Source: Gordonia sp. X0973 (GTDB taxonomy: Bacteria > Actinomycetota > Actinomycetes > Mycobacteriales > Mycobacteriaceae). From it: 64,000 nt of DNA. The notes under the pieces are model-generated. The model ran no database searches. It worked only from the letters and a program-made list of their open reading frames with translations, and was not told where the DNA came from. Positions 1-64,000 of this stretch are shown in pieces (the first letter of the stretch is position 1; every line of letters starts with the position of its first letter). Location: contig NZ_CP054691.1 of the NCBI RefSeq assembly GCF_013348785.1, positions 434,001-498,000 of the forward strand, read 5' to 3'. The translations under genes were made by a program, and so were the position numbers.

Positions 1-43
1 TCGGCGACGCTGACCCCGGGATGGTGCGCCCCGGACGTGCGGG

Positions 44-71
44 TAGCAGTTAGTACGGCTAGCAGTTACTA
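44..71. repeat. Tandem direct repeat upstream of the MinD-like gene
   Basis: TAGCAGTTAGTA at 44-55 is repeated as TAGCAGTTACTA at 60-71, giving a 16-base period. It lies about 105 bases upstream of the probable GTG start at 176. Paired half-sites of this type are often regulator binding sites, but no cognate regulator is evident here. The window begins at base 1, so the upstream context is unknown. Confidence 0.4.
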
Positions 72-175
72 TCTGCAATCAAAGCACGATGAACTGACAC
101 ATCACTTCTGGAATTGATGTGCAGACGCCCGATGCGTCGGATTCAGTCGCGAGGCGAAACGGGAGGGGAGACAGT

Positions 176-1270
176 GTGAGCGCTGATGACAAGGTCGAAT
201 CGTTGGAGGACCTGCTGGAGCAGGACTCGGACGAGAACGACGGCCGGCGGTCGCGAGGATCGGCGTCGCGCACCGCGGCGACGGGTCGGCGGGCGAATAT
301 CACCCGCAACCAGCGGCAGAACGTCGTCGGCCCGGGGTTGGACGAGGTCGCGCTCCTCGGCCGCGCCCGGCGGGCGCCGAAGAGCGGTTGGCGCAAGGCG
401 GTCCACTCGATGTCCGGTGGGCAGATCAACCCGGGCGATTCGCCGTATGAACTGCGCCTCGAGGAATTGGCCCAACGGGTGAACAAGCCCATCCGCGGCG
501 ACTACCGAATCGCCGTGCTGTCGTTGAAGGGAGGAGTCGGCAAGACGACGACGACCATCGGGCTCGGCTCCATCTTCGCCTCCCTGCGCGGCGACCGGGT
601 GATCGCCGTCGACGCCAATCCCGACCTGGGGACGTTGGCGCAGCGGGTACCGCAACAGACGCGATCGACGGTCCACGATCTGCTGGCCGATCCGTCGTTG
701 AACCGCTATTCCGACGTCCGGGTGCACACCTCCCAGGCGCCGAGCAGGCTCGAAGTGCTTGCCTCCGAACGTGATCCGGCAGCAGCCGAGGCGTTCAGCG
801 AGCAGGACTATCGCGGCGTCATCGACGTACTGCAACGCTTCTACAACATCATCATCACCGATTGCGGCACCGGCCTGAGCCATTCCGCGATGAACGGGGT
901 CCTCGACTTGGCCAACTGTCTGGTCCTGGTCAGCTCGGTGGCGATCGACGCGGCGCGGAGTGCGAGCGCAACCTTGGACTGGCTCGACGCACACGGGTAT
1001 GGGGACCTGGTCGACGACGCTGTCGTGGTGCTGAACTCGCCTCGTGCCGGTTCCTCGAATATCGACGTCGACGGGTTGGAACGCCATTTCCTCGGCCGCT
1101 GCAGAGGGGTGCAGCGGATCCCGTTCGACGACCACCTTGCCGAGGGTGCCGAGGTCGATCTCGAACTGCTCAAGAAGGAGACCAGTCTGGCGTTGACCGA
1201 GCTGGCGGCCATCGTGGCCGACGATGCGGACCAGTCGGAGCCGCGTCGGCCCGAGCCCTTCTACCGGTGA
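176..1270 (+). CDS. MinD/ParA-family P-loop ATPase
   Basis: A cytoplasmic ATPase of the MinD/ParA deviant Walker A family, 364 aa. An N-terminal charged, Arg/Asp-rich and probably disordered region (about 1-110) precedes the P-loop LKGGVGKTTTT at about residue 118. A VDANPDLGTL segment follows, as in MinD-like proteins. The arrangement of disordered arm plus MinD domain resembles EspI-type ATPases near actinobacterial ESX loci, but no ESX gene is visible here, so the partner is unknown. GTG at 176 is preferred over GTG 119 because GGGAGGGGAG lies just upstream. Alternatives are chromosome-partitioning or polar-positioning roles. Confidence 0.8.
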   Translation: MSADDKVESLEDLLEQDSDENDGRRSRGSASRTAATGRRANITRNQRQNVVGPGLDEVALLGRARRAPKSGWRKAVHSMSGGQINPGDSPYELRLEELAQRVNKPIRGDYRIAVLSLKGGVGKTTTTIGLGSIFASLRGDRVIAVDANPDLGTLAQRVPQQTRSTVHDLLADPSLNRYSDVRVHTSQAPSRLEVLASERDPAAAEAFSEQDYRGVIDVLQRFYNIIITDCGTGLSHSAMNGVLDLANCLVLVSSVAIDAARSASATLDWLDAHGYGDLVDDAVVVLNSPRAGSSNIDVDGLERHFLGRCRGVQRIPFDDHLAEGAEVDLELLKKETSLALTELAAIVADDADQSEPRRPEPFYR

Positions 1271-1324
1271 TGTTCGCGGTCCGCGGGGCAGGACCTAGGT
1301 CCGCTACGGCGCGCGTCTCACAGC

Positions 1325-1353
1325 TTGACAAGGGTATGTTTGTGATATTGAAT
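1325..1353 (+). promoter_or_regulatory. Candidate sigma-70-like promoter for the Gly-rich secreted protein
   Basis: A consensus TTGACA at 1325-1330 is followed by TATTGA (15-base spacer) or TTGAAT (17-base spacer), ending at 1353. The start codon at 1431 would have a leader of roughly 70 bases. The -35 is exact and the -10 only partial, so this is a candidate. Confidence 0.4.
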
Positions 1354-1430
1354 CGGTACCTGATCCAGGGCTTTTCGGTTATCTGGGTCTCTCAATCAAC
1401 TTGGAACCGAAGACTAGGAGAGTTAAGAGA

Positions 1431-2213
1431 ATGACACGTCAGTTCATCCTTACTGCCGGTGGGGCTCTGGTCGCGGCGGGTACCGCCGTCGTCGCGGCTG
1501 GTCCCGCGGCTCAGGCGGCCACGGCTGTGCCCGCGCCCGCCCACGTTCCCGCAGCCCTGACCGTCACCGGTCCGGCGGCGACGACCGGCGCGGCGACCAC
1601 GCCGCTCGGTGCGGCTGTCGGTGCAGCGCTCGGCGCCCTGGGGGGTGGCGCTGTTGGCGGCACCGGTGGTGCGGCAACGGGTGCCCTCATCGGCGGCGGC
1701 GCGGGCACCGTGCTCGGCGGCTTCGCCGGTGGTCTCGTCGGTGGGCCTCTCGGCACCGCGGCCGGTACCGCTGCCGGAATGGCGGCCGGCTGTGTGGTCG
1801 GCCTCCCGGCGCTGATCGTCGGTTGCCTCCCCGGTGCGGTCATCGGTGGTGCGATCGGCGCCGTCGCCGGCGGCACCTTCGGCATGGTTGCCGGCACCAC
1901 GCTCGGCGCCCTCGGCGGCGGCGCGGTCGGCACCGGCCTCGGCGCTGCTGCCGGTGGCCTCGGGGCGGGCGCCATCGGCACCGCGATCGGTGCCGGAATC
2001 GGTGCGCTCGCGGGCGCCGGACTGGGTTCGGTCGTGCCGACCTCGGCCGCTGTGGCGCCGCGTGCCGTCACCCAGCAGGCCGTCCAGGCGCCGGTCATCA
2101 GCCAGACCGCGTCCGGTTTCGTGAAGCAGCTGCCTCGCGAGGTTCAGGCCCCGGTCAACGACATGGTGCGTCAGGCCACCAAGTCGCTGAACCTGCCGAC
2201 GCTGGTTCGCTAG
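1431..2213 (+). CDS. Secreted Gly/Ala-rich glycine-zipper-like protein
   Basis: A 260 aa exported protein of unknown function. An N-terminal signal peptide (MTRQFILTAGG..., Ala-rich core, AQA cleavage near 28) precedes a long region about 60-215 made of GxxxG and GAxxG stretches with few charged residues. Such glycine-zipper repeats in other families insert into or pack against membranes. Two Cys (about 131 and 142) sit in the middle. A short amphipathic tail (PREVQAPVNDMVRQATKS) ends the protein. ATG 1431 is chosen because an AGGAGAGTT-type site precedes it and a signal peptide begins directly there. Low complexity makes homology uncertain. Confidence 0.7.
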   Translation: MTRQFILTAGGALVAAGTAVVAAGPAAQAATAVPAPAHVPAALTVTGPAATTGAATTPLGAAVGAALGALGGGAVGGTGGAATGALIGGGAGTVLGGFAGGLVGGPLGTAAGTAAGMAAGCVVGLPALIVGCLPGAVIGGAIGAVAGGTFGMVAGTTLGALGGGAVGTGLGAAAGGLGAGAIGTAIGAGIGALAGAGLGSVVPTSAAVAPRAVTQQAVQAPVISQTASGFVKQLPREVQAPVNDMVRQATKSLNLPTLVR

Positions 2214-2226
2214 CCACCCAAAAGCA

Positions 2227-2264
2227 GGGTGTTGTGCGAACCGACACTCCAGCGCACAACACCC
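2227..2264 (+). terminator. Hairpin terminator after the Gly-rich protein gene
   Basis: GGGTGTTGTGCG at 2227-2238 pairs perfectly with CGCACAACACCC at 2253-2264, with a 14-base loop, 14 bases after the stop codon. There is no U-tract, which is common for actinobacterial terminator candidates. Confidence 0.6.
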
Positions 2265-2325
2265 GGGGCGCCGCTGATCACACCTGGCCGATTCTCACTG
2301 TCGGAGAAGCCGAGCGGCGCTGACA

Positions 2326-2363
2326 GGCTCCCTCGTCCCGGGGATACCCGGGACGGGGGAGCC
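2326..2363 (+). terminator. Second, stronger hairpin before the dUTPase-like operon
   Basis: A 17-bp stem (2326-2342 with 2347-2363, one G-T wobble) closes on a GATA tetraloop, centred on CCCGGG/CCCGGG. It ends 57 bases before the GTG start at 2421. It could be a second terminator for the upstream gene or a structured leader of the downstream operon; the sequence does not decide between these. Confidence 0.5.
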
Positions 2364-2420
2364 TCCGGCTAGACCCATTCCATAGCCGTCGGATCACGGA
2401 ACCCGAGAAGGAGATCGCAC

Positions 2421-2816
2421 GTGGTAGCTCACGTCGAACTGCGCCGCGTCAACGGCGACATCGCCATTCCGCAGATTTCTGACAGCAGTTTCAACCTCTA
2501 CAGTTCCGAGGACCTCTTCCTCCGGCGTGGCGCGATCGAGACGATCTCGACCGGGCTCGCCGTCTCCTTGCCGGTCGGTCTCGTCGGTGTCATCTGTCTG
2601 CGGCCCAGCCTCGCGATCGTGGACTCGCCGACCCTGCGCTTCGAGAACCGCGATCCCATCAAGATCCGAGTGATCTCGGCGACCTCGGGGGATCTGCGGA
2701 TCGCGACGGGCGACCAGATCGGGACGGTCACCGTGTACGACCCGCAGCGCTGCACGTTCATCGAGGTCAACTACGGTGCCGTGCGCGGCGCGGCGGATGA
2801 TCGGCCCGGGTCGTGA
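2421..2816 (+). CDS. Degenerate dUTPase-fold protein
   Basis: A 131 aa protein that aligns by eye with trimeric dUTPases but lacks catalysis residues. Motif I appears as SFNLYSSEDL (GYDLYAAED in enzymes, with Asp replaced by Asn). The TGLAVSLPVGLVG strand and LRPSLA (PRSGLA-like motif II) are clear. A GDQIGTVTVY segment matches motif IV. Motif III (GVIDxxYxGE) is missing and the C-terminal glycine-rich motif V is absent, so dUTP hydrolysis is unlikely. A nucleotide-sensing or scaffold role is inference. AAGGAG lies 7 bases before the GTG start. The stop overlaps the next start by 4 bases (GTGA). Confidence 0.7.
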   Translation: MVAHVELRRVNGDIAIPQISDSSFNLYSSEDLFLRRGAIETISTGLAVSLPVGLVGVICLRPSLAIVDSPTLRFENRDPIKIRVISATSGDLRIATGDQIGTVTVYDPQRCTFIEVNYGAVRGAADDRPGS

Positions 2817-4600
2817 ACGCCGAGATCCCGGTCCGCCGGCATCCCTTGCTGCCGAGCCCGCGCACGTCGGCAGGCAGCATCAACCTCTACAGCGCGATTC
2901 GCGCGGATCTGGTCCGCGGGGAGCCGACGACCGTCTCGACCGGCCTGTCGATCGCCCTGCCGGACGGCTTCGTCGGTGTGATCCGTCTTCGCCCCGGGCT
3001 CGCCCTGGCCGGTTCTCCGACGATCGGCAGCAATGATCGAGAACCCATCTTCATCACGGTGGTCCACTGCCGAGCGCAGCCGACGGTGTCGATAGCGCAG
3101 GGTGAACAGATCGGGACGGTCTCCATCTACCGGACGCTGCACTGCCGCTTCTCGGAGGTCGAGGTCTTCAGCGAGGCACCCATCACCCCTCTCGACCGGG
3201 CGCGCCTCGAGCTTCCGGGAACCCTCCTGCGCAGTTCGCGAGCTGTTCGCCCGCGCCTGGTCGCCACGATCTCCACGGACGGTGCCGGCGCGACGGACGA
3301 CTTCGCGGCCACCGATTCGGCGCTGTTCCGTCAGCGGGTCTTCTCGATCGGCGACGGGGTCGGGCCCTACGACATCGAGGAGTTGGTCGACCTAGACGAA
3401 CTCGAGGACGGCTACCTCGACCTCGGATCGGTCCTGCTCCCGAGGTTGCCCGAGATCGCGTGGAACCGGGTCGCCGTGGAGTTCACCGCCGACCGACAAC
3501 CCGAGACACTGCACCTGATCAACGGGCAGGCGAGCCTCGGGGTCGCCGCCTTCACCGCGCCCGTCTCCGGGGGACTGTGGCGGACCTGCGTCGACCAGCT
3601 GATCGGCGAATTCGAGTCGAAGGGCGCGCGGGCCAGTCGCGTCCCCGGCGTCTGGGCCGACGAGGTGCTCGCCACGATCAACGGCTGGAGCTATCGGGTT
3701 ATCGGAGCCGACGGACCGCGCTGGATGGTCCGTGCGGTGCTGAGCTGCCCGGCGATGGAGATGGAGGAATTGACCTCCATCGGTCGGGCGCTGTTGCGCG
3801 AGACGGTGGTCCGGCGCGGCGTCGTCGCACAACCGGTCAACTCGCAGCTGGCCATCGAGCTGCCCGCCGATCTGGCGGTTCACCTCGACGGGATGCGCAC
3901 CGGAGTGCAGACCGTCGCACTAAGCCAAGACGGGTCGGTCGAGGTCGACCCGACGGAGAGATCGGGAGCACCAGACATGGAATCGGAACCCCGCACACCG
4001 GCGACGCTCGACGAAAGCGCCGGCCCGTACGACTACGACGACCTGACCGATGTCGGGCAACTCGAGGAGGGCTACCTCGACCTCGGGTCGGTCTTCCTGC
4101 CGATCGTCGACGAACTCGTCGGCAGTCAGGTGGCCGCCGAGTTCGACGAGGACGGCCAGCCGTCGGCGGTCACCCTCATCATCGGAGAGATGCGGTTGAG
4201 CGTCGCTGCCTTCGCGGCGGGTGAGACCGGCGGGCTCTGGCCCGCGGTCGCCGCCCAGATGATCGACGAGTTCACCCAGCTCGACGCCGAGGCCACCTCC
4301 GAGGCCGGTCCGTGGGCGCAGGAGGTCGTCGCCGTCTTCGACACGTGGACCTACCGCGCGATCGGCGTCGACGGCCCCGGATGGTTGGTTCGAGCCGTGA
4401 TGTCCAGTCCGACATCCCAGACGGCCGCCCTGACCGCCATCGCCCGCGATGTGCTGCGCAAGACGGTTGTCCGGTTGGGTCCGCAACCGCGTCCCGGCGT
4501 CGGCGACCCCATGCCGATCGTGCTGCCCGTCGAGATGGTCGAACAACTCGAGGCCGCGGCGGGAGTCGACGGTCCCGCCGAGCCCTCCGACGAGCAGTGA
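2813..4600 (+). CDS. Fusion of a degenerate dUTPase-like domain with two DUF3710 domains
   Basis: A 595 aa protein with three recognisable modules. Residues about 20-125 repeat the degenerate dUTPase fold of the preceding gene (SINLYSA, STGLSIALPDGFVG, LRPGLA, GEQIGTVSIY), again without motif III or V. Residues about 183-365 and 403-585 are two DUF3710 domains, each with GPYD, LDLGSV, GLW and a GVDGP/GADGPRW block, then an LRxTVVR helix. In mycobacteria a DUF3710 gene (Rv2696c) lies beside dut (Rv2697c), so this joins two families that are normally neighbours. Function is unknown. It is translationally coupled to the gene before it. Confidence 0.75.
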   Translation: MNAEIPVRRHPLLPSPRTSAGSINLYSAIRADLVRGEPTTVSTGLSIALPDGFVGVIRLRPGLALAGSPTIGSNDREPIFITVVHCRAQPTVSIAQGEQIGTVSIYRTLHCRFSEVEVFSEAPITPLDRARLELPGTLLRSSRAVRPRLVATISTDGAGATDDFAATDSALFRQRVFSIGDGVGPYDIEELVDLDELEDGYLDLGSVLLPRLPEIAWNRVAVEFTADRQPETLHLINGQASLGVAAFTAPVSGGLWRTCVDQLIGEFESKGARASRVPGVWADEVLATINGWSYRVIGADGPRWMVRAVLSCPAMEMEELTSIGRALLRETVVRRGVVAQPVNSQLAIELPADLAVHLDGMRTGVQTVALSQDGSVEVDPTERSGAPDMESEPRTPATLDESAGPYDYDDLTDVGQLEEGYLDLGSVFLPIVDELVGSQVAAEFDEDGQPSAVTLIIGEMRLSVAAFAAGETGGLWPAVAAQMIDEFTQLDAEATSEAGPWAQEVVAVFDTWTYRAIGVDGPGWLVRAVMSSPTSQTAALTAIARDVLRKTVVRLGPQPRPGVGDPMPIVLPVEMVEQLEAAAGVDGPAEPSDEQ

Positions 4601-4612
4601 CGCCGGGTCACC

Positions 4613-5155
4613 GTGGTACCCGCATCGAAAATGGCGAATCCCCGTCGCGTCGTGTTGAGCTCGCCGGCGGATCTGCGGCGCTTCGTCGACCAGGAAGCGA
4701 CCTTCGTGGTGACCGCCGAAGTCGAGGTCCGGCGGCGCCTGGACGAGGCCTGGTCGCAGGTGCGCACCGGTGACGTCATCGACCTGGGGTGGCTCTGCCG
4801 CGGACCGGTCTCCTCCGAGACGACGCGGACGTACCGCGGTGCCCTCGCGATGGTGACCTACGTCGCCGACCTCTCCGAGCCCTACCAGCTTCTCGGTGCC
4901 GGCGTCGGCACGTCGGCACCGGCCGTCGACGCCATCGTCGAGCGGATCAGACTGCGCGAGTCGGCCGAACATCGCACGGTCGTCAAATACGCGATCGCCA
5001 TTCGTCCCCGATTCTTCGGCTTCGTGCGGATGCGTTTCGTCGGCGTCCTCGTCCGGCCCTTCCTCAGATATGGGATTCGACGCGCGTTCAACTCCGGCCC
5101 GACGCAACAGCGGGTGCCGGTCAACACAGGTGAGATGGAGATGGGTGGCCGATGA
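4613..5155 (+). CDS. Probable SRPBCC (START-like) protein
   Basis: A 180 aa protein with no signal peptide. The N-terminal half (FVVTAEVEVRRRLDEAWSQVRTGDVIDLGWLCRG) looks like the first strand and helix of SRPBCC/polyketide-cyclase folds. The C-terminal half ends in a basic amphipathic helix (RPFLRYGIRRAFNSG). Its ligand is unknown. The start is uncertain: GTG 4613 is used, with ATG 4631 (MANPRR) possible and no strong ribosome site before either. It lies 12 bases after the DUF3710 fusion gene and overlaps the next gene by 4 bases, so it belongs to the same operon. Confidence 0.5.
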   Translation: MVPASKMANPRRVVLSSPADLRRFVDQEATFVVTAEVEVRRRLDEAWSQVRTGDVIDLGWLCRGPVSSETTRTYRGALAMVTYVADLSEPYQLLGAGVGTSAPAVDAIVERIRLRESAEHRTVVKYAIAIRPRFFGFVRMRFVGVLVRPFLRYGIRRAFNSGPTQQRVPVNTGEMEMGGR

Positions 5156-5883
5156 AAGAGATGACGGACGTGCGTCCGACGAGCGGCGCTGACGACGCGT
5201 CGGACGACGAGAAGCTCACGAAGGAGCGGGCGAAGACCAAGCGGGCGAAGGCGATGGCCACCGAATTGCACGCCGAGCTCTCCGCGACGCGCAAGCGGAT
5301 CGCCACCATGAAGAGGATCACCGCGGCGGCGGTCGTCCTTCTCGTCGCGGCCGTCGTGATGGTCGTCATGAACCGGACCAACACGTCGGCCGAGCTGGAC
5401 GGCATGAAGCAGGCGGCGGCGGCCGATCGGGCGACCCTCGCCGCCGCGCGGGGCGCCGCGGAGGAATACACGTCGCGCTCGCTGACGATGGACTACCGCC
5501 GCGCTCCCGAGTACGTGGCCAACGTCCGTCGCGGGACCACCGAGAAGTTCGCCAAGAACTTCAGCACGGAGCCCGGTGGGGCGGGACTCGCCACCTTGGA
5601 TGTCCTGCGACAGACCCACATGGTCGCCAAGGGTGAAGCCGCCTACTCGTACTTCGACGGCGATCCGAACGCGTTGCCGCGCGCCGGACAGCCGTGGAAC
5701 TTCGTCGTCGTCGCCACGCAGAGCGCGACGACGGCGCAGCAGCCGCAGGGGGTGTCCAATGCGCTCATCCTGCGCGTCGTCGTCGTCCAACAGGGGGATG
5801 CGTGGAAGGTGGACAACTTCGTCACCGACCCGAAGATCGCGGCGAAGACCGGACAGGCGGGGCTCCCGGCGAGCGGCGGGTAG
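5152..5883 (+). CDS. Mce-associated single-pass membrane protein
   Basis: A 243 aa protein with the layout of Mce-associated (Mas/Mam-like) proteins. A charged cytoplasmic coiled region (about 1-55, rich in Lys/Glu/Arg) is followed by one membrane segment (about 56-75, ITAAAVVLLVAAVVMVVM). An extracytoplasmic domain of the NTF2-like type follows (YTSRSLTMDYR ... VDNFVTDP). Such proteins usually stabilise Mce lipid importers, but no mce genes lie in this window. Here it closes the dUTPase-like/DUF3710 operon, with an ATGA overlap to the preceding gene. ATG 5152 is supported by that overlap. Confidence 0.75.
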   Translation: MKEMTDVRPTSGADDASDDEKLTKERAKTKRAKAMATELHAELSATRKRIATMKRITAAAVVLLVAAVVMVVMNRTNTSAELDGMKQAAAADRATLAAARGAAEEYTSRSLTMDYRRAPEYVANVRRGTTEKFAKNFSTEPGGAGLATLDVLRQTHMVAKGEAAYSYFDGDPNALPRAGQPWNFVVVATQSATTAQQPQGVSNALILRVVVVQQGDAWKVDNFVTDPKIAAKTGQAGLPASGG

Positions 5884-5926
5884 CGCCCGCCGTCCGACCC
5901 GGCGGGACCGATCTGTGGTCAGGTGG

Positions 5927-5941
5927 CAGGTCTGGGACCTG
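5927..5941. promoter_or_regulatory. Palindrome upstream of the first TetR gene
   Basis: CAGGTC at 5927-5932 and GACCTG at 5936-5941 form a perfect inverted repeat with a 3-base centre, about 40 bases upstream of the ATG at 5980. It is placed as an autoregulatory TetR operator would be. A TAAAGT at 5967-5972 could be the -10 of a very short leader. Confidence 0.35.
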
Positions 5942-5979
5942 GGTCCTCTTGTACATGGCCAGACGTTAAAGTAGCGGCT

Positions 5980-6702
5980 ATGGACGGTGACGGAATCGAC
6001 GTGGCCACGGAGGCAGGCGCGCAGCGGGTTCCGGCTCAACCCAACCAGCGTCGGGGCCGCCCTCCCCGTGCCGGCCTGGCCAGTGCGCGGCGGGAACACT
6101 TCACCCAGGCCGCGTACTCGGTGTTCGCCGAATACTCCTACGAGGACGCCCAGGTCAGCGAGATCGCCAGGCGTGCGGGTGTCGGTCAGGCAACCCTCTA
6201 CCGCTATGTGGACGGTAAGCGCGAACTGCTCGATCTCGTCGTCGACTGGTGCGCGGAGCGGGTGTTCGCGGCAATCGACGTCGACGAGATACTCGACGGC
6301 GCGGATGCCGACGGACCGGACGCACCGCAGGCGATGATCACCGATCTCGGTGACCGGCTGTATGCGCTCATCGACGAGGAACCCAATCTGCTGCGCATCC
6401 TGGCGGTGCAGGCGGGCGCGGTCGACCGCGAGCTCCGCTACCGGGTCTCCGGGCTGTACAGCGCGGTGAACGGCCTGATCATCCGCGCCCTGAGCCGGGC
6501 CGCGGAGCGCGGGTGGATCGACGCCGACGCACAGCACCTCGAACTCATCGCGCACCTGTTACCGTCGCTGAGTATGCCCGGTTTCATACTCGCCCTGAGC
6601 GGTGATCAGGACCAAGAGGTCACCCGCGCCGAGTATGTGGCCTGTGCCGCGCAGCTATCCCGATACGGTCTTCTGGGGGCAGGGAGACGCGAGGTTGAGT
6701 AG
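5980..6702 (+). CDS. TetR-family transcriptional regulator (paralogue 1)
   Basis: A 240 aa DNA-binding repressor-type protein. A basic N-terminal arm (QRRGRPPRAG) leads into the helix-turn-helix at about 45-75 (VSEIARRAGVGQATLYRYVDGKRELLDLVV). The ligand domain contains AVDRELRYRVSGLYSAVN and ends SRYGLLGAGRR. These blocks recur in the TetR at 7675, so the two are paralogues. ATG 5980 is chosen over the upstream in-frame codon because it follows the intergenic palindrome. The next TetR gene overlaps its stop codon. Ligand and targets are unknown. Confidence 0.85.
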   Translation: MDGDGIDVATEAGAQRVPAQPNQRRGRPPRAGLASARREHFTQAAYSVFAEYSYEDAQVSEIARRAGVGQATLYRYVDGKRELLDLVVDWCAERVFAAIDVDEILDGADADGPDAPQAMITDLGDRLYALIDEEPNLLRILAVQAGAVDRELRYRVSGLYSAVNGLIIRALSRAAERGWIDADAQHLELIAHLLPSLSMPGFILALSGDQDQEVTRAEYVACAAQLSRYGLLGAGRREVE

Positions 6703-7294
6703 TCGACACGACGAACTGCTCGATGCCGCGCTCGCGGAGTGGTCGAAGGTGGGGTACGCGGAGGTCGGGGTCAAAGAGATCACGGCACGGGCGTCGGTCA
6801 GTCATGGCACCTTCTACAACTACTTCGACAACCGCCGACAGCTGTTGGACGTCCTCGTCGAACGGGAGGTGACCCCGTTCTTGGAGATGTTCGACGTGTT
6901 GGAACGCGAGATGCACCGACCGGTGACCGAAGAGTCGCTGCGCGAGGTGATCACCGCGGGCACGGCGAAGGTGCTCAACGGCGTGCTGGCCCGTCCGGAC
7001 AGCATCTCGTTCATCGCGCTGGAGGTACCCGGAATCGACGACCGCGCCCTGCGCCGGGATATCGAGCTGTTCCGGGAGGCCGGCCGGCGTGCCGGGCGCA
7101 TCCTGGACAACGCGGTGGCCGACGGCGTGATCGACCGGTCGCTGAACATCGAGTTCGCCGGGCAGGTGTGGATCTCGGCGATCTTCAGCCTGGTGGTCCC
7201 CTTCCTCGCCGACGGTCGGGAGATCGGCGACGTCGACCGCCTCGCCGCCGAGTACGCGGAGATCGCGCTGCACGGGGTATCCCTGTCCAACTGA
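6695..7294 (+). CDS. TetR-family transcriptional regulator
   Basis: A 199 aa regulator beginning LSSRHDELLDAALAEW with a TTG start at 6695, which overlaps the upstream TetR stop by 8 bases. AGGGAG sits 8 bases before the TTG, and the HTH begins at the expected distance from it. The HTH (VKEITARASVSHGTFYNYFDNRRQLLDVLV) is clear. The ligand domain is unlike that of the two paralogous TetRs on either side. Translational coupling to the first TetR suggests the pair act together, perhaps on different signals. Confidence 0.8.
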   Translation: MSSRHDELLDAALAEWSKVGYAEVGVKEITARASVSHGTFYNYFDNRRQLLDVLVEREVTPFLEMFDVLEREMHRPVTEESLREVITAGTAKVLNGVLARPDSISFIALEVPGIDDRALRRDIELFREAGRRAGRILDNAVADGVIDRSLNIEFAGQVWISAIFSLVVPFLADGREIGDVDRLAAEYAEIALHGVSLSN

Positions 7295-7400
7295 GACCTG
7301 CTCGCCAGGACTAGCCGGGAAGCCGCTGCGAAAAGTAGAATGACGTGTCAACTCTCCTTCGGGAGTGTCCGCATGGAACCCACTACGAAAAGGTCGCCCT

Positions 7401-7688
7401 ATGATCCCGGAATCGGTCTACCAGCTGTTCGGCGGCGCGCTCGCGGCCAGCGGTCTCGCGCACTTCGCCGCCCCCAAGCCGTTCGCGGCCATCTCCCGTC
7501 CCTTCTTCGGGGACGAGACCTCCCGCTACGTGAAGGTGAACGGGGCCTCCGAGACCGCGATCGGATTGGCCATCGCCTACCAGCCGACACGCGTTCTCGG
7601 CTTCGCCGGGCTGGCGGCCTACGGCGTCTATCTGGGCGATCGGGTCGTCGACTACGGGCGGCGTCGATTCACCGGTGGCTCCGCCTGA
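7401..7688 (+). CDS. Small hydrophobic membrane protein, function unknown
   Basis: A 95 aa protein with about three hydrophobic helices (LFGGALAASGLAHFA, ETAIGLAIAYQ, VLGFAGLAAYGVYLG) and a basic C-terminal tail (YGRRRFTGG). No family was recognised. ATG 7401 has AAAAGG 7 bases upstream, which decides it over an in-frame ATG at 7365. Its stop overlaps the start of the next TetR gene by 14 bases, so it is probably controlled by, and co-translated with, that regulator. Confidence 0.6.
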   Translation: MIPESVYQLFGGALAASGLAHFAAPKPFAAISRPFFGDETSRYVKVNGASETAIGLAIAYQPTRVLGFAGLAAYGVYLGDRVVDYGRRRFTGGSA

Positions 7689-8391
7689 CACGCCGCCCCG
7701 GCGGCGTCGCGGGCGACCCGTCTCGGTAGGCCTCGCCGAGAAGCGCCTCGCGCAGATCACCCGGGCGGCCTACGAGGTCTTCGTCGAGCGCTCGTACGAG
7801 GAGGCCACCGTCGGAGACATCGCGTCGCGTGCCGGCGTCGGGCACGGGACGCTCTACCGCTATGTCCGCGGCAAACGCGAACTGCTCGACCTGGTCGTCG
7901 ACTGGTGCGCCGATCAGTTGCTGGGGGCGATCGACCCGGACACCGTCCTGGACGCCGCGCGCTCGAACGACCCGTTGGCCCTGCAGGAGACCGTCGACGA
8001 ACTCGGCACCAGGCTGTTCCAGCTGGCCGACGCCGAGCCGGGACTGCTGCGCATCCTCACGGTCCAGAGCAGCGCCGTCGACCGGGAACTGCGCTATCGC
8101 ATCACCGGCATCTACAACACCGTCGACGCCCTGGCCGTGCGCGTGGTCACCACCGCCGCCGAGAACGGCTGGATGATCGACGGCGACGAGGCGGTCCTGG
8201 TCACCGCCCGCACCCTCCCGGCACTGGCGTTACCCGGCGCGATGCTCGCGCTCACCGGCGAGGGAAGGGACTCCAAGCGCGCCGAGTACGTCGCCGCCGC
8301 GTCGGAGCTCGCGCAGTACGGGTTGCTGGGGACGGGGCGGCATCACCGACGCGCCGCCCGTCGACGGATTGCCGAACGACGCGGGGGATAG
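7675..8391 (+). CDS. TetR-family transcriptional regulator (paralogue 2)
   Basis: A 238 aa regulator with GTG start and a strongly basic arm (PPRRRRGRPVSVG). The HTH is VGDIASRAGVGHGTLYRYVRGKRELLDLVV. Long identical blocks are shared with the TetR at 5980 (GKRELLDLVVDWCA, AVDRELRYR, YGLLG), so a duplication is likely. It overlaps the small membrane protein gene, and an SDR gene with a palindromic upstream site follows. Ligand unknown. Confidence 0.85.
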   Translation: MAPPDTPPRRRRGRPVSVGLAEKRLAQITRAAYEVFVERSYEEATVGDIASRAGVGHGTLYRYVRGKRELLDLVVDWCADQLLGAIDPDTVLDAARSNDPLALQETVDELGTRLFQLADAEPGLLRILTVQSSAVDRELRYRITGIYNTVDALAVRVVTTAAENGWMIDGDEAVLVTARTLPALALPGAMLALTGEGRDSKRAEYVAAASELAQYGLLGTGRHHRRAARRRIAERRGG

Positions 8392-8427
8392 CTTCGGGCA
8401 GCAGGGAGCGGTACTGTCGTAACAAAC

Positions 8428-8441
8428 ACTGATACGTCAGT
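8428..8441. promoter_or_regulatory. Palindromic operator candidate before the SDR gene
   Basis: ACTGATACGTCAGT is a perfect inverted repeat (ACTGA, 4-base centre, TCAGT) 28 bases upstream of the SDR start at 8470 and 36 bases after the TetR stop. Position and symmetry suit a TetR operator. Confidence 0.45.
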
Positions 8442-8469
8442 TCATCCATTTCGAAAGGATGGTGGACCG

Positions 8470-9399
8470 ATGTCGAAATCGTCTGTCCCCCAACGCATCT
8501 GGTCCGCCCGCAAGGGGTTGGCCCGGGCCGCCGCAACCACCGTCACCGCACCGATGCGCTCGGTCGATCCGGCCGGGAAAGTCATCGTGATCACCGGCGG
8601 GTCGTCGGGGATCGGGGCCGCCGCGGCCCGGCGCTTCGTCCGGCAGGGTGCCACGGTGGCGCTCGTCGCCCGCGGCGAGGACCAGCTGCGCGAGACCGCC
8701 GAGGCGATAGCAGCCGAATTCGAAGCGGCCGACCGGGTTCGGTGGTTCGCCGGCGACGTCACCGACGAGGACCGCATGCGCGGCATCGTCGACGAGATCC
8801 TCGCGGCCCATGGCCGGATCGACGTGCTCGTCAACAATGCCGGCCGCTCGATCCGGCGGGGCACCGCCAACGCGACCGACCGCTCGCACGACTACCGCCG
8901 CACGATGGAGGCCAACTACCTCGGCGCCGTCGCGTGCACGCTGGCCGTCCTGCCCGGCATGATCGAACGCCGCCGCGGCCGCATCGTGAACGTCTCCAGC
9001 ATCAGCACGCAATTGTTCAGCCCCCGCTACAGCGCCTACGTCGCGAGCAAGGCCGCCCTCGACGCGTTCGGCGAGGTGGTCTCCGGCGAGGTCGCCACCC
9101 GCGGAATCACCGTCACGTCGGTGAAAGTGCCGCTGACCCGCACACCGATGATCGAGCCGTCGCGCAAGGTGCAACCGGCACCGGCGATCAGCCCGGAACA
9201 GGCCGCCGTGCTCATCGAGCGGGCGGTGCGCCACGGCCGTCCCACGGTCTCGACGACGGCCGGGCGCATCGGCGGCGGACTCACCGCGGCCTTCCCCGGT
9301 TGGTCACGGGTCGCCCGGCAGATCGAGTACCTGGCCATGCCGGAGTCGGCGGCCTCGCGCGGGAGCGCTCAGCGCACGTCCAACACCACCGGGGCGTGA
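8470..9399 (+). CDS. Short-chain dehydrogenase/reductase
   Basis: A 309 aa NAD(P)-dependent oxidoreductase of the classical SDR family. The dinucleotide motif TGGSSGIG is at 42-49, NNAG follows in the middle, and the active site has a Ser in NVSSIS and the YVASK Tyr-Lys pair. A basic, Arg-rich N-terminal extension of about 35 residues and a C-terminal extension beyond the usual 250 aa suggest membrane association, as in SDRs that act on lipids. AAAGGA precedes ATG 8470. The 3' end overlaps convergent xthA by 31 bases. Substrate unknown; TetR control is likely. Confidence 0.85.
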   Translation: MSKSSVPQRIWSARKGLARAAATTVTAPMRSVDPAGKVIVITGGSSGIGAAAARRFVRQGATVALVARGEDQLRETAEAIAAEFEAADRVRWFAGDVTDEDRMRGIVDEILAAHGRIDVLVNNAGRSIRRGTANATDRSHDYRRTMEANYLGAVACTLAVLPGMIERRRGRIVNVSSISTQLFSPRYSAYVASKAALDAFGEVVSGEVATRGITVTSVKVPLTRTPMIEPSRKVQPAPAISPEQAAVLIERAVRHGRPTVSTTAGRIGGGLTAAFPGWSRVARQIEYLAMPESAASRGSAQRTSNTTGA

Positions 9400-10151
9400 T
9401 CGCTGGCCCCTGGGGCCTTGCGGGCGGCCTTGTCGATCGCGGCGCCGAAGACGCGGTCGTTCAACGCGGGTGAGCAGAGGACGAAGTCGATCTTCATTCC
9501 CTGGTTACGGGGGAAGCGGAGCTGCTGGTAGTCCCAGAACGTGAAGGTCTTCTCCCGTTCGAGGTAGGGCTGGGCGGCATCGGCATAGCCGGCGTCGGCG
9601 AAGGAGCCGAAGGCGGCGCGCTCCTCGTCGGTGACGTGGGATTTGCCCGCGAACTCGGCCGGGTCCCACACGTCGGCATCGGTCGGCGCGACGTTCCAAT
9701 CGCCGGCCAGGGCGATCTGCGCCGCGGGATCGTGGGCCAGCCACAACGCGGCGCGGTCGCGCAGCGCCCCCAGCCACTCCACCTTGTAGGAGAAGTGCGG
9801 GTCCCCGGGGGCCCGGCCGTTCGGGACGTACAGGCTCCACACCCGCACGCCGTCGCAGACCGCGGAGATGGCCCGCGCCTCGCGCGCACCCTCCCACTCG
9901 GGCTGTCCCTCGAATCCGTACTCCACCGCGTCGAGTCCGACGCGCGAGGCGATGGCGACGCCGTTGTAGCCGCCGTTTCCGGTGAACGCGACGTCGTAGC
10001 CGGCGGCGAGGAAGCTCATCACCGGGAAGCCGTCATCGGTGCATTTGGTCTCCTGCAGGGCCAGGACGTCGATCTCCGAGTCGGCGGCCCACGCCACGAT
10101 CGATTCCGACCGGGCGCGAATCGAGTTCACGTTCCACGTCGCGAGGCGCAC
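9369..10151 (-). CDS. xthA: Exodeoxyribonuclease III
   Basis: A 260 aa AP endonuclease/3'-5' exonuclease of the EEP fold, acting in base-excision repair. Family motifs are present: LATWNVNSIRAR near the N-terminus, LQETK (metal-binding Glu), GGYNGVAI, AGDWNVAP and GASDHAPV (catalytic Asp-His) at the end. GTG 10151 places the start exactly before LATWNVNS; a much longer upstream reading frame overlaps the barstar-like gene and is not real. The 9-base gap to that gene suggests co-transcription. Its 3' end overlaps the convergent SDR gene. Confidence 0.95.
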   Translation of the reverse strand: MRLATWNVNSIRARSESIVAWAADSEIDVLALQETKCTDDGFPVMSFLAAGYDVAFTGNGGYNGVAIASRVGLDAVEYGFEGQPEWEGAREARAISAVCDGVRVWSLYVPNGRAPGDPHFSYKVEWLGALRDRAALWLAHDPAAQIALAGDWNVAPTDADVWDPAEFAGKSHVTDEERAAFGSFADAGYADAAQPYLEREKTFTFWDYQQLRFPRNQGMKIDFVLCSPALNDRVFGAAIDKAARKAPGASDHAPVVLDVR

Positions 10152-10159
10152 GGCGGTCC

Positions 10160-10633
10160 TCAGTCGACGACGGCGATGTCGGCGCCGGCGGCCCGCCACG
10201 CCGTCATCGTCGCCTCCGCCTCGTCGGAACGGGCCAGCAGCAGCACGCCGAACTGGCGGTGCGGCGCGTACTCCCCGGCGTAGAAGCCGATAGATCCGAC
10301 GAACCAGGCGAGGGCGTCGGGATCGGCGGCGAGCAGTTCCCGCGGGTGGAGGATCTCGGTCAGATAGCCGCGAGCCGTGTCGGGCAGGTCGGTCATCACG
10401 TCGTCGAAGGCGTCTTTGTTCTCGCCGAAGTGCTTCGGGAAGTCCCAGGCCTTGGCGAAGGCCCGGTAGAAGGTCGGCAGGGTGTGGGCGTCGTGGCCGT
10501 CGACGCGGTGGGTGCGGACGCCGGGCAGCGTCGTGGAGGTGGCACGGCCGGTGACGACGCGCAGCCCGATCGCCGGACCGCCGTCGGCGGTGGCCGCCAA
10601 GAACTGGTCGATGCTGGTGTCCTGCGTGGTCAT
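10160..10633 (-). CDS. Barstar-family ribonuclease inhibitor
   Basis: A 157 aa protein with the barstar fold signature: FYRAFAKAWDFPKHFGENKDAFDDVMTDL, where the FGxNxDAxxD core is the inhibitor's RNase-binding helix. An N-terminal extension of about 45 residues precedes it and a C-terminal strand follows. It would bind and block a microbial guanyl-type RNase in the cytoplasm. The gene immediately upstream encodes such an RNase and overlaps this start by 4 bases (ATGA), so the two form a cognate toxin/immunity pair. Confidence 0.88.
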   Translation of the reverse strand: MTTQDTSIDQFLAATADGGPAIGLRVVTGRATSTTLPGVRTHRVDGHDAHTLPTFYRAFAKAWDFPKHFGENKDAFDDVMTDLPDTARGYLTEILHPRELLAADPDALAWFVGSIGFYAGEYAPHRQFGVLLLARSDEAEATMTAWRAAGADIAVVD

Positions 10634-11106
10634 CGGTGCGCTCCCGGTCCGCGGATCTGGTGGAAGGTGCGGTAGTGGTCCAACGTGTACCAGGCCGATC
10701 CGTCGGCGCCGGTGATGATCCGTTCCGCGTCGCGGCCCCGCCCGGGCCGCTTGGCGTTGACATCCCACTCCTGGTAGCGGGCACGGCCGCCGGTGGAATC
10801 GGTTGCGGGCAGTTGGCCCTCGTTGTTGCGGAAGGTGCGGCCGCCGTGGGTGCCCGGCGCGTTGGCCGCCTTGGGCCAGCGGCCCGCGTCGATGAGCGCC
10901 AGGGTCCGCAGCACCCGCTCGGGTGCCTGCCCCTGCGCCGATTCGTGCTGACCGTGCTGAGCGGTCGCCACGGGGGCGTTGGAGCCGGTGGGATCGGATG
11001 CGCGCGATCCGCCGAGCAGCCAGATGAGCCCGACGACCAGTACGGTTAGGGCGACCCCGATGGCGAACCAGGTCGCCGCGGCCCGGTTCTTCGCGTTGTT
11101 GGACAT
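10630..11106 (-). CDS. Membrane-anchored or exported barnase/RNase Sa-like ribonuclease
   Basis: A 158 aa protein. Residues about 13-32 form one hydrophobic segment (TWFAIGVALTVLVVGLIWLL), then a low-complexity linker. The C-terminal domain carries guanyl-specific RNase motifs: FRNNEGQLP, YQEWDV (general base Glu), an Arg in DAERII, and DHYRTF (general acid His). This is an extracytoplasmic RNase of the N1/T1-barnase class. No signal peptidase site is obvious, so it may remain tethered. It is coupled to the barstar gene by a 4-base overlap, so synthesis of toxin and inhibitor is linked. Confidence 0.85.
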   Translation of the reverse strand: MSNNAKNRAAATWFAIGVALTVLVVGLIWLLGGSRASDPTGSNAPVATAQHGQHESAQGQAPERVLRTLALIDAGRWPKAANAPGTHGGRTFRNNEGQLPATDSTGGRARYQEWDVNAKRPGRGRDAERIITGADGSAWYTLDHYRTFHQIRGPGAHR

Positions 11107-11124
11107 CGCCGCTCAGATTAGCCG

Positions 11125-11781
11125 TCAGTCGCCCAGGTCGCGATAGGTGACGCGGTGGTGCAGCGCGAAACCCTCGGCGCGCAGGGCGGCGCCCCGATCC
11201 CGGTCGGCGGCGGCGACGGTCACGATGTCGCCCTCGGTGCCGTCGGGTAGTAGGCGGACGAGTCGGTGATACTCGCCGCCGAGCGGGCGTCCGGCATCCG
11301 CGCCGGGAACCAGGCGCTCGGGCAATTCGACGATCGCCGGGAGGCCGTGTGCCGCATACCAGGCGCGGATCGCGTCGACCGCGGGTTCGTCGAGTCGCGC
11401 GCCGAGCACGGCGGGGAGGGCGGCCGCCGGGCTGCCTTCGGTCCGCAGGCGCCAGCCGAGCAGGTCTTCGGTCTCCGCTGCGTCGACGGCCCGCGCCGCC
11501 ACGTCGCGGATCTCGCTGTTGCGCACCGCGCGGTAGGACAGCAGGCGTACCGAGGTGACGAGGTCGACGGGGATCGTCACCGCGTCATCACTCGCCGCGG
11601 CCGCCGGCGCGACACGCGTGAGGACGAGTGCGTCGGGGGTGGAGCGGGCGTCGACGATGCCGGTGACATCGGACAGGCCGTGCTCCCCGCTGCCGCGCCA
11701 GTCGCCCGGCGCGCCGTCGGCGAGGCGGTAACGGACGACGACGCGGTCGCCGGCGAAGGGCTGGTCAGTCGTCGTAGTCAT
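11125..11781 (-). CDS. Reduced Rv0428c-like GNAT protein lacking the acetyltransferase core
   Basis: A 218 aa protein. Residues 1-75 form an SH3-like barrel ([12 protein letters not shown] ... VTGIV), as in the N-terminal half of Rv0428c-type proteins beside def and xthA. A linker and one GNAT N-terminal helix follow ([14 protein letters not shown]). The sequence then passes almost directly to a typical last GNAT strand ([18 protein letters not shown]), with no recognisable acetyl-CoA loop (Q/RxxGxG/A). The mycobacterial relative is about 300 aa, so an internal deletion of roughly 80 residues is inferred. ATG 11781 overlaps def by 17 bases. Confidence 0.65.
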
Positions 11782-12373
11782 GGCCGAACGGGTCGTCGAC
11801 CGACCCGGGCACCCAGGTGAGCCCGGGAACGCCCCAACCCATTCGCTTGATCGCCTTCTTCGCCGCGCGGGCGTTGCGACCCACCAGCACGTCGACGTAG
11901 AGGAAGCCATCGAGGTGTCCGGTCTCGTGCTGCAGCATGCGCGCGAAGAAGCCGGTGCCCTCGATCTCGACGGGGTCGCCGTTGCGGTCGACGCCGGTCA
12001 CCCGGGCCCAGTCGGCGCGGCCGGTCGGGAAGGTCTCGCCCGGGACCGAGAGGCAGCCCTCGTAGTCGTCGTCGGGATCGGGCATGGTCTCCGGGATCGC
12101 CGAGGTCTCCAGCACCGGGTTGATGACTTCGCCGCGGCGCCGCGCCGCGGCCCGCGATTCGCCGTCGGGGCAGTCGTAGACGAACATCCGCTTGCCGACG
12201 CCGATCTGGTTGGCGGCCAGGCCCACGCCGTTGGCCGCGTCCATCGTCTCGTACATGTCGTCGAGCAGCGCGACGTCCGCGGCACCGGGTTTGCCGCTCT
12301 CGTCGAGTTCGACCGGGGCCGTCGGTCGGTGCAGAACCGGCTCGCCGACGATGCAGATGGGGAGGATCGCCAT
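11765..12373 (-). CDS. def: Peptide deformylase
   Basis: A 202 aa metalloenzyme that removes the N-formyl group from nascent proteins. All three motifs are intact: GVGLAANQ (motif 1), EGCLS (motif 2, Cys metal ligand) and QHETGHLDG (motif 3, HExxH-type with two His ligands and catalytic Glu). A C-terminal tail of about 35 residues extends past the catalytic domain, as in other actinobacterial Def proteins. It heads a leftward group with the reduced GNAT gene, RNase/barstar pair and xthA. The divergent DUF3263 gene starts 136 bases away. Confidence 0.97.
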
Positions 12374-12509
12374 GCGGACAAGCCTACGACGACCGGCGCG
12401 TCACGATGCGGTCGGGCGCGGCCGCCGTGGTTAGATAACTACCGAGTCACACCGGCGCGGACGTCGCGCTCGGCAGCTGACAACCAGTGTGATTGTGCGA
12501 GGGAGCGTG

Positions 12510-12848
12510 ATGGACGGGGCGACTGCGCGAAGCCGGCAGAGCCACAAGGCGGGGGATGAGTCGAACGTCGATCCGAACGAGGTCGGCTCCGACGGTCTTT
12601 CGCGGCGCGAACACGAGATCCTCTCCTTCGAGCGGCAGTGGTGGAAGTACGCCGGCGCCAAGGAAGACGCGATCAAGGAGCTGTTCGGGCTGTCCGCGAC
12701 GCGGTACTACCAGGTGCTGAACGCACTGGTGGACCGTCCGGAAGCACTCGCCGCCGACCCCATGCTGGTCAAGCGTCTGCGACGCCTGCGCGCGTCGCGT
12801 CAGAAGGCCCGCGCCGCCCGACGGCTGGGCTTCGACCTCTCCGAGTAG
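12510..12848 (+). CDS. DUF3263 protein
   Basis: A 112 aa protein of the actinobacterial DUF3263 family (Rv0430-like), function not known. After a polar N-terminal arm the conserved block is LSRREHEILSFERQWWKYAGAKEDAI, then a helix-turn-helix-like segment (LFGLSATRYYQVLNALVDRPEAL) and a basic C-terminal helix. The fold suggests DNA binding. ATG 12510 has GAGGGA upstream; GTG 12507 is an equal alternative. It lies between def and the LytR_C gene, the same order as in mycobacteria. Confidence 0.85.
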   Translation: MDGATARSRQSHKAGDESNVDPNEVGSDGLSRREHEILSFERQWWKYAGAKEDAIKELFGLSATRYYQVLNALVDRPEALAADPMLVKRLRRLRASRQKARAARRLGFDLSE

Positions 12849-12902
12849 GCCCGCGCCCGGAGCGCCCGGGCGACGCGGCGCGCTGCGATAGAGTTGGACC
12901 TG

Positions 12903-13388
12903 ATGACAACCGAACGCGAAACCAATCGACTCCCGCTGCGCGCCGGCGCCATGTTGCTGCTGGCCGTGGCAGTCGTCTTCTTCGGCCTCGGCATTCACCA
13001 CCTGACGACCAGTGGGGACAACGACGAGTCGGCACCCGCTACGTCGGCGGCGGTCTCCGCGCCCGTACCCGCGCCCGCGTCGAATACCCAGGCGGCCCCG
13101 GCTGCCTCCGGCAAGGTGTGCGTGGTCAACGCGGGCGAGGTGTCCGGCCTGGCCGGCACGGTGACGCGCACGCTCAAGGAAAAGGGCTTCACGACTGCCG
13201 AGCCGGCGAACCTGCAGTCGAACTCGCTCAACGAGAACACGATCTTCTATCACCCCGGCCAGGAGGCGGTGGCCAACGAGGTCAACACCGCCCTCGGCGG
13301 GGGCTACAGCGTGGAGCAGCGCTCCGCGGGGCAGACCAAGCTGCCGGCGTGCACCGGTGGTGTGCTCGTCGTCGCAGTGAATCAGTAG
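12903..13388 (+). CDS. Membrane-anchored LytR_C-domain protein
   Basis: A 161 aa protein (Rv0431-like). One membrane segment at about 14-32 (AMLLLAVAVVFFGLGIHHL) is followed by a Pro/Ala/Ser-rich linker to about 65. The extracytoplasmic LytR_C domain comprises VVNAGEVSGLAGTVTRTLKEKGF, TIFYHPGQEAVANEV and the closing strand. LytR_C domains occur in envelope-assembly proteins; Rv0431 relatives have been linked to vesicle release. ATG 12903 is preferred to a TTG 9 bases upstream. It lies 29 bases before sodC. Confidence 0.8.
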   Translation: MTTERETNRLPLRAGAMLLLAVAVVFFGLGIHHLTTSGDNDESAPATSAAVSAPVPAPASNTQAAPAASGKVCVVNAGEVSGLAGTVTRTLKEKGFTTAEPANLQSNSLNENTIFYHPGQEAVANEVNTALGGGYSVEQRSAGQTKLPACTGGVLVVAVNQ

Positions 13389-13417
13389 TGCACTAAACAC
13401 TGAGAGGTCGGATAACC

Positions 13418-14074
13418 ATGAAGAAGTCTGCAGCAGCGATCGCGACCGCCGCGACCCTCGGCCTGGCGTTGGCCGGGTGCGTCAACTCCGAGAAACCGTC
13501 GACGGCCCCGGGGACCACCCCGTCCGTCGTCACGGGTGAACGCGGCGCTCCCGGCGGCATCGCCCAGGACACCGAGGGACACGGCGCCGAACACGAGGGC
13601 TCGACCGCGACGGCCAAACTCGTCGACGCGGCGAATAAGCAGATCGGTACCGCGGTGTTCACCGAGGAGGGCAAGGGCATCCACGTCACGGTCACCGTGA
13701 CCGGGGGTCTGACGCCGGGCTTCCACGGCATGCACATCCACAGCAACGGCGTCTGCGACCCATCCGGGGCCGAGCCGTTCAGCAGTGCCGGCGGCCACCT
13801 GCAGGTCGAGGGGCACACCGGGCACCCGTCCAGCGGCGACCTGGTGTCCATCTACATCGGTGCCAACGGCGAGGGCGCCACGACCACGTCGTCGGAGGCC
13901 GTCACGCTCAAGCAGATCACCGGTAAGGCCCTGGTGATCCACGCCGGCGCGGATAACTTCGGCAACATCCCCGACCGCTACAGCGCCGACGGCCGCCCCG
14001 GCCCCGACGAGAAGACGCTGATGACCGGCGACGCCGGCGGCCGCGCCGCGTGCGGCGTCATCGACGCCGGCTGA
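13418..14074 (+). CDS. sodC: Cu/Zn superoxide dismutase lipoprotein
   Basis: A 218 aa exported lipoprotein. The signal peptide ends in the lipobox LALAGC (Cys near 21), followed by a Ser/Thr/Pro linker. The SOD domain has GFHGMHIHSNGVC (two Cu-ligand His and a disulfide Cys), AGGHLQ, HTGHPSSGDL (Zn ligands and Asp), VIHAGADN (Cu His) and GRAACGVI (second disulfide Cys). It detoxifies superoxide at the outer face of the membrane. AGGT-type spacing precedes ATG 13418. Same order as Rv0430-Rv0432. Confidence 0.95.
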   Translation: MKKSAAAIATAATLGLALAGCVNSEKPSTAPGTTPSVVTGERGAPGGIAQDTEGHGAEHEGSTATAKLVDAANKQIGTAVFTEEGKGIHVTVTVTGGLTPGFHGMHIHSNGVCDPSGAEPFSSAGGHLQVEGHTGHPSSGDLVSIYIGANGEGATTTSSEAVTLKQITGKALVIHAGADNFGNIPDRYSADGRPGPDEKTLMTGDAGGRAACGVIDAG

Positions 14075-14088
14075 ACCCGGTCGACGAG

Positions 14089-15933
14089 GTGACGGGGGAC
14101 CCGTTCGACGCGTCGGAGGCACCACGCCTCAAACCGATGACCTACCCGGGCGTGTGGCCGGACCATTCGGTGGTGATCGCGGCCGACCGGATTTGGGAGC
14201 TCAACGACCGGGACGGCTTCCCCCTCGAGTGGGAGGACACCCCGCCGGTGCGGCTGGGGGTGTGCCGGGTGCGGGACGAGCGCTCACCGGATCGGCCCGA
14301 CGGCGAGGCCATGCAGCTGGGCCGGTTGGCCGAGGACCGCCGGTTCGCGATGATCGACCGCCGCGTGCCGGTGGTCGCCATCGGATCGAATGCCGCGCCC
14401 TCGCAGCTGCGGTACAAGTTCGCCAATCGGCCGGAAGCGCTGTTCATCCCGCAGGTCCGCGCGCGGATCTCCGGCGTCGGCATCGGCTATATGTCGCAGG
14501 TGTCCATTTTCGGCTACATCGCGGCCACCGCGTACCCGGATGCCGATTCCGAGGTGACCCTGGCCGTCCAGCTCCTCGACGAGAAGCAGCTGACCGAGCT
14601 CGACGCCTCGGAGTCGCCGCACTACCGCCGGGTGTGGCTCGGCCGGGACCAGGGCGTCGAGGTCCTGCTGGCCACCGGGGAGCGGTTGCCCGGGGTGTAT
14701 GCCTATGTCGCCGCCGGCGGTGTGCTGACCGACGCGGCCGGCGACCCGATCCCGATGCGGATACCCGGTGAGCCGCGGCCCGGCGCGCTGTCCCAATCGG
14801 AGCTGATGGACGCGTTGCAGTCCGATCCGCAGATCAACGACGCCGTCGGTGAGCTCACCGACGCCGAACTCAGCGCCGCCATCTCCGGGGCCGGACGGAT
14901 TCGCGCGGACAACCCGTTCTACGAACTCGACGACTGCATGGGACGGTGCACGCCGCGCTACGGCGACCTGCCCCGCATCGGCCCCGTCGAGGAGGCCGGG
15001 ACGGCCGGTCCCGGCGACACCCTGCTGTGGGTCAAGTCCAGCCCGGATGGGATGAGTCGCGGCGGCAAGTCGGTGGTCCGGTTCGCGAACGAGGATTGGG
15101 AGCGGCTCGGAAAGCCGACTCTGGTGTCTATCCGGTCCGCGGCCCTGTACGCCTCCCACGGCGATGCCACCCCGTCGGCACTCGCCGCGGTACACCCGTT
15201 CGATCCGAAGGACCCGCCGCCGCCGGAACCCGGGGGAGTCCAGGTCGACCACGTGTTGCGCATGGCCTGCGGACTGGAACGGGGCGATGCGCTGGCCGTG
15301 CGCCCGGCCCACGTCGAGCGCGCCCGCGGCATGGATTGGCTGCTCGGCAAGCCCACCTACCTGACGATGCGCGTCACGCTGGCCGACCCGGCCACCACCG
15401 AGCGCGACGTCGTGCTGATGCCCCGGCTCGCCATCGACGTCCTCGGCATCGAAAGTGGCGACTACGTCGTGCTGGAGGGGACACCGGACGCGTCCGGCGA
15501 GGCGCCGACCGTCGTGCTGAAGGTCTTCGAGGTGCCCTCCGACGTCGAGGAGGCCCGGCGCAACACCACCGGGGGTTCCTGGGGTGCGCGCTTCCCCGCC
15601 GCACGGGAGACCTTCGGGGCCAACCCGGAGATCCCGATGGCCTTCATCGACGCCGAACTGCGCTACCGGCTCGGCGTCAGCGGCCAGACTCTCGCGACGG
15701 TGCGCGCTCGCCCCGGTCGGCTGCACCGGTTCTATATCGAGCTACGGGAGATCCTGCTTGTGCTGGCGGTCGCGCTGCTCGGCGTCGTCACCGTCATCAA
15801 CGACGCGCCGATCCAGATCGCCCTCATCGTCGGGCTGGTCCTGCTCTCGATGGTGCTGGTCTTCGGGCGCATGCGGCGCCGCCTGTCCCACCGGGCCAAT
15901 ACGCGCAACCTGGGCAAGGCCAGACGGCGCTGA
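14089..15933 (+). CDS. Large two-TM protein with a GGCT-like domain
   Basis: About 614 aa, function unknown. Residues about 85-220 resemble the gamma-glutamylcyclotransferase/BtrG fold: an IGSN loop, a V-x-I-F-G-Y strand, and LDEKQLTELDASESPHYRRV, where an acidic LDxxE precedes a Tyr-Arg pair. A middle region (about 300-500) contains a GDTLLWVKSSPDGMSRGGKSVV segment. A strand-loop block with GIESGDYVVL follows, reminiscent of double-psi barrels. Two hydrophobic segments near 560-605 and a basic tail anchor it. The start is uncertain: GTG 14089 avoids overlap with sodC, and ATG 14137 is possible. Confidence 0.55.
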   Translation: MTGDPFDASEAPRLKPMTYPGVWPDHSVVIAADRIWELNDRDGFPLEWEDTPPVRLGVCRVRDERSPDRPDGEAMQLGRLAEDRRFAMIDRRVPVVAIGSNAAPSQLRYKFANRPEALFIPQVRARISGVGIGYMSQVSIFGYIAATAYPDADSEVTLAVQLLDEKQLTELDASESPHYRRVWLGRDQGVEVLLATGERLPGVYAYVAAGGVLTDAAGDPIPMRIPGEPRPGALSQSELMDALQSDPQINDAVGELTDAELSAAISGAGRIRADNPFYELDDCMGRCTPRYGDLPRIGPVEEAGTAGPGDTLLWVKSSPDGMSRGGKSVVRFANEDWERLGKPTLVSIRSAALYASHGDATPSALAAVHPFDPKDPPPPEPGGVQVDHVLRMACGLERGDALAVRPAHVERARGMDWLLGKPTYLTMRVTLADPATTERDVVLMPRLAIDVLGIESGDYVVLEGTPDASGEAPTVVLKVFEVPSDVEEARRNTTGGSWGARFPAARETFGANPEIPMAFIDAELRYRLGVSGQTLATVRARPGRLHRFYIELREILLVLAVALLGVVTVINDAPIQIALIVGLVLLSMVLVFGRMRRRLSHRANTRNLGKARRR

Positions 15934-15938
15934 TCGCG

Positions 15939-16274
15939 CTACTTCTCGTCCGTCGCGACCTCGGTGGGCGAGCGGGTCAGACCGGCGTCGGCGCGCTGCT
16001 CCCGATAGGCGAGCTGTCCGATGCGTTGCGCCACCACCGGTGCGGTGATCAGCGCGAAGAGGCCGGCCAGGATGAGCATGCCGACGTCGGGGTTGTGCCA
16101 GAGCCGGGTCGCGGTGCCGCCGAGTACGAGCAGCAGGCCGAAGGTCTGCGGCTTCGTCGCCGGATGCATCCGCGAGAGGGTGTCGCGGAACCGGAGCATG
16201 CCGACCGACGCGGTCAGGGCCAGGGCCGCGCCGGCGAGGACGAGGACGGTGCTGACGATCTCGGCGGCGGTCAT
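15939..16274 (-). CDS. mnhG: Mrp antiporter subunit G
   Basis: A 111 aa subunit of the multi-protein Na+/H+ (monovalent cation) antiporter, with three membrane helices. Typical blocks are SVGMLRFRDTLSRMHPATKPQTFGLLL and LFALITAPVVAQRI. It is the last gene of the leftward mrp operon and its start overlaps mnhF by 4 bases. A polar tail of about 20 residues is not conserved in the family. It ends 5 bases from the convergent GGCT-like gene, leaving no room for a separate terminator. Confidence 0.93.
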   Translation of the reverse strand: MTAAEIVSTVLVLAGAALALTASVGMLRFRDTLSRMHPATKPQTFGLLLVLGGTATRLWHNPDVGMLILAGLFALITAPVVAQRIGQLAYREQRADAGLTRSPTEVATDEK

Positions 16275-16540
16275 TGGTCGTCCCGGACGCGGAAGCGGGC
16301 GACGGCGATAGACCCGATGAAGTTGACCAGCGCGATGGCCACGACCGTCGAGATCACCGACGAGTCGCCGCTGGTGCCGGCCCACAGCGCCAGCCCGGAC
16401 ATCGTCAGTGCGATGACCATGTCGAGGGCGATGAGCCGGTCCAGCGTCGTCGGGCCGGCGAGCAGCCGGATGCTGGTGTTCACCGCGGCGATCAGCAGCA
16501 TCCCCGCCGCGACCGACCACAGGATGTCGATGGTGCTCAT
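16271..16540 (-). CDS. mnhF: Mrp antiporter subunit F
   Basis: An 89 aa three-helix membrane subunit of the Mrp complex. The block RLLAGPTTLDRLIALDMV matches the family loop GPTxxDRVxAxD between helices 1 and 2, which carries the conserved Asp. Start and stop overlap the neighbouring mnhE and mnhG genes by 4 bases each, so the three small subunits are made in a coupled way. Confidence 0.93.
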   Translation of the reverse strand: MSTIDILWSVAAGMLLIAAVNTSIRLLAGPTTLDRLIALDMVIALTMSGLALWAGTSGDSSVISTVVAIALVNFIGSIAVARFRVRDDQ

Positions 16541-17247
16541 CGCGGCTCCCTTCCATCGGCGTCGCGCTGCGCCAGGATGCGGTTGTGGTACTCGTCGTCG
16601 ATACCGTGGTACGGGCTCGGATGCCATTCGCTGTCGCGCTCGAAGGCGTGGATGAAGGCGCGTTCGATGAAGGCGATCTGGCGGTCGAACTGGGCGACCT
16701 TCCGCGGCGAGCCCAGGTCGAATACGTGGATGTACAGCAGGCGCCTGCGGTGGTCGATCTCCACGACGATGGTGCCGGGGACCAGGTTGATGTAGTTGAT
16801 CGCCAGCGCCAGCACCATGTCCGACTTGATCGCCACCCGGCGGCGGACCACCGCGCCCAGCGGCGGCCGGGAGGGGCGGATGGCCGCCCAGGCGACCTGC
16901 AGCGACGAGAGGGAGAAGTCCCAGATCAGGCGCACCACCAGCACCGCGATCGAGACCGGGTGCAGGCGGCCCTCGACGGGGACCCGCGGCAGCGGCAGCA
17001 GCGTCATGATCATCATCGCCACCACGAATCCGCCGATGACGTTGGCCCACGACACGGTGCCCCAGAGCAGCACCCAGACGAAGGTCAACCACGACGCCGT
17101 CCACACGCGGACCGCGACCTCGCGCAGGTCGCCGCCGAGCCAGGAGGGGACGCGCACGTGCCCGGCCAGCCACACGAAGGCCCGTCCGAAGACCCAGAAG
17201 ATGCTCAGCAGACTGAGCCGCCAGGCGTTGACCAGCGCCGCCTTCAT
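16537..17247 (-). CDS. mnhE: Mrp antiporter subunit E
   Basis: A 236 aa membrane subunit. Helices near 10-30, 55-75 and 75-95 are followed by the family core PVSIAVLVVRLIWDFSLSSLQVAW, then INLVPGTIVVEIDHRRRLLYIHVFD. Compared with the usual ~160 aa, an N-terminal extra hydrophobic region of about 50 residues and a C-terminal extension of about 50 residues (AFERDSEWHPSPYHGIDDEYHNR) are present, as in other actinobacterial MrpE proteins. It overlaps both neighbours by 4 bases. Confidence 0.92.
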   Translation of the reverse strand: MKAALVNAWRLSLLSIFWVFGRAFVWLAGHVRVPSWLGGDLREVAVRVWTASWLTFVWVLLWGTVSWANVIGGFVVAMMIMTLLPLPRVPVEGRLHPVSIAVLVVRLIWDFSLSSLQVAWAAIRPSRPPLGAVVRRRVAIKSDMVLALAINYINLVPGTIVVEIDHRRRLLYIHVFDLGSPRKVAQFDRQIAFIERAFIHAFERDSEWHPSPYHGIDDEYHNRILAQRDADGREPR

Positions 17248-18884
17248 CGCCCGCCCCCGATCCCCGTCACCGCGTGGATGTACACGTGCCGGTTGACCAC
17301 GTCGGCGGCGGCGCGGTCGGCGTAGTTCATGATCGGCCCGGCCCAGATGGTCAGTCCGAGGCCGACGATCACCATCGCGGCCGTCGGCGCCACCATGCCC
17401 AGCGGCATCTTCCCGACGTCGTCGCGGTCGGAGTAGGCGATGTCGGTGCTCTCGTCCATCAGGGCCGAGGGCCGCTCGTCGGAGAGGTCGCCCTCCGGGG
17501 CGTCGGCGCGGGCGCGCCAGAACGCCTTGGTCCAGACGCGCGCGACGACGTACAGGGTCAACAGGCTGGTGACGAGTCCGCCGACGACCAGCGTCCAGGC
17601 CAGCGCCGATCCGTCGACGGCACCGGCCTGCAGGAGCGCGATCTTGCCGATGAATCCCGAGAACGGCGGGATGCCGCCGAGGTTGAGGGCCGGGATCAGA
17701 TACAGCACGGCCAGCACCGGCGTGCCGATCAGTCCGCCGAGGCGCCGCAGCGACGCGGAGCCGGCCTGTCGCTCGATCAATCCGACGACCAGGAACAGAG
17801 TCGTCTGCACGAGGATGTGGTGGGCGACGTAGTAGATGGCAGCGGCCATGCCCAGCTTCGACGAGAGGGCGATGCCGAAGATCATGTAGCCGATGTGGCT
17901 GACGAGTGTGAACGAGAGCAGCCGTTTGATGTCGGACTGGGCGATGGCGCCGGCGATGCCGATCAGCATGGTCAACAGCCCGGCGATCATCAGCACCGAA
18001 TCCATCGAACCGCCCGGGAAGAGCAGCGTGTGTGCCCGGATGATCGCGTACACGCCGACCTTGGTGAGCAGGCCGGCGAACACGGCGGTGACCGGGGCCG
18101 GTGCGGTCGGGTAGGAGTCGGGCAGCCAGGTCGACAGCGGGAAGACGGCGGCCTTGATGCCGAAGGCGACGAGGAGTACCGCGTAGAGGGCGTTGCGGGT
18201 GCCGTCTGGCACATGGCCGTCGTTGAGCCGGATCGACATCTCGGCGAGGTTCAACGTGCCGGTGGTCGCGTAGGCGAAGGCGATGCCGACCAGGAAGATC
18301 AGCGAGGACACCATGGACACCATCACGTACATGGCGCCGGCGCGCACCCGGTCGGCACTCGCGCCGACGGTGAGCAGCACGTAGCTCGCGGTGAGCAGCA
18401 CCTCGAAGGAGACGTACAGGTTGAACAGGTCCCCGGCGAGGAAGGCGTTGCACACCCCGGCGCACAGGATGAGATAGGTCGGCTGGAAGATCGACACCGG
18501 CTGCGCCTCGGTGCCGTCGCGCAGACCCTGGCCGATGGCGTAGAGGATGACGGCGAGCAGCACGGTCGCCGAGACCACCAGCATCATCGCCGACAGGTGG
18601 TCGACGACCAGCGTGATCCCCAGCGGGCCGAGCCGTTTGGTGCGCGCACCGCCGACGTTCGAGTCCCAGCCGCCGATGGCGATGGCCTGGGTGCCGTGCT
18701 GGCTGACGCCGAACAGCATGAGCAGCGAGGCGCCCAGGGTCGTGGTCAGCGCGAGGACGGTGACGACGCGCTGCAGCCGCGGGCTGCGGGCGGCCACCAG
18801 GGTGATCGCCGCGCCGATCAGCGGTACCAGGGTCGGCATCACGATGAGGGCGGGGAACCAGGAGTGCGGCACCGGGATGCTCAT
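17244..18884 (-). CDS. mnhD: Mrp antiporter subunit D
   Basis: A 546 aa polytopic subunit homologous to complex I antiporter-like subunits (NuoL/M/N), thought to carry ions. Conserved segments include LYVSFEVLL, FPLSTWLPDSYPTAPAPVTAVFAGLLTKVGVYAIIR (a Lys-bearing transport helix), HIGYMIFG and GGIPPFSGFIGK. A hydrophilic loop near 475-500 (DAPEGDLSDERPS) is acidic. It overlaps mnhC and mnhE by 4 bases each. Confidence 0.95.
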   Translation of the reverse strand: MSIPVPHSWFPALIVMPTLVPLIGAAITLVAARSPRLQRVVTVLALTTTLGASLLMLFGVSQHGTQAIAIGGWDSNVGGARTKRLGPLGITLVVDHLSAMMLVVSATVLLAVILYAIGQGLRDGTEAQPVSIFQPTYLILCAGVCNAFLAGDLFNLYVSFEVLLTASYVLLTVGASADRVRAGAMYVMVSMVSSLIFLVGIAFAYATTGTLNLAEMSIRLNDGHVPDGTRNALYAVLLVAFGIKAAVFPLSTWLPDSYPTAPAPVTAVFAGLLTKVGVYAIIRAHTLLFPGGSMDSVLMIAGLLTMLIGIAGAIAQSDIKRLLSFTLVSHIGYMIFGIALSSKLGMAAAIYYVAHHILVQTTLFLVVGLIERQAGSASLRRLGGLIGTPVLAVLYLIPALNLGGIPPFSGFIGKIALLQAGAVDGSALAWTLVVGGLVTSLLTLYVVARVWTKAFWRARADAPEGDLSDERPSALMDESTDIAYSDRDDVGKMPLGMVAPTAAMVIVGLGLTIWAGPIMNYADRAAADVVNRHVYIHAVTGIGGGR

Positions 18885-19462
18885 GATTCCTCCTCCTCGT
18901 CGTCGGACCCCAGTTCGTCGACGACGTCGTCGTCGGGCATGAGGAGGTCGGTCTCGATGACCGTGCGGTGCAGCGCCTCGAACTCGGCGCGCGTCAGCGG
19001 ATGGCCCTTGTCGTCGAAGAGGTCGCCGGCCTCGGTATCGGCGAGCGTGCGCGGGTCGTCGCTGCGGTCGCGGTCGCCGGCGGTCTCGAGCGATCCGGCG
19101 ACGATCTTGCGGTCCTCGGGATCGTCGGGCACGTCGTCGTCGTTCTCGCCCTCGTCGCGGTTCAGCACGTAGCGGCGGTACACCAGCGCCAAGACGAAGG
19201 CGGCGACGCCCATCATGATGACGATCGCGGTCAGGATCATGGCCTGGGCCAGCGGATCGGCGTCGGCCTCCTGCCCGGACTCCTTGCCGCGGATCGGCGG
19301 ACTGCCGCTCGGACCGGCCACGACGAGGATCATCACGTTGATCGCGTTGCCGACGAGCATCAGGCCCAACAGCATCTTGATCAGCGAGCGGTCCATCAGG
19401 AGGTAGGCGCCGGCCGCGATCATGCCGCCGAGGACGATCAGCAGGGGGAGGTTGACGCTCAT
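18881..19462 (-). CDS. mnhC: Mrp antiporter subunit C with long acidic tail
   Basis: A 193 aa protein. Three membrane helices in residues 1-105 match NuoK-like MrpC (LLGLMLVGNAINVMIL, DPLAQAMILTAIVIMMGVAAFVLALVYR). The family is usually about 110-125 aa. Here a C-terminal hydrophilic tail of about 80 residues follows, rich in Asp/Glu (NRDEGENDDDVPDD ... SDDEEEES). The tail would lie on the cytoplasmic side and might sense ions or pH or bind a partner; that is inference. It overlaps mnhA and mnhD by 4 bases each. Confidence 0.93.
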   Translation of the reverse strand: MSVNLPLLIVLGGMIAAGAYLLMDRSLIKMLLGLMLVGNAINVMILVVAGPSGSPPIRGKESGQEADADPLAQAMILTAIVIMMGVAAFVLALVYRRYVLNRDEGENDDDVPDDPEDRKIVAGSLETAGDRDRSDDPRTLADTEAGDLFDDKGHPLTRAEFEALHRTVIETDLLMPDDDVVDELGSDDEEEES

Positions 19463-22374
19463 CGGGCACCTGCCTCGACGTCGAGGCGGGCCCCGAGGCT
19501 GCGCAGGATGTCCAGGACCAGTCCCACGACGATCAGGTAGATGCCCAGGTCGAAGAACATGGCCGTGACCAGGTGGATCTCGCCCAGCACGGGGAGCGTC
19601 ACCTCGATCATCGCGGACGAGAGCGCCGGTGCCCCCAGGAACAGGGAGGCGACCGCTGTGCCGCCGGAGATGGCCAGCCCGGTGCCGAGGATGGTCCCCG
19701 CCTCCAGCGGCAGGGCCTCGCCGAGTTCGTAGCGACCACCGGCCAGATAGCGCAGCACCAGTGCCAGGCCCATCGTGAGCCCGCCGGCGAAGCCGCCGCC
19801 GGGGGAGTTGTGCCCGGCGTAGAAGAAGAAGACCGAGAGCACGACCATCGTCGGGAACACCAGCCGCGTGGTGGCCTCGAGGACCAGGGAACGGTGCCGG
19901 GGATCGCGCAGGTCGGACCCGAGCAGCCAGGTCGTGCGCTCCGACGGGATCAGCAGGTCGTCGTCCTGGGCGGTCGCGTCGGCCACCCGCGGCGCCGCGC
20001 CGAAGCGGCGGTTGCGGAAGACCATCGAGGCGACGCCGGTCGCCGCGACGATCAGCACCGAGACCTCGCCGAGGGTGTCCCAGGCGCGGATGTCGACGAG
20101 TAGGACGTTGACCGCGTTGGCGCCGTGGCCGACGGAGTAGGCGACGTCGGGGATGATGCTTTGCAGCGGTCGGGCCGAGCGCGCGGCCGCCGCGAAGTAG
20201 GCGAGGGCGACGAAGGTGCCGCCGATGGCGACGGCGATGATCGCCCGGGTGAGGCGGTGCAGCGCTGGGGGACGGTGGTGGCGGGTCTCCGCGGGCAGTT
20301 TGCGCAGGACGAGGACGAAGATCACCAGCGTCAAGGTCTCGACGAGGGCTTGGGTCAACGCGAGGTCGGGTGCGCCGTGGCGGGCGAAGAGGAAGACGCA
20401 GCCGTAGCCGTTGAGTCCGATGGCGAGGACCGCGGCCAGGCGGTTGCGCAGCAGGACGACGCCGATCGCCGCGGCCAGCATGAGGAGGGCCACGACCGCC
20501 TGCGTCGGTGCGTCGAAGCCCCGCGGGTCGACCGCGCGCCGCGCACCGCTGAACAGCGCGGACATCGGCAGCACGACGGCGGTCGCGAGGATGACGCCCT
20601 GGGTGATGGGCAGGGATCCGCGCTGGGTGTTGCGGGTGATGGCCAGCGACACGGCGTCGATGGTGCGGAGCACGGCGTCGTAGACCCGGTCGGCGTTGAC
20701 GATCGGCTTGTGGACGAAGAGGTGATCGCGCTGGCTGCGGACCACCAGGAAGGTGAGGACACCGGCGACGATCGCGATGGCGGAGAACACCACCGGCAGC
20801 CCGAAGCCGTGCCACATCCCGAGGTGTTCGAGTGGGTGCCCCCAGGTCGCGAGGGTGTCGGCATAGGGCTCGAAGAGGTGTCCGAGCCACCCGGATGCGA
20901 AGCCGGCGACGACGCCGCACACGGCGAGTACCGCCGGTGGCGCGAGGAACAACGGGCTGGGCAGGTGTGCCCGGGCGACGGCGAGGCTGGGGGCCTGCCG
21001 GACCTTGCGTCCGAACGCACCCCACAGGAAGCGGGTCGAGTAGGCCATCGTGATGACCGAGCCGACGAGGACGACCAGGTCGACGGTGTGGGCCTGCCAC
21101 GTCGAGAGGGCGCCGGAGGACCAGATGGTGCCGAAGGCCGTCTCCTTGCCGACGAATCCCAGGGTGAACGGCAGCCCGGCCATACTCGCCGCGGCGACCG
21201 CCGCGACCAGGGCCAGAACCGGCATGCGTTGGCCGAGCCGGGCCAGCTTGCGCAGATCGCGGGTACCGGTCGAGTGGTCGATGATGCCGACCACCATGAA
21301 CAGGGCCGCCTTGAACAGGGCGTGGGCGCACAGCATGGCGAGCCCGGCGAGGGCGACGTTGGCGTCGCCGAATCCGACGAGCACCATCAGGAAGCCGAGC
21401 TGCGAGACGGTCCCGAACGCCAGGATCAGTTTCAGGTCGAGTTCGCGCAGCGAGCGCCAGCCGCCGACGAGCATGGTCAGCGCCCCCAGGCCCAGCACCA
21501 GCACCTGCCACACGGGCAGGTGCGCGAATCCCGGGGCCAGCCGTGCGACGAGGTAGACGCCGGCCTTCACCATCGCCGCGGCGTGCAGGTAGGCGCTCAC
21601 CGGGGTGGGGGCGGCCATCGCTCCTGGTAGCCAGAAGTGCAGCGGGACGATCGCCGATTTCGAGAGTGCGCCGACGAGGATGGCGGCAATCGCGACGTCG
21701 ACGTAGACCGAATTCGACGGCGGGTGGGCGATCAGGTCCGAGAGCAGGTAGCTGCCGGTCCGGGTGCCCAGGGCGATGATCCCGCCCAGCATGGCCAGCC
21801 CGCCCAGGGTGGTCACCAGCAGCGCCTGGGTGGCGGCCCGGCGCGAGCTGGCGCGCACGCCGTAGAAGCCGACGAGCAGGAAGGACAGCACCGTGGTGGC
21901 CTCCCAGAACACGTAGAGGACCAGCATGTTGTCGGAGATGACCAGGCCGAACATGGCCGCGGCGAAGGCGAGCATCTCGCCGCCGAAGACCGCGACGCGC
22001 GGGCGCATCTCGTCGAAGTAGTGGGCGCAGTAGCAGAGGACCAGCGCGCCGATGCCGAGGATGAGAACGGAGAGGATCGCCGAAAGCGTGTCCATGCGCA
22101 TGACGAAGGTCATGTGCAGTCGCGGGACCCATTCGACGGTCTCGACGCGCGGACGGCCCCCGGTCGGCCAGTGGAGCAGGACCCAGGCGAGTGCCGCCGC
22201 CGGTGCCAATGCGATGAGGTAGAAGCCCTTGGTGTCCAGCCACCACATGACGGCGGGCGCGACCACCGCGGCCACCGTCAGGGCGGTCAGGGTGGCTATC
22301 ACGGGCGCTCCGGCGAGATCGGTCGTGCTGGCGTCTTCGGACTTGCGCGGGGTGTCACGACGGTGCGCCCGCAT
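19459..22374 (-). CDS. mnhA: Fused Mrp antiporter subunit A/B
   Basis: A 971 aa protein in which MrpA (about 30-780) and MrpB (about 800-965) are one chain, as in many actinobacteria. The MrpA part has VFWEATTVLSFLLVG, IVPLHFWLPGAMAAPTPVSAYLHAAAMVKAGVY and MAGLPFTLGFVGKE. The MrpB part has FYAGHNSPGGGFAGGL and a final FFDLGIYLIVVGLVLD helix. It is first in a six-gene operon ABCDEFG. ATG 22374 leaves only 21 bases to the divergent lipoprotein start. GTG 22302, preceded by GGAG, is a good alternative that would remove a polar 24-residue leader. Confidence 0.95.
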   Translation of the reverse strand: MRAHRRDTPRKSEDASTTDLAGAPVIATLTALTVAAVVAPAVMWWLDTKGFYLIALAPAAALAWVLLHWPTGGRPRVETVEWVPRLHMTFVMRMDTLSAILSVLILGIGALVLCYCAHYFDEMRPRVAVFGGEMLAFAAAMFGLVISDNMLVLYVFWEATTVLSFLLVGFYGVRASSRRAATQALLVTTLGGLAMLGGIIALGTRTGSYLLSDLIAHPPSNSVYVDVAIAAILVGALSKSAIVPLHFWLPGAMAAPTPVSAYLHAAAMVKAGVYLVARLAPGFAHLPVWQVLVLGLGALTMLVGGWRSLRELDLKLILAFGTVSQLGFLMVLVGFGDANVALAGLAMLCAHALFKAALFMVVGIIDHSTGTRDLRKLARLGQRMPVLALVAAVAAASMAGLPFTLGFVGKETAFGTIWSSGALSTWQAHTVDLVVLVGSVITMAYSTRFLWGAFGRKVRQAPSLAVARAHLPSPLFLAPPAVLAVCGVVAGFASGWLGHLFEPYADTLATWGHPLEHLGMWHGFGLPVVFSAIAIVAGVLTFLVVRSQRDHLFVHKPIVNADRVYDAVLRTIDAVSLAITRNTQRGSLPITQGVILATAVVLPMSALFSGARRAVDPRGFDAPTQAVVALLMLAAAIGVVLLRNRLAAVLAIGLNGYGCVFLFARHGAPDLALTQALVETLTLVIFVLVLRKLPAETRHHRPPALHRLTRAIIAVAIGGTFVALAYFAAAARSARPLQSIIPDVAYSVGHGANAVNVLLVDIRAWDTLGEVSVLIVAATGVASMVFRNRRFGAAPRVADATAQDDDLLIPSERTTWLLGSDLRDPRHRSLVLEATTRLVFPTMVVLSVFFFYAGHNSPGGGFAGGLTMGLALVLRYLAGGRYELGEALPLEAGTILGTGLAISGGTAVASLFLGAPALSSAMIEVTLPVLGEIHLVTAMFFDLGIYLIVVGLVLDILRSLGARLDVEAGAR

Positions 22375-22395
22375 GTTTACCCTACCGTTGCAGCT

Positions 22396-22842
22396 ATGTC
22401 GCCACTTCTAACAGGTCGGCTCCGCCGCGCGGTCCTCGGCATCCTGGCGGTCCTCGCCCTCGCGATGACTCTCGTCGTCGGCGGATGCGACTCGTCGGAG
22501 TCGTCCGGGCCGACCGGGGACGTCGCGATGCCGGCCGACTTCCCGAAGAAGGACCTGCCGCTGCTCGACGGGCGGCTCATCCAGGCCACCGGCAACGCGG
22601 CGGACGGGTGGTCGTTGACCATTCAGGGACAGGCCGGTGGGCCGAATGTCCTCGACTCGGCGGTCCAGACGCTGACCAAGGCCGGATACACCGAGTCCAG
22701 TCGCACCGAGGAGGGCGGCACGCGCACGGTGATCCTTTCGGCGAAGAAGGGCGACCGGACCTATTGGGTCACGGTGGGCAGCTCGCCACGCGCGGCCGGT
22801 GGGCCGAATTCGGTGTTCTACCAGGTGAATCTGGCGCACTAG
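22396..22842 (+). CDS. Small lipoprotein, function unknown
   Basis: A 148 aa protein with a lipoprotein signal (basic MSPLLTGRLRRA, hydrophobic core, VVGGC lipobox with Cys near 32). The mature part is a small alpha/beta domain of two parts (GWSLTIQGQAGGPNVLDSAVQTLTKAGY and a strand-rich C-terminus). No family was recognised. TACCCT at 22379-22384 could be a -10 only 12 bases before the ATG, with no ribosome site, so the mRNA may be nearly leaderless. It converges on the CsoR-family gene with a 4-base overlap at the stops. Confidence 0.65.
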   Translation: MSPLLTGRLRRAVLGILAVLALAMTLVVGGCDSSESSGPTGDVAMPADFPKKDLPLLDGRLIQATGNAADGWSLTIQGQAGGPNVLDSAVQTLTKAGYTESSRTEEGGTRTVILSAKKGDRTYWVTVGSSPRAAGGPNSVFYQVNLAH

Positions 22843-23099
22843 GCCAAGGAGAGGAACAGCTTCTCCAGCTTCTGCGTGTCGACGTTGTCGGGGCCCTCGG
22901 TGCGCATGCAGTACTGCAGGCCGGTGGCGACGAGCGAATAGCCGCTGCGGGCGATCGCCTTGTCGACGGCGGCGAGCTGGGTCAGCGCGTCCTCGCATTC
23001 GGCGCCCTCCTCCAGCATGCGGATGACCGAGGCCAGGTGGCCGTGGGCGCGGCGCAGACGGGTGAGGATCGGCTTGATCTCGTCGGCGGGCAGCTGCAT
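22839..23099 (-). CDS. CsoR/CstR-family repressor lacking the copper-ligand His
   Basis: An 86 aa all-helical regulator of the CsoR (DUF156) family. Aligned with M. tuberculosis CsoR (Cys36-His61-Cys65), the first and third ligands are Cys35 and Cys64 at the same 29-residue spacing, but the middle position is Gly60. A Cys pair without the His resembles CstR-type persulfide sensors rather than Cu(I) sensors. The DUF302 gene upstream overlaps its start. The 24-bp palindrome in front of that gene is its likely operator, giving autoregulation. ATG 23099 is used; GTG 23102 is adjacent. Confidence 0.85.
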   Translation of the reverse strand: MQLPADEIKPILTRLRRAHGHLASVIRMLEEGAECEDALTQLAAVDKAIARSGYSLVATGLQYCMRTEGPDNVDTQKLEKLFLSLA

Positions 23100-23503
23100 C
23101 ACGCACCCGCCTTGGTGACGAGGTCGTCGAGCATCGCCGAGAGCTGGGCGCGGGCATCGGTGGCGATGGTGTGCAGGGCGGCCGTGCCGGTGAACTGCTC
23201 CATCGTGCCCGGGTCGAGGATTTCGACGCGGCTGGCGTTCTCGCCGTCGGCGGAGACGACGACGTTGCACGGCATGATGGCCGCGACCCGCGGGTCGGCC
23301 TGCAGCGCTGCATGGGCGAACCGCGGCTGGCAGGCGCCGAGGATGATCTTCGGCTCGACGTCGACGTCGAGCTTCTTCTTCAACGTCGCCTTGATGTCGA
23401 TTTCGGTGAGCACCCCGAAGCCCGCGTCGGCGAGTCCCGCGCGGGTGCGGGCGACGGCGTCGTCGTAGGGGAGGGGGAGGTCAGCGCTGATGGTGAAGTC
23501 CAT
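23099..23503 (-). CDS. DUF302 protein
   Basis: A 134 aa cytoplasmic protein of the DUF302 family, first gene of a two-gene operon with the CsoR-family regulator. Conserved blocks are LPYDDAVARTRAGLADAGFGVLTEIDIKATLKKKL, ILGACQPRFAHAALQADPR, MPCNVVV and the C-terminal helix. Two Cys (in GACQP and MPCN) are conserved in many members. DUF302 genes often sit beside sulfur- or metal-responsive regulators; their reaction is not known. ATG 23503 follows the operator by 7 bases. Confidence 0.88.
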   Translation of the reverse strand: MDFTISADLPLPYDDAVARTRAGLADAGFGVLTEIDIKATLKKKLDVDVEPKIILGACQPRFAHAALQADPRVAAIMPCNVVVSADGENASRVEILDPGTMEQFTGTAALHTIATDARAQLSAMLDDLVTKAGA

Positions 23504-23510
23504 GACGCCA

Positions 23511-23534
23511 GCATAACCCCCTGGGGGGTTATGC
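23511..23534. promoter_or_regulatory. CsoR/CstR-type operator
   Basis: GCATAACCCCC at 23511-23521 and GGGGGTTATGC at 23524-23534 form a perfect 11-bp inverted repeat with a 2-base centre. A G/C tract flanked by A/T is the known shape of CsoR- and CstR-family operators. It sits 7 bases upstream of the DUF302 start and overlaps the stop codon of pssA. Confidence 0.8.
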
Positions 23535-24434
23535 GCCAGGTCGGCGCAAACCGAGCCGGGCCTGCGACTTGCGCAGGATCGGCCGGCGGCTGCTCGTCAT
23601 GCGCCGATGGGCGCGACGTTCGGCGGGCAACGAGTCCCAGTGCTCGGGCCGCGCCCGGACCCACCGGTTGGCCCACCAGGCGAACGGGATATGCGCCAGA
23701 TACGCGGCGATGATGATGATCATCAGCGTGTACGGATAGGTGACCAGCAGGGCTGCCGCACCGGCGAACAGGATCAGGGCGGGCGCCAACGCGGCGCGCG
23801 AGAGCTTCGTCGTCGCCTTGAGCGACGAGGTGGGGATGCGGCTGATCGCGAGGAATCCGGCCAGCAGCGTCCAGACGGCGACCGCCGCGAAGGAACTCCA
23901 CCAGCCGTCGCCCAGCCACTGGTGCAGGCCGACCGGTCCGAGCGCGATCAACGCAGCGGCCGGTGCGGGCACGCCGACGAAGAAGTCGCGGGTGTAGCCG
24001 GGGGCGTTCTCGTCGTCGGACAGGGTGTTGAAGCGCGCGAGCCGCAGGATGATCGCGCAGCAGTACACCAGGGCGATCGCCCAACCGAGGTCGTGGCCCT
24101 GCATCAGGGTCGCGGCCAAGATGAGTGCCGGAACGACGCCGAAGTTGATCGCGTCGGCCAGCGAGTCGAGTTCGGCGCCGATCTTCGACGTGGCGTTCAT
24201 CAGGCGGGCGACGCGGCCGTCGATGCCGTCGAGGAAAGCCGCGGCGACCACCAGGACCAGCGCCAGATCGATGCGGTTCTCGGCGGCCAGCCGCACCGCG
24301 GTGAGCCCGGCGCAGACCGCGAGGATGGTCAGCGCCGACGGGACGGCGACCCGGGCGCTGCGTGCCCCGGGCTGGCCGACCCGGGGTCGGCCGCGGCGCA
24401 GCGAGCGTCGCGTCGGGGTGCCGGCGACCCTCAC
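23529..24434 (-). CDS. pssA: CDP-diacylglycerol-serine O-phosphatidyltransferase
   Basis: A 301 aa membrane enzyme that makes phosphatidylserine from CDP-diacylglycerol and serine. The CDP-alcohol phosphotransferase motif DGxxARx8GxxxDxxxD appears as DGRVARLMNATSKIGAELD plus the following Asp. About eight hydrophobic helices follow the basic N-terminus. A hydrophilic C-terminal extension of about 55 residues ends the protein. The GTG start overlaps psd by 4 bases (GTGA), so the two consecutive enzymes of phosphatidylethanolamine synthesis are coupled. Confidence 0.93.
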   Translation of the reverse strand: MRVAGTPTRRSLRRGRPRVGQPGARSARVAVPSALTILAVCAGLTAVRLAAENRIDLALVLVVAAAFLDGIDGRVARLMNATSKIGAELDSLADAINFGVVPALILAATLMQGHDLGWAIALVYCCAIILRLARFNTLSDDENAPGYTRDFFVGVPAPAAALIALGPVGLHQWLGDGWWSSFAAVAVWTLLAGFLAISRIPTSSLKATTKLSRAALAPALILFAGAAALLVTYPYTLMIIIIAAYLAHIPFAWWANRWVRARPEHWDSLPAERRAHRRMTSSRRPILRKSQARLGLRRPGA

Positions 24435-25144
24435 GGCAGGACCGCCAGCGGGGTCTCGGCACCGACCGTGCGCTGGCCGACGGCGACGCGCAGCGGCGTG
24501 CCGGCCGGGAAGTAGACGTCGACGCGGGAGCCGAACCGGATCAGGCCATAGGTGTCGCCGATCCGGAGTGTGTCGCCGACATTCGCCTCGTTGACGATGC
24601 GCCGCGCGATCAGACCGGCGATCTGGACCACCCCGATCTCCGCCCCCGACTCGGTGCGGATGGTCATGGCCGTGCGCTCGTTCTGGGTGCTCGCCTCGGG
24701 CAGGTCCGCCGACAGGAAGGCCCCGGGGGTGTGGCGGACGGCCGTAACGGTCCCCGAGATCGGGACGCGTTGGACGTGGACGTCGAATACCGAGAGGAAG
24801 GTCGAGACGCGCGGCAGTTCCGCCGAGCCCAATCCCAGCTCCGGCGGCGGGACCGCGGAGTCGACGAGGGCGACCTCCCCGTCGGCCGCGGCGACGACGG
24901 TTCCCGGCTCGGTCGGCGGGACCCGCGACGGGTGGCGGAAGAAGGCGGCGCACGCGGCGGACAGGGCCCAGGCCGGGCGGGCCACCCACTTGTGCCTGCG
25001 GGCCAGCAGCGCGACGGCGGCCGGGGCCGCGACGAAGGGGATCCCCGCCGGGTGGAGCGGTGGGATCGTCTGCTTGGCCAGGTCGGTCAGGTGGGCCAGC
25101 CCCGTGGTGGACGGCCGGTCGGGGTCGGCAGGTCGTCTGGCCAC
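24431..25144 (-). CDS. psd: Phosphatidylserine decarboxylase proenzyme, short form
   Basis: A 237 aa enzyme converting phosphatidylserine to phosphatidylethanolamine, with a pyruvoyl group formed by self-cleavage. The C-terminal RFGS motif (GLIRFGSRVDVY, near 205-216) is the cleavage site of the short, actinobacterial/archaeal-type PSD. Other family blocks are FFRHPSR, AADGE, FLSVFDVHVQRVPISG and NERTAM. An N-terminal hydrophobic region tethers it. GTG 25144 fits; the upstream SRPBCC gene ends 3 bases earlier. Confidence 0.94.
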   Translation of the reverse strand: MARRPADPDRPSTTGLAHLTDLAKQTIPPLHPAGIPFVAAPAAVALLARRHKWVARPAWALSAACAAFFRHPSRVPPTEPGTVVAAADGEVALVDSAVPPPELGLGSAELPRVSTFLSVFDVHVQRVPISGTVTAVRHTPGAFLSADLPEASTQNERTAMTIRTESGAEIGVVQIAGLIARRIVNEANVGDTLRIGDTYGLIRFGSRVDVYFPAGTPLRVAVGQRTVGAETPLAVLP

Positions 25145-25146
25145 GG

Positions 25147-25620
25147 TTAGGTCGCGACCGCTTGCGCCGCGCGCTTGATCTTGGCGAGCGACTCGGCCAT
25201 TCCTTCGCGCAGCTCGGCCTCGAATGTCTCGCGGCCGCCGAGCAGAAGCTGCGTCAGCACGCCGGAGACGTTGCTGACCTTGCCACCGGGGGCCTCGCGG
25301 CGCTCGGTGAGGGTCACCCCGCTCGCGGTCGGGGCGATCTCGTAGGACCAGACGCTGCCGTTCTCGGCGACCTTCCAGGCGATGGCCTCGTTCGGGTCGA
25401 ACCGGATCACCTTGGCCGTCGTCGGCCAGAACAGCGGTCCGCGGCGGTTGACGTTGATCGTGCGGGTGCCGAGGCCGACGGGGCCGCCGCGCACGATCAT
25501 CTTCCGGCACTGCGGGCTCCATTCGCCCATGCGCTTGAGATCCGATACGACCGACCAGACCGCCTCGGGAGTGGCGTCGATCTCGGTCGACGCCTCGATC
25601 AGTGCTGTTGCTTCTTTCAT
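25147..25620 (-). CDS. SRPBCC family protein
   Basis: A 157 aa START-like lipid or hydrophobic-ligand binding protein. Signature segments are IDATPEAVWSVVSDLKRMGEWSPQC, WKVAENGSVWSYEI, and a long C-terminal helix (RETFEAELREGMAESLAKIKRAAQ) that covers the cavity. It precedes psd and pssA in the same orientation with 2 intervening bases, so co-transcription with phospholipid genes is likely; a role in lipid handling is inference. ATG 25620 is used. Confidence 0.85.
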   Translation of the reverse strand: MKEATALIEASTEIDATPEAVWSVVSDLKRMGEWSPQCRKMIVRGGPVGLGTRTINVNRRGPLFWPTTAKVIRFDPNEAIAWKVAENGSVWSYEIAPTASGVTLTERREAPGGKVSNVSGVLTQLLLGGRETFEAELREGMAESLAKIKRAAQAVAT

Positions 25621-25642
25621 GCGCGTCACCCTACTGGGGTGA

Positions 25643-26068
25643 TCAGAGTGCCGCACCCATCGATACACCGAGCGTGACAAATACGACGATATTGATCCAC
25701 ACCACCGCGGAGTTCCCGGTCATCATGAGTTCACCGAGCCGGCCGGGCGTCAACCAGTCGATGAGGACGAAGGAGAAGCACATGATCGCGATGGCCACCA
25801 GCGAGTAGATGGCCGAGAACAGCAGGCCCTGCCAGCGGTGTTCCACCAGCACGCTGGAGTGCACGCTGGCCGCGTAGACCACGCCGAGGGAGATCAGGTA
25901 GCCGGCCGTGAGGATCACCGAGTTCTGATGGCCCTCTTTCCAGAGGAGGGTGCGCAGGCTGCCCGGCGTCACCACGTCCAGCGCGAGATAACCGACGAGC
26001 AGCACCAGGATGCCGAGCAGTCCGTAGGACGAGACGTCGGCCAAGTTTTCCAGCAGCAGGCTTTTCAT
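25643..26068 (-). CDS. DUF350 membrane protein
   Basis: A 141 aa protein with four membrane helices arranged as two repeats. Each repeat begins near a D-x-x-TPG turn (ALDVVTPGSL and LIDWLTPGRL), typical of the DUF350/YjfL family. Function is unknown. It lies 22 bases upstream of the SRPBCC gene and 4 bases after the acyl-CoA dehydrogenase stop, so it may be transcribed with either. Confidence 0.85.
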   Translation of the reverse strand: MKSLLLENLADVSSYGLLGILVLLVGYLALDVVTPGSLRTLLWKEGHQNSVILTAGYLISLGVVYAASVHSSVLVEHRWQGLLFSAIYSLVAIAIMCFSFVLIDWLTPGRLGELMMTGNSAVVWINIVVFVTLGVSMGAAL

Positions 26069-26072
26069 GCGT

Positions 26073-27200
26073 TCACCCTATCGACACCATGTCCCAGTCG
26101 GTGACCGAGTTCGCCAGGTGCGACAAATGTGCCTCGGCGTCGCCCAGGGTGTGGGAGATGGCCGTCAGCCGGCTGACATAGTGGCCGACCGGGTACTCCG
26201 CGGTCATCCCGATGCCGCCGTGCATCTGGATGGCCTCCTGGCCGATCTGGCGCCCCGACCGGCAGATCTGCAGCTTCGCGCGGGAGGCGACCACTTCGTC
26301 GATGACTCCGTCGGCGAGGGTGCCGGTGGCGTATGCGCTGAGGCTGCGGGCCAGTTCGAGTAGCACGTACATGTCGGCGGCGCGATGCGTCAGGGCCTCG
26401 AAGGTCGACAGCGTCACGCCGAATTGCTTGCGCGTCTTCAGGTATTCGACGGTCAGCTCCAGGGCGCGCTCCATCGCCCCGACGGCCTCGGCGCACAGGG
26501 CGGTCTGGGTGAGGACGTCGGCCTGGCGCAACGCGTCGGAGGCGTCGCCGGAGCCGAGTCGGGTCGCGGGAGCGGCGGCGAACCCGACCTGGGCCCCGCG
26601 TCGGCGGTCGTGGGTTCGGAACGGGATGCGCGTCACCCCGTCGGCCTCCGCGTCGACGAGGTAGAGCCCGACCGCGCCGGACTCGTCCCGGGCCGAGACG
26701 ACCAGCTTGTCGGCACTGTCGGCCGCGAGGACCTCGGTCTTGGTGCCGGTGATCTTCGCGGCGTCCCCGGAGCCGGACACCGTGGTCGTCACGCCGGCCA
26801 CCGGCCAGCGATCGGTCTCCTCGGTGTGGGCGAATGCCATCAGCAGTTCGCCGGAGACGAGGCCGCCGAGCAAGTCGGCGCGGGCGTCGCCCTCGGCGGT
26901 GGCCGAGACCAGTGCCGCCGGGACGACGACGCCGTTCAGATAGGGCTCGGGCGCGAGGCTCCGACCGATCTCGCCGAGCACCGCGCCGAGTTCGACCGGC
27001 CCCGCGCCCATGCCGCCGTCGGCCTCGTCGACCGTCAGGCCGAGGATGCCGATGTCGGCCAGCGACTTCCACACCTTGGGATCCCAGCCGCGTTCGGTGT
27101 CGGTGACCTTGCGGAGAGTCTCGATGTCGTAGGTCTTGGCCAATACCTCGCGCACGGTGTCGCGGAGCATGACCTGTTCGTCGTTGAGTTCGAAGTCCAT
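26073..27200 (-). CDS. Acyl-CoA dehydrogenase family protein (small partner)
   Basis: A 375 aa flavoprotein of the acyl-CoA dehydrogenase fold, oxidising acyl-CoA thioesters. Conserved segments are the N-terminal all-helical domain (LNDEQVMLRDTVREVL), the middle strand domain, RKQFGVTLSTFEALTHRAADMY and MHGGIGMTAEYPVGHY. Divergence in the middle domain and a partner gene 17 bases upstream suggest an alpha2beta2 heterotetramer, as in mycobacterial FadE28-FadE29-type pairs acting on steroid or cyclic side chains. ATG 27200 is used. Confidence 0.88.
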   Translation of the reverse strand: MDFELNDEQVMLRDTVREVLAKTYDIETLRKVTDTERGWDPKVWKSLADIGILGLTVDEADGGMGAGPVELGAVLGEIGRSLAPEPYLNGVVVPAALVSATAEGDARADLLGGLVSGELLMAFAHTEETDRWPVAGVTTTVSGSGDAAKITGTKTEVLAADSADKLVVSARDESGAVGLYLVDAEADGVTRIPFRTHDRRRGAQVGFAAAPATRLGSGDASDALRQADVLTQTALCAEAVGAMERALELTVEYLKTRKQFGVTLSTFEALTHRAADMYVLLELARSLSAYATGTLADGVIDEVVASRAKLQICRSGRQIGQEAIQMHGGIGMTAEYPVGHYVSRLTAISHTLGDAEAHLSHLANSVTDWDMVSIG

Positions 27201-27217
27201 GATGTCGTGCTCTCCTT

Positions 27218-28417
27218 CTAGAGGCCGAGGACGGCTTTGTCGATGATCTGGCGCTGGACCTCGGAACTGCCGCTGTAGATGGAGACCTTGCGGTAGTTCA
27301 GGTAGGTCGGGACGGAGCGCTGGGCCCAGGTGGGGGCGGCGATGTCGGCCGAGCCGTTGGCGGTGCCCGCATCCGGCGGTGCGACGGCGAGCGAGTTGGG
27401 CCCGGCGATGTCGGCCAGCAACTCGGTGGCCGCCTGCTGCAGCTCGCTGCCGCGCAGTTTGAGCAGGCTCGACGCCGGGTTGGGCTTGCCGTCGGCCGAC
27501 GAGGCGACCACCCGCAGCTGGGTGAGTTCCAGGGCGAGCAGTTCGTTCTCCAGCTCGGCTATGCGGGCCGCGAACAACGGGTCCTCGAGCAGCGTCCCGT
27601 CGGCGGTCGGGGTTTGCGCGGCCAGCTTCTTGGCGCGCGACAACGCCATCTTGGTGTTGGCGACGCGGGCGACGCCGGTGCGCTCGTTGCCGAGGAGGAA
27701 CTTGGCGTAGGACCAGCCGGCGTTCTCCTCGCCGACGAGCTGGTCGGCCGGGACCCGCACGTCGTTGAAGAAGACCTCGTTGACCTCGTAGCCGCCGTCG
27801 ATCAGCTGAATCGGGCGGACCTCGATACCGGGAGTCGACATCTCGATCAGCAGGAAGCTGATGCCCTGCTGGCGCTTGGGGGCGTCCGGGTTCGTGCGGA
27901 CCAGGGCGAAGATCCAGTCGGCGTATTGGCCGAGCGTCGTCCACGTCTTCTGGCCGTTGACGACCCATTCGTCGCCGTCGCGCACCGCCTTGGTCTTGAG
28001 GGACGCGAGGTCGGAGCCGGCCTCGGGCTCGGAGAAGCCTTGGCACCACCAGATGTCGCAGTTGGCCGTCGACGGCAGGAAGCGCTCCTTCTGCTCCTGG
28101 GTGCCGAACTCGGCGATGACGGGTCCGACCATGCCGGTGTTGAACGGCAGAGTGTCCGGAACCGAGGCGAAGGCCAATTCCTGGAGCCAGATGTGATGCT
28201 GGATCGGCGTCCAATCCCGGCCGCCCCACTCGGTGGGCCAATGCGGCACGCACAATCCGTTCTCGTTGAGAATCCGCATCGTCGTGCGGATGTCGTCCGG
28301 GTAGTCGAGTTCGCCGGAGGCTGCGCGTTCCCGGATCTCCGCGGGAATCTTGGTGGTGAAGAAGGTGCGCATCTCATCGCGGAAGGCGAGTTCGTCGTCG
28401 GAGAGTCTCAGCTGCAT
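27218..28417 (-). CDS. Acyl-CoA dehydrogenase (large partner)
   Basis: A 399 aa FAD enzyme. WCQGFSEPEAGSDLASLKTKA and VNGQKTWTTLGQYADW are the FAD/substrate loops. ERTGVARVANTKMALSRA marks the start of the C-terminal helical domain, and YLNYRKVSIYSGSSEVQRQII is the family end block with the flavin-contacting SGSSEVQ. It heads a two-gene unit with the smaller dehydrogenase. Substrate unknown; paired ACADs in this order commonly act in sterol or branched acyl degradation. The divergent amidase starts 82 bases away. Confidence 0.92.
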   Translation of the reverse strand: MQLRLSDDELAFRDEMRTFFTTKIPAEIRERAASGELDYPDDIRTTMRILNENGLCVPHWPTEWGGRDWTPIQHHIWLQELAFASVPDTLPFNTGMVGPVIAEFGTQEQKERFLPSTANCDIWWCQGFSEPEAGSDLASLKTKAVRDGDEWVVNGQKTWTTLGQYADWIFALVRTNPDAPKRQQGISFLLIEMSTPGIEVRPIQLIDGGYEVNEVFFNDVRVPADQLVGEENAGWSYAKFLLGNERTGVARVANTKMALSRAKKLAAQTPTADGTLLEDPLFAARIAELENELLALELTQLRVVASSADGKPNPASSLLKLRGSELQQAATELLADIAGPNSLAVAPPDAGTANGSADIAAPTWAQRSVPTYLNYRKVSIYSGSSEVQRQIIDKAVLGL

Positions 28418-28430
28418 GGTTCCTTGATAC

Positions 28431-28469
28431 CCGTTCGGTTCGGCTCACGGGCGCCAACCGTCCGAACGG
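28431..28469. promoter_or_regulatory. Inverted repeat between acyl-CoA dehydrogenase and amidase genes
   Basis: CCGTTCGG at 28431-28438 and CCGAACGG at 28462-28469 are perfect inverted arms with a 23-base spacer, filling the 82-base divergent gap. It may be a regulator site or form a cruciform; no cognate regulator was identified. Confidence 0.3.
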
Positions 28470-28499
28470 CGAGGTCGTCGCCGTGTAGCGTCGGCAGCC

Positions 28500-29909
28500 A
28501 TGACCAAGGTGAGTGCGTTCACCGGTGATTGCCTCGGCGAGCTGGACGCCGTCGGGGTGGCCGGGGGGATCAAATCGGGGGAATTCTCGGCGCGGGAGGC
28601 GGCGCAGGCCGCGCTGGCGCGCATCGACGCGGTGGAGCCGCAATTGAACGCGGTGGCGTTCGACGACCGGGAACGGGGCCTCGAGCGGGCCGCCGCCGGA
28701 GAGTTCCCGGACGGGTCGCTCGCCGGAGTGCCGTCGATGATCAAGAACAACACGCTGTTCGCCGGGATCCCGACGATGCACGGGTCGGCCGCGGTCCCAC
28801 CCGTTCCCGCGGCCGCGGACGAGAAATTCGTCGGGCAGATGCTGGCCTCGGGCATCAACATCCTCGGGGCCACGACCCTGCCGGCCTTCGGGCTCACCGC
28901 GACGACCGAGTTCGTCGACCGACCGCCGACGCGCAATCCGTGGAACACCGACTATTCGGCCGGAGCGTCGTCGGGGGGAGCCGCGGCGCTGGTGGCCGCC
29001 GGCGCGTTGCCGATCGCGCACGCCAACGACGGGGGCGGTTCGATCCGGATCCCCGCAGCCTGTTGCGGCCTCGTCGGGTTCAAGCCGAGCCGTGACCGGG
29101 TGATCGCGTCCGCGGAGGGGGAGTCGCTGCCCATCGACCTGATCTCCAACGGGGTGGTGTCGCGGAGTGTCCGGGACACCGCCCACTTCCTCGCCGACAC
29201 GCAGCGATACGCGCCCGCGAAGGGGATGCCCGAGCTGGGGCTGGTCGAGGGGCCCGGCAAGCGACGGCTGCGGATCGCGCTGATCGCCGAGCCGATCACC
29301 GGCGGACTGCTCGACCCGGAGACGTCGGTGGCGCTGGAGGCGGTCGCCGAGCTGTTGGCCGAGCAGGGGCACCACATCGACCGGGTGCCGCTGCCGGTGG
29401 AGCGCAGTTACGTGCAGCAGTTCACCGACTACTGGTCGTTGTTGGCTTTCTCGCTCGACCACTTCGGGAAGCGGTTGATCGACAAGGGGTTCGACCGTTC
29501 GAAGCTCGACCCGTTCACCGCCGGGTTGTCCAAGCAGTTCCTGCGACGGTTCTGGGCGACGCCGGGGGTGCTGATGGGGCTGCGGAAGTCGACCAAACAG
29601 TTCCGCGCACTCTTCGACGACTTCGACGTCGTGTACTCGCCGACGCTGGGCCACGTCACGCCGAAGATCGGCTACCTCGATCCCGGCGGCGACTTCCAGG
29701 AGGTCTTCGACCGGCTCGTGCAATACGTGACGTTCACCCCGGCCAACAACACGTCGGGGACACCCGCCGTGACGCTGCCGTTGGCGCAGACCAAGGAGGG
29801 CCTGCCGATCGGGCTGCACTTCTGTGCCGATGTCGGACAGGAGCGGACGCTGCTGGAGCTCTCCTACGAACTCGAAGCGGCCCACCCCTTCGCCCGGATC
29901 CAAGACTGA
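28500..29909 (+). CDS. Amidase-signature family hydrolase
   Basis: A 469 aa Ser-cisSer-Lys amidase. Lys82 (VPSMIKNN), the cis-Ser in the GASSGG loop (157-158) and nucleophile Ser181 (DGGGSIRIPA) are all present. The family is related to GatA, but absence of gatB/gatC and a distinct C-terminus make a catabolic amide or ester hydrolase more likely. It is divergent from the acyl-CoA dehydrogenase pair and ends 22 bases before the AHSA1-like gene. Substrate unknown. Confidence 0.9.
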   Translation: MTKVSAFTGDCLGELDAVGVAGGIKSGEFSAREAAQAALARIDAVEPQLNAVAFDDRERGLERAAAGEFPDGSLAGVPSMIKNNTLFAGIPTMHGSAAVPPVPAAADEKFVGQMLASGINILGATTLPAFGLTATTEFVDRPPTRNPWNTDYSAGASSGGAAALVAAGALPIAHANDGGGSIRIPAACCGLVGFKPSRDRVIASAEGESLPIDLISNGVVSRSVRDTAHFLADTQRYAPAKGMPELGLVEGPGKRRLRIALIAEPITGGLLDPETSVALEAVAELLAEQGHHIDRVPLPVERSYVQQFTDYWSLLAFSLDHFGKRLIDKGFDRSKLDPFTAGLSKQFLRRFWATPGVLMGLRKSTKQFRALFDDFDVVYSPTLGHVTPKIGYLDPGGDFQEVFDRLVQYVTFTPANNTSGTPAVTLPLAQTKEGLPIGLHFCADVGQERTLLELSYELEAAHPFARIQD

Positions 29910-29931
29910 TCGCTGCGCGCAGGGTGCACCC

Positions 29932-30393
29932 ATGAGCCGGACCGACGTGGTGTCGAGAACCGTCTCGGCGACTCCCGACGAGGTGTTCAGCGCATTCGTC
30001 GACCCCGCGGCTCTGCTCCGGTGGTTGCCGCCCGAGGGCATGTCCGGCCGGTTCGACGAATTCGACGCGCGGGTCGGCGGTCGGTACCGCCTGGTGCTCA
30101 CCTATCTCGACGCGCCATCCGGCGGCGGTAAGGCCACCGCCGACTCCGACATCGTCGAGGCCCGCTTCACCGCGATCGACCCCGGGGTCCGCGTCGTGCA
30201 GGCCGTCGACTTCGAGTCCGACGACCCGCGGTTCGCCGGAACGATGACGATGACGTGGAGCACCGCGCCGGTCGACGGCGGAACCCGCGTCGAGTTCCGG
30301 GCAGACGACGTCCCGCCGGGTATCTCGAAGCGCGACCACGAAGTCGGCATGACCTCGTCGTTACGACAACTCGCCGCGTTCCTGGCGCGCTAG
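29932..30393 (+). CDS. AHSA1/SRPBCC-domain protein
   Basis: A 153 aa START-like protein of the AHSA1 branch. Signatures are VSRTVSATPDEVFSAFVDPAALLRWLPPEG, GGRYRLVL, TMTWSTAPVDGGTRVEF and the closing helix GMTSSLRQLAAFL. Members bind small ligands; function is otherwise unknown. It follows the amidase in the same direction. Its stop shares CTAG with the convergent TetR gene, a 4-base overlap. Confidence 0.85.
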   Translation: MSRTDVVSRTVSATPDEVFSAFVDPAALLRWLPPEGMSGRFDEFDARVGGRYRLVLTYLDAPSGGGKATADSDIVEARFTAIDPGVRVVQAVDFESDDPRFAGTMTMTWSTAPVDGGTRVEFRADDVPPGISKRDHEVGMTSSLRQLAAFLAR

Positions 30394-31067
30394 CCAGGCC
30401 GGCGGTCGGGACCGTTCGCGGTGATCCGCTCGACCACCTCGGCGAAATGCCGCTCGACCGCTTCGCCTGGGCGGATCGGATTCGCGCCGCCGCCCAGCAG
30501 CCATTGGAGTCGGATGCCGTCGACGAAGGCGATCAGCGATGTCGCCTCCCACTCGGGGTCGAGGTCGGCGCGGATCTCGCCGCGCGCGATTCCCTCGCGC
30601 AGCAGTCCGGCGAGGAGGGCGGTGAGGGCTTCGTAGCGACGTTGGGCCCAGTCGCGCAGGAGGGAGTCGGGGCGGGTCGCGTCGGCGCTCACCAGCGTCG
30701 AGAAGACCATCAGTTCCGGCGTCTCCTCCATCACCGATCCCCAGGCCGCCAAGGCGCGGATGGCGGCGAGACCGCCGGGGGCCGCGTACTCCTTCATCTG
30801 CTCGACCTGCAGTTCCACGCTGCGGGCCAGCGCCGCTTCCACCAGTGCGTCGCGCGACGGGAAGTGGTGCAGGAGGCCGGCGTCGGTCAACCCCACCCGC
30901 CCGGCGATGGTCGCGATGGACGCCCCGTGGATCCCCTCGGTGCTGAAGAGTTCCAGCGCGGCGTCGACGATGTCGTTCACCGCGACCCGGGGTGGGCGGC
31001 CCCGCGGCTTCGTGTCGGACGCGAGCCGGGACGGGGACTCGGCGACGCGGCGGTCATCGGCGGACAA
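30390..31067 (-). CDS. TetR-family regulator, probable controller of the GH1 glycosidase
   Basis: A 225 aa regulator with a polar arm (KPRGRPPR) and HTH IATIAGRVGLTDAGLLHHFPSRDALV. The proposed start is TTG 31067, with AGGAGG 4 bases upstream. An in-frame ATG at 31121 falls inside the palindrome that separates this gene from the divergent GH1 gene, so it is less likely. The ligand domain (EYAAPGGLAAIRALAAWG ... IRLQWLLGG) resembles the C-terminal-domain class found beside glycosidase genes. Sugar or glycoside response is inference. Confidence 0.8.
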   Translation of the reverse strand: MSADDRRVAESPSRLASDTKPRGRPPRVAVNDIVDAALELFSTEGIHGASIATIAGRVGLTDAGLLHHFPSRDALVEAALARSVELQVEQMKEYAAPGGLAAIRALAAWGSVMEETPELMVFSTLVSADATRPDSLLRDWAQRRYEALTALLAGLLREGIARGEIRADLDPEWEATSLIAFVDGIRLQWLLGGGANPIRPGEAVERHFAEVVERITANGPDRRPG

Positions 31068-31111
31068 GGGACCTCCTGGGAAGTACTGCCGCGATGCTAC
31101 TCGGCAGAGTA

Positions 31112-31129
31112 ACCTAGTCATCGCTAGGT
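31112..31129. promoter_or_regulatory. Palindromic operator between TetR and GH1 genes
   Basis: ACCTAG at 31112-31117 and CTAGGT at 31124-31129 are perfect inverted arms with a 6-base spacer. They lie 45 bases from the TetR start and 24 from the GH1 start, well placed for repression in both directions. Confidence 0.6.
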
Positions 31130-31153
31130 AAATGGTGCGAGAGGGGATCGGAC

Positions 31154-32542
31154 ATGGATGGGGCGCGTGCGCTGCCGGATGGTTTTCGTTGGGGGGTGGC
31201 CACGTCGGCCTACCAGATCGAAGGCGCCTGGGAGGAGGACGGCAAGACGCCGTCGATCTGGGACTCCTATGCGCACACCCCCGGGATGATCGCCAACGGC
31301 GACACCGGAGACGTCGCCAACGACCACTATCACCGCCACTCCGAAGACGTCGCCCTCATGCGGGATTTCGGCGTGGGCGCCTACCGGTTCTCCATCGCGT
31401 GGCCCCGGATCCTTCCGGGCGGGACCGGTGCCGTGAACCAGAAGGGCGTCGACTTCTACAGCCGGCTCGTCGACGAACTTCTCGACGCGGGGATCGCCCC
31501 GTACGCGACTCTCTATCACTGGGACCTGCCGCAGTCGCTCCAGGACGCGGGCGGGTGGCAGACGCGGGACACGGCGGAGGCCTTCGCCGAATACGCGGGC
31601 GTCGTTGCCGGCGCGCTCGGCGATCGCGTCAAACACTTCTTTACCATCAACGAGTTCCACACCTTCGTCGACATCGGCCACCAGGGGCTCGACGTCCCCG
31701 TCGGCGGCGGTGAATCCATGCACCTGTCCCTCGCCCCCGGCCTCACCCTCTCCGACCGCGAGCGCAACCAGGTGCGGCACCACGCCGTACTCGGCCACGG
31801 GTTGGCGGTGCGGGCGATCCGTGCCGCGGCGCCCGCCGACGTGCAGGTGGGGTTCGCCGAGAACCTCGTCGCCCCGGTGCCGGTCATCAACACCCCCGAA
31901 CACGTCGCGGCGGCGCGCATCGCGACGCGGGAGCAGAACGCGGCCTATATCACCGTCATGCTCGAGGGCCGCTACACCGACGCCTACCTGGAAACCGCGG
32001 GCGCCGATGCGCCGGTCTTCACCGACGAGGATCTGGCGATCATCTCGTCGCCGCTCGACTTCGTCGGGATCAACGTCTACCGGCCGAGCTTCTACGTCGA
32101 ACCCGACGACGGGCCGCAGGGCTATCGGGAGGTGCCGATCAACGCCTCCCATCCGAAGATGCACTCGTCGTGGCATGTCTTCGACCCCGAGGTCATGTAC
32201 TGGGCGCCGCGGTTCACCCACGAGCTGTGGAACCCCACGTCCATCTACATCACCGAGAACGGGTGCGCCGCCGCCGATGTCGTGGCCGACGACGGGCGGG
32301 TCTACGACTCGGACCGGGTGATGTTCCTGCGCGCCTGCCTCGGCGCACTACAGCGTGCGACGGTGGACGGCGCCCCGGTGGCCGGGTATTTCCAGTGGAG
32401 CTCGCAGGACAACTTCGAGTGGACGGCGGGCTACGGCAACCGCTTCGGGCTCGTCTACGTCGACTTCGAGACCTTGGAACGGATCCCGAAACTGAGCGCG
32501 TATTGGTACCGGGAGGCGGCGCGGCGCAACGCCGTCGTCTGA
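31154..32542 (+). CDS. GH1 beta-glycosidase
   Basis: A 462 aa retaining glycosidase of family GH1, cytoplasmic. FRWGVATSAYQIEGAW is the N-terminal signature and YRFSIAWPRILP follows. The acid/base Glu167 lies in TINEF, where the usual NEP is NEF. The nucleophile Glu368 lies in YITENG. QWSSQDNFEWTAGYGNRFGLVYVDF closes the barrel. The Pro-to-Phe change next to the acid/base is unusual for the family. Substrate is probably a beta-glucoside. It is divergent from a TetR gene across a palindrome, so likely inducible. Confidence 0.93.
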   Translation: MDGARALPDGFRWGVATSAYQIEGAWEEDGKTPSIWDSYAHTPGMIANGDTGDVANDHYHRHSEDVALMRDFGVGAYRFSIAWPRILPGGTGAVNQKGVDFYSRLVDELLDAGIAPYATLYHWDLPQSLQDAGGWQTRDTAEAFAEYAGVVAGALGDRVKHFFTINEFHTFVDIGHQGLDVPVGGGESMHLSLAPGLTLSDRERNQVRHHAVLGHGLAVRAIRAAAPADVQVGFAENLVAPVPVINTPEHVAAARIATREQNAAYITVMLEGRYTDAYLETAGADAPVFTDEDLAIISSPLDFVGINVYRPSFYVEPDDGPQGYREVPINASHPKMHSSWHVFDPEVMYWAPRFTHELWNPTSIYITENGCAAADVVADDGRVYDSDRVMFLRACLGALQRATVDGAPVAGYFQWSSQDNFEWTAGYGNRFGLVYVDFETLERIPKLSAYWYREAARRNAVV

Positions 32543-32565
32543 GGGATGTCGCCGAGGAAGCGGTG

Positions 32566-33477
32566 CTAGCTCTCGTGGCTGGGGATGATCGCGAGACGGT
32601 CGCGTATCGCGTAGAGACGGTGCACCGTCTCCCATGCCGCATCGCGATCGGCATCGGCGAGCAGACCCGGGTAAGACGCCTTCTGGCGGAGCCGGTCGAT
32701 CTGGATCCGGCTCCACACCGCGTCGCCGGCCAGCAATGTCGGGCCCGACGACGTCTGCACGAGTAGCCCGACGCTGCCCGGGGTGTGGCCGGGCAGGTCG
32801 ACGAGGATGACGGAGCGATCGCCGAAGAGGTCGTGGCTGCGCGCAAAGGTCAGGATCGGGGGCCCGTCGAGGTCGTAGAGCGTCACGGGCCGATTGCGTA
32901 CGGCCGCCCGCACACCGCCCTGCGGCGCGACCGGTCCATCCATCGCCCACGAGTGCTCGAGGCGGTGAAGGTAGGCGGGCAACCCGGGCAGGTCGAGCAG
33001 GCCGGCGACGTGATCCCAGTGCAGATGGGTGGGGAGCGCGAAGTCGATGTCGGCGGCGTCGATCCCGGCGAGGTGGAGGGCCTGTCGGATGTCCACGACA
33101 TCTCGCGGCGGCGTGACGGCCAGCCGGAGAAGCCGGGGCAATTCGGCCACCGCCCGATCGACGACGTCGACGCAGATGCCGGGGTCCACCAGAAAGGTGG
33201 CCTCGGGGTGACGGATCACGAATGCGTTGACCGCGTTCTCGGTCCGCGCCGGCCGCCACACGCCTTCGGCGATCGCCGGGGTCGGCACCCGCCGGGCGCG
33301 TTGCGGCAGCGTGATCACCTCGACCGACCTGCCGAACCGGGGCAGTCCGCGGTCCTCGAGGGAGGCGAGGAACCGTCGATCGGGGTGTCGCGGGAGCACG
33401 GCGCCCACCGGCAATCCGCCGAGCGCCCGACAACAGGTCACCAGGCCCGGCGCGGCGACGGGATCGGTATCGACCAT
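32566..33477 (-). CDS. Metallo-beta-lactamase-fold hydrolase
   Basis: A 303 aa MBL-fold enzyme. The metal motif THLHWDH gives His151, His153, Asp155 and His156. Further ligands are expected in LPGHTPGSVGL (His) and LAGDAVW (Asp), and a final His in IPSHES. The pattern matches lactonase/glyoxalase-like members. An N-terminal region of about 75 residues precedes the fold. ATG 33477 has GGGGAG about 6 bases upstream and is preferred to ATG 33507. It is divergent from an XRE-cupin regulator that probably controls it. Confidence 0.88.
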   Translation of the reverse strand: MVDTDPVAAPGLVTCCRALGGLPVGAVLPRHPDRRFLASLEDRGLPRFGRSVEVITLPQRARRVPTPAIAEGVWRPARTENAVNAFVIRHPEATFLVDPGICVDVVDRAVAELPRLLRLAVTPPRDVVDIRQALHLAGIDAADIDFALPTHLHWDHVAGLLDLPGLPAYLHRLEHSWAMDGPVAPQGGVRAAVRNRPVTLYDLDGPPILTFARSHDLFGDRSVILVDLPGHTPGSVGLLVQTSSGPTLLAGDAVWSRIQIDRLRQKASYPGLLADADRDAAWETVHRLYAIRDRLAIIPSHES

Positions 33478-33559
33478 CAGGTGCTCCCCACAGAAAGAAT
33501 TTGCCAATAGGTCACTATTATTACCACATAGGCAATGCCCGCCGCGTTAAGGTTGTGCG

Positions 33560-34114
33560 GTGAAAGAACCCGGACAGCGCGACGACACTTGGATCGGCAG
33601 ACGGGTCGGCGAATACCGCAGAGACCGCAACTGGACCCTGGCGGCGCTGGCCGAGAAGGTCGGGCTGTCCACCACCCAGCTCTCCCGTATCGAGTCGGGC
33701 ACCCGGCAGCCGTCCGTCGGCACGCTCATCGAGATCGCGCACGCCTTCGGCGTATCCCTCAGCCGTCTGGTCGACGAGCAGTACACCGCCACCTACCAGC
33801 TCGTGCGGATCGCGGACCGGGTCGCGGTTCCCAGTGCGAACGGGATCCTCACCTCGCTCGGCGGTGACTTCCCGGCCCTGCAACCGGTGCACCTGTCCAT
33901 TCCCCCGGCCGCGGAGGCGCCGGATGCCCACCACGGCGGCGAGGAGTGGCTCTACGTGCTCTCCGGCGCCGTCGACGTGCGGATCGGTGGCGACACCGTC
34001 TCGGTGGCCGAGGGGGATGCGATCCACTTCCTGTCCGGCACCGCTCATCGGGTCCACAACCCGGGCGGCGCACCCGCGGAGGTTCTCATCGTCTCCACCT
34101 CCGCCGCTGGTTGA
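33560..34114 (+). CDS. XRE-family regulator with cupin sensor domain
   Basis: A 184 aa one-component regulator. Residues about 12-68 are the Xre/Cro HTH (YRRDRNWTLAALAEKVGLSTTQLSRIESGTRQPSVGTLIEIAHAF). Residues about 105-182 are a cupin barrel (HHGGEEWLYVLSGAVDVRIGGD ... GDAIHFLSGTAHRVHNPG), the ligand-sensing half. Such proteins usually sense small organic acids, amino acids or alcohols. The 82-base divergent gap with the MBL-fold gene holds TTGCC and GGCAA inverted arms near 33502 and 33531 and an AT-rich TATTAT, a likely shared promoter. Confidence 0.9.
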   Translation: MKEPGQRDDTWIGRRVGEYRRDRNWTLAALAEKVGLSTTQLSRIESGTRQPSVGTLIEIAHAFGVSLSRLVDEQYTATYQLVRIADRVAVPSANGILTSLGGDFPALQPVHLSIPPAAEAPDAHHGGEEWLYVLSGAVDVRIGGDTVSVAEGDAIHFLSGTAHRVHNPGGAPAEVLIVSTSAAG

Positions 34115-34163
34115 CCCGGGCAGCGCAATCGGTCGCGGGTCGGTCCCCGTCGCCGCCTCCGAC

Positions 34164-34190
34164 CTTGCACTCGGCATAGGAGAGTGCTAA
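34164..34190 (+). promoter_or_regulatory. CIRCE element, upstream copy
   Basis: CTTGCACTC, 9 bases, then GAGTGCTAA (34182-34190). The right arm is an exact match to CIRCE (TTAGCACTC-N9-GAGTGCTAA); the left arm matches at the last 6-7 positions. This is the HrcA repressor site for groE genes. Confidence 0.85.
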
Positions 34191-34197
34191 AACGGTC

Positions 34198-34224
34198 TTG
34201 GCACTCTCCTACCCGGAGTGCTAG
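34198..34224 (+). promoter_or_regulatory. CIRCE element, downstream copy
   Basis: TTGGCACTC at 34198-34206, a 9-base spacer, then GAGTGCTAG at 34216-34224. Each arm differs from the CIRCE consensus at one base. It begins 7 bases after the first copy, and a TTGACA at 34247-34252 follows, so HrcA would block the groEL promoter region. Confidence 0.9.
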
Positions 34225-34298
34225 GTCGGGACGGTGAGATCGGTCGTTGACACGCCGGTCGTCCGTCGCGGGCACCGAGTCCGGCCATCGAAACCTAG

Positions 34299-35954
<1,656 letters not shown>

Positions 35955-35983
35955 GCCCAACCGCGTCTCGCAGACAGATCGAT

Positions 35984-36021
35984 CTCGGGGCCGGTCATCC
36001 GCACGGATGGCCGGCCCCGAG
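35984..36021 (+). terminator. Terminator hairpin after groEL2
   Basis: Arms 35984-36000 and 36005-36021 pair over 17 bp (one wobble) around a GCAC loop, 29 bases after the stop. It is GC-rich and lacks a U-tract. Confidence 0.75.
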
Positions 36022-36134
36022 TCGTCGCGACCGGATTCGCGGGGTTCGCGCTCAGCGCCCGACCCGAAGCGGGTAGGTTCACCGGTGTAGGAAAACCGTC
36101 GACTCGACGAATCATCGACCAGGGAGTGCGCACA

Positions 36135-36809
36135 ATGACACCGGTGTATCGCGCTGCACTGGGGTCCGACTTCGAGAAGCTGCACCCCAATATGCAGTGG
36201 CGTTACGGCATCGACTCGTCGTCGGGCATCGCGCAGATCATGTCCGGACTGATGGAGTCGGTCTACATCACCTCGGCGCTCGGCCCGCCGGTGATCCGCT
36301 TCTACGGCAAACGGAATGCGATGCCGTCCAAGACGAGCCGCATGGTCCCGTTCCGCCAGGAGAACTATTGCTATCGCGACGAACTCGGTCGTGAATGCCT
36401 CGCCGTGCTGCGGACCTTCGAGTACAACTCGGGCGACCGCGGCCTGAACTCCGTCATCGTCGACGGGCGCGACGGATTCGTCGACTACTTCGGCGACGGC
36501 CCGGAGCTGCTGTATCCGTTGGAGCCGTCGGTCACCCGGGACGGCTCGCTGCGCCTGGACAGCGGCCCGGTTCGGTGGTTGCGCGGCCCCAAGGTCGCCA
36601 TGCGCGGACCCTTCGTCGCGCAGATGCAATACACCGAGGGGTGGGACGAGGAACACCAGCGTTTCCACTGCGACGCGACCGTCCGCAACCCGATCATCGG
36701 GGAGATCCTGCACTACCGCGGCTGGTTCACCGCGACCGACAAACCGTGTACGACGGCCGACATCCCCGACGAAGCCTGGACCCACCGACTGGTGGACCGG
36801 GAGAGCTGA
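36135..36809 (+). CDS. DUF4166 protein
   Basis: A 224 aa protein matching DUF4166 by its N-terminus (YRAALGSDFEKLHPNMQWRYG), the repeated strand pairs (FYGKRNAMPSKTSRMVPFRQENY, GLNSVIVDGRDGFVDYFGDGPELLYPLEP) and QMQYTEGWDEEHQRFHCDATVRNPIIGEILHYRGWF. Function unknown. ATG 36135 with AGGGAG about 9 bases upstream is used; GTG 36126 is in frame but abuts that site. Its own promoter must lie in the 113 bases after the groEL2 terminator. Confidence 0.8.
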   Translation: MTPVYRAALGSDFEKLHPNMQWRYGIDSSSGIAQIMSGLMESVYITSALGPPVIRFYGKRNAMPSKTSRMVPFRQENYCYRDELGRECLAVLRTFEYNSGDRGLNSVIVDGRDGFVDYFGDGPELLYPLEPSVTRDGSLRLDSGPVRWLRGPKVAMRGPFVAQMQYTEGWDEEHQRFHCDATVRNPIIGEILHYRGWFTATDKPCTTADIPDEAWTHRLVDRES

Positions 36810-36843
36810 CCCGCGGGCGTCCCCGGCAGGGTAGGTTGACCGC

Positions 36844-37287
36844 ATGGCCGTCTCCGCAAACACCCAATTCGATATCGACGCACCACCTTCGGTGGTCATG
36901 GAAGTCCTGCAGGACATCGAGTCCCTGCCCGAATGGTCGGGGCCGCACAAGTCGGCCGAGATACTCGAGGAATACGACGACGGGCTGGCGAAGCTGGTCA
37001 AGGTGAAGGTGTCGGTCGGGCCGATCACCGACGAGCAGACCCTCGCCTACCAGTGGACCGAGGACTCGTGCACCTGGGATCTCGTCGAAGGCACCCAGCT
37101 GTCCAAGCAGCACGGCGTCTACACGATCACCGACAACGGGAAGGGCGGCTCGCATGTCGAGTTCACCCTGGAGGTGGACCTCAAGGTGAAGCTGCCCGGC
37201 CTCATCGTCAAACAGGGCCAGAAGACCGCGGTCGACACCGCGAAGAAGGGCCTTACCAAGGAAGCAGTGAAGCGGGCGCGGGCATGA
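36844..37287 (+). CDS. SRPBCC family protein
   Basis: A 147 aa START-like protein. Signatures are FDIDAPPSVVMEVLQDIESLPEWSGPHKSAEI, a central strand set, and a long Lys-rich C-terminal helix (VKQGQKTAVDTAKKGLTKEAVKRARA). It is 34 bases after DUF4166 and overlaps the next secreted-protein gene by 4 bases (ATGA). The basic tail may favour membrane contact; ligand unknown. Confidence 0.88.
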   Translation: MAVSANTQFDIDAPPSVVMEVLQDIESLPEWSGPHKSAEILEEYDDGLAKLVKVKVSVGPITDEQTLAYQWTEDSCTWDLVEGTQLSKQHGVYTITDNGKGGSHVEFTLEVDLKVKLPGLIVKQGQKTAVDTAKKGLTKEAVKRARA

Positions 37288-37793
37288 TGGCCCGCGCGGC
37301 CGCGGCAGCCGCGGTGCTCGCCGCCGGGGCCTGGCTCTCGGTACTGGCCGGCGGTCAGGCGCACGCCGCCCCCGGGGCGCTGTGTCAGGCGGCCAACGGG
37401 CACACCAAGACCGTCGTCAACGGCGACAGCGCCTGCGGCGCCAAGGCCGGCAAGGGCAGCACCGCACGCGCCGAGGACACCAAGGGGGAGGGCACCGCGA
37501 TCGCCGTCGCGCAGAGTGGCGGCCACGCCGACGCCCGCACCCTCGACCGCAAGTCCGCGGCATTGGCCGGGGCCAAGCACGGCGGATCGGCGAACTCCTT
37601 CGCCACCGGCCCGGGCGCCTACTCGGTGGCGCAGGCCGACCATCACGGCACGTCGGTGGCCATCGGCGGCTGGGGCGGATCGGCGATCTCCACCACGCAC
37701 GGCGTGGCCTGCACCGGCGGATTCGCCTTCGCCTGGGAGTCGACCTCCGGCCGCGTCTGCGTCAACAGCGGGTCGCTGGGCTACTCGAACTAA
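37284..37793 (+). CDS. Secreted protein, function unknown
   Basis: A 169 aa exported protein. An Ala-rich signal peptide (MMARAAAAAAVLAAGAWLSVLAGGQAHA) is cleaved near AHA-APG. The mature part has four Cys placed as two likely disulfides (ALCQAANG with DSACGAKAG; GVACTGGF with GRVCVNSG) and Gly/Ala-rich strands between them. This spacing suggests a small disulfide-stabilised beta protein. No family was identified with certainty. ATG 37284 overlaps the SRPBCC stop. Confidence 0.7.
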   Translation: MMARAAAAAAVLAAGAWLSVLAGGQAHAAPGALCQAANGHTKTVVNGDSACGAKAGKGSTARAEDTKGEGTAIAVAQSGGHADARTLDRKSAALAGAKHGGSANSFATGPGAYSVAQADHHGTSVAIGGWGGSAISTTHGVACTGGFAFAWESTSGRVCVNSGSLGYSN

Positions 37794-37803
37794 GCGGGGC
37801 GCC

Positions 37804-38604
37804 ATGAGTGCGGCGGCGACGGTGATCGCGATCGTGGCGATGACCGTCGCACTGCCGCTGCTCTGGTTGCGCGCCGATGTGGTCGATCCGCGTCGATTCT
37901 CCGCGACGGCCGCCGAACTCGGCGCCACCGATACCGTGCGCACCTTCGTCGCGACGATGATCACCGAGCAGATCGCCAAGGCCGCCGGCACCCTCACCGG
38001 GAGTCTGGCCAAGCCGTTGGCCCAGCGCTACACCCGGTCGCCGGCATTCATCGGTGATTTCGTCGATCTCGTCGACCAGCAGCACGCCTGGCTGTTCGAC
38101 CCGCCCGCCCCCGACGTCGACCCGACGGTGATGCGCCTGGACCTCACCCGAATGGTGCGCCGCGTCGCCAGACAGGTCGCACCGATGCTGGGGGACCAGA
38201 TCGGCGGTCCGATCCGACTCCCCGTCACCCAGCGCAGCGCGGCACTGCGCGCCGGCCGGTACCAGCGGGCTGCGGCGGTGGTGTCGCGCTGGGGGATCGT
38301 CGCGCTCGGAATCGCCGTCGTCGCGGCGGTCGCCGCGCTCGCCTCCTCCGCCAGTCGTGGCACGACGCTGGTGTGGCTCGGGCTCGGAATGGTCCTCGCG
38401 TCCGGGGTCGCATGGTCGTTGGGGGCGGCCCTCGTGTCCCGGATCCGCAGGTCGACGGCGGGGATCGACGCGGGCGCGCGCGAGGTGGTCGATTCCACCG
38501 TCGGGGCACTCGCGGTGCAGCTAAACCGGTGGTCCCGCGCGGTCGCGGGTCTGGGCGCGGCCGTCGTCGTACTCGGCGTCGTGGCGAGGTTGCTCTGGGG
38601 CTGA
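37804..38604 (+). CDS. Membrane protein, tandem paralogue A
   Basis: A 266 aa protein with an N-terminal hydrophobic segment (about 4-22), an extracytoplasmic domain (about 25-155) and two or three C-terminal helices (about 160-215 and 242-262). The domain contains DTVRTFVATMITEQIAKAAG, DFVDLVDQQHAWLFDPPAP, VMRLDLTRMVRRVARQV. These blocks recur in the next gene, so the pair arose by tandem duplication. Family and function unknown. ATG 37804 is 10 bases after the secreted-protein gene. Confidence 0.7.
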   Translation: MSAAATVIAIVAMTVALPLLWLRADVVDPRRFSATAAELGATDTVRTFVATMITEQIAKAAGTLTGSLAKPLAQRYTRSPAFIGDFVDLVDQQHAWLFDPPAPDVDPTVMRLDLTRMVRRVARQVAPMLGDQIGGPIRLPVTQRSAALRAGRYQRAAAVVSRWGIVALGIAVVAAVAALASSASRGTTLVWLGLGMVLASGVAWSLGAALVSRIRRSTAGIDAGAREVVDSTVGALAVQLNRWSRAVAGLGAAVVVLGVVARLLWG

Positions 38605-38651
38605 GCCGTCGCAACCCGACGCGGCGGGCATCTGCTGGGTACGCTGACCGG

Positions 38652-39467
38652 ATGCGAAGTCTCGTGGCCTTCCTCGCCGGCCTGATCGCGGTGGTCGGGA
38701 TCGTTGCCGCCCTGCCATCGTTGTGGGTCAGCCAGCGCGTCATCAGCCCGACCGGATTCACCGCGACGGCGCAGAAGATGGCCGACAGCAGCGAAGTCCG
38801 GACGTTCATGGCGGACACGATCACCGACCAGATCGGCAAGCAGGCGGGGTCCGCCGCCGGCGCGCTGGCCCGCCCTTTCGCCGTGCGATACACCAGCTCC
38901 GAGGGCTTTACCCACGACTTCGTCGACCTCGCGCAGCAGCAGCACCGGTGGCTGTTCGATTCGCCGCCGCCCGGTGTCGACCCGTCGGTGATGCGCCTGG
39001 ACCTCACGAATATGGTGCGGCGGGTCGCCGGTCAGGTGAATCCGTCGCTGGCCGCGGCGGTCCCCGGGCCGATCCTGGTCGCCGTGAGCCAGCGCGATCA
39101 GGCGCTGGAGGCGGGCCGCTACCACGACATCGGCAGGAAGATTCCGCGATACGCCTACGGCAGCGCCATCGTCGCGCTGATCGCGGCGCTGGTCGCACTC
39201 CTGTTTTCCCGACGCCGCGCGGCGATGCTGGCGTGGCTCGGTTTCGGCGGCGTCCTCTCCGGCGCGGTCGCGTGGGCCGGCGGATACTTCTTCGCCTCGC
39301 GCGCGAAGGACGAGTTCAGCGGCACCGAGGCCGGGGTGCGGGAGGTGGCGCAGTCGACGATCAACGGGCTGGTCGGCGACCTCCACGAATGGGCGCTGAT
39401 CGTCGGCGGCGCCGGCGCGGTCCTACTCGTCGTCGGGCTGCTGGGCCGGGTCCTCGTCCGCGACTGA
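38652..39467 (+). CDS. Membrane protein, tandem paralogue B
   Basis: A 271 aa paralogue of the preceding protein with the same layout: N-terminal hydrophobic segment, domain with SSEVRTFMADTITDQIGKQAG, DFVDLAQQQHRWLFDSPPPG and VMRLDLTNMVRRVAGQV, then C-terminal helices (YGSAIVALIAALVALLF and later). The conserved acidic/aromatic positions suggest a common extracytoplasmic function. Function unknown. It starts 48 bases after paralogue A and converges on the lactone oxidase gene. Confidence 0.7.
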   Translation: MRSLVAFLAGLIAVVGIVAALPSLWVSQRVISPTGFTATAQKMADSSEVRTFMADTITDQIGKQAGSAAGALARPFAVRYTSSEGFTHDFVDLAQQQHRWLFDSPPPGVDPSVMRLDLTNMVRRVAGQVNPSLAAAVPGPILVAVSQRDQALEAGRYHDIGRKIPRYAYGSAIVALIAALVALLFSRRRAAMLAWLGFGGVLSGAVAWAGGYFFASRAKDEFSGTEAGVREVAQSTINGLVGDLHEWALIVGGAGAVLLVVGLLGRVLVRD

Positions 39468-39492
39468 GCGCGGACGGCGACTGACCTCGGAC

Positions 39493-40806
39493 TCAGTCGC
39501 CGAGCACGCGGGTGAGGTAGTCGTTGCCGAAGACGCGGTCCGGGTCGTACCGGTCGCGCACCGCGCGGAACTCGTCGAAGCGCGGGTACACGGTGCGCAG
39601 GTAGGCGGCGTCGCGCGTGTGCATCTTGCCCCAGTGCGGGCGCCCGCCGTGCCCGGTCAGGATCTCCTCCACGTCGGCGAAATAGGCGGCCGAATCGGCG
39701 GGGTCGTCGCGGTGGTAGCGGTGGACGGCGATATAGCCGCTTGCGCGACCGGTGGCCGTGGACAGCATCAATTCGTCCGCGGCCGCCGCGCGCACCTCGA
39801 TCGGGAAGCTCACGCGGTAGCGGCGCCGGTCGATCATGGCCCGGATCTCGCGCAGGGCCTCGGGGATCTCCTCGACGGGGATGGCGTATTCCATCTCGCG
39901 GAACCGCACGGCGCGGTCGGAGATGAAGACCTTCGTCGACGAGTCGACGATGGTGCGCGCCGACAGGGCATGTCCGCTGAGCTGGTTGATTGCGGGTACG
40001 GCGGCGGGCACCGTCCGCCCGACCGCGCAGAGCATCCCGAAGAGCTTATTCGAGAGCAGCTCGTCGTCGACGTAGCGCCGCAGCCGCGACGGCCCGGTCC
40101 GTGCCGTCGTCGTGGGCAGCCGGGTGTTCGTCTTGGTCAGGCAGCATTCGGTGTGCGGGAACCAGTAGAACTCGTAGTGGTCGATCGATCCGATGGCGTC
40201 GGCCCAGCCGTCGAGGACGTCGTCGAACCGACCGGGGGCCTCGACGGCCCGCAGGTGGAAGGCCGGCACGCACCGCAGGGTGATGTCGACGAGCACGCCG
40301 AGTGCCCCGAGGCCCAGCGCGACCGCGGCCAGGTCGGGGTCGTGCTCGGCGAGGGTCACCGATTCGCCGCGGCCGTCCACCAGCGTGGCGCCGACGATCT
40401 GGGTGCTGATGCCGCCGAAGCCCAGCCCGGTGCCGTGGGTGCCGGTGGAGGTGGCGCCGGAGACGGTCTGCCGGTCGACGTCGCCGAGGTTGGCCATCGC
40501 CAGACCCATCGGGGCCAGCAGCGCGGGGATCTCGTGCAGGTGGGTTCCGGCGGCGAGAGTGACCCGCGAGGCGTCGGGATCGGCCGAGACGAGGCCGCGC
40601 AGCCCCGACAGGCGGAGTTGGATATCGGTCGGCACCCCGATGCCGCTGAAGCTGTGGCCGGCACCGATCGGCTTGATCCGGCGCCCGGTGGCGCGGGCGT
40701 CGGCGACGAGCGCGCGGATCTCGTCGACGGTGGACGGGGTCTCGACCGTCGGGTCGGCGGTCTCGGTGCGGCCCCAGTTCTGCCAGTGTTCGGTGCTGCC
40801 GGTCAT
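39493..40806 (-). CDS. FAD-linked D-arabinono-1,4-lactone oxidase family protein
   Basis: A 437 aa flavoprotein of the vanillyl-alcohol oxidase fold. RIKPIGAGHSFSGIG and SGATSTGTHGTG form the FAD-binding domain; the C-terminal GRPHWGKMH holds the HWxK motif of aldono-lactone oxidases. No Cys/His covalent-FAD site is certain. Family members oxidise sugar lactones or polyols. ATG 40806 overlaps the upstream PLP gene by 4 bases, so the two enzymes are coupled and probably act on one pathway; substrate unknown. Confidence 0.9.
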   Translation of the reverse strand: MTGSTEHWQNWGRTETADPTVETPSTVDEIRALVADARATGRRIKPIGAGHSFSGIGVPTDIQLRLSGLRGLVSADPDASRVTLAAGTHLHEIPALLAPMGLAMANLGDVDRQTVSGATSTGTHGTGLGFGGISTQIVGATLVDGRGESVTLAEHDPDLAAVALGLGALGVLVDITLRCVPAFHLRAVEAPGRFDDVLDGWADAIGSIDHYEFYWFPHTECCLTKTNTRLPTTTARTGPSRLRRYVDDELLSNKLFGMLCAVGRTVPAAVPAINQLSGHALSARTIVDSSTKVFISDRAVRFREMEYAIPVEEIPEALREIRAMIDRRRYRVSFPIEVRAAAADELMLSTATGRASGYIAVHRYHRDDPADSAAYFADVEEILTGHGGRPHWGKMHTRDAAYLRTVYPRFDEFRAVRDRYDPDRVFGNDYLTRVLGD

Positions 40807-42053
40807 AGGAAGCATTTCCCTTCTCCCCGATAGGTCGGGACGACGTCGATGACTTGCGGGCCGCCGTCGGCGCCGCGGTCGATGATGGCCACTTCGTTCG
40901 CGTGCTCGGCCGGCTCGCCGGATTTGGTGTGGCGGAACCAGACTCGGCCACCGACCTGGAGCCGTTTTGCCGCGTCGCCGCGCAGGGGGGTCTGTACCTC
41001 GCCGGCGGCCTCGCTCCCGATATACGAAAGTCCTTGTGGCCACACCGGTTTCGGCAGGCGATCGGCCGCCGGCGGTCCCGAGGCGATCCACCCGCCGCCG
41101 AGGACGGTCACGATGTCGCGGGCCGGGCGGCGCACCACGTCGAGTCCGAAACCCATTGCCGGGGCCGGTTGGAAGTGGGCGTAGCCGTCGAACAGGTGCC
41201 CGCCGAAGAAGCCGCTGCCCGCGGCGATGTCGGTGACCGAGCGGTCGGCGGCGGTGACTTCGAGGGAGCCGGTGCCGCCGGCGTTGACGAATTCCAGCTC
41301 GGCGTATTCGCCGATGGCCCGGATGGCCTTGCCGCGCCGGTCGAGCAGTTCGCGCATCGAGCGCGCCTGGATGACTCCGATCGCCTTGTTGCGCAGCGCC
41401 GATCCCTCGGTGTCGTTGGCCAACCCGGCCACCTGCGCCTCGTAGGACATGACTCCGACGAGGCTGAATCCGCGTCGGCCGGTGATCTTCCGGGCCAGGT
41501 CGCGGGCGTCGGAGACCGAGTGCACCGGGGAACGGCGCACCCCCAGGTGCACCAGCCCGCCGGCGTAGCGCAGTGAGGCGTCGAGGTCGATGGCGACGCG
41601 GACCGGTTCGCGCGCCGACGGCGGCACGGCCCGGTCGATCAGGTCGAGGTGTTCCACGGAGTCCACCAGCAGGGTGACCCGCGAGCGGGCGGTGTCGTCG
41701 GCGACCAGTCTTTCGATGGCGTCGACATCGGCCGACGGGTAGCCGAGCAGGACGTCGGGGAGGTCGGCCGCGGTGGCGAGCCAATGCGCCTCGTCGACGG
41801 TGTAGGCCAGCACACCGGCGAAGCCGTCGCGCCGCAGGATGTCGCTGATCACCGACCGGATGCGCAGCGACTTGCTGGCGACGCGGATCGGCACCCCGCC
41901 GGCCCGGCGCGCCAGGTCGGCGATGTTGTGCTCCAGGGCGATGGCGTCGACGGCCAGCACCGGAGAGGGCAGGCGCGCGGCGCGCACGGCGGCATCGATC
42001 GCCGCCCAATAGGACCGCGGATCGTCGACCCACACGGGACGGTCGGCGCTCAT
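40803..42053 (-). CDS. PLP-dependent alanine-racemase-fold protein (amino acid deaminase/aldolase type)
   Basis: A 416 aa PLP enzyme. The N-terminal barrel begins LPSPVLAVDAIALEHNIADLARRAGGVPIRVASKSLR, where the Lys in VASKS should bind PLP. DLDASLRYAGGLVHLGVRRSP and FVNAGGTGSLEVTA are further family blocks, and the C-terminal beta domain follows (D-threonine aldolase/cryptic D-serine deaminase-like). This pair with a sugar-lactone oxidase recurs in actinobacteria. The reaction is not known. Divergent palindrome upstream at 42114. Confidence 0.85.
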   Translation of the reverse strand: MSADRPVWVDDPRSYWAAIDAAVRAARLPSPVLAVDAIALEHNIADLARRAGGVPIRVASKSLRIRSVISDILRRDGFAGVLAYTVDEAHWLATAADLPDVLLGYPSADVDAIERLVADDTARSRVTLLVDSVEHLDLIDRAVPPSAREPVRVAIDLDASLRYAGGLVHLGVRRSPVHSVSDARDLARKITGRRGFSLVGVMSYEAQVAGLANDTEGSALRNKAIGVIQARSMRELLDRRGKAIRAIGEYAELEFVNAGGTGSLEVTAADRSVTDIAAGSGFFGGHLFDGYAHFQPAPAMGFGLDVVRRPARDIVTVLGGGWIASGPPAADRLPKPVWPQGLSYIGSEAAGEVQTPLRGDAAKRLQVGGRVWFRHTKSGEPAEHANEVAIIDRGADGGPQVIDVVPTYRGEGKCFL

Positions 42054-42113
42054 GGCATCAATTCTGGCTGGGTCTTGTCTTCAACTCGCACGCGGACTAC
42101 GGTAACCGAAACT

Positions 42114-42133
42114 ATTCGTTCGAACGAACGAAT
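42114..42133. promoter_or_regulatory. 20-bp palindrome between PLP-enzyme and flavoprotein genes
   Basis: ATTCGTTCG and CGAACGAAT are perfect 9-bp inverted arms around a 2-base centre, midway between the PLP gene start (42053) and the flavoprotein start (42172). Position and length suit a dimeric regulator controlling both directions. Confidence 0.65.
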
Positions 42134-42171
42134 CCGAGATCTGTCGGCCCACCAGGTCGAAGGGGGATGCT

Positions 42172-43950
42172 GTGCCGGTATCGAAGAGGATGGTCACCCG
42201 CCGGCAGGCGCTCGCGGGGAGCGCCGCGGCTGTTGCCGCGGTGGCCTTCGCGGGGAGGACCGCGACCGCGGCGGGCAGTCCGTCGCAACACGCCGACGCC
42301 CTCATCGTCGGCCACGGGCTGTCCGGACTGGTCGCCGCCTGCGAACTCGCCGCCAGGGGCAAGAAGGTCGTGATCGTCGACCAGGAATCGGAGAAGAACC
42401 TCGGCGGCCAGGCCTTCTGGAGCCTCGGCGGGCTGTTCTTCATCGACTCGCCGGAGCAGCGCCTGATGGGCATTCGCGACACGCTCGACGACGCCCGGCG
42501 GGACTGGATGACAACCGCGGGATTCGACCGCGGCGCCGACCGGCGCGACGGCGAGGACTACTGGGCGCGCCGATGGGCGGAGAAGTACCTGGAATTCGCG
42601 GCTGGCGAGAAGCGCGATTGGCTGGCCGGGATGGGGGTGTCGTGGGTGCCGGTGGTCGGCTGGGCCGAACGCGGCACCGGCCGGCGCCGGGATCCCGGGA
42701 ACTCCGTGCCGCGCTTCCACATGACCCTCGGCACCGGTCCCGGGATCGTGGAACCCTTCGAGCGCCGCGTTCGCGAGTTCCAGCGCGCCGGACTCGTCCG
42801 CTTCCGCTTCGGTCACCGCGTCGACGAACTGCTGACCGTCGGTGGTGCCGTGACCGGCGTGGCGGGGACGGTGCTCGCGGACCACGGTGCTCCCCGCGGC
42901 AGGGCGGGTACCCGCGAACCCGTCGCCGGATTCGAGCTCCGCGCCCCACTCGTGATCGTCGCATCGGGCGGTATCGGCGGAAACCAGGATCTCGTCCGCA
43001 AGTATTGGCCCGCGCGGCTGGGAACCCCGCCGGCCTTCATGGTGACCGGTGTGCCGGCCCACGTGGACGGCCGGATGCTCGACATCACCGCACGCGCGGG
43101 CGGCCGACTCGTCAACCGCGACCGCATGTGGCACTACACCGAGGGCCTGCGGAACCACTCCCCGATTTGGCCCGGCCACGGCATCCGCGTCCTGGCGGCG
43201 CCGTCGTCGATGTGGTTCGACGCGACCGGCCGCCGATTCCCCAGCCCGGGCATCCCGAGCCTGGACACCCTGGGAACCCTCGAACTGATCCAGAAGACCG
43301 GCCACGGTCACTCGTGGTTCGTGTTGAACCGCGAGATCATCGCGAAGGAGTTCATCCTCTCCGGTTCCGAGCAGAACCCCGAGCTGACGGCGAAGAACCT
43401 GCCCGCCTACCTCGCGAGTCGTACCAGGGGCGTACCCGCGCCGGTGCAGGCCTTCGTCGACCGTGGACCCGACTTCGTCACCGCCCGGACCATCGGCGAG
43501 TTGGCCGGCAAGATGAACCGCCTCGCCGGAAACGATCTGCTGAACGCCGACGAGCTCCGCCGACAGGTGGCGCATCGCGACGCCGAAGCGCGGAAGCCGC
43601 AGTCGACCGACCCCGGCATCCGGCAGATCCGCCGCTCGCGGGCCTACACGGGCGACAACCTGTTCCGGACCACGGAATTGAAGCCCATCACCGACGCCGG
43701 CGCCGGGCCGCTCATCGCGATCAAGATGAACATCCTGACCCGCAAGTCGCTCGGCGGTCTGCAGACCGACCTGTCCGGCCGGGTGATCGGCGGCGACGGA
43801 CAACCCGTTCCCGGGCTCTTCGCGGTCGGCGAGGCCGCCGGTTTCGGCGGCGGTGGCTACCACGGCTACCGCGCACTCGAGGGCACCTTCCTGGGCGGTT
43901 GCCTGTTCACCGGGCGACAGACCGGCCGTGCCGCCGCCCGCATGCTCTGA
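42172..43950 (+). CDS. Tat-exported FAD-binding dehydrogenase
   Basis: A 592 aa flavoprotein of the fumarate reductase/KstD-like family. The N-terminus MVTRRQALAG with a hydrophobic, weakly charged core and TATAAG end is a twin-arginine signal, so it folds with FAD before export. The FAD site is ADALIVGHGLSGLVAACELAARGKKVVIVDQE; GLFAVGEAAGFGGGGYHGYRALEGTFLGGCLFTGR closes the domain. The substrate may be a steroid or similar ring compound, by family only. GTG 42172 has GGGGG upstream. It lies 45 bases before the serine hydrolase. Confidence 0.88.
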   Translation: MPVSKRMVTRRQALAGSAAAVAAVAFAGRTATAAGSPSQHADALIVGHGLSGLVAACELAARGKKVVIVDQESEKNLGGQAFWSLGGLFFIDSPEQRLMGIRDTLDDARRDWMTTAGFDRGADRRDGEDYWARRWAEKYLEFAAGEKRDWLAGMGVSWVPVVGWAERGTGRRRDPGNSVPRFHMTLGTGPGIVEPFERRVREFQRAGLVRFRFGHRVDELLTVGGAVTGVAGTVLADHGAPRGRAGTREPVAGFELRAPLVIVASGGIGGNQDLVRKYWPARLGTPPAFMVTGVPAHVDGRMLDITARAGGRLVNRDRMWHYTEGLRNHSPIWPGHGIRVLAAPSSMWFDATGRRFPSPGIPSLDTLGTLELIQKTGHGHSWFVLNREIIAKEFILSGSEQNPELTAKNLPAYLASRTRGVPAPVQAFVDRGPDFVTARTIGELAGKMNRLAGNDLLNADELRRQVAHRDAEARKPQSTDPGIRQIRRSRAYTGDNLFRTTELKPITDAGAGPLIAIKMNILTRKSLGGLQTDLSGRVIGGDGQPVPGLFAVGEAAGFGGGGYHGYRALEGTFLGGCLFTGRQTGRAAARML

Positions 43951-43995
43951 ACAATCGCAACGACGGACTGCCGGTCCCCCGTACCGGGGGCCACA

Positions 43996-45435
43996 ATGAA
44001 TCAGCTGAAGAGAATGGACACCCCCATGACCCACACCCGCCGCCGCCTCGCACAGCTCTGCAGCGCGCTGGCCATCACGACCGCCGCAGTGGCCGGCCAA
44101 GCCGCGCAGGCGCAAGCGACGCCCACGGCGATCAACGGCTGGCGACACCAGATCACCGATTCGCGCTCGCTGCTGGCGGCGGTGCAGGGCGGTGAACTGC
44201 TCGGCGTCCCACCCCTTCCGGACCTCGCATCCGGTGCGGCCGCCACCCTGGGGTCTCCCGAGTACTGGTCCAACTGGGTGCATGAAGCCATGCGCAACAA
44301 CAAATTCCTGCTGCCGCTTCCGGTCGACGTCATCAAACCCGACGTCTTCCTTCCCCATCAGACGGTGGCCGCGGGGGCGCCCGCCCCACTTCAGGTGAAG
44401 CCGGCGGCCTTCGACGTCGGAGCGGTCACGTACCGGTGGTCGGGTCGTACGAAGACGGTGCGCGACTTCGTCCGGGACACCGGGACCGACGCCCTGCTCC
44501 TGACCCACAACGGGTCCCTTCTCTCGCAGACCTACGCCAACGGCTATCGGCGGGATCGGAAACACCTCGGGTGGTCGGCCACCAAATCCGTGATCTCCAC
44601 CGTCGTGGGCATCGCCGTCGACGAGGGGCGGATCGCCTCGCTCGATGACCCGATCGACCGGTACGTCCCCGCCCTCCGTCGCACCGCGTGGCAGGGGACG
44701 ACCATCCGCAACATCCTTCGCATGCGGTCGGGGGTCAAGTGGGATGAACACACCTCGGAGATCTCCAAGAACGACCAGTTCCTGCAGTGGATCGATCTCG
44801 CCCTGGACTACTACTCGAACGGTCGAATCGGCAAGACCCGCAATGGGTTCCTCCGCTCCTTGCCCCGCGTCGAACCGCAGGGAGTGAGGTTCAACTACAA
44901 CAGCGGCAACACCCAGGTGCTGGGATGGATGCTGGAGTCGATCTACGCGAAACCGCTGAGCAGGGTCCTCTCCGACAAGATCTGGAAGCCGGCCGGTATG
45001 GAGGCCGACGGGGCGATCATGACCGATCGCACCGGGGCGGCCCTGGGCTCGATGTCGCTGTTCGCCCGCCCGGTGGACTTCCTCCGGTTCGGCGAGATGA
45101 TCCGCAACGGAGGAGTGGCGGGCAACGGTCGTCGGGTGGTGTCCTCGGCCTGGGTCACCGAGGCCACGACGAACCGCAAGCCCGCCCGCGACGCCGGTGA
45201 CGAGCACCAGGGCTCCTACGGATACCAGTGGTGGTCCGGCGCGACACCGCGCGGTTTCCAGGCCAACGGCTTCCAGGGGCAGTACATCACCGTCGTCCCG
45301 GAGAGCTGTCTGACCGGCGTCCGGATGGCGCACACCATGCAGATGGCGCCGTCGGGTGACTTCGCCGGCCAGGGAAACGACGAATGGCACACGGTCCTGC
45401 GCGCGATCTCGAAGCGCGTAGGGCCGTGCGGATAG
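43996..45435 (+). CDS. Exported serine hydrolase, beta-lactamase/NylB-like
   Basis: A 479 aa hydrolase of the class C beta-lactamase-related family. SATK (in GWSATKSV) gives the Ser-xx-Lys pair and YNS (in FNYNSGNT) the Tyr base. The neighbourhood resembles 6-aminohexanoate-dimer hydrolase/esterase EstB. A signal peptide (MTHTRRRLAQLCSALAITTAAVAGQAAQA) starts at ATG 44026; ATG 43996 adds 10 residues. The ribosome site of 43996 lies in a GGTCCCCC/GGGGGCC hairpin. It follows the Tat flavoprotein and precedes a TetR, suggesting one regulon. Confidence 0.85.
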   Translation: MNQLKRMDTPMTHTRRRLAQLCSALAITTAAVAGQAAQAQATPTAINGWRHQITDSRSLLAAVQGGELLGVPPLPDLASGAAATLGSPEYWSNWVHEAMRNNKFLLPLPVDVIKPDVFLPHQTVAAGAPAPLQVKPAAFDVGAVTYRWSGRTKTVRDFVRDTGTDALLLTHNGSLLSQTYANGYRRDRKHLGWSATKSVISTVVGIAVDEGRIASLDDPIDRYVPALRRTAWQGTTIRNILRMRSGVKWDEHTSEISKNDQFLQWIDLALDYYSNGRIGKTRNGFLRSLPRVEPQGVRFNYNSGNTQVLGWMLESIYAKPLSRVLSDKIWKPAGMEADGAIMTDRTGAALGSMSLFARPVDFLRFGEMIRNGGVAGNGRRVVSSAWVTEATTNRKPARDAGDEHQGSYGYQWWSGATPRGFQANGFQGQYITVVPESCLTGVRMAHTMQMAPSGDFAGQGNDEWHTVLRAISKRVGPCG

Positions 45436-45582
45436 TCCGGGTCACCCCGGCTTCCCACCGATGCCGACGGCCGTACTGGCTCGACGGTGCGGCGGCGACC
45501 CCTGGGTAGACTCCGGGAGAACCGACACCGAACGACGTCGAAGCCAATCCGAGCCTGGCGACCGCTTCCCGGGAGGAACCAC

Positions 45583-46164
45583 ATGGCCAACGCCGTCCGT
45601 GACCAGATCCTCGCCGTGACCCTCGATCTGATCGGCGAGAAGGGAATCGGCGGCGTCAGCAACCGCGCGATAGCAAAGGCCGCCGGTGTCTCCCTCGGAA
45701 CCCTGACCTACCACTTCGAGAGTCAGGAGGACCTCCTGAGCGAGGCCCTCAACCTGTTCGTCGACGACGAGGTCGCGCGCCTCACCGCCATCAAGGAACG
45801 CCTGGCGACGACGAGCCCGCTCGACGTCGAGGCCACCTTCGAACAGGCCCGGATCGAAGTCGAAGACCGCGCGAACCGCAACGGGCAGATCGCCCAGCTC
45901 GAACTGTATCTCCACGCATCGCGCGCGGAAGGTCTGAAGGACGCCGCCCGCCGTTGCTTCGCCGCCTACGATCAGGTCGCCACCTCACTGCTGGAAGGGG
46001 CCGACCTTCCCGGCTCGACGCGCTACGCCCCGCTGTTCGTCGCGCTCGTCGACGGCCTCGAACTGAGGCGGCTGGCCGTCGACGCGCCCGCGATCGACCT
46101 CAGCGAGGCCCTCGACATCGTCCGCGCGGGAATCGAATCGAGAAGCGCAGCAAGCGAAGGGTGA
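45583..46164 (+). CDS. TetR-family transcriptional regulator
   Basis: A 193 aa regulator. HTH: VSNRAIAKAAGVSLGTLTYHFESQEDLL. The C-terminal domain (TFEQARIEVEDRANRNGQIAQLELYLHASRAEGLKDAARRCFAAYDQV) is helical with one Cys. GGGAGGAA precedes ATG 45583. As the only regulator of the flavoprotein/serine hydrolase block, it is the best candidate to bind the palindrome at 42114; that is inference. It converges on the PucR gene. Confidence 0.88.
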   Translation: MANAVRDQILAVTLDLIGEKGIGGVSNRAIAKAAGVSLGTLTYHFESQEDLLSEALNLFVDDEVARLTAIKERLATTSPLDVEATFEQARIEVEDRANRNGQIAQLELYLHASRAEGLKDAARRCFAAYDQVATSLLEGADLPGSTRYAPLFVALVDGLELRRLAVDAPAIDLSEALDIVRAGIESRSAASEG

Positions 46165-46180
46165 CGGCCGCGACCCGGGG

Positions 46181-47437
46181 CTAGCGAGCCGGGTCCTCGT
46201 CGGCGACCCGCCGCCGATCGTTGGCGGCGAGCACGGCGCCAAGTGCGGTGAGGACGTCGACGGGACGACTCAGGTTCAGCCCGGTGAGATCGGAGATCTT
46301 GCGCAGCCGATATTGGACGGTGTTCGGGTGCACGTGCAGCGATTCGGCCGTCGACGTCGAATTGCATTCGCTGTCCAGGTAGGTCTCCAGGGTCCGCCAC
46401 AGCACCGGGTCGTCGGCGATGGGATCCAGTCGGGCAGCGTTCAGGCGGGTCGCACGGGTGGGGCGGCTGAGCTGGAACTCGACTGCCAGATCGTCGAACC
46501 GGACGACCGGTCGATGCGTCGACTTGCGCCGGGCGATCGCGACCAAGTCCTGGAGCTGCGGGATGACGCTCGGGATCTCCTCGGTCCGAACCAGGTCGAC
46601 GGCACAGGTCGTCCGCACGCCCATCCGCTGGGCGAGTTGCTCCAGGCGCCCCTTGAGTTCGCCGAATTCGTCCGCCTCGGTCGTGGCCGGTCGCGAGCGG
46701 AGTGGGACGAGGGCCACCCCGCCGCATGCCGTCACCGAGTACAGCGCCTCGCCGCGGCCGATGCCGTCGAGCTGCCGGCGCAGGCGACGTGCCTTGCGCG
46801 CCGCGGCGACGGTGTGGGAGACGCCGTCGTCGGTCTCGTCGGAGCTCGGATCGACGGTGACGGCCACCGCCCAATACTGGTCGGCCACCGTCAGGTGGAA
46901 GCGGTCCGCGGCCGCGGTGTGGTCGTCGCCGGCGAGCAGCGCGTCGAGCAACTCGACGTGCCCGGGACGCGGATCGGGTGCGCCGATGCCGTTGTCGACG
47001 TCGTAGCCGGCGATCACCGCGCCGGTGGCACTGCGCAGCCACCGGAAGACCCGATCGCCGATCTCGGCGAGCGTGCCCTCGGCGAAGGCGCCGCCCCCAC
47101 CGTCGAGCCCGTTGACGATGCGCAACCATTCGCGGGCGCCGATCTGATAGGCATCCAGGACGGCACCGAGGGGCACCTGTTCGTCGGCACGGTCGCGCGC
47201 CGACTCCTCGAGTTCGGCGAGCTCGGCCGGGGTCGGCGCCGCGCCGGTGGCGATGACGCGGACGACCATCTCGAAGTTGCGGCGGACGATGCGCCGGACG
47301 TCGCCGTTCACCGTCTCGTCGGGAAGCGAGCGGTAGAAGTCGACTTCGCTCCGGATCCGGGTCACCACGTTGCCGACGATGGTCGCGGTGCGCTGCGCGA
47401 GGTGGTCGGCGAGACGAAGGGGCTGGTCGGCGGTCAT
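46181..47437 (-). CDS. PucR/CdaR-type transcriptional regulator
   Basis: A 418 aa activator-type regulator. The N-terminal RsbR-like sensor helix region (about 1-150), a GGDEF-like degenerate middle (about 160-300) and a C-terminal PucR HTH (TLETYLDSECNSTSTAESLHVHPNTVQYRLRKISDLTG) are in the usual order. ATG 47437 overlaps the upstream alpha/beta hydrolase gene by 4 bases, so hydrolase and regulator are one operon. Ligand unknown. Confidence 0.9.
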   Translation of the reverse strand: MTADQPLRLADHLAQRTATIVGNVVTRIRSEVDFYRSLPDETVNGDVRRIVRRNFEMVVRVIATGAAPTPAELAELEESARDRADEQVPLGAVLDAYQIGAREWLRIVNGLDGGGGAFAEGTLAEIGDRVFRWLRSATGAVIAGYDVDNGIGAPDPRPGHVELLDALLAGDDHTAAADRFHLTVADQYWAVAVTVDPSSDETDDGVSHTVAAARKARRLRRQLDGIGRGEALYSVTACGGVALVPLRSRPATTEADEFGELKGRLEQLAQRMGVRTTCAVDLVRTEEIPSVIPQLQDLVAIARRKSTHRPVVRFDDLAVEFQLSRPTRATRLNAARLDPIADDPVLWRTLETYLDSECNSTSTAESLHVHPNTVQYRLRKISDLTGLNLSRPVDVLTALGAVLAANDRRRVADEDPAR

Positions 47438-48525
47438 CGGCCGGGATTCCCGGTCGGCTCGGTGAGCGGCCGCTTCGGCAGGGCGCGGGCCGCCACCCGA
47501 TTGCGCTTCACCTCGTCGAAGGACTTGTCGTGCGGCAGCGACCAGTCTTTGCCGAGGAAGACCCGGGCCGCGGCGGGATCGTGGTAGGCGACGTGCATGA
47601 GCCACGCGGTCGTCACGCCGAGGAAGGGATTGGTCCGCGCCGACCGTGCGACGTCGAGGTGATGGGCGGTGCGCGACACGGCGAAATACGCCGGGGCCGA
47701 TTGCATGCCGTTGAACTGCCACATCGTCTGCCACGCCCACGGCGGCACGATGTTGTCGAGGCGGCCGCCGAGGACGAGGGCGGGCACGTTGACGGTGCTT
47801 CCGAGAGCGAGTGGGCCGTTGGCAATGGTGAAGACCGAGACGACGTGGAACCGCGGGTCGATCGCGGTGCCGGTCGACGGATAGAGCGAGGCCGCCTGAA
47901 GTGCGCCCTGGCCCCCGGCGGAGTGCCCCGCGTAGCTGATCCGGGACCAGTCGACCCGTCGGAACAGCGGATTGCCGGGGTCACGACTCATGTAGGCCAG
48001 CACCGCCGTGCCGAGCGAGGGCACCTCGATCAGGGAGTTCCAGAAGGTGAACGGCATGGCGATGATGAATCCGTGGCTGGCCCAGTTGCGGGCGAGTGCC
48101 GTGTACTGCGACGGATTGCCGCCGATGCCGGGCATGAAGATCACCGCCGGGTAGGGCCCCTTCGCCGCCTTGCCGAAGGGTGCGAAGATCTGCACGCCCA
48201 CCGGCGACTCCGGTCCGTAGGGGAAGGCCAACGAGCAGGTCATCTCTTCCTTGATGCCCTCCCCGCGCGCCTGCAGCAGCATGATCATGCCCATGAGCGA
48301 GGACGAACACTTCGTCGGCGCGTAGTTGGTCGCCACCTTGAGCGGCCCCGGTTTGGTGAAGTCGGCGAGCGGGCCGGCCGGCGTTGCGCCCGGCATCGAG
48401 CGTGGCGGAGCCGGCTGGACCGGCGCGGCCGTGGCCACCGGCACGGTCGCACCCGCCGCGGCGACCACCACCGAGGCGGTACACGCCGTAGCCGCAAGAA
48501 TTTTTCGCACCGTGATCCCCGTCAT
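47434..48525 (-). CDS. Exported alpha/beta hydrolase (dienelactone hydrolase/cutinase-like)
   Basis: A 363 aa secreted hydrolase. The signal peptide (MTGITVRKILAATAC..., Ala/Val-rich) ends near ATAAP. The fold has PAVIFMPGIGGNPSQYTALARNWASHGF, nucleophile Ser in YAGHSAGGQGAL, an acid in LGGRLDNIVPP, and a His in SRTAHHLD. This is the layout of chlorophyllase/polyester-hydrolase-like enzymes. ATG 48525 is used; an in-frame upstream ATG (48576) would bury the signal. A PucR gene follows and an SGNH hydrolase gene diverges. Confidence 0.85.
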   Translation of the reverse strand: MTGITVRKILAATACTASVVVAAAGATVPVATAAPVQPAPPRSMPGATPAGPLADFTKPGPLKVATNYAPTKCSSSLMGMIMLLQARGEGIKEEMTCSLAFPYGPESPVGVQIFAPFGKAAKGPYPAVIFMPGIGGNPSQYTALARNWASHGFIIAMPFTFWNSLIEVPSLGTAVLAYMSRDPGNPLFRRVDWSRISYAGHSAGGQGALQAASLYPSTGTAIDPRFHVVSVFTIANGPLALGSTVNVPALVLGGRLDNIVPPWAWQTMWQFNGMQSAPAYFAVSRTAHHLDVARSARTNPFLGVTTAWLMHVAYHDPAAARVFLGKDWSLPHDKSFDEVKRNRVAARALPKRPLTEPTGNPGR

Positions 48526-48697
48526 ACGGTCAATGGTGGCGTCGGATTGGCCCTTCACGATTAGTTTTTGCCACAAAGGTCAGCCTGTTCAATTGGGGCC
48601 GTCCACTAATTCTCGCCATTGGCGCCCGATCCGATTCGCGCGCGGCGTGGACGGCGCTACCCTCTGACCGAATTATCGGATCGAGAGGGGTTGCGTA

Positions 48698-49558
48698 GTG
48701 AGTACATCGATGTGGGGTCGGCTGGTCGCGGTCGTCGGTGCCGGGGTGTTGCTGATGGCCGGGCCGGTGGTGGCCCCGGCGACGGCGGCCCCGTCGAACG
48801 AGTATGTCGCGCTGGGTGATTCGGCGGCGGCCGGTCCGCTGATCGAGCCGCAGGACCGCTCGGTGCCCGGCTGTCTGCGCGCCGAACAGAATTACCCGGC
48901 GGTCATCGCGGCCCGCCTGGGCCTCCGGTTGCGCGACGCGACCTGCTCGTCGGCGAAGTCCTCCGACGTATACGCCACCGCGCAGCGCACGATCCTGTCC
49001 GGGGCGGTGCCCGTCCAGACGTCGCACCTGTCCGCGGCGACGCGGCTGGTCACGCTGACCGTCGGGCTCAACGATGTCGGCGCTTTCCCAATTGCGCTCT
49101 CCTGCGTCGACCTCCCCGGCTCGACACCGTGCAGCCAGCGCTACCGCCACGGCTCGCGGGACGGGTTGATGGCGCGCATCGACGGCCACGGCCGCGTGTG
49201 GGGTGCGATGCTCGACGCCGTCCGACGCGGTGCGCCGAACGCGAAGGTCGTCGTCGTCGGTTACGGCAACTATGTCCGCAAAGGCGGCTGCGCCGAGCAG
49301 CCGATGCGCCCCGCCGACGCCGACTACCTGCAGAGTGTCATCGCGCGGGCCAACGCTGTGATGGCCGCCCAGGCGAAGCACCGGGGCGTGCGGTTCGTCG
49401 ACATCGTGCCGATGGGCGTCGGGCACGATATGTGCGCCCCGGCCGCGCAGCAGTACTACTTCGGCCTCGTCCCGTCGCGCGTCGGCGTGCCGATCCACCC
49501 GACCGCACTCGGCATGCGGGCGACGGGAAGGTATGTCGCCGACCGAATCGGCCGGTAG
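48698..49558 (+). CDS. Secreted SGNH/GDSL-family hydrolase
   Basis: A 286 aa exported esterase or lipase. Signal peptide residues 1-31 (PATAAPS). Block I is ALGDSAAAG with nucleophile Ser42, block III GLNDVG with Asn, and the last block IHPTALGMRATG with catalytic His. Six or more Cys suggest disulfides, as in the secreted SGNH esterases of actinobacteria. GTG 48698 has GAGAGGGG upstream. It is divergent from the alpha/beta hydrolase. Its 3' end is 13 bases from the convergent prolyl oligopeptidase. Confidence 0.9.
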   Translation: MSTSMWGRLVAVVGAGVLLMAGPVVAPATAAPSNEYVALGDSAAAGPLIEPQDRSVPGCLRAEQNYPAVIAARLGLRLRDATCSSAKSSDVYATAQRTILSGAVPVQTSHLSAATRLVTLTVGLNDVGAFPIALSCVDLPGSTPCSQRYRHGSRDGLMARIDGHGRVWGAMLDAVRRGAPNAKVVVVGYGNYVRKGGCAEQPMRPADADYLQSVIARANAVMAAQAKHRGVRFVDIVPMGVGHDMCAPAAQQYYFGLVPSRVGVPIHPTALGMRATGRYVADRIGR

Positions 49559-49571
49559 CGGCGGGTCGGCC

Positions 49572-51632
49572 TCATTCCGGCGAGCCGAGCTGCTGCCACA
49601 GGAACTCGTAGGCCAATGCGGCGAGGAAGGCGGACTGCTTGTTGTCGGCCGCGCCGCCGTGGCCGCCCTCGATGTTCTCGTAGTACCAGACGTCATCGTG
49701 GCCGGTCTGCTCGAGCTTCGCCGCGAACTTGCGCGCATGCCCCGGGTGGACGCGGTCGTCGCGGGTCGACGTGGTGATGAGGATGGCCGGGTACTGCAGG
49801 TCGGCGCGGACGTTGTGATACGGCGAGAACGGCTCCATGAACGCCCACTGCTCGGGGTCGTCGGGGTTGCCGTATTCGGCGACCCACGAGGCACCCGCGA
49901 GGAGCTTGTGGAAGCGCCGCATGTCGATCAGCGGCACCTGGCACACGAGGGCGCCGAACAGTTCCGGGTAGCGGGTGGCCATCACCCCCATGAGCAGGCC
50001 GCCGTTGGATCCGCCCATCGCGCCCAGCTGTGCGACGGTGGTCATGCCGTCGGCGACCAGCGTCTTGGCCACCGACGAGAAGTCCTCGTACACCTTGTGG
50101 CGGCCGGCCTTCTGCGTCTGCGTGTGCCACGTCGGGCCGTATTCGCCGCCGCCGCGGATATTGGCGATGACATAGATGCCGCCCTCGCTGACCCAGTTGA
50201 GACCGGGGCCGGGTGAGTATCCGGGTACCAGGGCGTTCTGGAAGCCGCCGTAGCCGTACAGCAGGGTCGGACCGGATTCGACGTCGCGACGGCGCAGGAC
50301 GAAGTAGGGGATGCGCGTGCCGTCGTCGGAGGTGGTGAAGCGCTGTTCGGCGACGACGTCGGTCGCGTCGAAGAACGCGGGGGAGTGCTTGATCGGGGTG
50401 ACCCCGTCGGTGGAGGTGCCGTAGAACAGTGTCGGCGGTGTGGTGAACGTGCTCGCCGACGCGAATATCTCGTCACTGTCCTCGGGATCGGTGTCGACGA
50501 TCCCGATGGTGGCCAGTTCCGGCAGCCCCGGCAGCGAGGCCGGCTGCCAATCGCCCAGCGTCAGCAACGACACCCGGGTGACGACGTCGTGCAAGGTGGT
50601 CAGGATCAGGTGCGACTTGGTGAAGTCGTAGTCGGCCAGACTCGTCGATGCGTCCGGGGTGAACAGCACCGTCACGTCGCGATTGCCCGCGAGGTAGGCG
50701 GCATAGTCGAAGACGAGCAGGCTGCCCGGCTCATACGTCGACCCGCCGAGGGCCCACGGCGAGCGGGGCATCACGAACAACCACTGCCGGTAGGGCGCGG
50801 CGTGTGCGTCGGTCGGCACGTCGAGCAGGGCCAACTCCCCGTCGGGGCCGACCTGGTAGATGAGCGAGTTGTAGAAGTCGGTCGAGCGCGAGGCGAAGAT
50901 GCGCTCGAAACCCGGCGTGCTGTCGTAGGAGGCGCCGGCCGAGACGTCGGTGACCTCGCCGGCGAACACGACGGGCGCGTCGGCCAGATCGGTGCCGCGG
51001 ACCCAGCGCTTGGCGATGCGCGGATAACCGGATTCGGTCATCGACGGCCCGCCGTCGGGTGCGGTGCCGAAGTCGGTGCTGACGAGCACGGTGTCGGCGT
51101 CGATCCACCCCACCGACGACTTCGCCTCCGCGAGTGCGAAGCCGCCGTCCTGCGGTTTCACCCATTCGCGGGTCACCAGGTCGAATTCGCGGACCACGGT
51201 CGCGTCGGCACCCTCGCGGGAGAGTGAGACCAGGACGTGGCGACGATCGGTCGATCCGTCCCGCGGGCGCAGCACGGCGGCGCCGTGCCACACCCACTTC
51301 ACGCCGTCGGCGGCGGCGAGCGCGTCGACGTCGATCAGTACATCCCACTCGGGGGAGTCGGTGCGGTAGGACTCCAGCGTCGTGCGCCGCCACAGGCCCA
51401 GCGGGTTCTTCGCGTCGACCCAGAAGTTGTAGAGGTACTCGCCGCGGCGGCGCACCGGCGGGATCTTGTCGTCGCTGTCCAGGATCGCCAACGTCTGGTC
51501 CCGGATCTTCGCGAAACGCGGTGTGGTGGCGAGGGTTTCGAGCGCGCGCCGGTTCTTCTCCCGCACCCAGGCGAGTTGCTCCCCGCCTTCGACGTCTTCG
51601 AGCCATTCGTTGGGATCGGTTGCTGCGCTCAT
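49572..51632 (-). CDS. Prolyl oligopeptidase (S9A)
   Basis: A 686 aa cytoplasmic serine peptidase (Rv0457c-like). An N-terminal seven-blade propeller (about 70-400) is followed by the catalytic alpha/beta domain. Catalytic Ser542 is in GGSNGG, Asp625/626 in RDDRVHP and His658 in EGGHGG. FASRS and GYGGFQN are typical. ATG 51632 is preferred to 51647 because ATGs there lie in the terminator hairpin region. It cleaves short proline-containing peptides. Confidence 0.95.
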   Translation of the reverse strand: MSAATDPNEWLEDVEGGEQLAWVREKNRRALETLATTPRFAKIRDQTLAILDSDDKIPPVRRRGEYLYNFWVDAKNPLGLWRRTTLESYRTDSPEWDVLIDVDALAAADGVKWVWHGAAVLRPRDGSTDRRHVLVSLSREGADATVVREFDLVTREWVKPQDGGFALAEAKSSVGWIDADTVLVSTDFGTAPDGGPSMTESGYPRIAKRWVRGTDLADAPVVFAGEVTDVSAGASYDSTPGFERIFASRSTDFYNSLIYQVGPDGELALLDVPTDAHAAPYRQWLFVMPRSPWALGGSTYEPGSLLVFDYAAYLAGNRDVTVLFTPDASTSLADYDFTKSHLILTTLHDVVTRVSLLTLGDWQPASLPGLPELATIGIVDTDPEDSDEIFASASTFTTPPTLFYGTSTDGVTPIKHSPAFFDATDVVAEQRFTTSDDGTRIPYFVLRRRDVESGPTLLYGYGGFQNALVPGYSPGPGLNWVSEGGIYVIANIRGGGEYGPTWHTQTQKAGRHKVYEDFSSVAKTLVADGMTTVAQLGAMGGSNGGLLMGVMATRYPELFGALVCQVPLIDMRRFHKLLAGASWVAEYGNPDDPEQWAFMEPFSPYHNVRADLQYPAILITTSTRDDRVHPGHARKFAAKLEQTGHDDVWYYENIEGGHGGAADNKQSAFLAALAYEFLWQQLGSPE

Positions 51633-51644
51633 CGGTCCATCATG

Positions 51645-51679
51645 CATGAACGGCCCCGGTGGTCCCGGGGCCGTTCATG
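51645..51679 (-). terminator. Terminator hairpin between choloylglycine hydrolase and prolyl oligopeptidase genes
   Basis: CATGAACGGCCCCGG (51645-51659) and its exact complement at 51665-51679 form a 15-bp perfect stem with a 5-base loop. It lies 19 bases after the hydrolase stop and 13 before the next start on the minus strand, so it should end transcription of the upstream gene. Confidence 0.75.
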
Positions 51680-51697
51680 TGAATGGACGAGCGGTGC

Positions 51698-52795
51698 CTA
51701 CTCGGAGTCGATCAGCTCGGCGTACTTCTCGTCGACGAGGTCCTGTACGTCCTTGCCCTTGGCGATGGCCTCGTGCGCCTCGGCCACGACCTTGCCCAGA
51801 TTCGCGGCCTGCTCGATCGAGACGATGTGGAACTTGCGGCGCTTGCGGAACTTTCCGGTCACGTTGCCGGAGAGTCCGCCCTCGGTCTCCAGTCCCTTGA
51901 CCAGGTCCAGCTTCTCCTCGCCGGAGCCCTCGGCGAAGTCGAGGTCGGCGAGGTCGACCCACACGATATTCGGCGCGGTCGTCGACTCGAAGACGTAGCG
52001 CAGGTTGGTCAGGTCGCTGACGGTCTGCCACAGGGTCTGCGAGGCGTCGGGCTTACCCGGCTCCGGCGTGCGGAAGGGCTGGGCGGCGTTGCGGATGATG
52101 CTGAACATCGCCGCGATGGCCTGCGTCTGCGATTTCGGCTGCACCTGGTGCTTGACGTAGTAGAGGGCGCGCGCGAACCGATCCTTCGCATCGCAGGTGC
52201 CGGGGAGCGGGTCGTCGCCGCCGAGCCCCTCGACCTTCTTGACCAGCTCGAGTTGCTGGTCGTACGACGGCGAGTTGGTCATCACCCAGTACTCGTCGGA
52301 GTGGTAGACATCCAGCTTGCCGTCGATGTACTCGAAGACCACCGAATCGCCCCGAGCGTCGTCGAGGGCCAGGTGGATGGCGGGTTTGCTGCCGCCGGTC
52401 GGATCGTCCATCGGGATCACCTGCGGGTTGTTCGCCTTGGTCCACTCGACGGCTTCGGCGACGGTCGCGAAGTTGTCCAGGTAATACTGCATCCACACCG
52501 ACATCGACAGCTGCGGGCGCGACTCGTCCGGCTCGCCGTATTCGGATTCGGCGAGCCACAGGACGTGACCGGCGAGACCCTTCTCGTTGATCCCGTCCGC
52601 CGAGAGCAGGTCGAAGACACCGGCGATGACGCTTCCGTACTTCGCCGTCCACCTGAGCTTGCCGTTCACTCGGTCGTCGCGCTCGATGCCGCGGGGGAGC
52701 TTCCACAGGTTGGTGTGGAGATCCATGTGGAAGTCCATGTTTCGGCCGACGACGACCGAGCCGTTGGCATCGGGCCACATAACGCGAGTGCACAT
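51698..52795 (-). CDS. Choloylglycine hydrolase/linear amide C-N hydrolase family (Ntn) enzyme
   Basis: A 365 aa Ntn hydrolase. Met removal exposes the nucleophile Cys2 (MCTRV). GRNMDFHMD carries the Arg-Asp pair, TNSPSYDQQL the Asn, and DAKDRFARAL the late Arg, as in bile-salt hydrolase and penicillin V acylase families. No signal peptide is present. A Lys-rich C-terminal tail of about 60 residues is extra. It cleaves linear amides; in actinobacteria substrates may be N-acyl compounds. Stand-alone gene bounded by a terminator. Confidence 0.9.
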   Translation of the reverse strand: MCTRVMWPDANGSVVVGRNMDFHMDLHTNLWKLPRGIERDDRVNGKLRWTAKYGSVIAGVFDLLSADGINEKGLAGHVLWLAESEYGEPDESRPQLSMSVWMQYYLDNFATVAEAVEWTKANNPQVIPMDDPTGGSKPAIHLALDDARGDSVVFEYIDGKLDVYHSDEYWVMTNSPSYDQQLELVKKVEGLGGDDPLPGTCDAKDRFARALYYVKHQVQPKSQTQAIAAMFSIIRNAAQPFRTPEPGKPDASQTLWQTVSDLTNLRYVFESTTAPNIVWVDLADLDFAEGSGEEKLDLVKGLETEGGLSGNVTGKFRKRRKFHIVSIEQAANLGKVVAEAHEAIAKGKDVQDLVDEKYAELIDSE

Positions 52796-52844
52796 AGCGA
52801 GTCCGCTTTCGTTTGGAGGGTGGGGTCTCGCCGGTGAGGCTACG

Positions 52845-54062
52845 CTACGCCGGCACCTCGCCGGTTCGGATCGGACACCGCGTGTGGCTGTAGATCGTCG
52901 GCATGCACAGATTGCAATGGGTGCACCGCGATGTGGTCGACGGATCGGCGGCGATCCGCATCGGCAGATCGGGTTCGCGGAGCAGCGCCCGGCCCATCGC
53001 GACGAAGTCGAAACCTTGGGCCATCGCCGTGTCGATAGACGAGCGGTCGGTGATCCCGCCGAGCAGGATCAGCGGCATCCGCACGGCCTGCCGGAGCTGC
53101 TGCGCGAGGGGCAACAGGTAGGCGTCGGTGTAGGGGTAGTGCTTGAGGAAGACCGGGCCGCCGACCCGCAGCCCCCACTTCATCGCGCCGTGGAAGGCGT
53201 CGGCGAACTCCTTGCGCGGGGCGTCGCCGTGGAACAGGTACATGGGGTTCAGCAGCGAACTGCCCGCGGTGGGCTCGATCGCGTCGAGGTGGCCGTCGGC
53301 TTCGAACAGCCGGGCGACCTCGCAGGCCTCGTCGACGTCGAAACCGCGCAGCGGGCCGCGTCGCGGGGTGCCGTCGTACATGTTGAGTTTGGCCCAGACG
53401 GCGACATCCGGCCCGACGGCCTCGCGCACGGCCGCGGCCACCTCGCGGGCGAACCTGGCCCGGTTCACCAGGGAACCGCCGTAGGCGTCGCGGCGGCGGT
53501 TCAGCAGCGGCGAGAGGAAGCTCGACAGCAGGTAGTTGTGGCCGCAGTGCAGTTCCAGTGCGTCGAATCCGGCGTCGACGGCGATCCGCGCGGCGTCGGC
53601 GAAGGTCGTGACGAGTCCGGCGATCTCGTGGGCGTCGGGGGAGTGCGTGATCGACATCCCCATCGGGGCCGGGATGGCGCTGGCGGCCAGGGCCGGGGCG
53701 CGGTTCGACACGGAGTTGGCGACCGGACCGGCGTGGCCGATCTGCGCGGCCGCCTTGGCGCCCTCGCCGTGAATCGCGGCGGTGAGGCGGCGCAGGCCGT
53801 CGACGGCCTCTGGCCGCAGCCAGATCTGGTGGCGGTCGGTGCGGCCGCCCGGGCTGACGGCGCAGTAGGCGACGGTGCAGATCCCCACGCCGCCCGCGGC
53901 GTGTTCGCGGTGGAATTCGACGAGGTCGTCGGTGACCAGCGCGTCGGGGGTCATGCCCTCGAAGGTCGCGCACTTGATGAGCCGGTTGCGCACCGGCATC
54001 GGGCCGAGGGTCGTCGGCGAAAACGGGTCGGGGACCGGGGCGGAGGGCGATGTCGTGCTCAT
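52845..54062 (-). CDS. NADH:flavin oxidoreductase, Old Yellow Enzyme/2,4-dienoyl-CoA reductase-like
   Basis: A 405 aa flavin-dependent barrel. N-terminal LGPMPVRNRLIKCATFEG, QIGHAGPVANS, HCGHNYLLSSFLSPLLNRRRDAYGGSLVNRARF and GGITDRSSIDTAMAQGFDFVAMGRALLREPD are diagnostic of the OYE family. The C-terminal CxxCxxC-x9-C (TSRCTHCNLCMPTIYSHTRC) resembles the iron-sulfur ligands of dienoyl-CoA reductases but with shortened spacing and no following NADPH domain. ATG 54062 overlaps the TetR gene by 4 bases, so the regulator likely controls it. Confidence 0.9.
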   Translation of the reverse strand: MSTTSPSAPVPDPFSPTTLGPMPVRNRLIKCATFEGMTPDALVTDDLVEFHREHAAGGVGICTVAYCAVSPGGRTDRHQIWLRPEAVDGLRRLTAAIHGEGAKAAAQIGHAGPVANSVSNRAPALAASAIPAPMGMSITHSPDAHEIAGLVTTFADAARIAVDAGFDALELHCGHNYLLSSFLSPLLNRRRDAYGGSLVNRARFAREVAAAVREAVGPDVAVWAKLNMYDGTPRRGPLRGFDVDEACEVARLFEADGHLDAIEPTAGSSLLNPMYLFHGDAPRKEFADAFHGAMKWGLRVGGPVFLKHYPYTDAYLLPLAQQLRQAVRMPLILLGGITDRSSIDTAMAQGFDFVAMGRALLREPDLPMRIAADPSTTSRCTHCNLCMPTIYSHTRCPIRTGEVPA

Positions 54063-54673
54063 GCGGGCTGCTTTCGGGATCGGGTCCGGCCGCGGGGCCG
54101 GGGAGCTGTGGGCGCGGAGAGGCCGGCCACGACGAAACCGCGCAGGGCGGCCAGCGCGTCGTCGGAGAGCGGTTTGCGGTCGCTGCGGCCGAAGGCGGCG
54201 AGGATGAGGTCGAACGCCAGCGCCCAGCGTGCGCGCGCCGTCGCCTCGTCGAGATGCGGGAGCAGTGCGCTCCATTCCGCGAGCGACGTCCACAGGCCCT
54301 GGCCGGGCCACCTGGTCTCCGGCGCGTCGGCGACGAGTCGGGCGAGCAGGTGCAGGTGGGCGCGCCCGAGCGGGTCGGACTGGATCCCGACGAACGGGGC
54401 GAGCACCGCGTCGACGATCTCGGGGACCGTCGATTCCGGGGTGATGGTGGCGCGCGCCGTCGCCCACCGCGGGACGAGCCGATCGTCGAGCAGGGCGACG
54501 ACCAGGTCCTCCTTGGTGCCGAAGTGGTAGTGGACGGCGGCGACGTTGGCGCCGGCGGCGGCGCAGATGGCGCGGACCGAGACGGTGTCGTAGGGCTGGG
54601 CGGCGAACAGTTCCTCGGCGCATTCGAGGAGGCGTTCGCGTGTCGCCTGCGGGGTCGTCGCAGCGGTGGGCAT
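54059..54673 (-). CDS. TetR-family regulator of the OYE gene
   Basis: A 204 aa regulator. HTH: TVSVRAICAAAGANVAAVHYHFGTKEDLVV, of the class whose C-terminal domain is TetR_C_11/CerR-like (FVGIQSDPLGRAHLHLLARLVADAPET). It precedes the OYE gene with a 4-base overlap. Its start lies 30 bases from a 19-bp palindrome. A Pro/Arg-rich C-terminal tail is not part of the fold. Confidence 0.9.
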   Translation of the reverse strand: MPTAATTPQATRERLLECAEELFAAQPYDTVSVRAICAAAGANVAAVHYHFGTKEDLVVALLDDRLVPRWATARATITPESTVPEIVDAVLAPFVGIQSDPLGRAHLHLLARLVADAPETRWPGQGLWTSLAEWSALLPHLDEATARARWALAFDLILAAFGRSDRKPLSDDALAALRGFVVAGLSAPTAPRPRGRTRSRKQPA

Positions 54674-54690
54674 GACCCCAGTACACCTCA

Positions 54691-54721
54691 TTTCAATCAA
54701 TGTTTCAATCAATGATTGAAA
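54691..54721. promoter_or_regulatory. TetR operator with tandem 12-bp repeat
   Basis: TTTCAATCAATG occurs twice head-to-tail (54691-54702 and 54703-54714), and the second copy is part of a perfect 9+1+9 palindrome, TTTCAATCA/A/TGATTGAAA, at 54703-54721. It sits between the divergent TetR and lpd starts. It is the likely TetR operator. Confidence 0.75.
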
Positions 54722-54723
54722 CC

Positions 54724-54735
54724 TACTCGCGAGTA
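54724..54735. promoter_or_regulatory. 12-bp palindrome upstream of lpd
   Basis: TACTCGCGAGTA is a perfect palindrome 3 bases after the TetR operator and 48 bases before the lpd start. It could be a second regulator site governing lpd; the binding protein is unknown. Confidence 0.4.
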
Positions 54736-54782
54736 TCGGGTGACCTCTGCGTGGCGATGCGCCGCGGGCTACGCTGAAGGTC

Positions 54783-56168
54783 GTGTCAGAACACTTTGAA
54801 ACCGTTGTCCTGGGAGCAGGACCCGGTGGGTATGTGGCCGCGATCCGGTCCGCCCAGTTGGGTCTGTCCACCGCCGTCATCGAGGAGAAATGGTGGGGGG
54901 GTGTCTGTCTGAACGTCGGCTGTATCCCGTCGAAGGCATTGCTGCGCAACGCCGAGCTGGCGCACATCTTCAACCACCAGGCGAAGACCTTCGGCATGAG
55001 CGGCGACGTGAGTTTCGACTTCGGCGCCGCCTTCGACCGCAGCCGCAGCGTCTCCGACGGCATCGTCAAGGGCGTCCACTTCTTGATGAAGAAGAACAAG
55101 ATCACCGAGATCGACGGGTACGGCGTCTTCAAGGATGCGAAGACCATCACCGTCGGCGACCGCGAGATCACCTTCGACAACGTCATCATCGACACCGGCT
55201 CGGAGGTGAAGCTGCTGCCCGGCGTGCAGCTCTCCGACAACGTCGTCACCTACGAGACGCAGATCCTGACCCGTGAGCTGCCGTCGTCGATCGCCATCGT
55301 CGGCGCCGGCGCCATCGGTATGGAGTTCGGCTACGTGCTCGCCAACTACGGCGTCGACGTCACGATCATCGAGTTCCTCGACCGCGTACTCCCCAACGAG
55401 GACGCCGACGTGTCCAAGGAGATCGCCAAGGAGTACAAGAAGCTCGGCGTGAAACTGCTGACCTCGACCAAGGTCGGGTCGGTCGCCGACAACGGCTCCT
55501 CGGTCACCGTGACCTACACCGACGCCAAGGACCAGCCGGGCGAACTCACCGTCGACAAGGTGCTCATGTCCGTCGGCTTCGCGCCGCGCGTCACCGGCTA
55601 CGGGCTGGAGAACACCGGCGTGGCACTCACCGACCGCGGCGCCATCGCGATCGACGACAATATGCGCACCAACGTCCCCGGTGTCTACGCGATCGGCGAC
55701 GTCACCGCGAAGCTGCAGTTGGCCCACGTCGCCGAGGCGCAGGGCATCGTCGCCGCCGAGACCATCGCCGGCGCCGAGACGATGACGCTGGGCGACTACC
55801 GGATGATGCCGCGGGCCACCTTCTGCCAGCCGCAGGTCGCCTCCTTCGGGTTGACCGAGGCGCAGGCGAAGGACGAGGGGTACGCGGTCAAGGTGACCAA
55901 GTTCCCGTTCACCGCCAACGGCAAGGCCCAGGGCCTCGCCGAGACCGCCGGCTTCGTCAAGCTGATCACCGACACCACGCACGACGAATTGCTCGGCGCG
56001 CACCTCGTCGGCGACAACGTCTCGGAGTTCCTGCCCGAGCTGACGCTGGCGCAGAAGTGGGACCTGACCGCCAAGGAATTGGCGCGCAACGTGCACACGC
56101 ACCCGACGATGTCGGAGGCGCTGCAGGAGGTCTTCCACGGCGCCATCGGCCACATGATCAACCTGTAA
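54783..56168 (+). CDS. lpdC: Dihydrolipoamide dehydrogenase
   Basis: A 461 aa FAD/NAD disulfide oxidoreductase, the E3 of pyruvate and branched-chain 2-oxo acid dehydrogenases. [10 protein letters not shown] is the FAD site, the redox pair is Cys42-Cys47 ([13 protein letters not shown]), [12 protein letters not shown] binds NAD, and the C-terminal [10 protein letters not shown] has the catalytic His-Glu pair. It closely matches mycobacterial LpdC (Rv0462). GTG 54783 has GAAGG upstream. No E1 or E2 gene is nearby. Confidence 0.97.
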
Positions 56169-56184
56169 GCCCGGTCGCGAATCC

Positions 56185-56949
56185 GTGGCCACGGTCGTCG
56201 TCTTCCACGCCCACCCCGATGACGAGGTCATCCTGACCGGTGGCACCATCGCGCGGCTCGCCGCCGACGGTCATCGGGTGGTGGTCGTGGTGGCGACCGA
56301 CGGCAACGTCGAGGGGCCGGACGACGCGCCCGGTGACGCGCCGGACCGGATCGCGGAGCTGCGGGCCAGTGCCGCCGTGCTCGGTGCCGCCCGGGTGGCC
56401 GCCCTCGGCTACGCGGACAGCGGCTTCGGCCCGGAGTTCTACCCGGACCCGCCCGGACGGGTGCGATTCGCCCGTGCCGACACCGAGGAGGCCGCCGGGC
56501 GGTTGGCCGAAATCCTGCGCGACGAGCGGGCCGACGTGCTGTTGAGCTACGAGGCCAACGGCGGATACGGCCATCGTGACCACGTGCAGGTGCATCCCGT
56601 CGGTGAGCGGGCCGCCGAACTCGCCGGTGTCGGCCGCGTGCTGTACGCGACGATGCCGCGGGAGACGTTGATGCGCGGGCTGCGGATCGCGACGGCGCTG
56701 CGGCTGCCGTATTTCTACGGCCCCGACGTGGTGCCGACCGCGTACAGCCCGCGCGACACCATCACCCACGAGATCGACGTGCGGTCGGTGGCCGGGGTCA
56801 AGAAGCGTGCGTTGGCCAAGCATGTGTCGCAGGTGCCCGCGGGCTTGAGGTTCTGCCCGACGCCGTTGTTCGCCCTGTTCACCGGGCGGGAATGGTTTGT
56901 CGAGCGCGGGGTCGCGGCGGCCGGGAAACCGGCGGGTCGGCTCCTCTGA
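56185..56949 (+). CDS. PIG-L family deacetylase
   Basis: A 254 aa zinc-dependent N-acetyl-sugar or amide deacetylase. AHPDDE (9-14) supplies His and Asp ligands and the catalytic Asp; GYGHRDHVQVHPVG supplies the third His ligand with the general His. The length (254) is shorter than mycothiol deacetylase MshB (about 300), so MshB or Mca identity is not claimed. GTG start 16 bases after lpd; likely the same transcript. Confidence 0.88.
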   Translation: MATVVVFHAHPDDEVILTGGTIARLAADGHRVVVVVATDGNVEGPDDAPGDAPDRIAELRASAAVLGAARVAALGYADSGFGPEFYPDPPGRVRFARADTEEAAGRLAEILRDERADVLLSYEANGGYGHRDHVQVHPVGERAAELAGVGRVLYATMPRETLMRGLRIATALRLPYFYGPDVVPTAYSPRDTITHEIDVRSVAGVKKRALAKHVSQVPAGLRFCPTPLFALFTGREWFVERGVAAAGKPAGRLL

Positions 56950-56958
56950 CCGGCGGGA

Positions 56959-57603
56959 TCAGCGAATCGGCGTGAGGCGCAGGACGATGGAACAGTCGGT
57001 GCCGGCGGGGTCCGGCGCGACGGTGACCTCGTACTGATCGGCCAGCGCCGGATCGGCGTCGAGTGCCTGCCGCAACGCGCCCTCGACGATGCCCTGGGCG
57101 ACGGCCGAGTCGGCGCGGGTGATGTCGCGCAGCGGGCACGAGCAGATCGAGAGTTCGTGTTCGCCGAAGACGCTGGCCGCGCTGCGGACCTCGAAGCCGA
57201 GACGGGACAACGCCGTCTCGACGACGTCGACCGGATCGGCCACGCCGGGAGAGGCCGTGCGCGGTGCGACGGGTGCGGCCCACCGGCGACCGATCTCGAC
57301 GGCCGCCGTGCGCCGCGACTGCTCGTCCTCTCCGAGGGTTGCGACGAGGAGCCCGATCAACCGGGCCTCCGGTTTCGCGGCCGCCGCCGCGTATCCGCTG
57401 CGCGGACGCCCGACCGTGGTCGACGGCAGGGCGACCGGCTCGACGAGCCCGGCGTCGATCAGCTTGTTGAGGTGGAAGCGCGCGGTGCTGATGTGCAGGT
57501 CGAGGGCCTGCGCCACGTAGGCGACGTCGACGGGCTCGTCGGCGGCGTCGACGGTGGCCAGCACGTGGTCGCGTTGGCGGGCGCGGCTGCTCATGGGAGG
57601 CAT
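56959..57603 (-). CDS. Winged-helix transcriptional regulator
   Basis: A 214 aa regulator. N-terminal winged helix about 15-75 (VDVAYVAQALDLHISTARFHLNKLIDAGLVEPV). The C-terminal sensor domain carries a CSCPL motif near 154-158 and one later Cys near the end, but not the fuller four-Cys set seen in SufR-type iron-sulfur regulators. No SD lies before ATG 57603 or ATG 57594, so leaderless translation is possible. It ends the leftward ABC-transporter run; its target is probably that operon. Confidence 0.8.
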   Translation of the reverse strand: MPPMSSRARQRDHVLATVDAADEPVDVAYVAQALDLHISTARFHLNKLIDAGLVEPVALPSTTVGRPRSGYAAAAAKPEARLIGLLVATLGEDEQSRRTAAVEIGRRWAAPVAPRTASPGVADPVDVVETALSRLGFEVRSAASVFGEHELSICSCPLRDITRADSAVAQGIVEGALRQALDADPALADQYEVTVAPDPAGTDCSIVLRLTPIR

Positions 57604-57618
57604 TCTAGTTGCTGCGGG

Positions 57619-58407
57619 CTAATTCCTGCGCCGCCGGACAATCGTGGCGGCAATGCCGACGGCGAGGATCAGCGCGGCGCACAGCGCGAAATAGGTCAAG
57701 GCACCGTTGCGCCCCCACGGCGGGGTCAGGGCGAGCCATTGGCCGGTTCCGTAGATGCCGTTGAGGAAGGGCATGAACTGCTGGACCTTCATGCCGCCGG
57801 GCACCAGCGCGATGGCGTTCTCGAGGAAGCCCGCCCACAGCAGCATCAGCGCGATGGCGGCGACACTCGAGCGGGTGGCGGCCGCCAGGCCGATGCCGAG
57901 GGCGGCCGCACAGAACGCGAAAACCGGTACCGCCCAACAGAATCGGAGACCGGCTCCGGTGAGCAGCCCGACCTTGCCGTAGACGACGGGGAACAGGTGC
58001 GGCAGTGTCGTCAGCAGCAGCACGGTCATGCCGAGGACGGCGGCCGCGGCGATCGCGCCGTAGTAGAGGGAGCGGGCCAGGATCATCGTCGACGGGGAGC
58101 GGAAGAGGAAGCGTTCGGTCTCGGCGGCCGGGCCGCGCACCGTCGATCCGTGGGCGTGGGCGGCGCCGACCGCGAAGATCAACACGCCGACGTCGATGAC
58201 GCGTGTGATCGAGTTGTTCGGCTCCACCGGCGTGACTCCGATCTCGCCGGTGTTCATGGTGGCGAGCTTCTCGAATACCGCCGCGACGACATAGGTCATG
58301 AGCAGCGGCACCCCGATGCCCAGCGGTACCGCGACGAACCACCACGGACTGCGGCGACCGCCGGCCCGGACCGCCTCGGTGCCGACGGCCCGCACGATCG
58401 ACCTCAT
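57619..58407 (-). CDS. ABC transporter permease
   Basis: A 262 aa integral membrane protein with about six helices, of the ABC-2/bacitracin-exporter-like permease class. Notable segments are WFVAVPLGIGVPLLMTYVVAAVFEKL, YYGAIAAAAVLGMTVLLL, CWAVPVFAFCAAALGIGLAAATRSSVAAIALMLLWAGFLENAIALV. It overlaps the ATPase gene by 4 bases. Substrate unknown; the secreted MTB12-like gene upstream may be functionally linked. Confidence 0.85.
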   Translation of the reverse strand: MRSIVRAVGTEAVRAGGRRSPWWFVAVPLGIGVPLLMTYVVAAVFEKLATMNTGEIGVTPVEPNNSITRVIDVGVLIFAVGAAHAHGSTVRGPAAETERFLFRSPSTMILARSLYYGAIAAAAVLGMTVLLLTTLPHLFPVVYGKVGLLTGAGLRFCWAVPVFAFCAAALGIGLAAATRSSVAAIALMLLWAGFLENAIALVPGGMKVQQFMPFLNGIYGTGQWLALTPPWGRNGALTYFALCAALILAVGIAATIVRRRRN

Positions 58408-59144
58408 GCGGCGCTCCCGGGCTCGGCCGCCGCTGCGCCGACCGCCCGCAGGTAGGCCTGCTCGAGGTCGTCGGTGCCGGTGGCGGCGAGGAAGGCACTC
58501 GGCGGCTGGTCGACGATCAGCTTGCCGCCGTCCAACACGAGGATCCGGTCGGCATTGCGCCGCACCTCGTCGAGTAGATGGGAGGCGACGACGACGGTCC
58601 GCCCCTCGTCGGCGAGTTCGCGCAGCAGGTGGCGCAGCCAGATGATCCCGGCGATGTCGAGCCCGGCCTGTGGTTCGTCGAAGAGTAGGACCGGCGGCTC
58701 GCCGAGCAACGCGCCCGCGATGCCCAGTCGTTGACGCATGCCGAGCGAGAAGCCGCCGATCGGACGGTCCGCCGCCGCCGCGCCGAGCCCGACCAGGTCG
58801 AGCAGCTCGTCGACCCGATGATCGTCGATCCCCGCCGAGCGGGCGATCCACCGCAGGTGCCGTCGGCCGGTGTGCCTGCGGTCGAACCCGTCGATATCGA
58901 GGTGGACGCCCAGCTCGCGACTCTGCGTCGCGCCGAGCGGTTCGGCGTCACCGGGCCGACCGCGGATCGTGACGGATCCGCGGTCGGGGGTGACGATCCC
59001 GCTGATACAGCGGAGCAGGGTCGACTTACCCGCGCCGTTGAGGCCGAGCAGGTAGGTGAGCGAACCAGGCGCCACCTGCGTGGTCACGTCTTCGAGGACC
59101 CGCCGCCCGTCGTACCGTTTGGTCAGGCCGTCGACGCGGAGCAC
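58404..59144 (-). CDS. ABC transporter ATP-binding protein
   Basis: A 246 aa ATPase subunit. Walker A GLNGAGKSTLL (near 35), Q-loop region, signature FSLGMRQRLGIA, Walker B LLFDEPQAGLD, and switch His in ASHLLDEV are all intact. The class is the antibiotic/lipid exporter type. It lies 3 bases after the secreted MTB12-like gene and overlaps the permease gene. Confidence 0.95.
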   Translation of the reverse strand: MLRVDGLTKRYDGRRVLEDVTTQVAPGSLTYLLGLNGAGKSTLLRCISGIVTPDRGSVTIRGRPGDAEPLGATQSRELGVHLDIDGFDRRHTGRRHLRWIARSAGIDDHRVDELLDLVGLGAAAADRPIGGFSLGMRQRLGIAGALLGEPPVLLFDEPQAGLDIAGIIWLRHLLRELADEGRTVVVASHLLDEVRRNADRILVLDGGKLIVDQPPSAFLAATGTDDLEQAYLRAVGAAAAEPGSAA

Positions 59145-59147
59145 GTG

Positions 59148-59615
59148 TCAGGCGTTGCAGTAGATCGGCAGCCCGACGGTCTTGACGCCTTTGCACATCG
59201 AGCTCGACGCCAGCTTCCAGTTGCCCTGGTAGACGAAGTCGATCGGCATGTTGATGTCGGGGCGACCGGCCGAGCGCGCGTGCATCTCGATGGTGGCGCG
59301 GTTGCCCTTGCGGGTGATCGGACCGCTGACACCCGCCGAGCCCTTGGGGGCGCGGAACAGGCCGAGGTTGTAGACGGTGCGCGGCACGACGACGGCATTG
59401 TGGCCGCCCTCGACGTTGGCGGCCTTGGCGTCGTCGGATGCGGGCGTCGCGACGAGGAAGTGCACGATGTTGTTGAGATCGCCCGCCGTCGGGTTCTTCG
59501 TCGTGACCGTGAAGTTGGCGGGCAGCGCCGACGCGGGGCCGGCGACGGTGCTCACGCCGACCGATGCGGCGCCGGCGACGGCGAGGGTGATCATTGCGGT
59601 GCGGATGGTTTTCAT
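59148..59615 (-). CDS. Secreted MTB12-like (low-molecular-weight antigen) protein
   Basis: A 155 aa exported protein. The signal peptide (MKTIRTAMITLAVAGAASVG...) ends near ASA-LPA. The mature domain follows the MTB12/CFP-2 pattern: AGDLNNIVHFLV, VEGGHNAVVV, strands IEMHARSAG, and FVYQGNWKLASSSMCKGVK. Two Cys near the end could pair. Function of the family is not known. The start overlaps the cupin stop by 4 bases and it leads directly into the ABC transporter, suggesting joint export or envelope work. Confidence 0.65.
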   Translation of the reverse strand: MKTIRTAMITLAVAGAASVGVSTVAGPASALPANFTVTTKNPTAGDLNNIVHFLVATPASDDAKAANVEGGHNAVVVPRTVYNLGLFRAPKGSAGVSGPITRKGNRATIEMHARSAGRPDINMPIDFVYQGNWKLASSSMCKGVKTVGLPIYCNA

Positions 59616-59971
59616 GGGGTTCCTTTCGGATTGTTGTGATGGGGGGTGAGGACGATCAGGGAAAGAGCGGAGTCCTCGGTGGCGGTGAGCGCGTGGGTGA
59701 TCTCGGCTTCGACATGGATGGCCGTGCCGGGGGTCAGCACCGTCGTCGTGTCGTCGACGGTGAACTCGACCCGCCCGGCCTGGGCGACGACGAGGATCGG
59801 CCAGCGCGCGGTGTGCTCGGGCATCGTCTGACCGGCGCGGAAGCTCAGGCGGACGACGGTGGCACCGGACAGGTGCGCCATCGCCTTGATATCCGGGCTG
59901 GTGGCGTCGGGCAGTCCCAACGCCGTATCGGCGAGTCCGGTGATGACGGTTTGTTCGGGTGTGTCGGTCAT
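59612..59971 (-). CDS. Cupin-domain protein
   Basis: A 119 aa single-domain cupin. The first motif (RAGQTMPEHTARWPILVVAQAGRVEFTVDD) has one clear His; the second (LTPGTAIHVEAEITHALTATEDS) has two His and Glu. This suggests a metal-binding barrel, though metal ligands are fewer than in dioxygenases. Its stop overlaps the MTB12-like start by 4 bases. It follows the methyltransferase gene by 41 bases. Confidence 0.85.
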   Translation of the reverse strand: MTDTPEQTVITGLADTALGLPDATSPDIKAMAHLSGATVVRLSFRAGQTMPEHTARWPILVVAQAGRVEFTVDDTTTVLTPGTAIHVEAEITHALTATEDSALSLIVLTPHHNNPKGTP

Positions 59972-60012
59972 GGGCTGCTGACCTCTCCTCGGTCGTTGGG
60001 TCGGTCGTCGGG

Positions 60013-60807
60013 TCAGTCGTTGCGGGTGGCGATGATCTCGATGGCCGCCAGGTTGTCGCGGTATTTGCGGAAGGTCTTCCGCATGCCGAGGACTCGACGG
60101 CGGGCGTCGCCGTTGCGGATGACGTTCCCGGCGAACTTCAGGGCGCCGCCGAGCCCCTCGTCGGCGATGATGCGGCGTGGCTGGAGGAGGGCCATCGGGG
60201 CGAAGCGGACGGTTTCGACGGTGAATCCGGCGTCGGTCAGGAGTGCCCGCCACTCGGCCTCGGTCAGCGGCCGGGCGTTGACCTTGATCGAGCGGGCCAA
60301 CGACTGGCGGATCTCCTTCTTCTGCTCGTCGGAAAGGGTGTCCGGTTCCAGGGCGAGTTCGTGGATCGCGTAGCGGCCGCCGGGGCGCAGGACGCGCTTG
60401 GCCTCGTCCACGATCTGCGTCTTGCCCTTGTCGGACTGCATGGTCAGCATGGCCTCGCCGATGGCGACGTCGACGCTCTGCGCGTCGAGCCCGGTGCTCT
60501 GCGCCTCCCCGGTGCTCACGGTTCCCCGTGTGCCCACCACCGCGCCGGCGAGTTTGGCCGCGGCCTCGTCGGATTCGACACCGCGGTAGCTGCGCGGGTC
60601 GCGCGCGAGGATTTCGACCGCGGTGCGGCCCAGCCCGGGGGCGATCTCCAGGACGTCGGCGTCGGCGAGGTCGGCGTCGGCGAGTAGCTGTTCGGTCAGT
60701 TCCCGGCCGCCGGGGCGCAGGACGCGCTTGCCGAGCTTGGCGAGCAGCCAATGCCCGGGCATGTCCTCCTCGGGACGGTTCGCATACGGCAGCTCACTGG
60801 TGGCCAT
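60013..60807 (-). CDS. SAM-dependent class I methyltransferase
   Basis: A 264 aa methyltransferase. Motif I is VLEIAPGLGRTAVEI, and the post-motif acidic residue (GVESDE) follows. The central VDVAIGEAMLTM and AKRVLRPGGRYAIHEL are further Rossmann motifs. Substrate unknown; the C-terminal region (RFAPMALLQPRRIIADEGLGGALKF) is of the sterol/arsenite-methyltransferase-like class. It heads a run of methyltransferase-cupin-secreted protein-ABC genes. An IdeR-like box lies upstream. Confidence 0.9.
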   Translation of the reverse strand: MATSELPYANRPEEDMPGHWLLAKLGKRVLRPGGRELTEQLLADADLADADVLEIAPGLGRTAVEILARDPRSYRGVESDEAAAKLAGAVVGTRGTVSTGEAQSTGLDAQSVDVAIGEAMLTMQSDKGKTQIVDEAKRVLRPGGRYAIHELALEPDTLSDEQKKEIRQSLARSIKVNARPLTEAEWRALLTDAGFTVETVRFAPMALLQPRRIIADEGLGGALKFAGNVIRNGDARRRVLGMRKTFRKYRDNLAAIEIIATRND

Positions 60808-60863
60808 GGGGACTCACGCTCCTTATTAAGAGAATGAGTCTACGGTAAATTAAGCAACCCTAA

Positions 60864-60882
60864 TTTGGCTAGCCTTAATTAA
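60864..60882. promoter_or_regulatory. Candidate IdeR/DtxR iron box
   Basis: The 19-mer here agrees, on the minus strand, with the IdeR consensus TWAGGTWAGSCTWACCTWA at 15 of 19 positions and keeps the GGCT core. It lies about 57 bases upstream of the methyltransferase start in a locally AT-rich stretch, and overlaps the stop codon of the preceding methyltransferase gene. Iron-dependent repression of the operon is inferred. Confidence 0.4.
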
Positions 60883-61520
60883 CCTTGGTCCTTCGTGGCG
60901 AGGACGAACTGCCCTTGATCGACGACGGTCTGCTCGATCTGGGCCACACCGTTGCGGCGCAGCCGGTCGGGGATCTCGTGGCGACCGAAGAAGTGGTATC
61001 CACCCAGGTTGCCGATGGTTTCGACCCCGGGGAGCGACGAGACGGCGGTCCGCACCGAGGTGAAGATCGCGATCTCGCCACCCGGCTTCGTGACGCGCAC
61101 CAACTCGTCGACCACCGGCAGCGGATCCGGGATCAGATACAGCGCGGCGAAGCAGGCGACGGTGTCGAAGGAGCCGTCGGGGAACGGCAGGTGGTGTGCG
61201 TCGCCGCGGACGAAGGTGGTCTTCGCGTGGGGGGATCTCGCCGCCCGCGCCAACATCGCCGCGGAGAAGTCGACGCCGACGCAGCGCCCGTCGCCGGTCA
61301 GGTTGGCCGCGAGGCGACGGGTGTAGAGGCCGGGACCGCAGGCGACGTCGAGGATCTGGCGTTCACCGGCGCGGGCGAGGTAGGCGGTGAACGCCTTGTC
61401 GTATTCGGCGGTCGCCGTACCGCCGAGGCTGAACAAGCGGGTGAACGTCGGCCGCCACGCGGCCTCGTAGACGGCGGAGAAGACCGGGTTGGCCATGAGC
61501 CGCTGCGCGATGGTGGGCAT
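60879..61520 (-). CDS. SAM-dependent class I methyltransferase
   Basis: A 213 aa methyltransferase of the UbiE/ArsM-like class. Motif I is ILDVACGPGLYTRRL, the acidic loop is VGVDFSAAML, and RGDAHHLPFPDGSFDTVACFAALYLIPDP, then VVDELVRVTKPGGEIAIFT complete the fold. ATG 61520 is used; an in-frame extension upstream overlaps the AhpD-like gene. It follows that gene by 20 bases. Substrate unknown. Confidence 0.92.
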   Translation of the reverse strand: MPTIAQRLMANPVFSAVYEAAWRPTFTRLFSLGGTATAEYDKAFTAYLARAGERQILDVACGPGLYTRRLAANLTGDGRCVGVDFSAAMLARAARSPHAKTTFVRGDAHHLPFPDGSFDTVACFAALYLIPDPLPVVDELVRVTKPGGEIAIFTSVRTAVSSLPGVETIGNLGGYHFFGRHEIPDRLRRNGVAQIEQTVVDQGQFVLATKDQG

Positions 61521-61540
61521 GGTTCGCCTGCCGGGTCGCG

Positions 61541-62071
61541 TCAGCCGTCGCGCTGTACGCGCAGCACGCCCAGAGTCGTCGCGAGCGAGTCGTACTGCGA
61601 GATGAGCAGGACGAAGGAGATCAACTGGGCCTCGTCGAGGTGCCGGGCGACCGAGGCCCAGGTGGTGTCGGAGATGTCGCGGGACTGGACCATCTCGTCG
61701 ACGGCCAGCAGCATGGACCGTTCGCGGTCGCCCCACCCGGCGTCGGGTCCCTCGATGATGCGGCTGAAGGTCGCTTCGTCGATGCCGGCGCGTTTTCCGA
61801 GTTTGCGGTGGTGATCCATCTCGTAGTCGCAGGATCGCAGGTGGGCGACGCGGATGATGATCATCTCGGTGTCTTTGCGCGAGAGTTTGCCGAACGGCAT
61901 CATCCGTGCCGAGTAGTACAGCCAGCCGCGGAACAGGCCCTTGCTGCGGCCGAGGGTCGAAAAGATGTGTGCGTCGTCGACGCCCTGCACTTTCGACGCG
62001 CCGCGGGAGAAGACCCAGTTGAACAGGCCCAGCTCACGCAGGCCGCCGGGTTCGATGCGAGGTGTGGTCAT
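61541..62071 (-). CDS. Carboxymuconolactone decarboxylase/AhpD-like protein
   Basis: A 176 aa helical protein. The family core is SRKDTEMIIIRVAHLRSCDYEMDHHRKLGKRAGI, with the conserved Glu, one Cys (SCDY) and His (DHH). A single Cys replaces the CxxC of peroxidase-active AhpD, so redox activity is doubtful. It is the ortholog-position match to Rv0464c near lpdC. It is first in the leftward run. VapBC diverges 67 bases away. Confidence 0.88.
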   Translation of the reverse strand: MTTPRIEPGGLRELGLFNWVFSRGASKVQGVDDAHIFSTLGRSKGLFRGWLYYSARMMPFGKLSRKDTEMIIIRVAHLRSCDYEMDHHRKLGKRAGIDEATFSRIIEGPDAGWGDRERSMLLAVDEMVQSRDISDTTWASVARHLDEAQLISFVLLISQYDSLATTLGVLRVQRDG

Positions 62072-62113
62072 GGGGACCAACCGTAGCCCAGCCACCTCGT
62101 CGGTGAACTGCGA

Positions 62114-62127
62114 TAGCACAAGTGCTA
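62114..62127. promoter_or_regulatory. VapBC autoregulatory operator
   Basis: TAGCAC and GTGCTA are perfect inverted arms around AA, 10 bases upstream of the antitoxin ATG. TACTCT at 62126-62131 overlaps it as a -10, placing transcription start within a few bases of the ATG (nearly leaderless). Confidence 0.6.
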
Positions 62128-62137
62128 CTCTGACGGA

Positions 62138-62383
62138 ATGGAGACCGTTGGACTGCGCGAGTTGCGACAGAATGCCTCTGACCTGGTCCGTCGTGTCGAG
62201 GGCGGGGAGGAGATCACGATTACCGTCTCCGGTCGTGCCAGCGCCCGGCTGGTCTCCGCCGGTACCAAGACGTGGCGCGATTGGGATGCCGTCGAGAAGC
62301 TGTTCGCCGGTCCGGGGGATCCGGATTGGGAGTCCGACCGCGACCTCATCGACCCGGGACTGAGTGATCCGTGGGATCGGTAG
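62138..62383 (+). CDS. vapB: Type II antitoxin of the Phd/YefM (VapB) family
   Basis: An 81 aa antitoxin. The N-terminal DNA-binding part is VGLRELRQNASDLVRRVEGGEEITITVSGRASARLV, the Phd/YefM fold. The acidic C-terminus (PDWESDRDLIDPGLSDPWDR) should wrap around the toxin. It would neutralise VapC and, with it, repress the promoter at the palindrome at 62114. The stop shares a base with the toxin start (TAGTG). Confidence 0.92.
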   Translation: METVGLRELRQNASDLVRRVEGGEEITITVSGRASARLVSAGTKTWRDWDAVEKLFAGPGDPDWESDRDLIDPGLSDPWDR

Positions 62384-62763
62384 TGCGCGGAATCCTCGAC
62401 ACGAGTGTCGTCGTGGCGACCGACGTCGACCCCATTCCGGGTGAGTTGGCCCTGAGTTCGATCACCCTGGCCGAGCTCCACTTCGGTGTGCTGGTCGCGA
62501 AGACGGCCGATGTTCGCGCGGAGCGGTTGCGGCGACTCCTGTTCATCGAACGGACCTTCGACGCGCTACCCGTCGACGGCGCAGTCGCCGACAGCTATGG
62601 ACGGCTCGCGTCGACGGTCGTCCTGGATGGGCGAAGCCCGCGCGCACGGTCGATGGACCTTCTCATCGCGGCAACCGCCGATGCGCATGGCGCACGTCTC
62701 TATACGCGCAATCCCGCTGACTTCCGAGGTCTCGCCGACTTCATCGAAGTCGTCTCCGTTTGA
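62383..62763 (+). CDS. vapC: PIN-domain ribonuclease toxin VapC
   Basis: A 126 aa toxin that cleaves RNA. Metal-binding acids of the PIN site are visible: Asp6 (ILDTSV), Glu in SSITLAELHFG, Asp in SMDLLIAATA and Asp in RNPADF. GTG 62383 is chosen because it overlaps the antitoxin stop by one base; GTG 62371 is in frame but overlaps more of the antitoxin. It converges on the exporter gene with 18 bases between. Confidence 0.93.
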   Translation: MRGILDTSVVVATDVDPIPGELALSSITLAELHFGVLVAKTADVRAERLRRLLFIERTFDALPVDGAVADSYGRLASTVVLDGRSPRARSMDLLIAATADAHGARLYTRNPADFRGLADFIEVVSV

Positions 62764-62781
62764 CCGTTGCTGCGGTTCGAC

Positions 62782-64000
62782 CTACTGCTGCAACGCGTGC
62801 CGACCGGCGGGCAGCTCGGTCTCGGCCAGCGCCCGTTGGCCGATTCGGTTGAGAGCCGCGGTGACGTCGGCGGTGACCTTCTCGTCGTCGGCGTCGGTGG
62901 GTAGCCATTCGTGGACCTGCGAGACGATCCAGTCCCGCCAAGCGCCGGCGATGGCCGCCACCTGCTGCTCACCCGCCGCGGTGGGGACGAGGTAGTCGCC
63001 GTCGCGCACGAGGTAGCCGTCGTTGACGATGCCGTTGTAGAAGGAGGTCAGCACCCCCGGTGGGATCCCGATGCCGTTCTCGATCGCCGTCTGGGTGATC
63101 CGCCGGTCCAGGTAGCGGGCCGGCATACCCGCCCGCAGCACACCCCACGCCGTCGGGACGTCGAGGTGACTTCCCGACGCGGCGAGCGCGTCGCGGAAGG
63201 CCGTCTTGCCGCGGGTGCGCAGAATACGGCCGATAATCGTCTCCAGCGTCGTCTGCGACGTCGTCGAGTCCGGCACGGCGAAGCCCTCCGTCGCACCCGT
63301 CGCGCTTTCCCGAGCAGCCTCCCGCATCGGGCGCTGCGGCAGGAACAGGGCAATCACGAAGGCGAGGATCGCCACCGGCACGACCCACAGGAACACATGC
63401 TGGAGAGTCTCCGCGTAGGCGTGCACGATCGGCAGCCGCTGGGTCTCGGGCAGCGCGTGCAGCTTGGCGGGCGTTGCGGCGATCGTCGGATCGGCGACGC
63501 GAGCCTGCATGAGCGCGCCTGGCAGATTCGACTTGAGCTGGTTGCTGTAGAGCGTGCCCATGACGGCGGCGCCGAACGACATGCCGAGCGTGCGGAAGAA
63601 GGTGATCGCGGACGTGGCGGTGCCCAGATCCTCGTAGCTCGCGGTGTTCTGCACCACGAGGACCAGCACCTGCATGATCAGGCCGATGCCCAGGCCGAGG
63701 ATGAAGATGTAGATCGACGTCACCAGGATCGACGTGTTCTCGTCCATGCGTGACAGGAGGTAGAGGCCGACGGCGATGATCGCGGACCCGGCGATCGGGA
63801 AGACCTTGTACTTGCCCGTGCGGCCGACCACCCCGCCGGACACCACGGCCGTGATGAGTAGACCGACGACCATCGGGAGCGTGCGCAAGCCGCTGTCGGT
63901 GGCGGTCGTGCCCTGGACGTACTGCAGGAACGTCGGGAGGAAGGTCATCGCGCCGAGCATGGCGAAGCCGACGATGAAGGAGAGGACCGACGAGATCGCG
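62782..64000 (-). CDS. DHA2-type MFS multidrug exporter, 5' end beyond the window
   Basis: The C-terminal 405 or so residues are present; the reading frame stays open to 64000, so the N-terminal half lies outside. Helices are of the 14-TM EmrB/QacA type (GVVGRTGKYKVFPIAGSAIIAVGLYLL, LGLGIGLIMQVLVLVVQN, TFFRTLGMSFGAAVMG). After the last helix (AILAFVIALFLPQRP) a cytoplasmic tail of about 175 residues follows. It contains a region like a winged helix (AIENGIGIPPGVLTSFYNGIVNDGYLVRDGDYLVPTAAG). ATG 63960 is not taken as the start because the frame continues upstream with hydrophobic residues. Drug substrate unknown. Confidence 0.88.
   Translation of the reverse strand, partial: AISSVLSFIVGFAMLGAMTFLPTFLQYVQGTTATDSGLRTLPMVVGLLITAVVSGGVVGRTGKYKVFPIAGSAIIAVGLYLLSRMDENTSILVTSIYIFILGLGIGLIMQVLVLVVQNTASYEDLGTATSAITFFRTLGMSFGAAVMGTLYSNQLKSNLPGALMQARVADPTIAATPAKLHALPETQRLPIVHAYAETLQHVFLWVVPVAILAFVIALFLPQRPMREAARESATGATEGFAVPDSTTSQTTLETIIGRILRTRGKTAFRDALAASGSHLDVPTAWGVLRAGMPARYLDRRITQTAIENGIGIPPGVLTSFYNGIVNDGYLVRDGDYLVPTAAGEQQVAAIAGAWRDWIVSQVHEWLPTDADDEKVTADVTAALNRIGQRALAETELPAGRHALQQ

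Follow-up and report, generated by a model that had tools for sequence, protein, structure and literature searches.

Trimeric dUTPases (PF00692, TIGR00576, EC 3.6.1.23) have a jelly-roll fold and five catalytic motifs, among them motif III with its aspartate and motif V at the C-terminus. Motifs I-III and V hold the base, sugar and phosphates, and the C-terminal arm crosses between subunits. In M. tuberculosis (Rv2697c-Rv2696c) and S. coelicolor (SCO5868-SCO5869), dut lies upstream of a DUF3710 gene, a linkage that one account describes as conserved throughout actinomycetes (PMC4255298). Passages in other papers ascribe to mycobacteria a need for structurally intact Dut that goes beyond catalysis (PMC3360063, PMC13309787), and describe staphylococcal phage dUTPases that moonlight on the Stl repressor as well as a mycobacterial Dut-AdnA interaction (PMC13309787).

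The window analysed here is a stretch of 64,000 nucleotides from Gordonia sp. X0973 (GCF_013348785.1, NZ_CP054691.1, positions 434,001 to 498,000 of the forward strand). It contains a variant of the canonical pair in which the same two families occur in the same order but, unlike in that pair, the dUTPase part is dead, doubled and, in one of its two copies, joined in frame to a DUF3710 tandem. Four genes on the + strand make up the locus: p1 (2421..2816; 131 aa) encodes a stand-alone degenerate dUTPase-fold protein, p2 (2813..4600; 595 aa) a dUTPase-like domain followed by two DUF3710 domains, p3 (4613..5155; 180 aa) a soluble form of an mce-locus protein with a possible SRPBCC domain, and p4 (5152..5883; 243 aa) a single-pass membrane protein, Mce-associated by its position in relatives. 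p1 and p2 overlap by 4 nt, as do p3 and p4, and a 12-nt gap separates p2 from p3; the open reading frames thus have the coordinates and joints given in an earlier sequence-only reading.

A strong hairpin (2325..2364, +; 18-bp stem, 4-nt loop) separates p1 from the glycine-rich gene that precedes it. The segment 2320-2375 folds with -43.9 kcal/mol (z -6.5), a value equalled by 0 of 200 shuffles. The hairpin has no T run and is likely a terminator or leader structure marking the start of the p1-p4 unit. An AAGGAG Shine-Dalgarno-like site (2408..2413, +), spotted by eye, precedes the p1 GTG by 7 nt. No sigma-70-type promoter was found in window positions 1-6200, and nothing in positions 1-10000 matched Rfam at the gathering threshold. 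Most flanking genes were assigned to families by eye.

Degenerate dUTPase-fold domains of p1 and p2

Both p1 and residues 1-125 of p2 (2813..3187, +) fall slightly below the Pfam dUTPase cut-off of 22 bits (20.5 for p1, 19.5 for p2) and far below those of TIGR00576 (19.9 and 20.8 against 102.55) and NF001862 (19.6 and 27.9 against 103). Searches against solved structures nevertheless match both domains to dUTPases (E 7e-9 for p1, 3.3e-9 for the p2 N-terminus), with M. abscessus dUTPase 4gk6 the top match for each. The core fold is kept, and structural comparison ranks mycobacterial and Nocardia dUTPases highest, bearing out the proposal of two degenerate dUTPase folds.

Neither domain has an intact catalytic motif: with the customary motif borders, each of the five is either changed or absent. 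In motif I the aspartate is replaced by asparagine and GDAGVDL becomes SDSSFNL and SAGSINL. Motif II has changed and has a 6-residue gap within or next to it. Motif III is lost (GTIDAGYRGE to -TLRFENRDP and -TIGSNDREP), motif IV has lost its R/Q and retains part of its sequence (G-D/E-x-I-G), and motif V is absent. The absence of motifs III and V had been noticed earlier, and the losses extend to motifs I, II and IV. With none of the five motifs intact on alignment, the earlier prediction that catalysis has been lost is probably right.

Only 22 and 21 of 66 residues conserved in canonical duts are kept in p1 and p2. p1 and the p2 N-terminus share 43-46% identity with each other; in the alignment p1 shares 30-38% with canonical duts, and both domains share about 30-33% with the genome's own Dut. 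In a tree the two group together with 100/100 support, both on long branches.

The sequence-only reading had further suggested a membrane-linked complex with a nucleotide-fold sensor that has lost catalysis. In such a sensor the dead dUTPase domain would still bind dUTP or a different nucleotide, and p4 would relay the signal to the membrane. The retained fold and the remnant of motif IV are compatible with such a role. However, motifs I-III and V are replaced or deleted, and p3 has no membrane segment. Since the nucleotide-binding motifs are themselves altered, a nucleotide sensor is highly improbable, and we do not retain this proposal.

DUF3710 domains and their link to Dut

The two DUF3710 (PF12502) domains of p2 (3362..3877 and 4022..4546, both +) score 132.7 and 128.9 bits singly, and the whole protein 250.6 bits, against a cut-off of 25; the fusion to two such domains is therefore clear. 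The domains are 44-45% identical to each other. The first keeps 39 and the second 34 of 57 reference residues, chosen for conservation in no fewer than 98% of 45 canonical DUF3710 members. Compared with the lower retention in the dUTPase domains, this indicates more constraint on DUF3710.

An AlphaFold2 model of the first DUF3710 domain (pLDDT 86.0) appears to resemble the Mog1/PsbP/LpqN/DcrB fold. The Mog1/PsbP-like fold is a beta3-alpha-beta4-alpha sandwich. No sequence similarity was found between DUF3710 and Mog1/PsbP-like proteins. LpqN, PsbP, DcrB, Mog1 and EagT6/SciW differ from p2, in which the DUF3710 domains are fused to a dUTPase fold. The predicted fold would provide a first structural idea of what a putative Dut partner could be, namely a protein-binding adaptor.

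An intact dut-DUF3710 pair, whose presence the sequence-only reading had asked to be checked, lies in the same genome 1.29 Mb from p1-p4. Together with the published linkage (PMC4255298) and the position of dut upstream of DUF3710 in 54 of 54 canonical loci retrieved through DUF3710, it upholds the neighbourhood link between the two families. Corynebacterium glutamicum also has the DUF3710 family. Because this intact pair is retained, p1 and p2 are an extra, degenerate copy. The data support their descent from a dut-DUF3710 pair in which dut was doubled, the motifs were lost and one dut was fused to two DUF3710 domains.

By the 'Rosetta stone' argument, the fusion predicts that ordinary actinomycete Dut and DUF3710 form a physical complex, and it hints that the two cooperate by touching rather than by chemistry. 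We tentatively propose, with somewhat less than even confidence, that p1 and p2 form a dead dUTPase-fold scaffold displaying tandem DUF3710 adaptors. p1 and the p2 N-terminus would assemble together, probably into a dUTPase-type trimer, aided by coupled translation. The non-catalytic scaffold would then display pairs of DUF3710 domains, whose predicted fold resembles that of Mog1/PsbP/DcrB/Eag proteins and has protein-binding members among its relatives. Likely clients or anchors of the scaffold would be the soluble p3 and the membrane protein p4, and through p4 it may sit near the membrane. In this copy the Dut-DUF3710 contact would have survived while the chemistry was dropped. A bolder version, in which the dUTPase fold survives only as a DUF3710 platform and DUF3710 is a dedicated physical partner of Dut across actinomycetes with at least part of the non-catalytic role that makes intact Dut necessary in mycobacteria, is conceivable but on balance unlikely. 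If true, the genome would hold a natural separation-of-function version of the Dut-DUF3710 complex. A fusion that has lost only the enzyme chemistry turns what was a mere neighbourhood into a testable question of Dut-DUF3710 binding.

The use of a dUTPase fold for protein contact, as proposed for p1 and p2, has parallels in the staphylococcal phage dUTPases that act on Stl and in the mycobacterial Dut-AdnA interaction. Stl-acting phage dUTPases and mycobacterial Dut are working enzymes, and unlike in these cases the proposed partner of p1/p2, DUF3710, is a fused domain.

With an intact pair in the same cell and the core fold retained, p1 and p2 could instead act as decoys, joining the oligomers of the cell's own Dut or competing with the canonical DUF3710 protein for its partner, and so damping the canonical complex. 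Both domains have diverged far from that Dut, though, and have no C-terminal arm, so p1-p2 trimers seem likelier than trimers that include Dut. We consider such a regulator improbable.

p3, p4 and the mce locus

The data also show p1 and p2 at the head of an operon-like series that continues with p3 and p4, two genes with relatives in an mce locus. In close relatives the homologues of p3 and p4 flank an mce operon, from which it follows that they are not the original partners of p1 and p2. In the Gordonia sp. X0973 genome this operon is missing at the locus. No mce gene occurs in the 64-kb window, and the 31 MlaD matches in the genome all lie at 2.1 Mb or beyond. The locus is thus a case in which genes of a dismantled mce locus have been recombined into a new operon-like unit.

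p3 is predicted to be without the N-terminal membrane segment found in relatives: its homology begins at residue 30 of the G007 protein, directly past the membrane segment of the latter, and its peak hydropathy is 1.05 against 2.9-3.3 in five relatives. Its suggested SRPBCC identity has thin support. p3 itself matched no family profile; among the relatives' copies scanned (G007, G062, G010 and the distant G005), only that of G010 gave an SRPBCC-type match, at 26.6 bits just below the cut-off of 27.4, and a profile search of p3 against solved structures returned a chance-level match only (E 0.35). p4 has a membrane segment at about residues 56-74, and two of three relatives' p4 copies scanned gave a SnoaL_4 match below the cut-off. 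The suggestion that p4 is Mce-associated agrees with the position of its homologues, which adjoin mce genes in relatives as do the Mce-associated membrane proteins of mce operons. Unlike those proteins, p4 here lies 3' of p1-p3 and far from any mce gene.

Both genes have changed more here than in the two sister genomes G007 and G062. At similar dS, p3 has a dN of 0.53-0.54 towards G007 and G062, against 0.29 between those two; the corresponding values for p4 are 0.46 and 0.33. dN/dS is below 1 in all pairs compared.

Such change could mean that p1-p4 are what remains of a rearranged locus, weakly constrained and on the way to pseudogenes, with no present function. This would fit the raised dN, the long branches of p1 and p2, the alteration or loss of every catalytic motif, the lost p3 anchor and missing mce operon, the occurrence of the p1/p2 copy in one genome only, and the related genome G074, which lacks p3 and p4 along with the mce operon. 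Yet 1,149 codons remain open across the four reading frames, whose GC3 (0.83-0.91) is close to the window median (0.89). The good Shine-Dalgarno-like site, the 4-nt overlaps, the dN/dS values and the many DUF3710 residues kept also speak against decay, which we regard as unlikely, if a serious contender.

Distribution and origin

Searches of 58 other Gordonia genomes turned up no degenerate copy of p1. A second p1 match in genome G072 was set aside as a dUTPase gene with motif III intact and its glycine-rich C-terminus in place. p2 was searched in 36 other Gordonia genomes, plus a few within the order and class samples. No p2-type fusion turned up in order- and class-level samples of 396 and 393 other genomes, at thresholds of 1e-30 and 1e-36 that very distant fusions would escape. 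A scan of genome contigs by exact 8-residue words of p2 confirmed nothing, in a search from which records near the source genome may be omitted. Given that none of the other genomes searched has the p1/p2 copy and that p3 and p4 are mce-locus genes in relatives, the idea of an undescribed, conserved four-gene system is rejected; p1 and p2 are a new variant of the known dut-DUF3710 pair.

The p1-p4 block lies cleanly between two syntenic genes. This placement, the long branches of p1 and p2, and a GC content of 0.66-0.69, where the window median is 0.70, would fit horizontal acquisition of the block from an actinobacterium outside the sampled genomes, in which the block may form a standing system. 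However, a Gordonia-internal origin of the DUF3710 domains, even from the clade of the genome's own pair, was not rejected (p-AU 0.18 and 0.154), and the best matches to p3 in the genus search are the same-locus copies of G062 and G007; p4 was compared solely with copies at this locus. Acquisition from outside therefore seems doubtful to us.

Phage and plasmid searches also lend it no help. No phage match was found. Four plasmid records matched, none over 80% of the query, and the three opened (all but NZ_CP107781.1) contain no dUTPase-DUF3710 fusion: one resembles a piece of chromosome deposited as a plasmid, and the other two, from Streptomyces, have a DUF3710 region with no annotated dut nearby. 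p1 by itself had no plasmid match. As no flanking repeats marking an insertion are evident in window positions 1-9500 either, an origin from a mobile element was rejected. The same positions contain five direct-repeat families, two of which (D2 and D4) correspond to the duplicated dUTPase domain.

Degenerate dUTPase domains in the p1-p4 block

The genes p1 to p4 lie in a single-contig genome of 3.75 Mb (window at 434001-498000) and encode proteins of 131, 595, 180 and 243 aa, respectively. ORF calling places them in one run on the plus strand (2421 to 5883), joined by a 4-nt overlap (p1/p2), a 12-nt gap (p2/p3) and a second 4-nt overlap (p3/p4). An AAGGAG site, read by eye, lies on the same strand 7 nt 5' of the p1 GTG. 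Between p1 and the upstream glycine-rich gene is a very stable hairpin (2325-2364; 18-bp stem without a T run; -43.9 kcal/mol, z -6.5), a candidate terminator or leader element whose position suggests that p1 is probably the first gene of the unit. No sigma-70-type promoter was found on scanning window positions 1-6200, which is weak evidence in an actinobacterium. The ParA/MinD-like ATPase encoded at 119-1270 (383 aa) is matched in 57 of 59 Gordonia genomes, own genome included, at an E-value no higher than 1e-40; the six homologous loci opened have different surroundings and encode a longer N-terminus.

The sequence-only reading correctly saw degenerate dUTPase-fold domains fused to DUF3710. 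Plain sequence searches match p1 (E 7e-9) and p2 residues 1-125 (E 3.3e-9) to solved dUTPases, and the Pfam and NCBIfam dUTPase scores of both fall below the curated cut-offs. The structure check proposed in that reading, applied to p1, agrees: dUTPases make up the best 50 Foldseek rows and the best 50 VIA-align rows for the p1 AlphaFold2 model (pLDDT 86.7), led by Nocardia and mycobacterial enzymes, though this model was built with a dUTPase alignment and so the fold match is not independent evidence. The two domains share 43-46% identity, compared with 30-38% between p1 and the aligned canonical duts, and form one group in the tree (support 100/100).

Our reference alignment (A4) holds 42 canonical duts of Gordonia, Williamsia and Tsukamurella, 12 of the 54 fetched having been omitted by hand. 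Of 66 positions with the same residue in 98% or more of these sequences, p1 keeps 22 and p2 keeps 21. With the borders of motifs I-V as assumed here, motif I changes from GDAGVDL to SDSSFNL in p1 and SAGSINL in p2, motif III from GTIDAGYRGE to -TLRFENRDP and -TIGSNDREP, and motif IV from RGDRIAQ to TGDQIGT and QGEQIGT. Motif II is disrupted in both by a 6-residue gap, the placement of which varies between alignments, and motif V is missing from both. Given these changes and losses, dUTP hydrolysis by p1 or p2 appears very unlikely and nucleotide binding improbable.

Origin and distribution of the second copy

A genuine dut-DUF3710 pair, which the earlier reading had suggested looking for, is present at 1.73 Mb, where an intact dut (159 aa) is followed by DUF3710 (263 aa); both cluster in trees with Gordonia araii and two Gordonia MAGs, which places the genome in Gordonia. 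Scanning named genomes for DUF3710 gave 54 loci (39 Gordonia, 10 Tsukamurella, 5 Williamsia), and dut lies upstream of DUF3710 in all of them, with a gap of -4 to 209 nt. The available text of a review (PMC4255298) describes this linkage as kept throughout actinomycetes, and that of a dUTPase paper (PMC3360063) mentions that M. smegmatis dut and an uncharacterized gene downstream of it are predicted to form an operon. p1/p2 is a second, degenerate copy of this known pair.

The two DUF3710 domains of p2 group together (support 100/98), pointing to a likely tandem duplication. We put it no higher because the branches are very long and the mutual identity of the domains (44-45%) is hardly above that to the nearest canonical members. 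AU tests on DUF3710 alone reject neither an origin within Gordonia (p-AU 0.18) nor one from the clade of the genome's own pair (0.154).

Three plasmid records also carry DUF3710. Streptomyces pYINM00001 and pSCO1 have a DUF3710 region near replication or helix-turn-helix genes and no annotated dut nearby, the collection's gene table being incomplete. Tsukamurella 'plasmid 16' (NZ_LR134458.1) carries dut, DUF3710, dxs and hemE, and looks like a chromosome piece deposited as a plasmid.

In a p1 search of 59 Gordonia genomes, 57 had a single match and G072 had two; the genome that carries p1 had three, namely p1, p2 and the intact dut. The single matches are probably canonical duts, judging from their scores. 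The second match in G072 (L189:671-1105) was ruled out as a degenerate copy, being an additional dUTPase gene (144 aa) whose motifs look intact and which may derive from a prophage. p2 matched 59 of 61 genomes (36 other Gordonia included), 55 of 397 in an order-level sample at 1e-30 and 4 of 394 in a class-level sample at 1e-36, these sets sharing members and both samples including p2's own genome; a full-length match occurred in each only at p2's own locus. Other matches running across both dut and DUF3710 are interrupted by stop codons and so represent neighbouring genes, not a fusion. The two genes are separate in all 40 relatives' loci with ORFs checked (29 from the p2 search, 11 from the p1 search), and a phage sequence search gave no match. 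On these searches the locus is a degenerate paralogue seen in a single genome, not an undescribed conserved system.

Proposed assembly and its bearing on Dut

Fold identity, motif loss, fusion, a retained DUF3710 core and a new operon-like context are supported. We propose that p1 and the p2 N-terminus co-assemble, that the assembly presents the DUF3710 domains as protein-binding adaptors, and that p4 may take it to the membrane. The fusion points to physical contact between Dut and DUF3710 in ordinary actinomycetes, and the value of the locus lies in this prediction about the widespread pair. Our literature search found no published account of a dut-DUF3710 fusion. The available text of PMC13309787 describes mycobacterial Dut as indispensable in structurally intact form yet replaceable in activity, and as binding AdnA; DUF3710 is not reported there as a two-hybrid hit, which argues mildly against this reading.

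p3, p4 and the mce locus of relatives

In the relatives G007 and G062, the gene order is thiC, GNAT, siderophore-type protein, hydrolase, p3, ABC1 kinase, hydrolase, YrbE, Mce genes, p4, monooxygenase, SDR, monooxygenase, DUF4267-like gene, TetR pair and SDR; the second monooxygenase is present in G007 and not called at that place in G062. Except for the Mce gene adjoining p4 in G007, these are presumed family names, assigned by inspection. p3 homologues also lie beside an mce locus in G077 and G010, and not visibly in G064; the G010 copy (L061:6252-6815) seems frameshifted near its end, with two pieces in different frames.

At the corresponding locus in the window's genome the flanking genes are retained (50-94% identity to G007), the mce operon is missing there, and the genome's nearest YrbE-like gene shows 48% identity. 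The ParA-like gene, the glycine-rich gene and p1 to p4 form a block bordered by the second monooxygenase on one side and the TetR pair on the other. The same locus in G074, a related Gordonia (L105, contig 23), lacks p3, the mce operon and p4, and p1/p2 too.

Homology of p3 begins at residue 30 of the G007 protein, directly past its membrane segment, which p3 lacks (peak hydropathy 1.05 versus 2.9-3.3 in five relatives). For p3 and p4, identity to the copies in G007 and G062 is 43-48%, compared with 62-66% between those two copies. Identities of the SDR, ABC1 kinase, first hydrolase and DUF4267-like gene do not diverge in this way. By three-point arithmetic on dN, the branch to the window's genome is ~2.8x (p3) and ~1.8x (p4) the average branch to either relative, which fits a new role and relaxed constraint alike. 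Three TetR-type genes follow (5923-6702, 6602-7294 and 7675-8391), compared with two in G007 and G062; in either relative a single gene is matched by both the first and the third, which points to a probable duplication of one of them in the window's genome.
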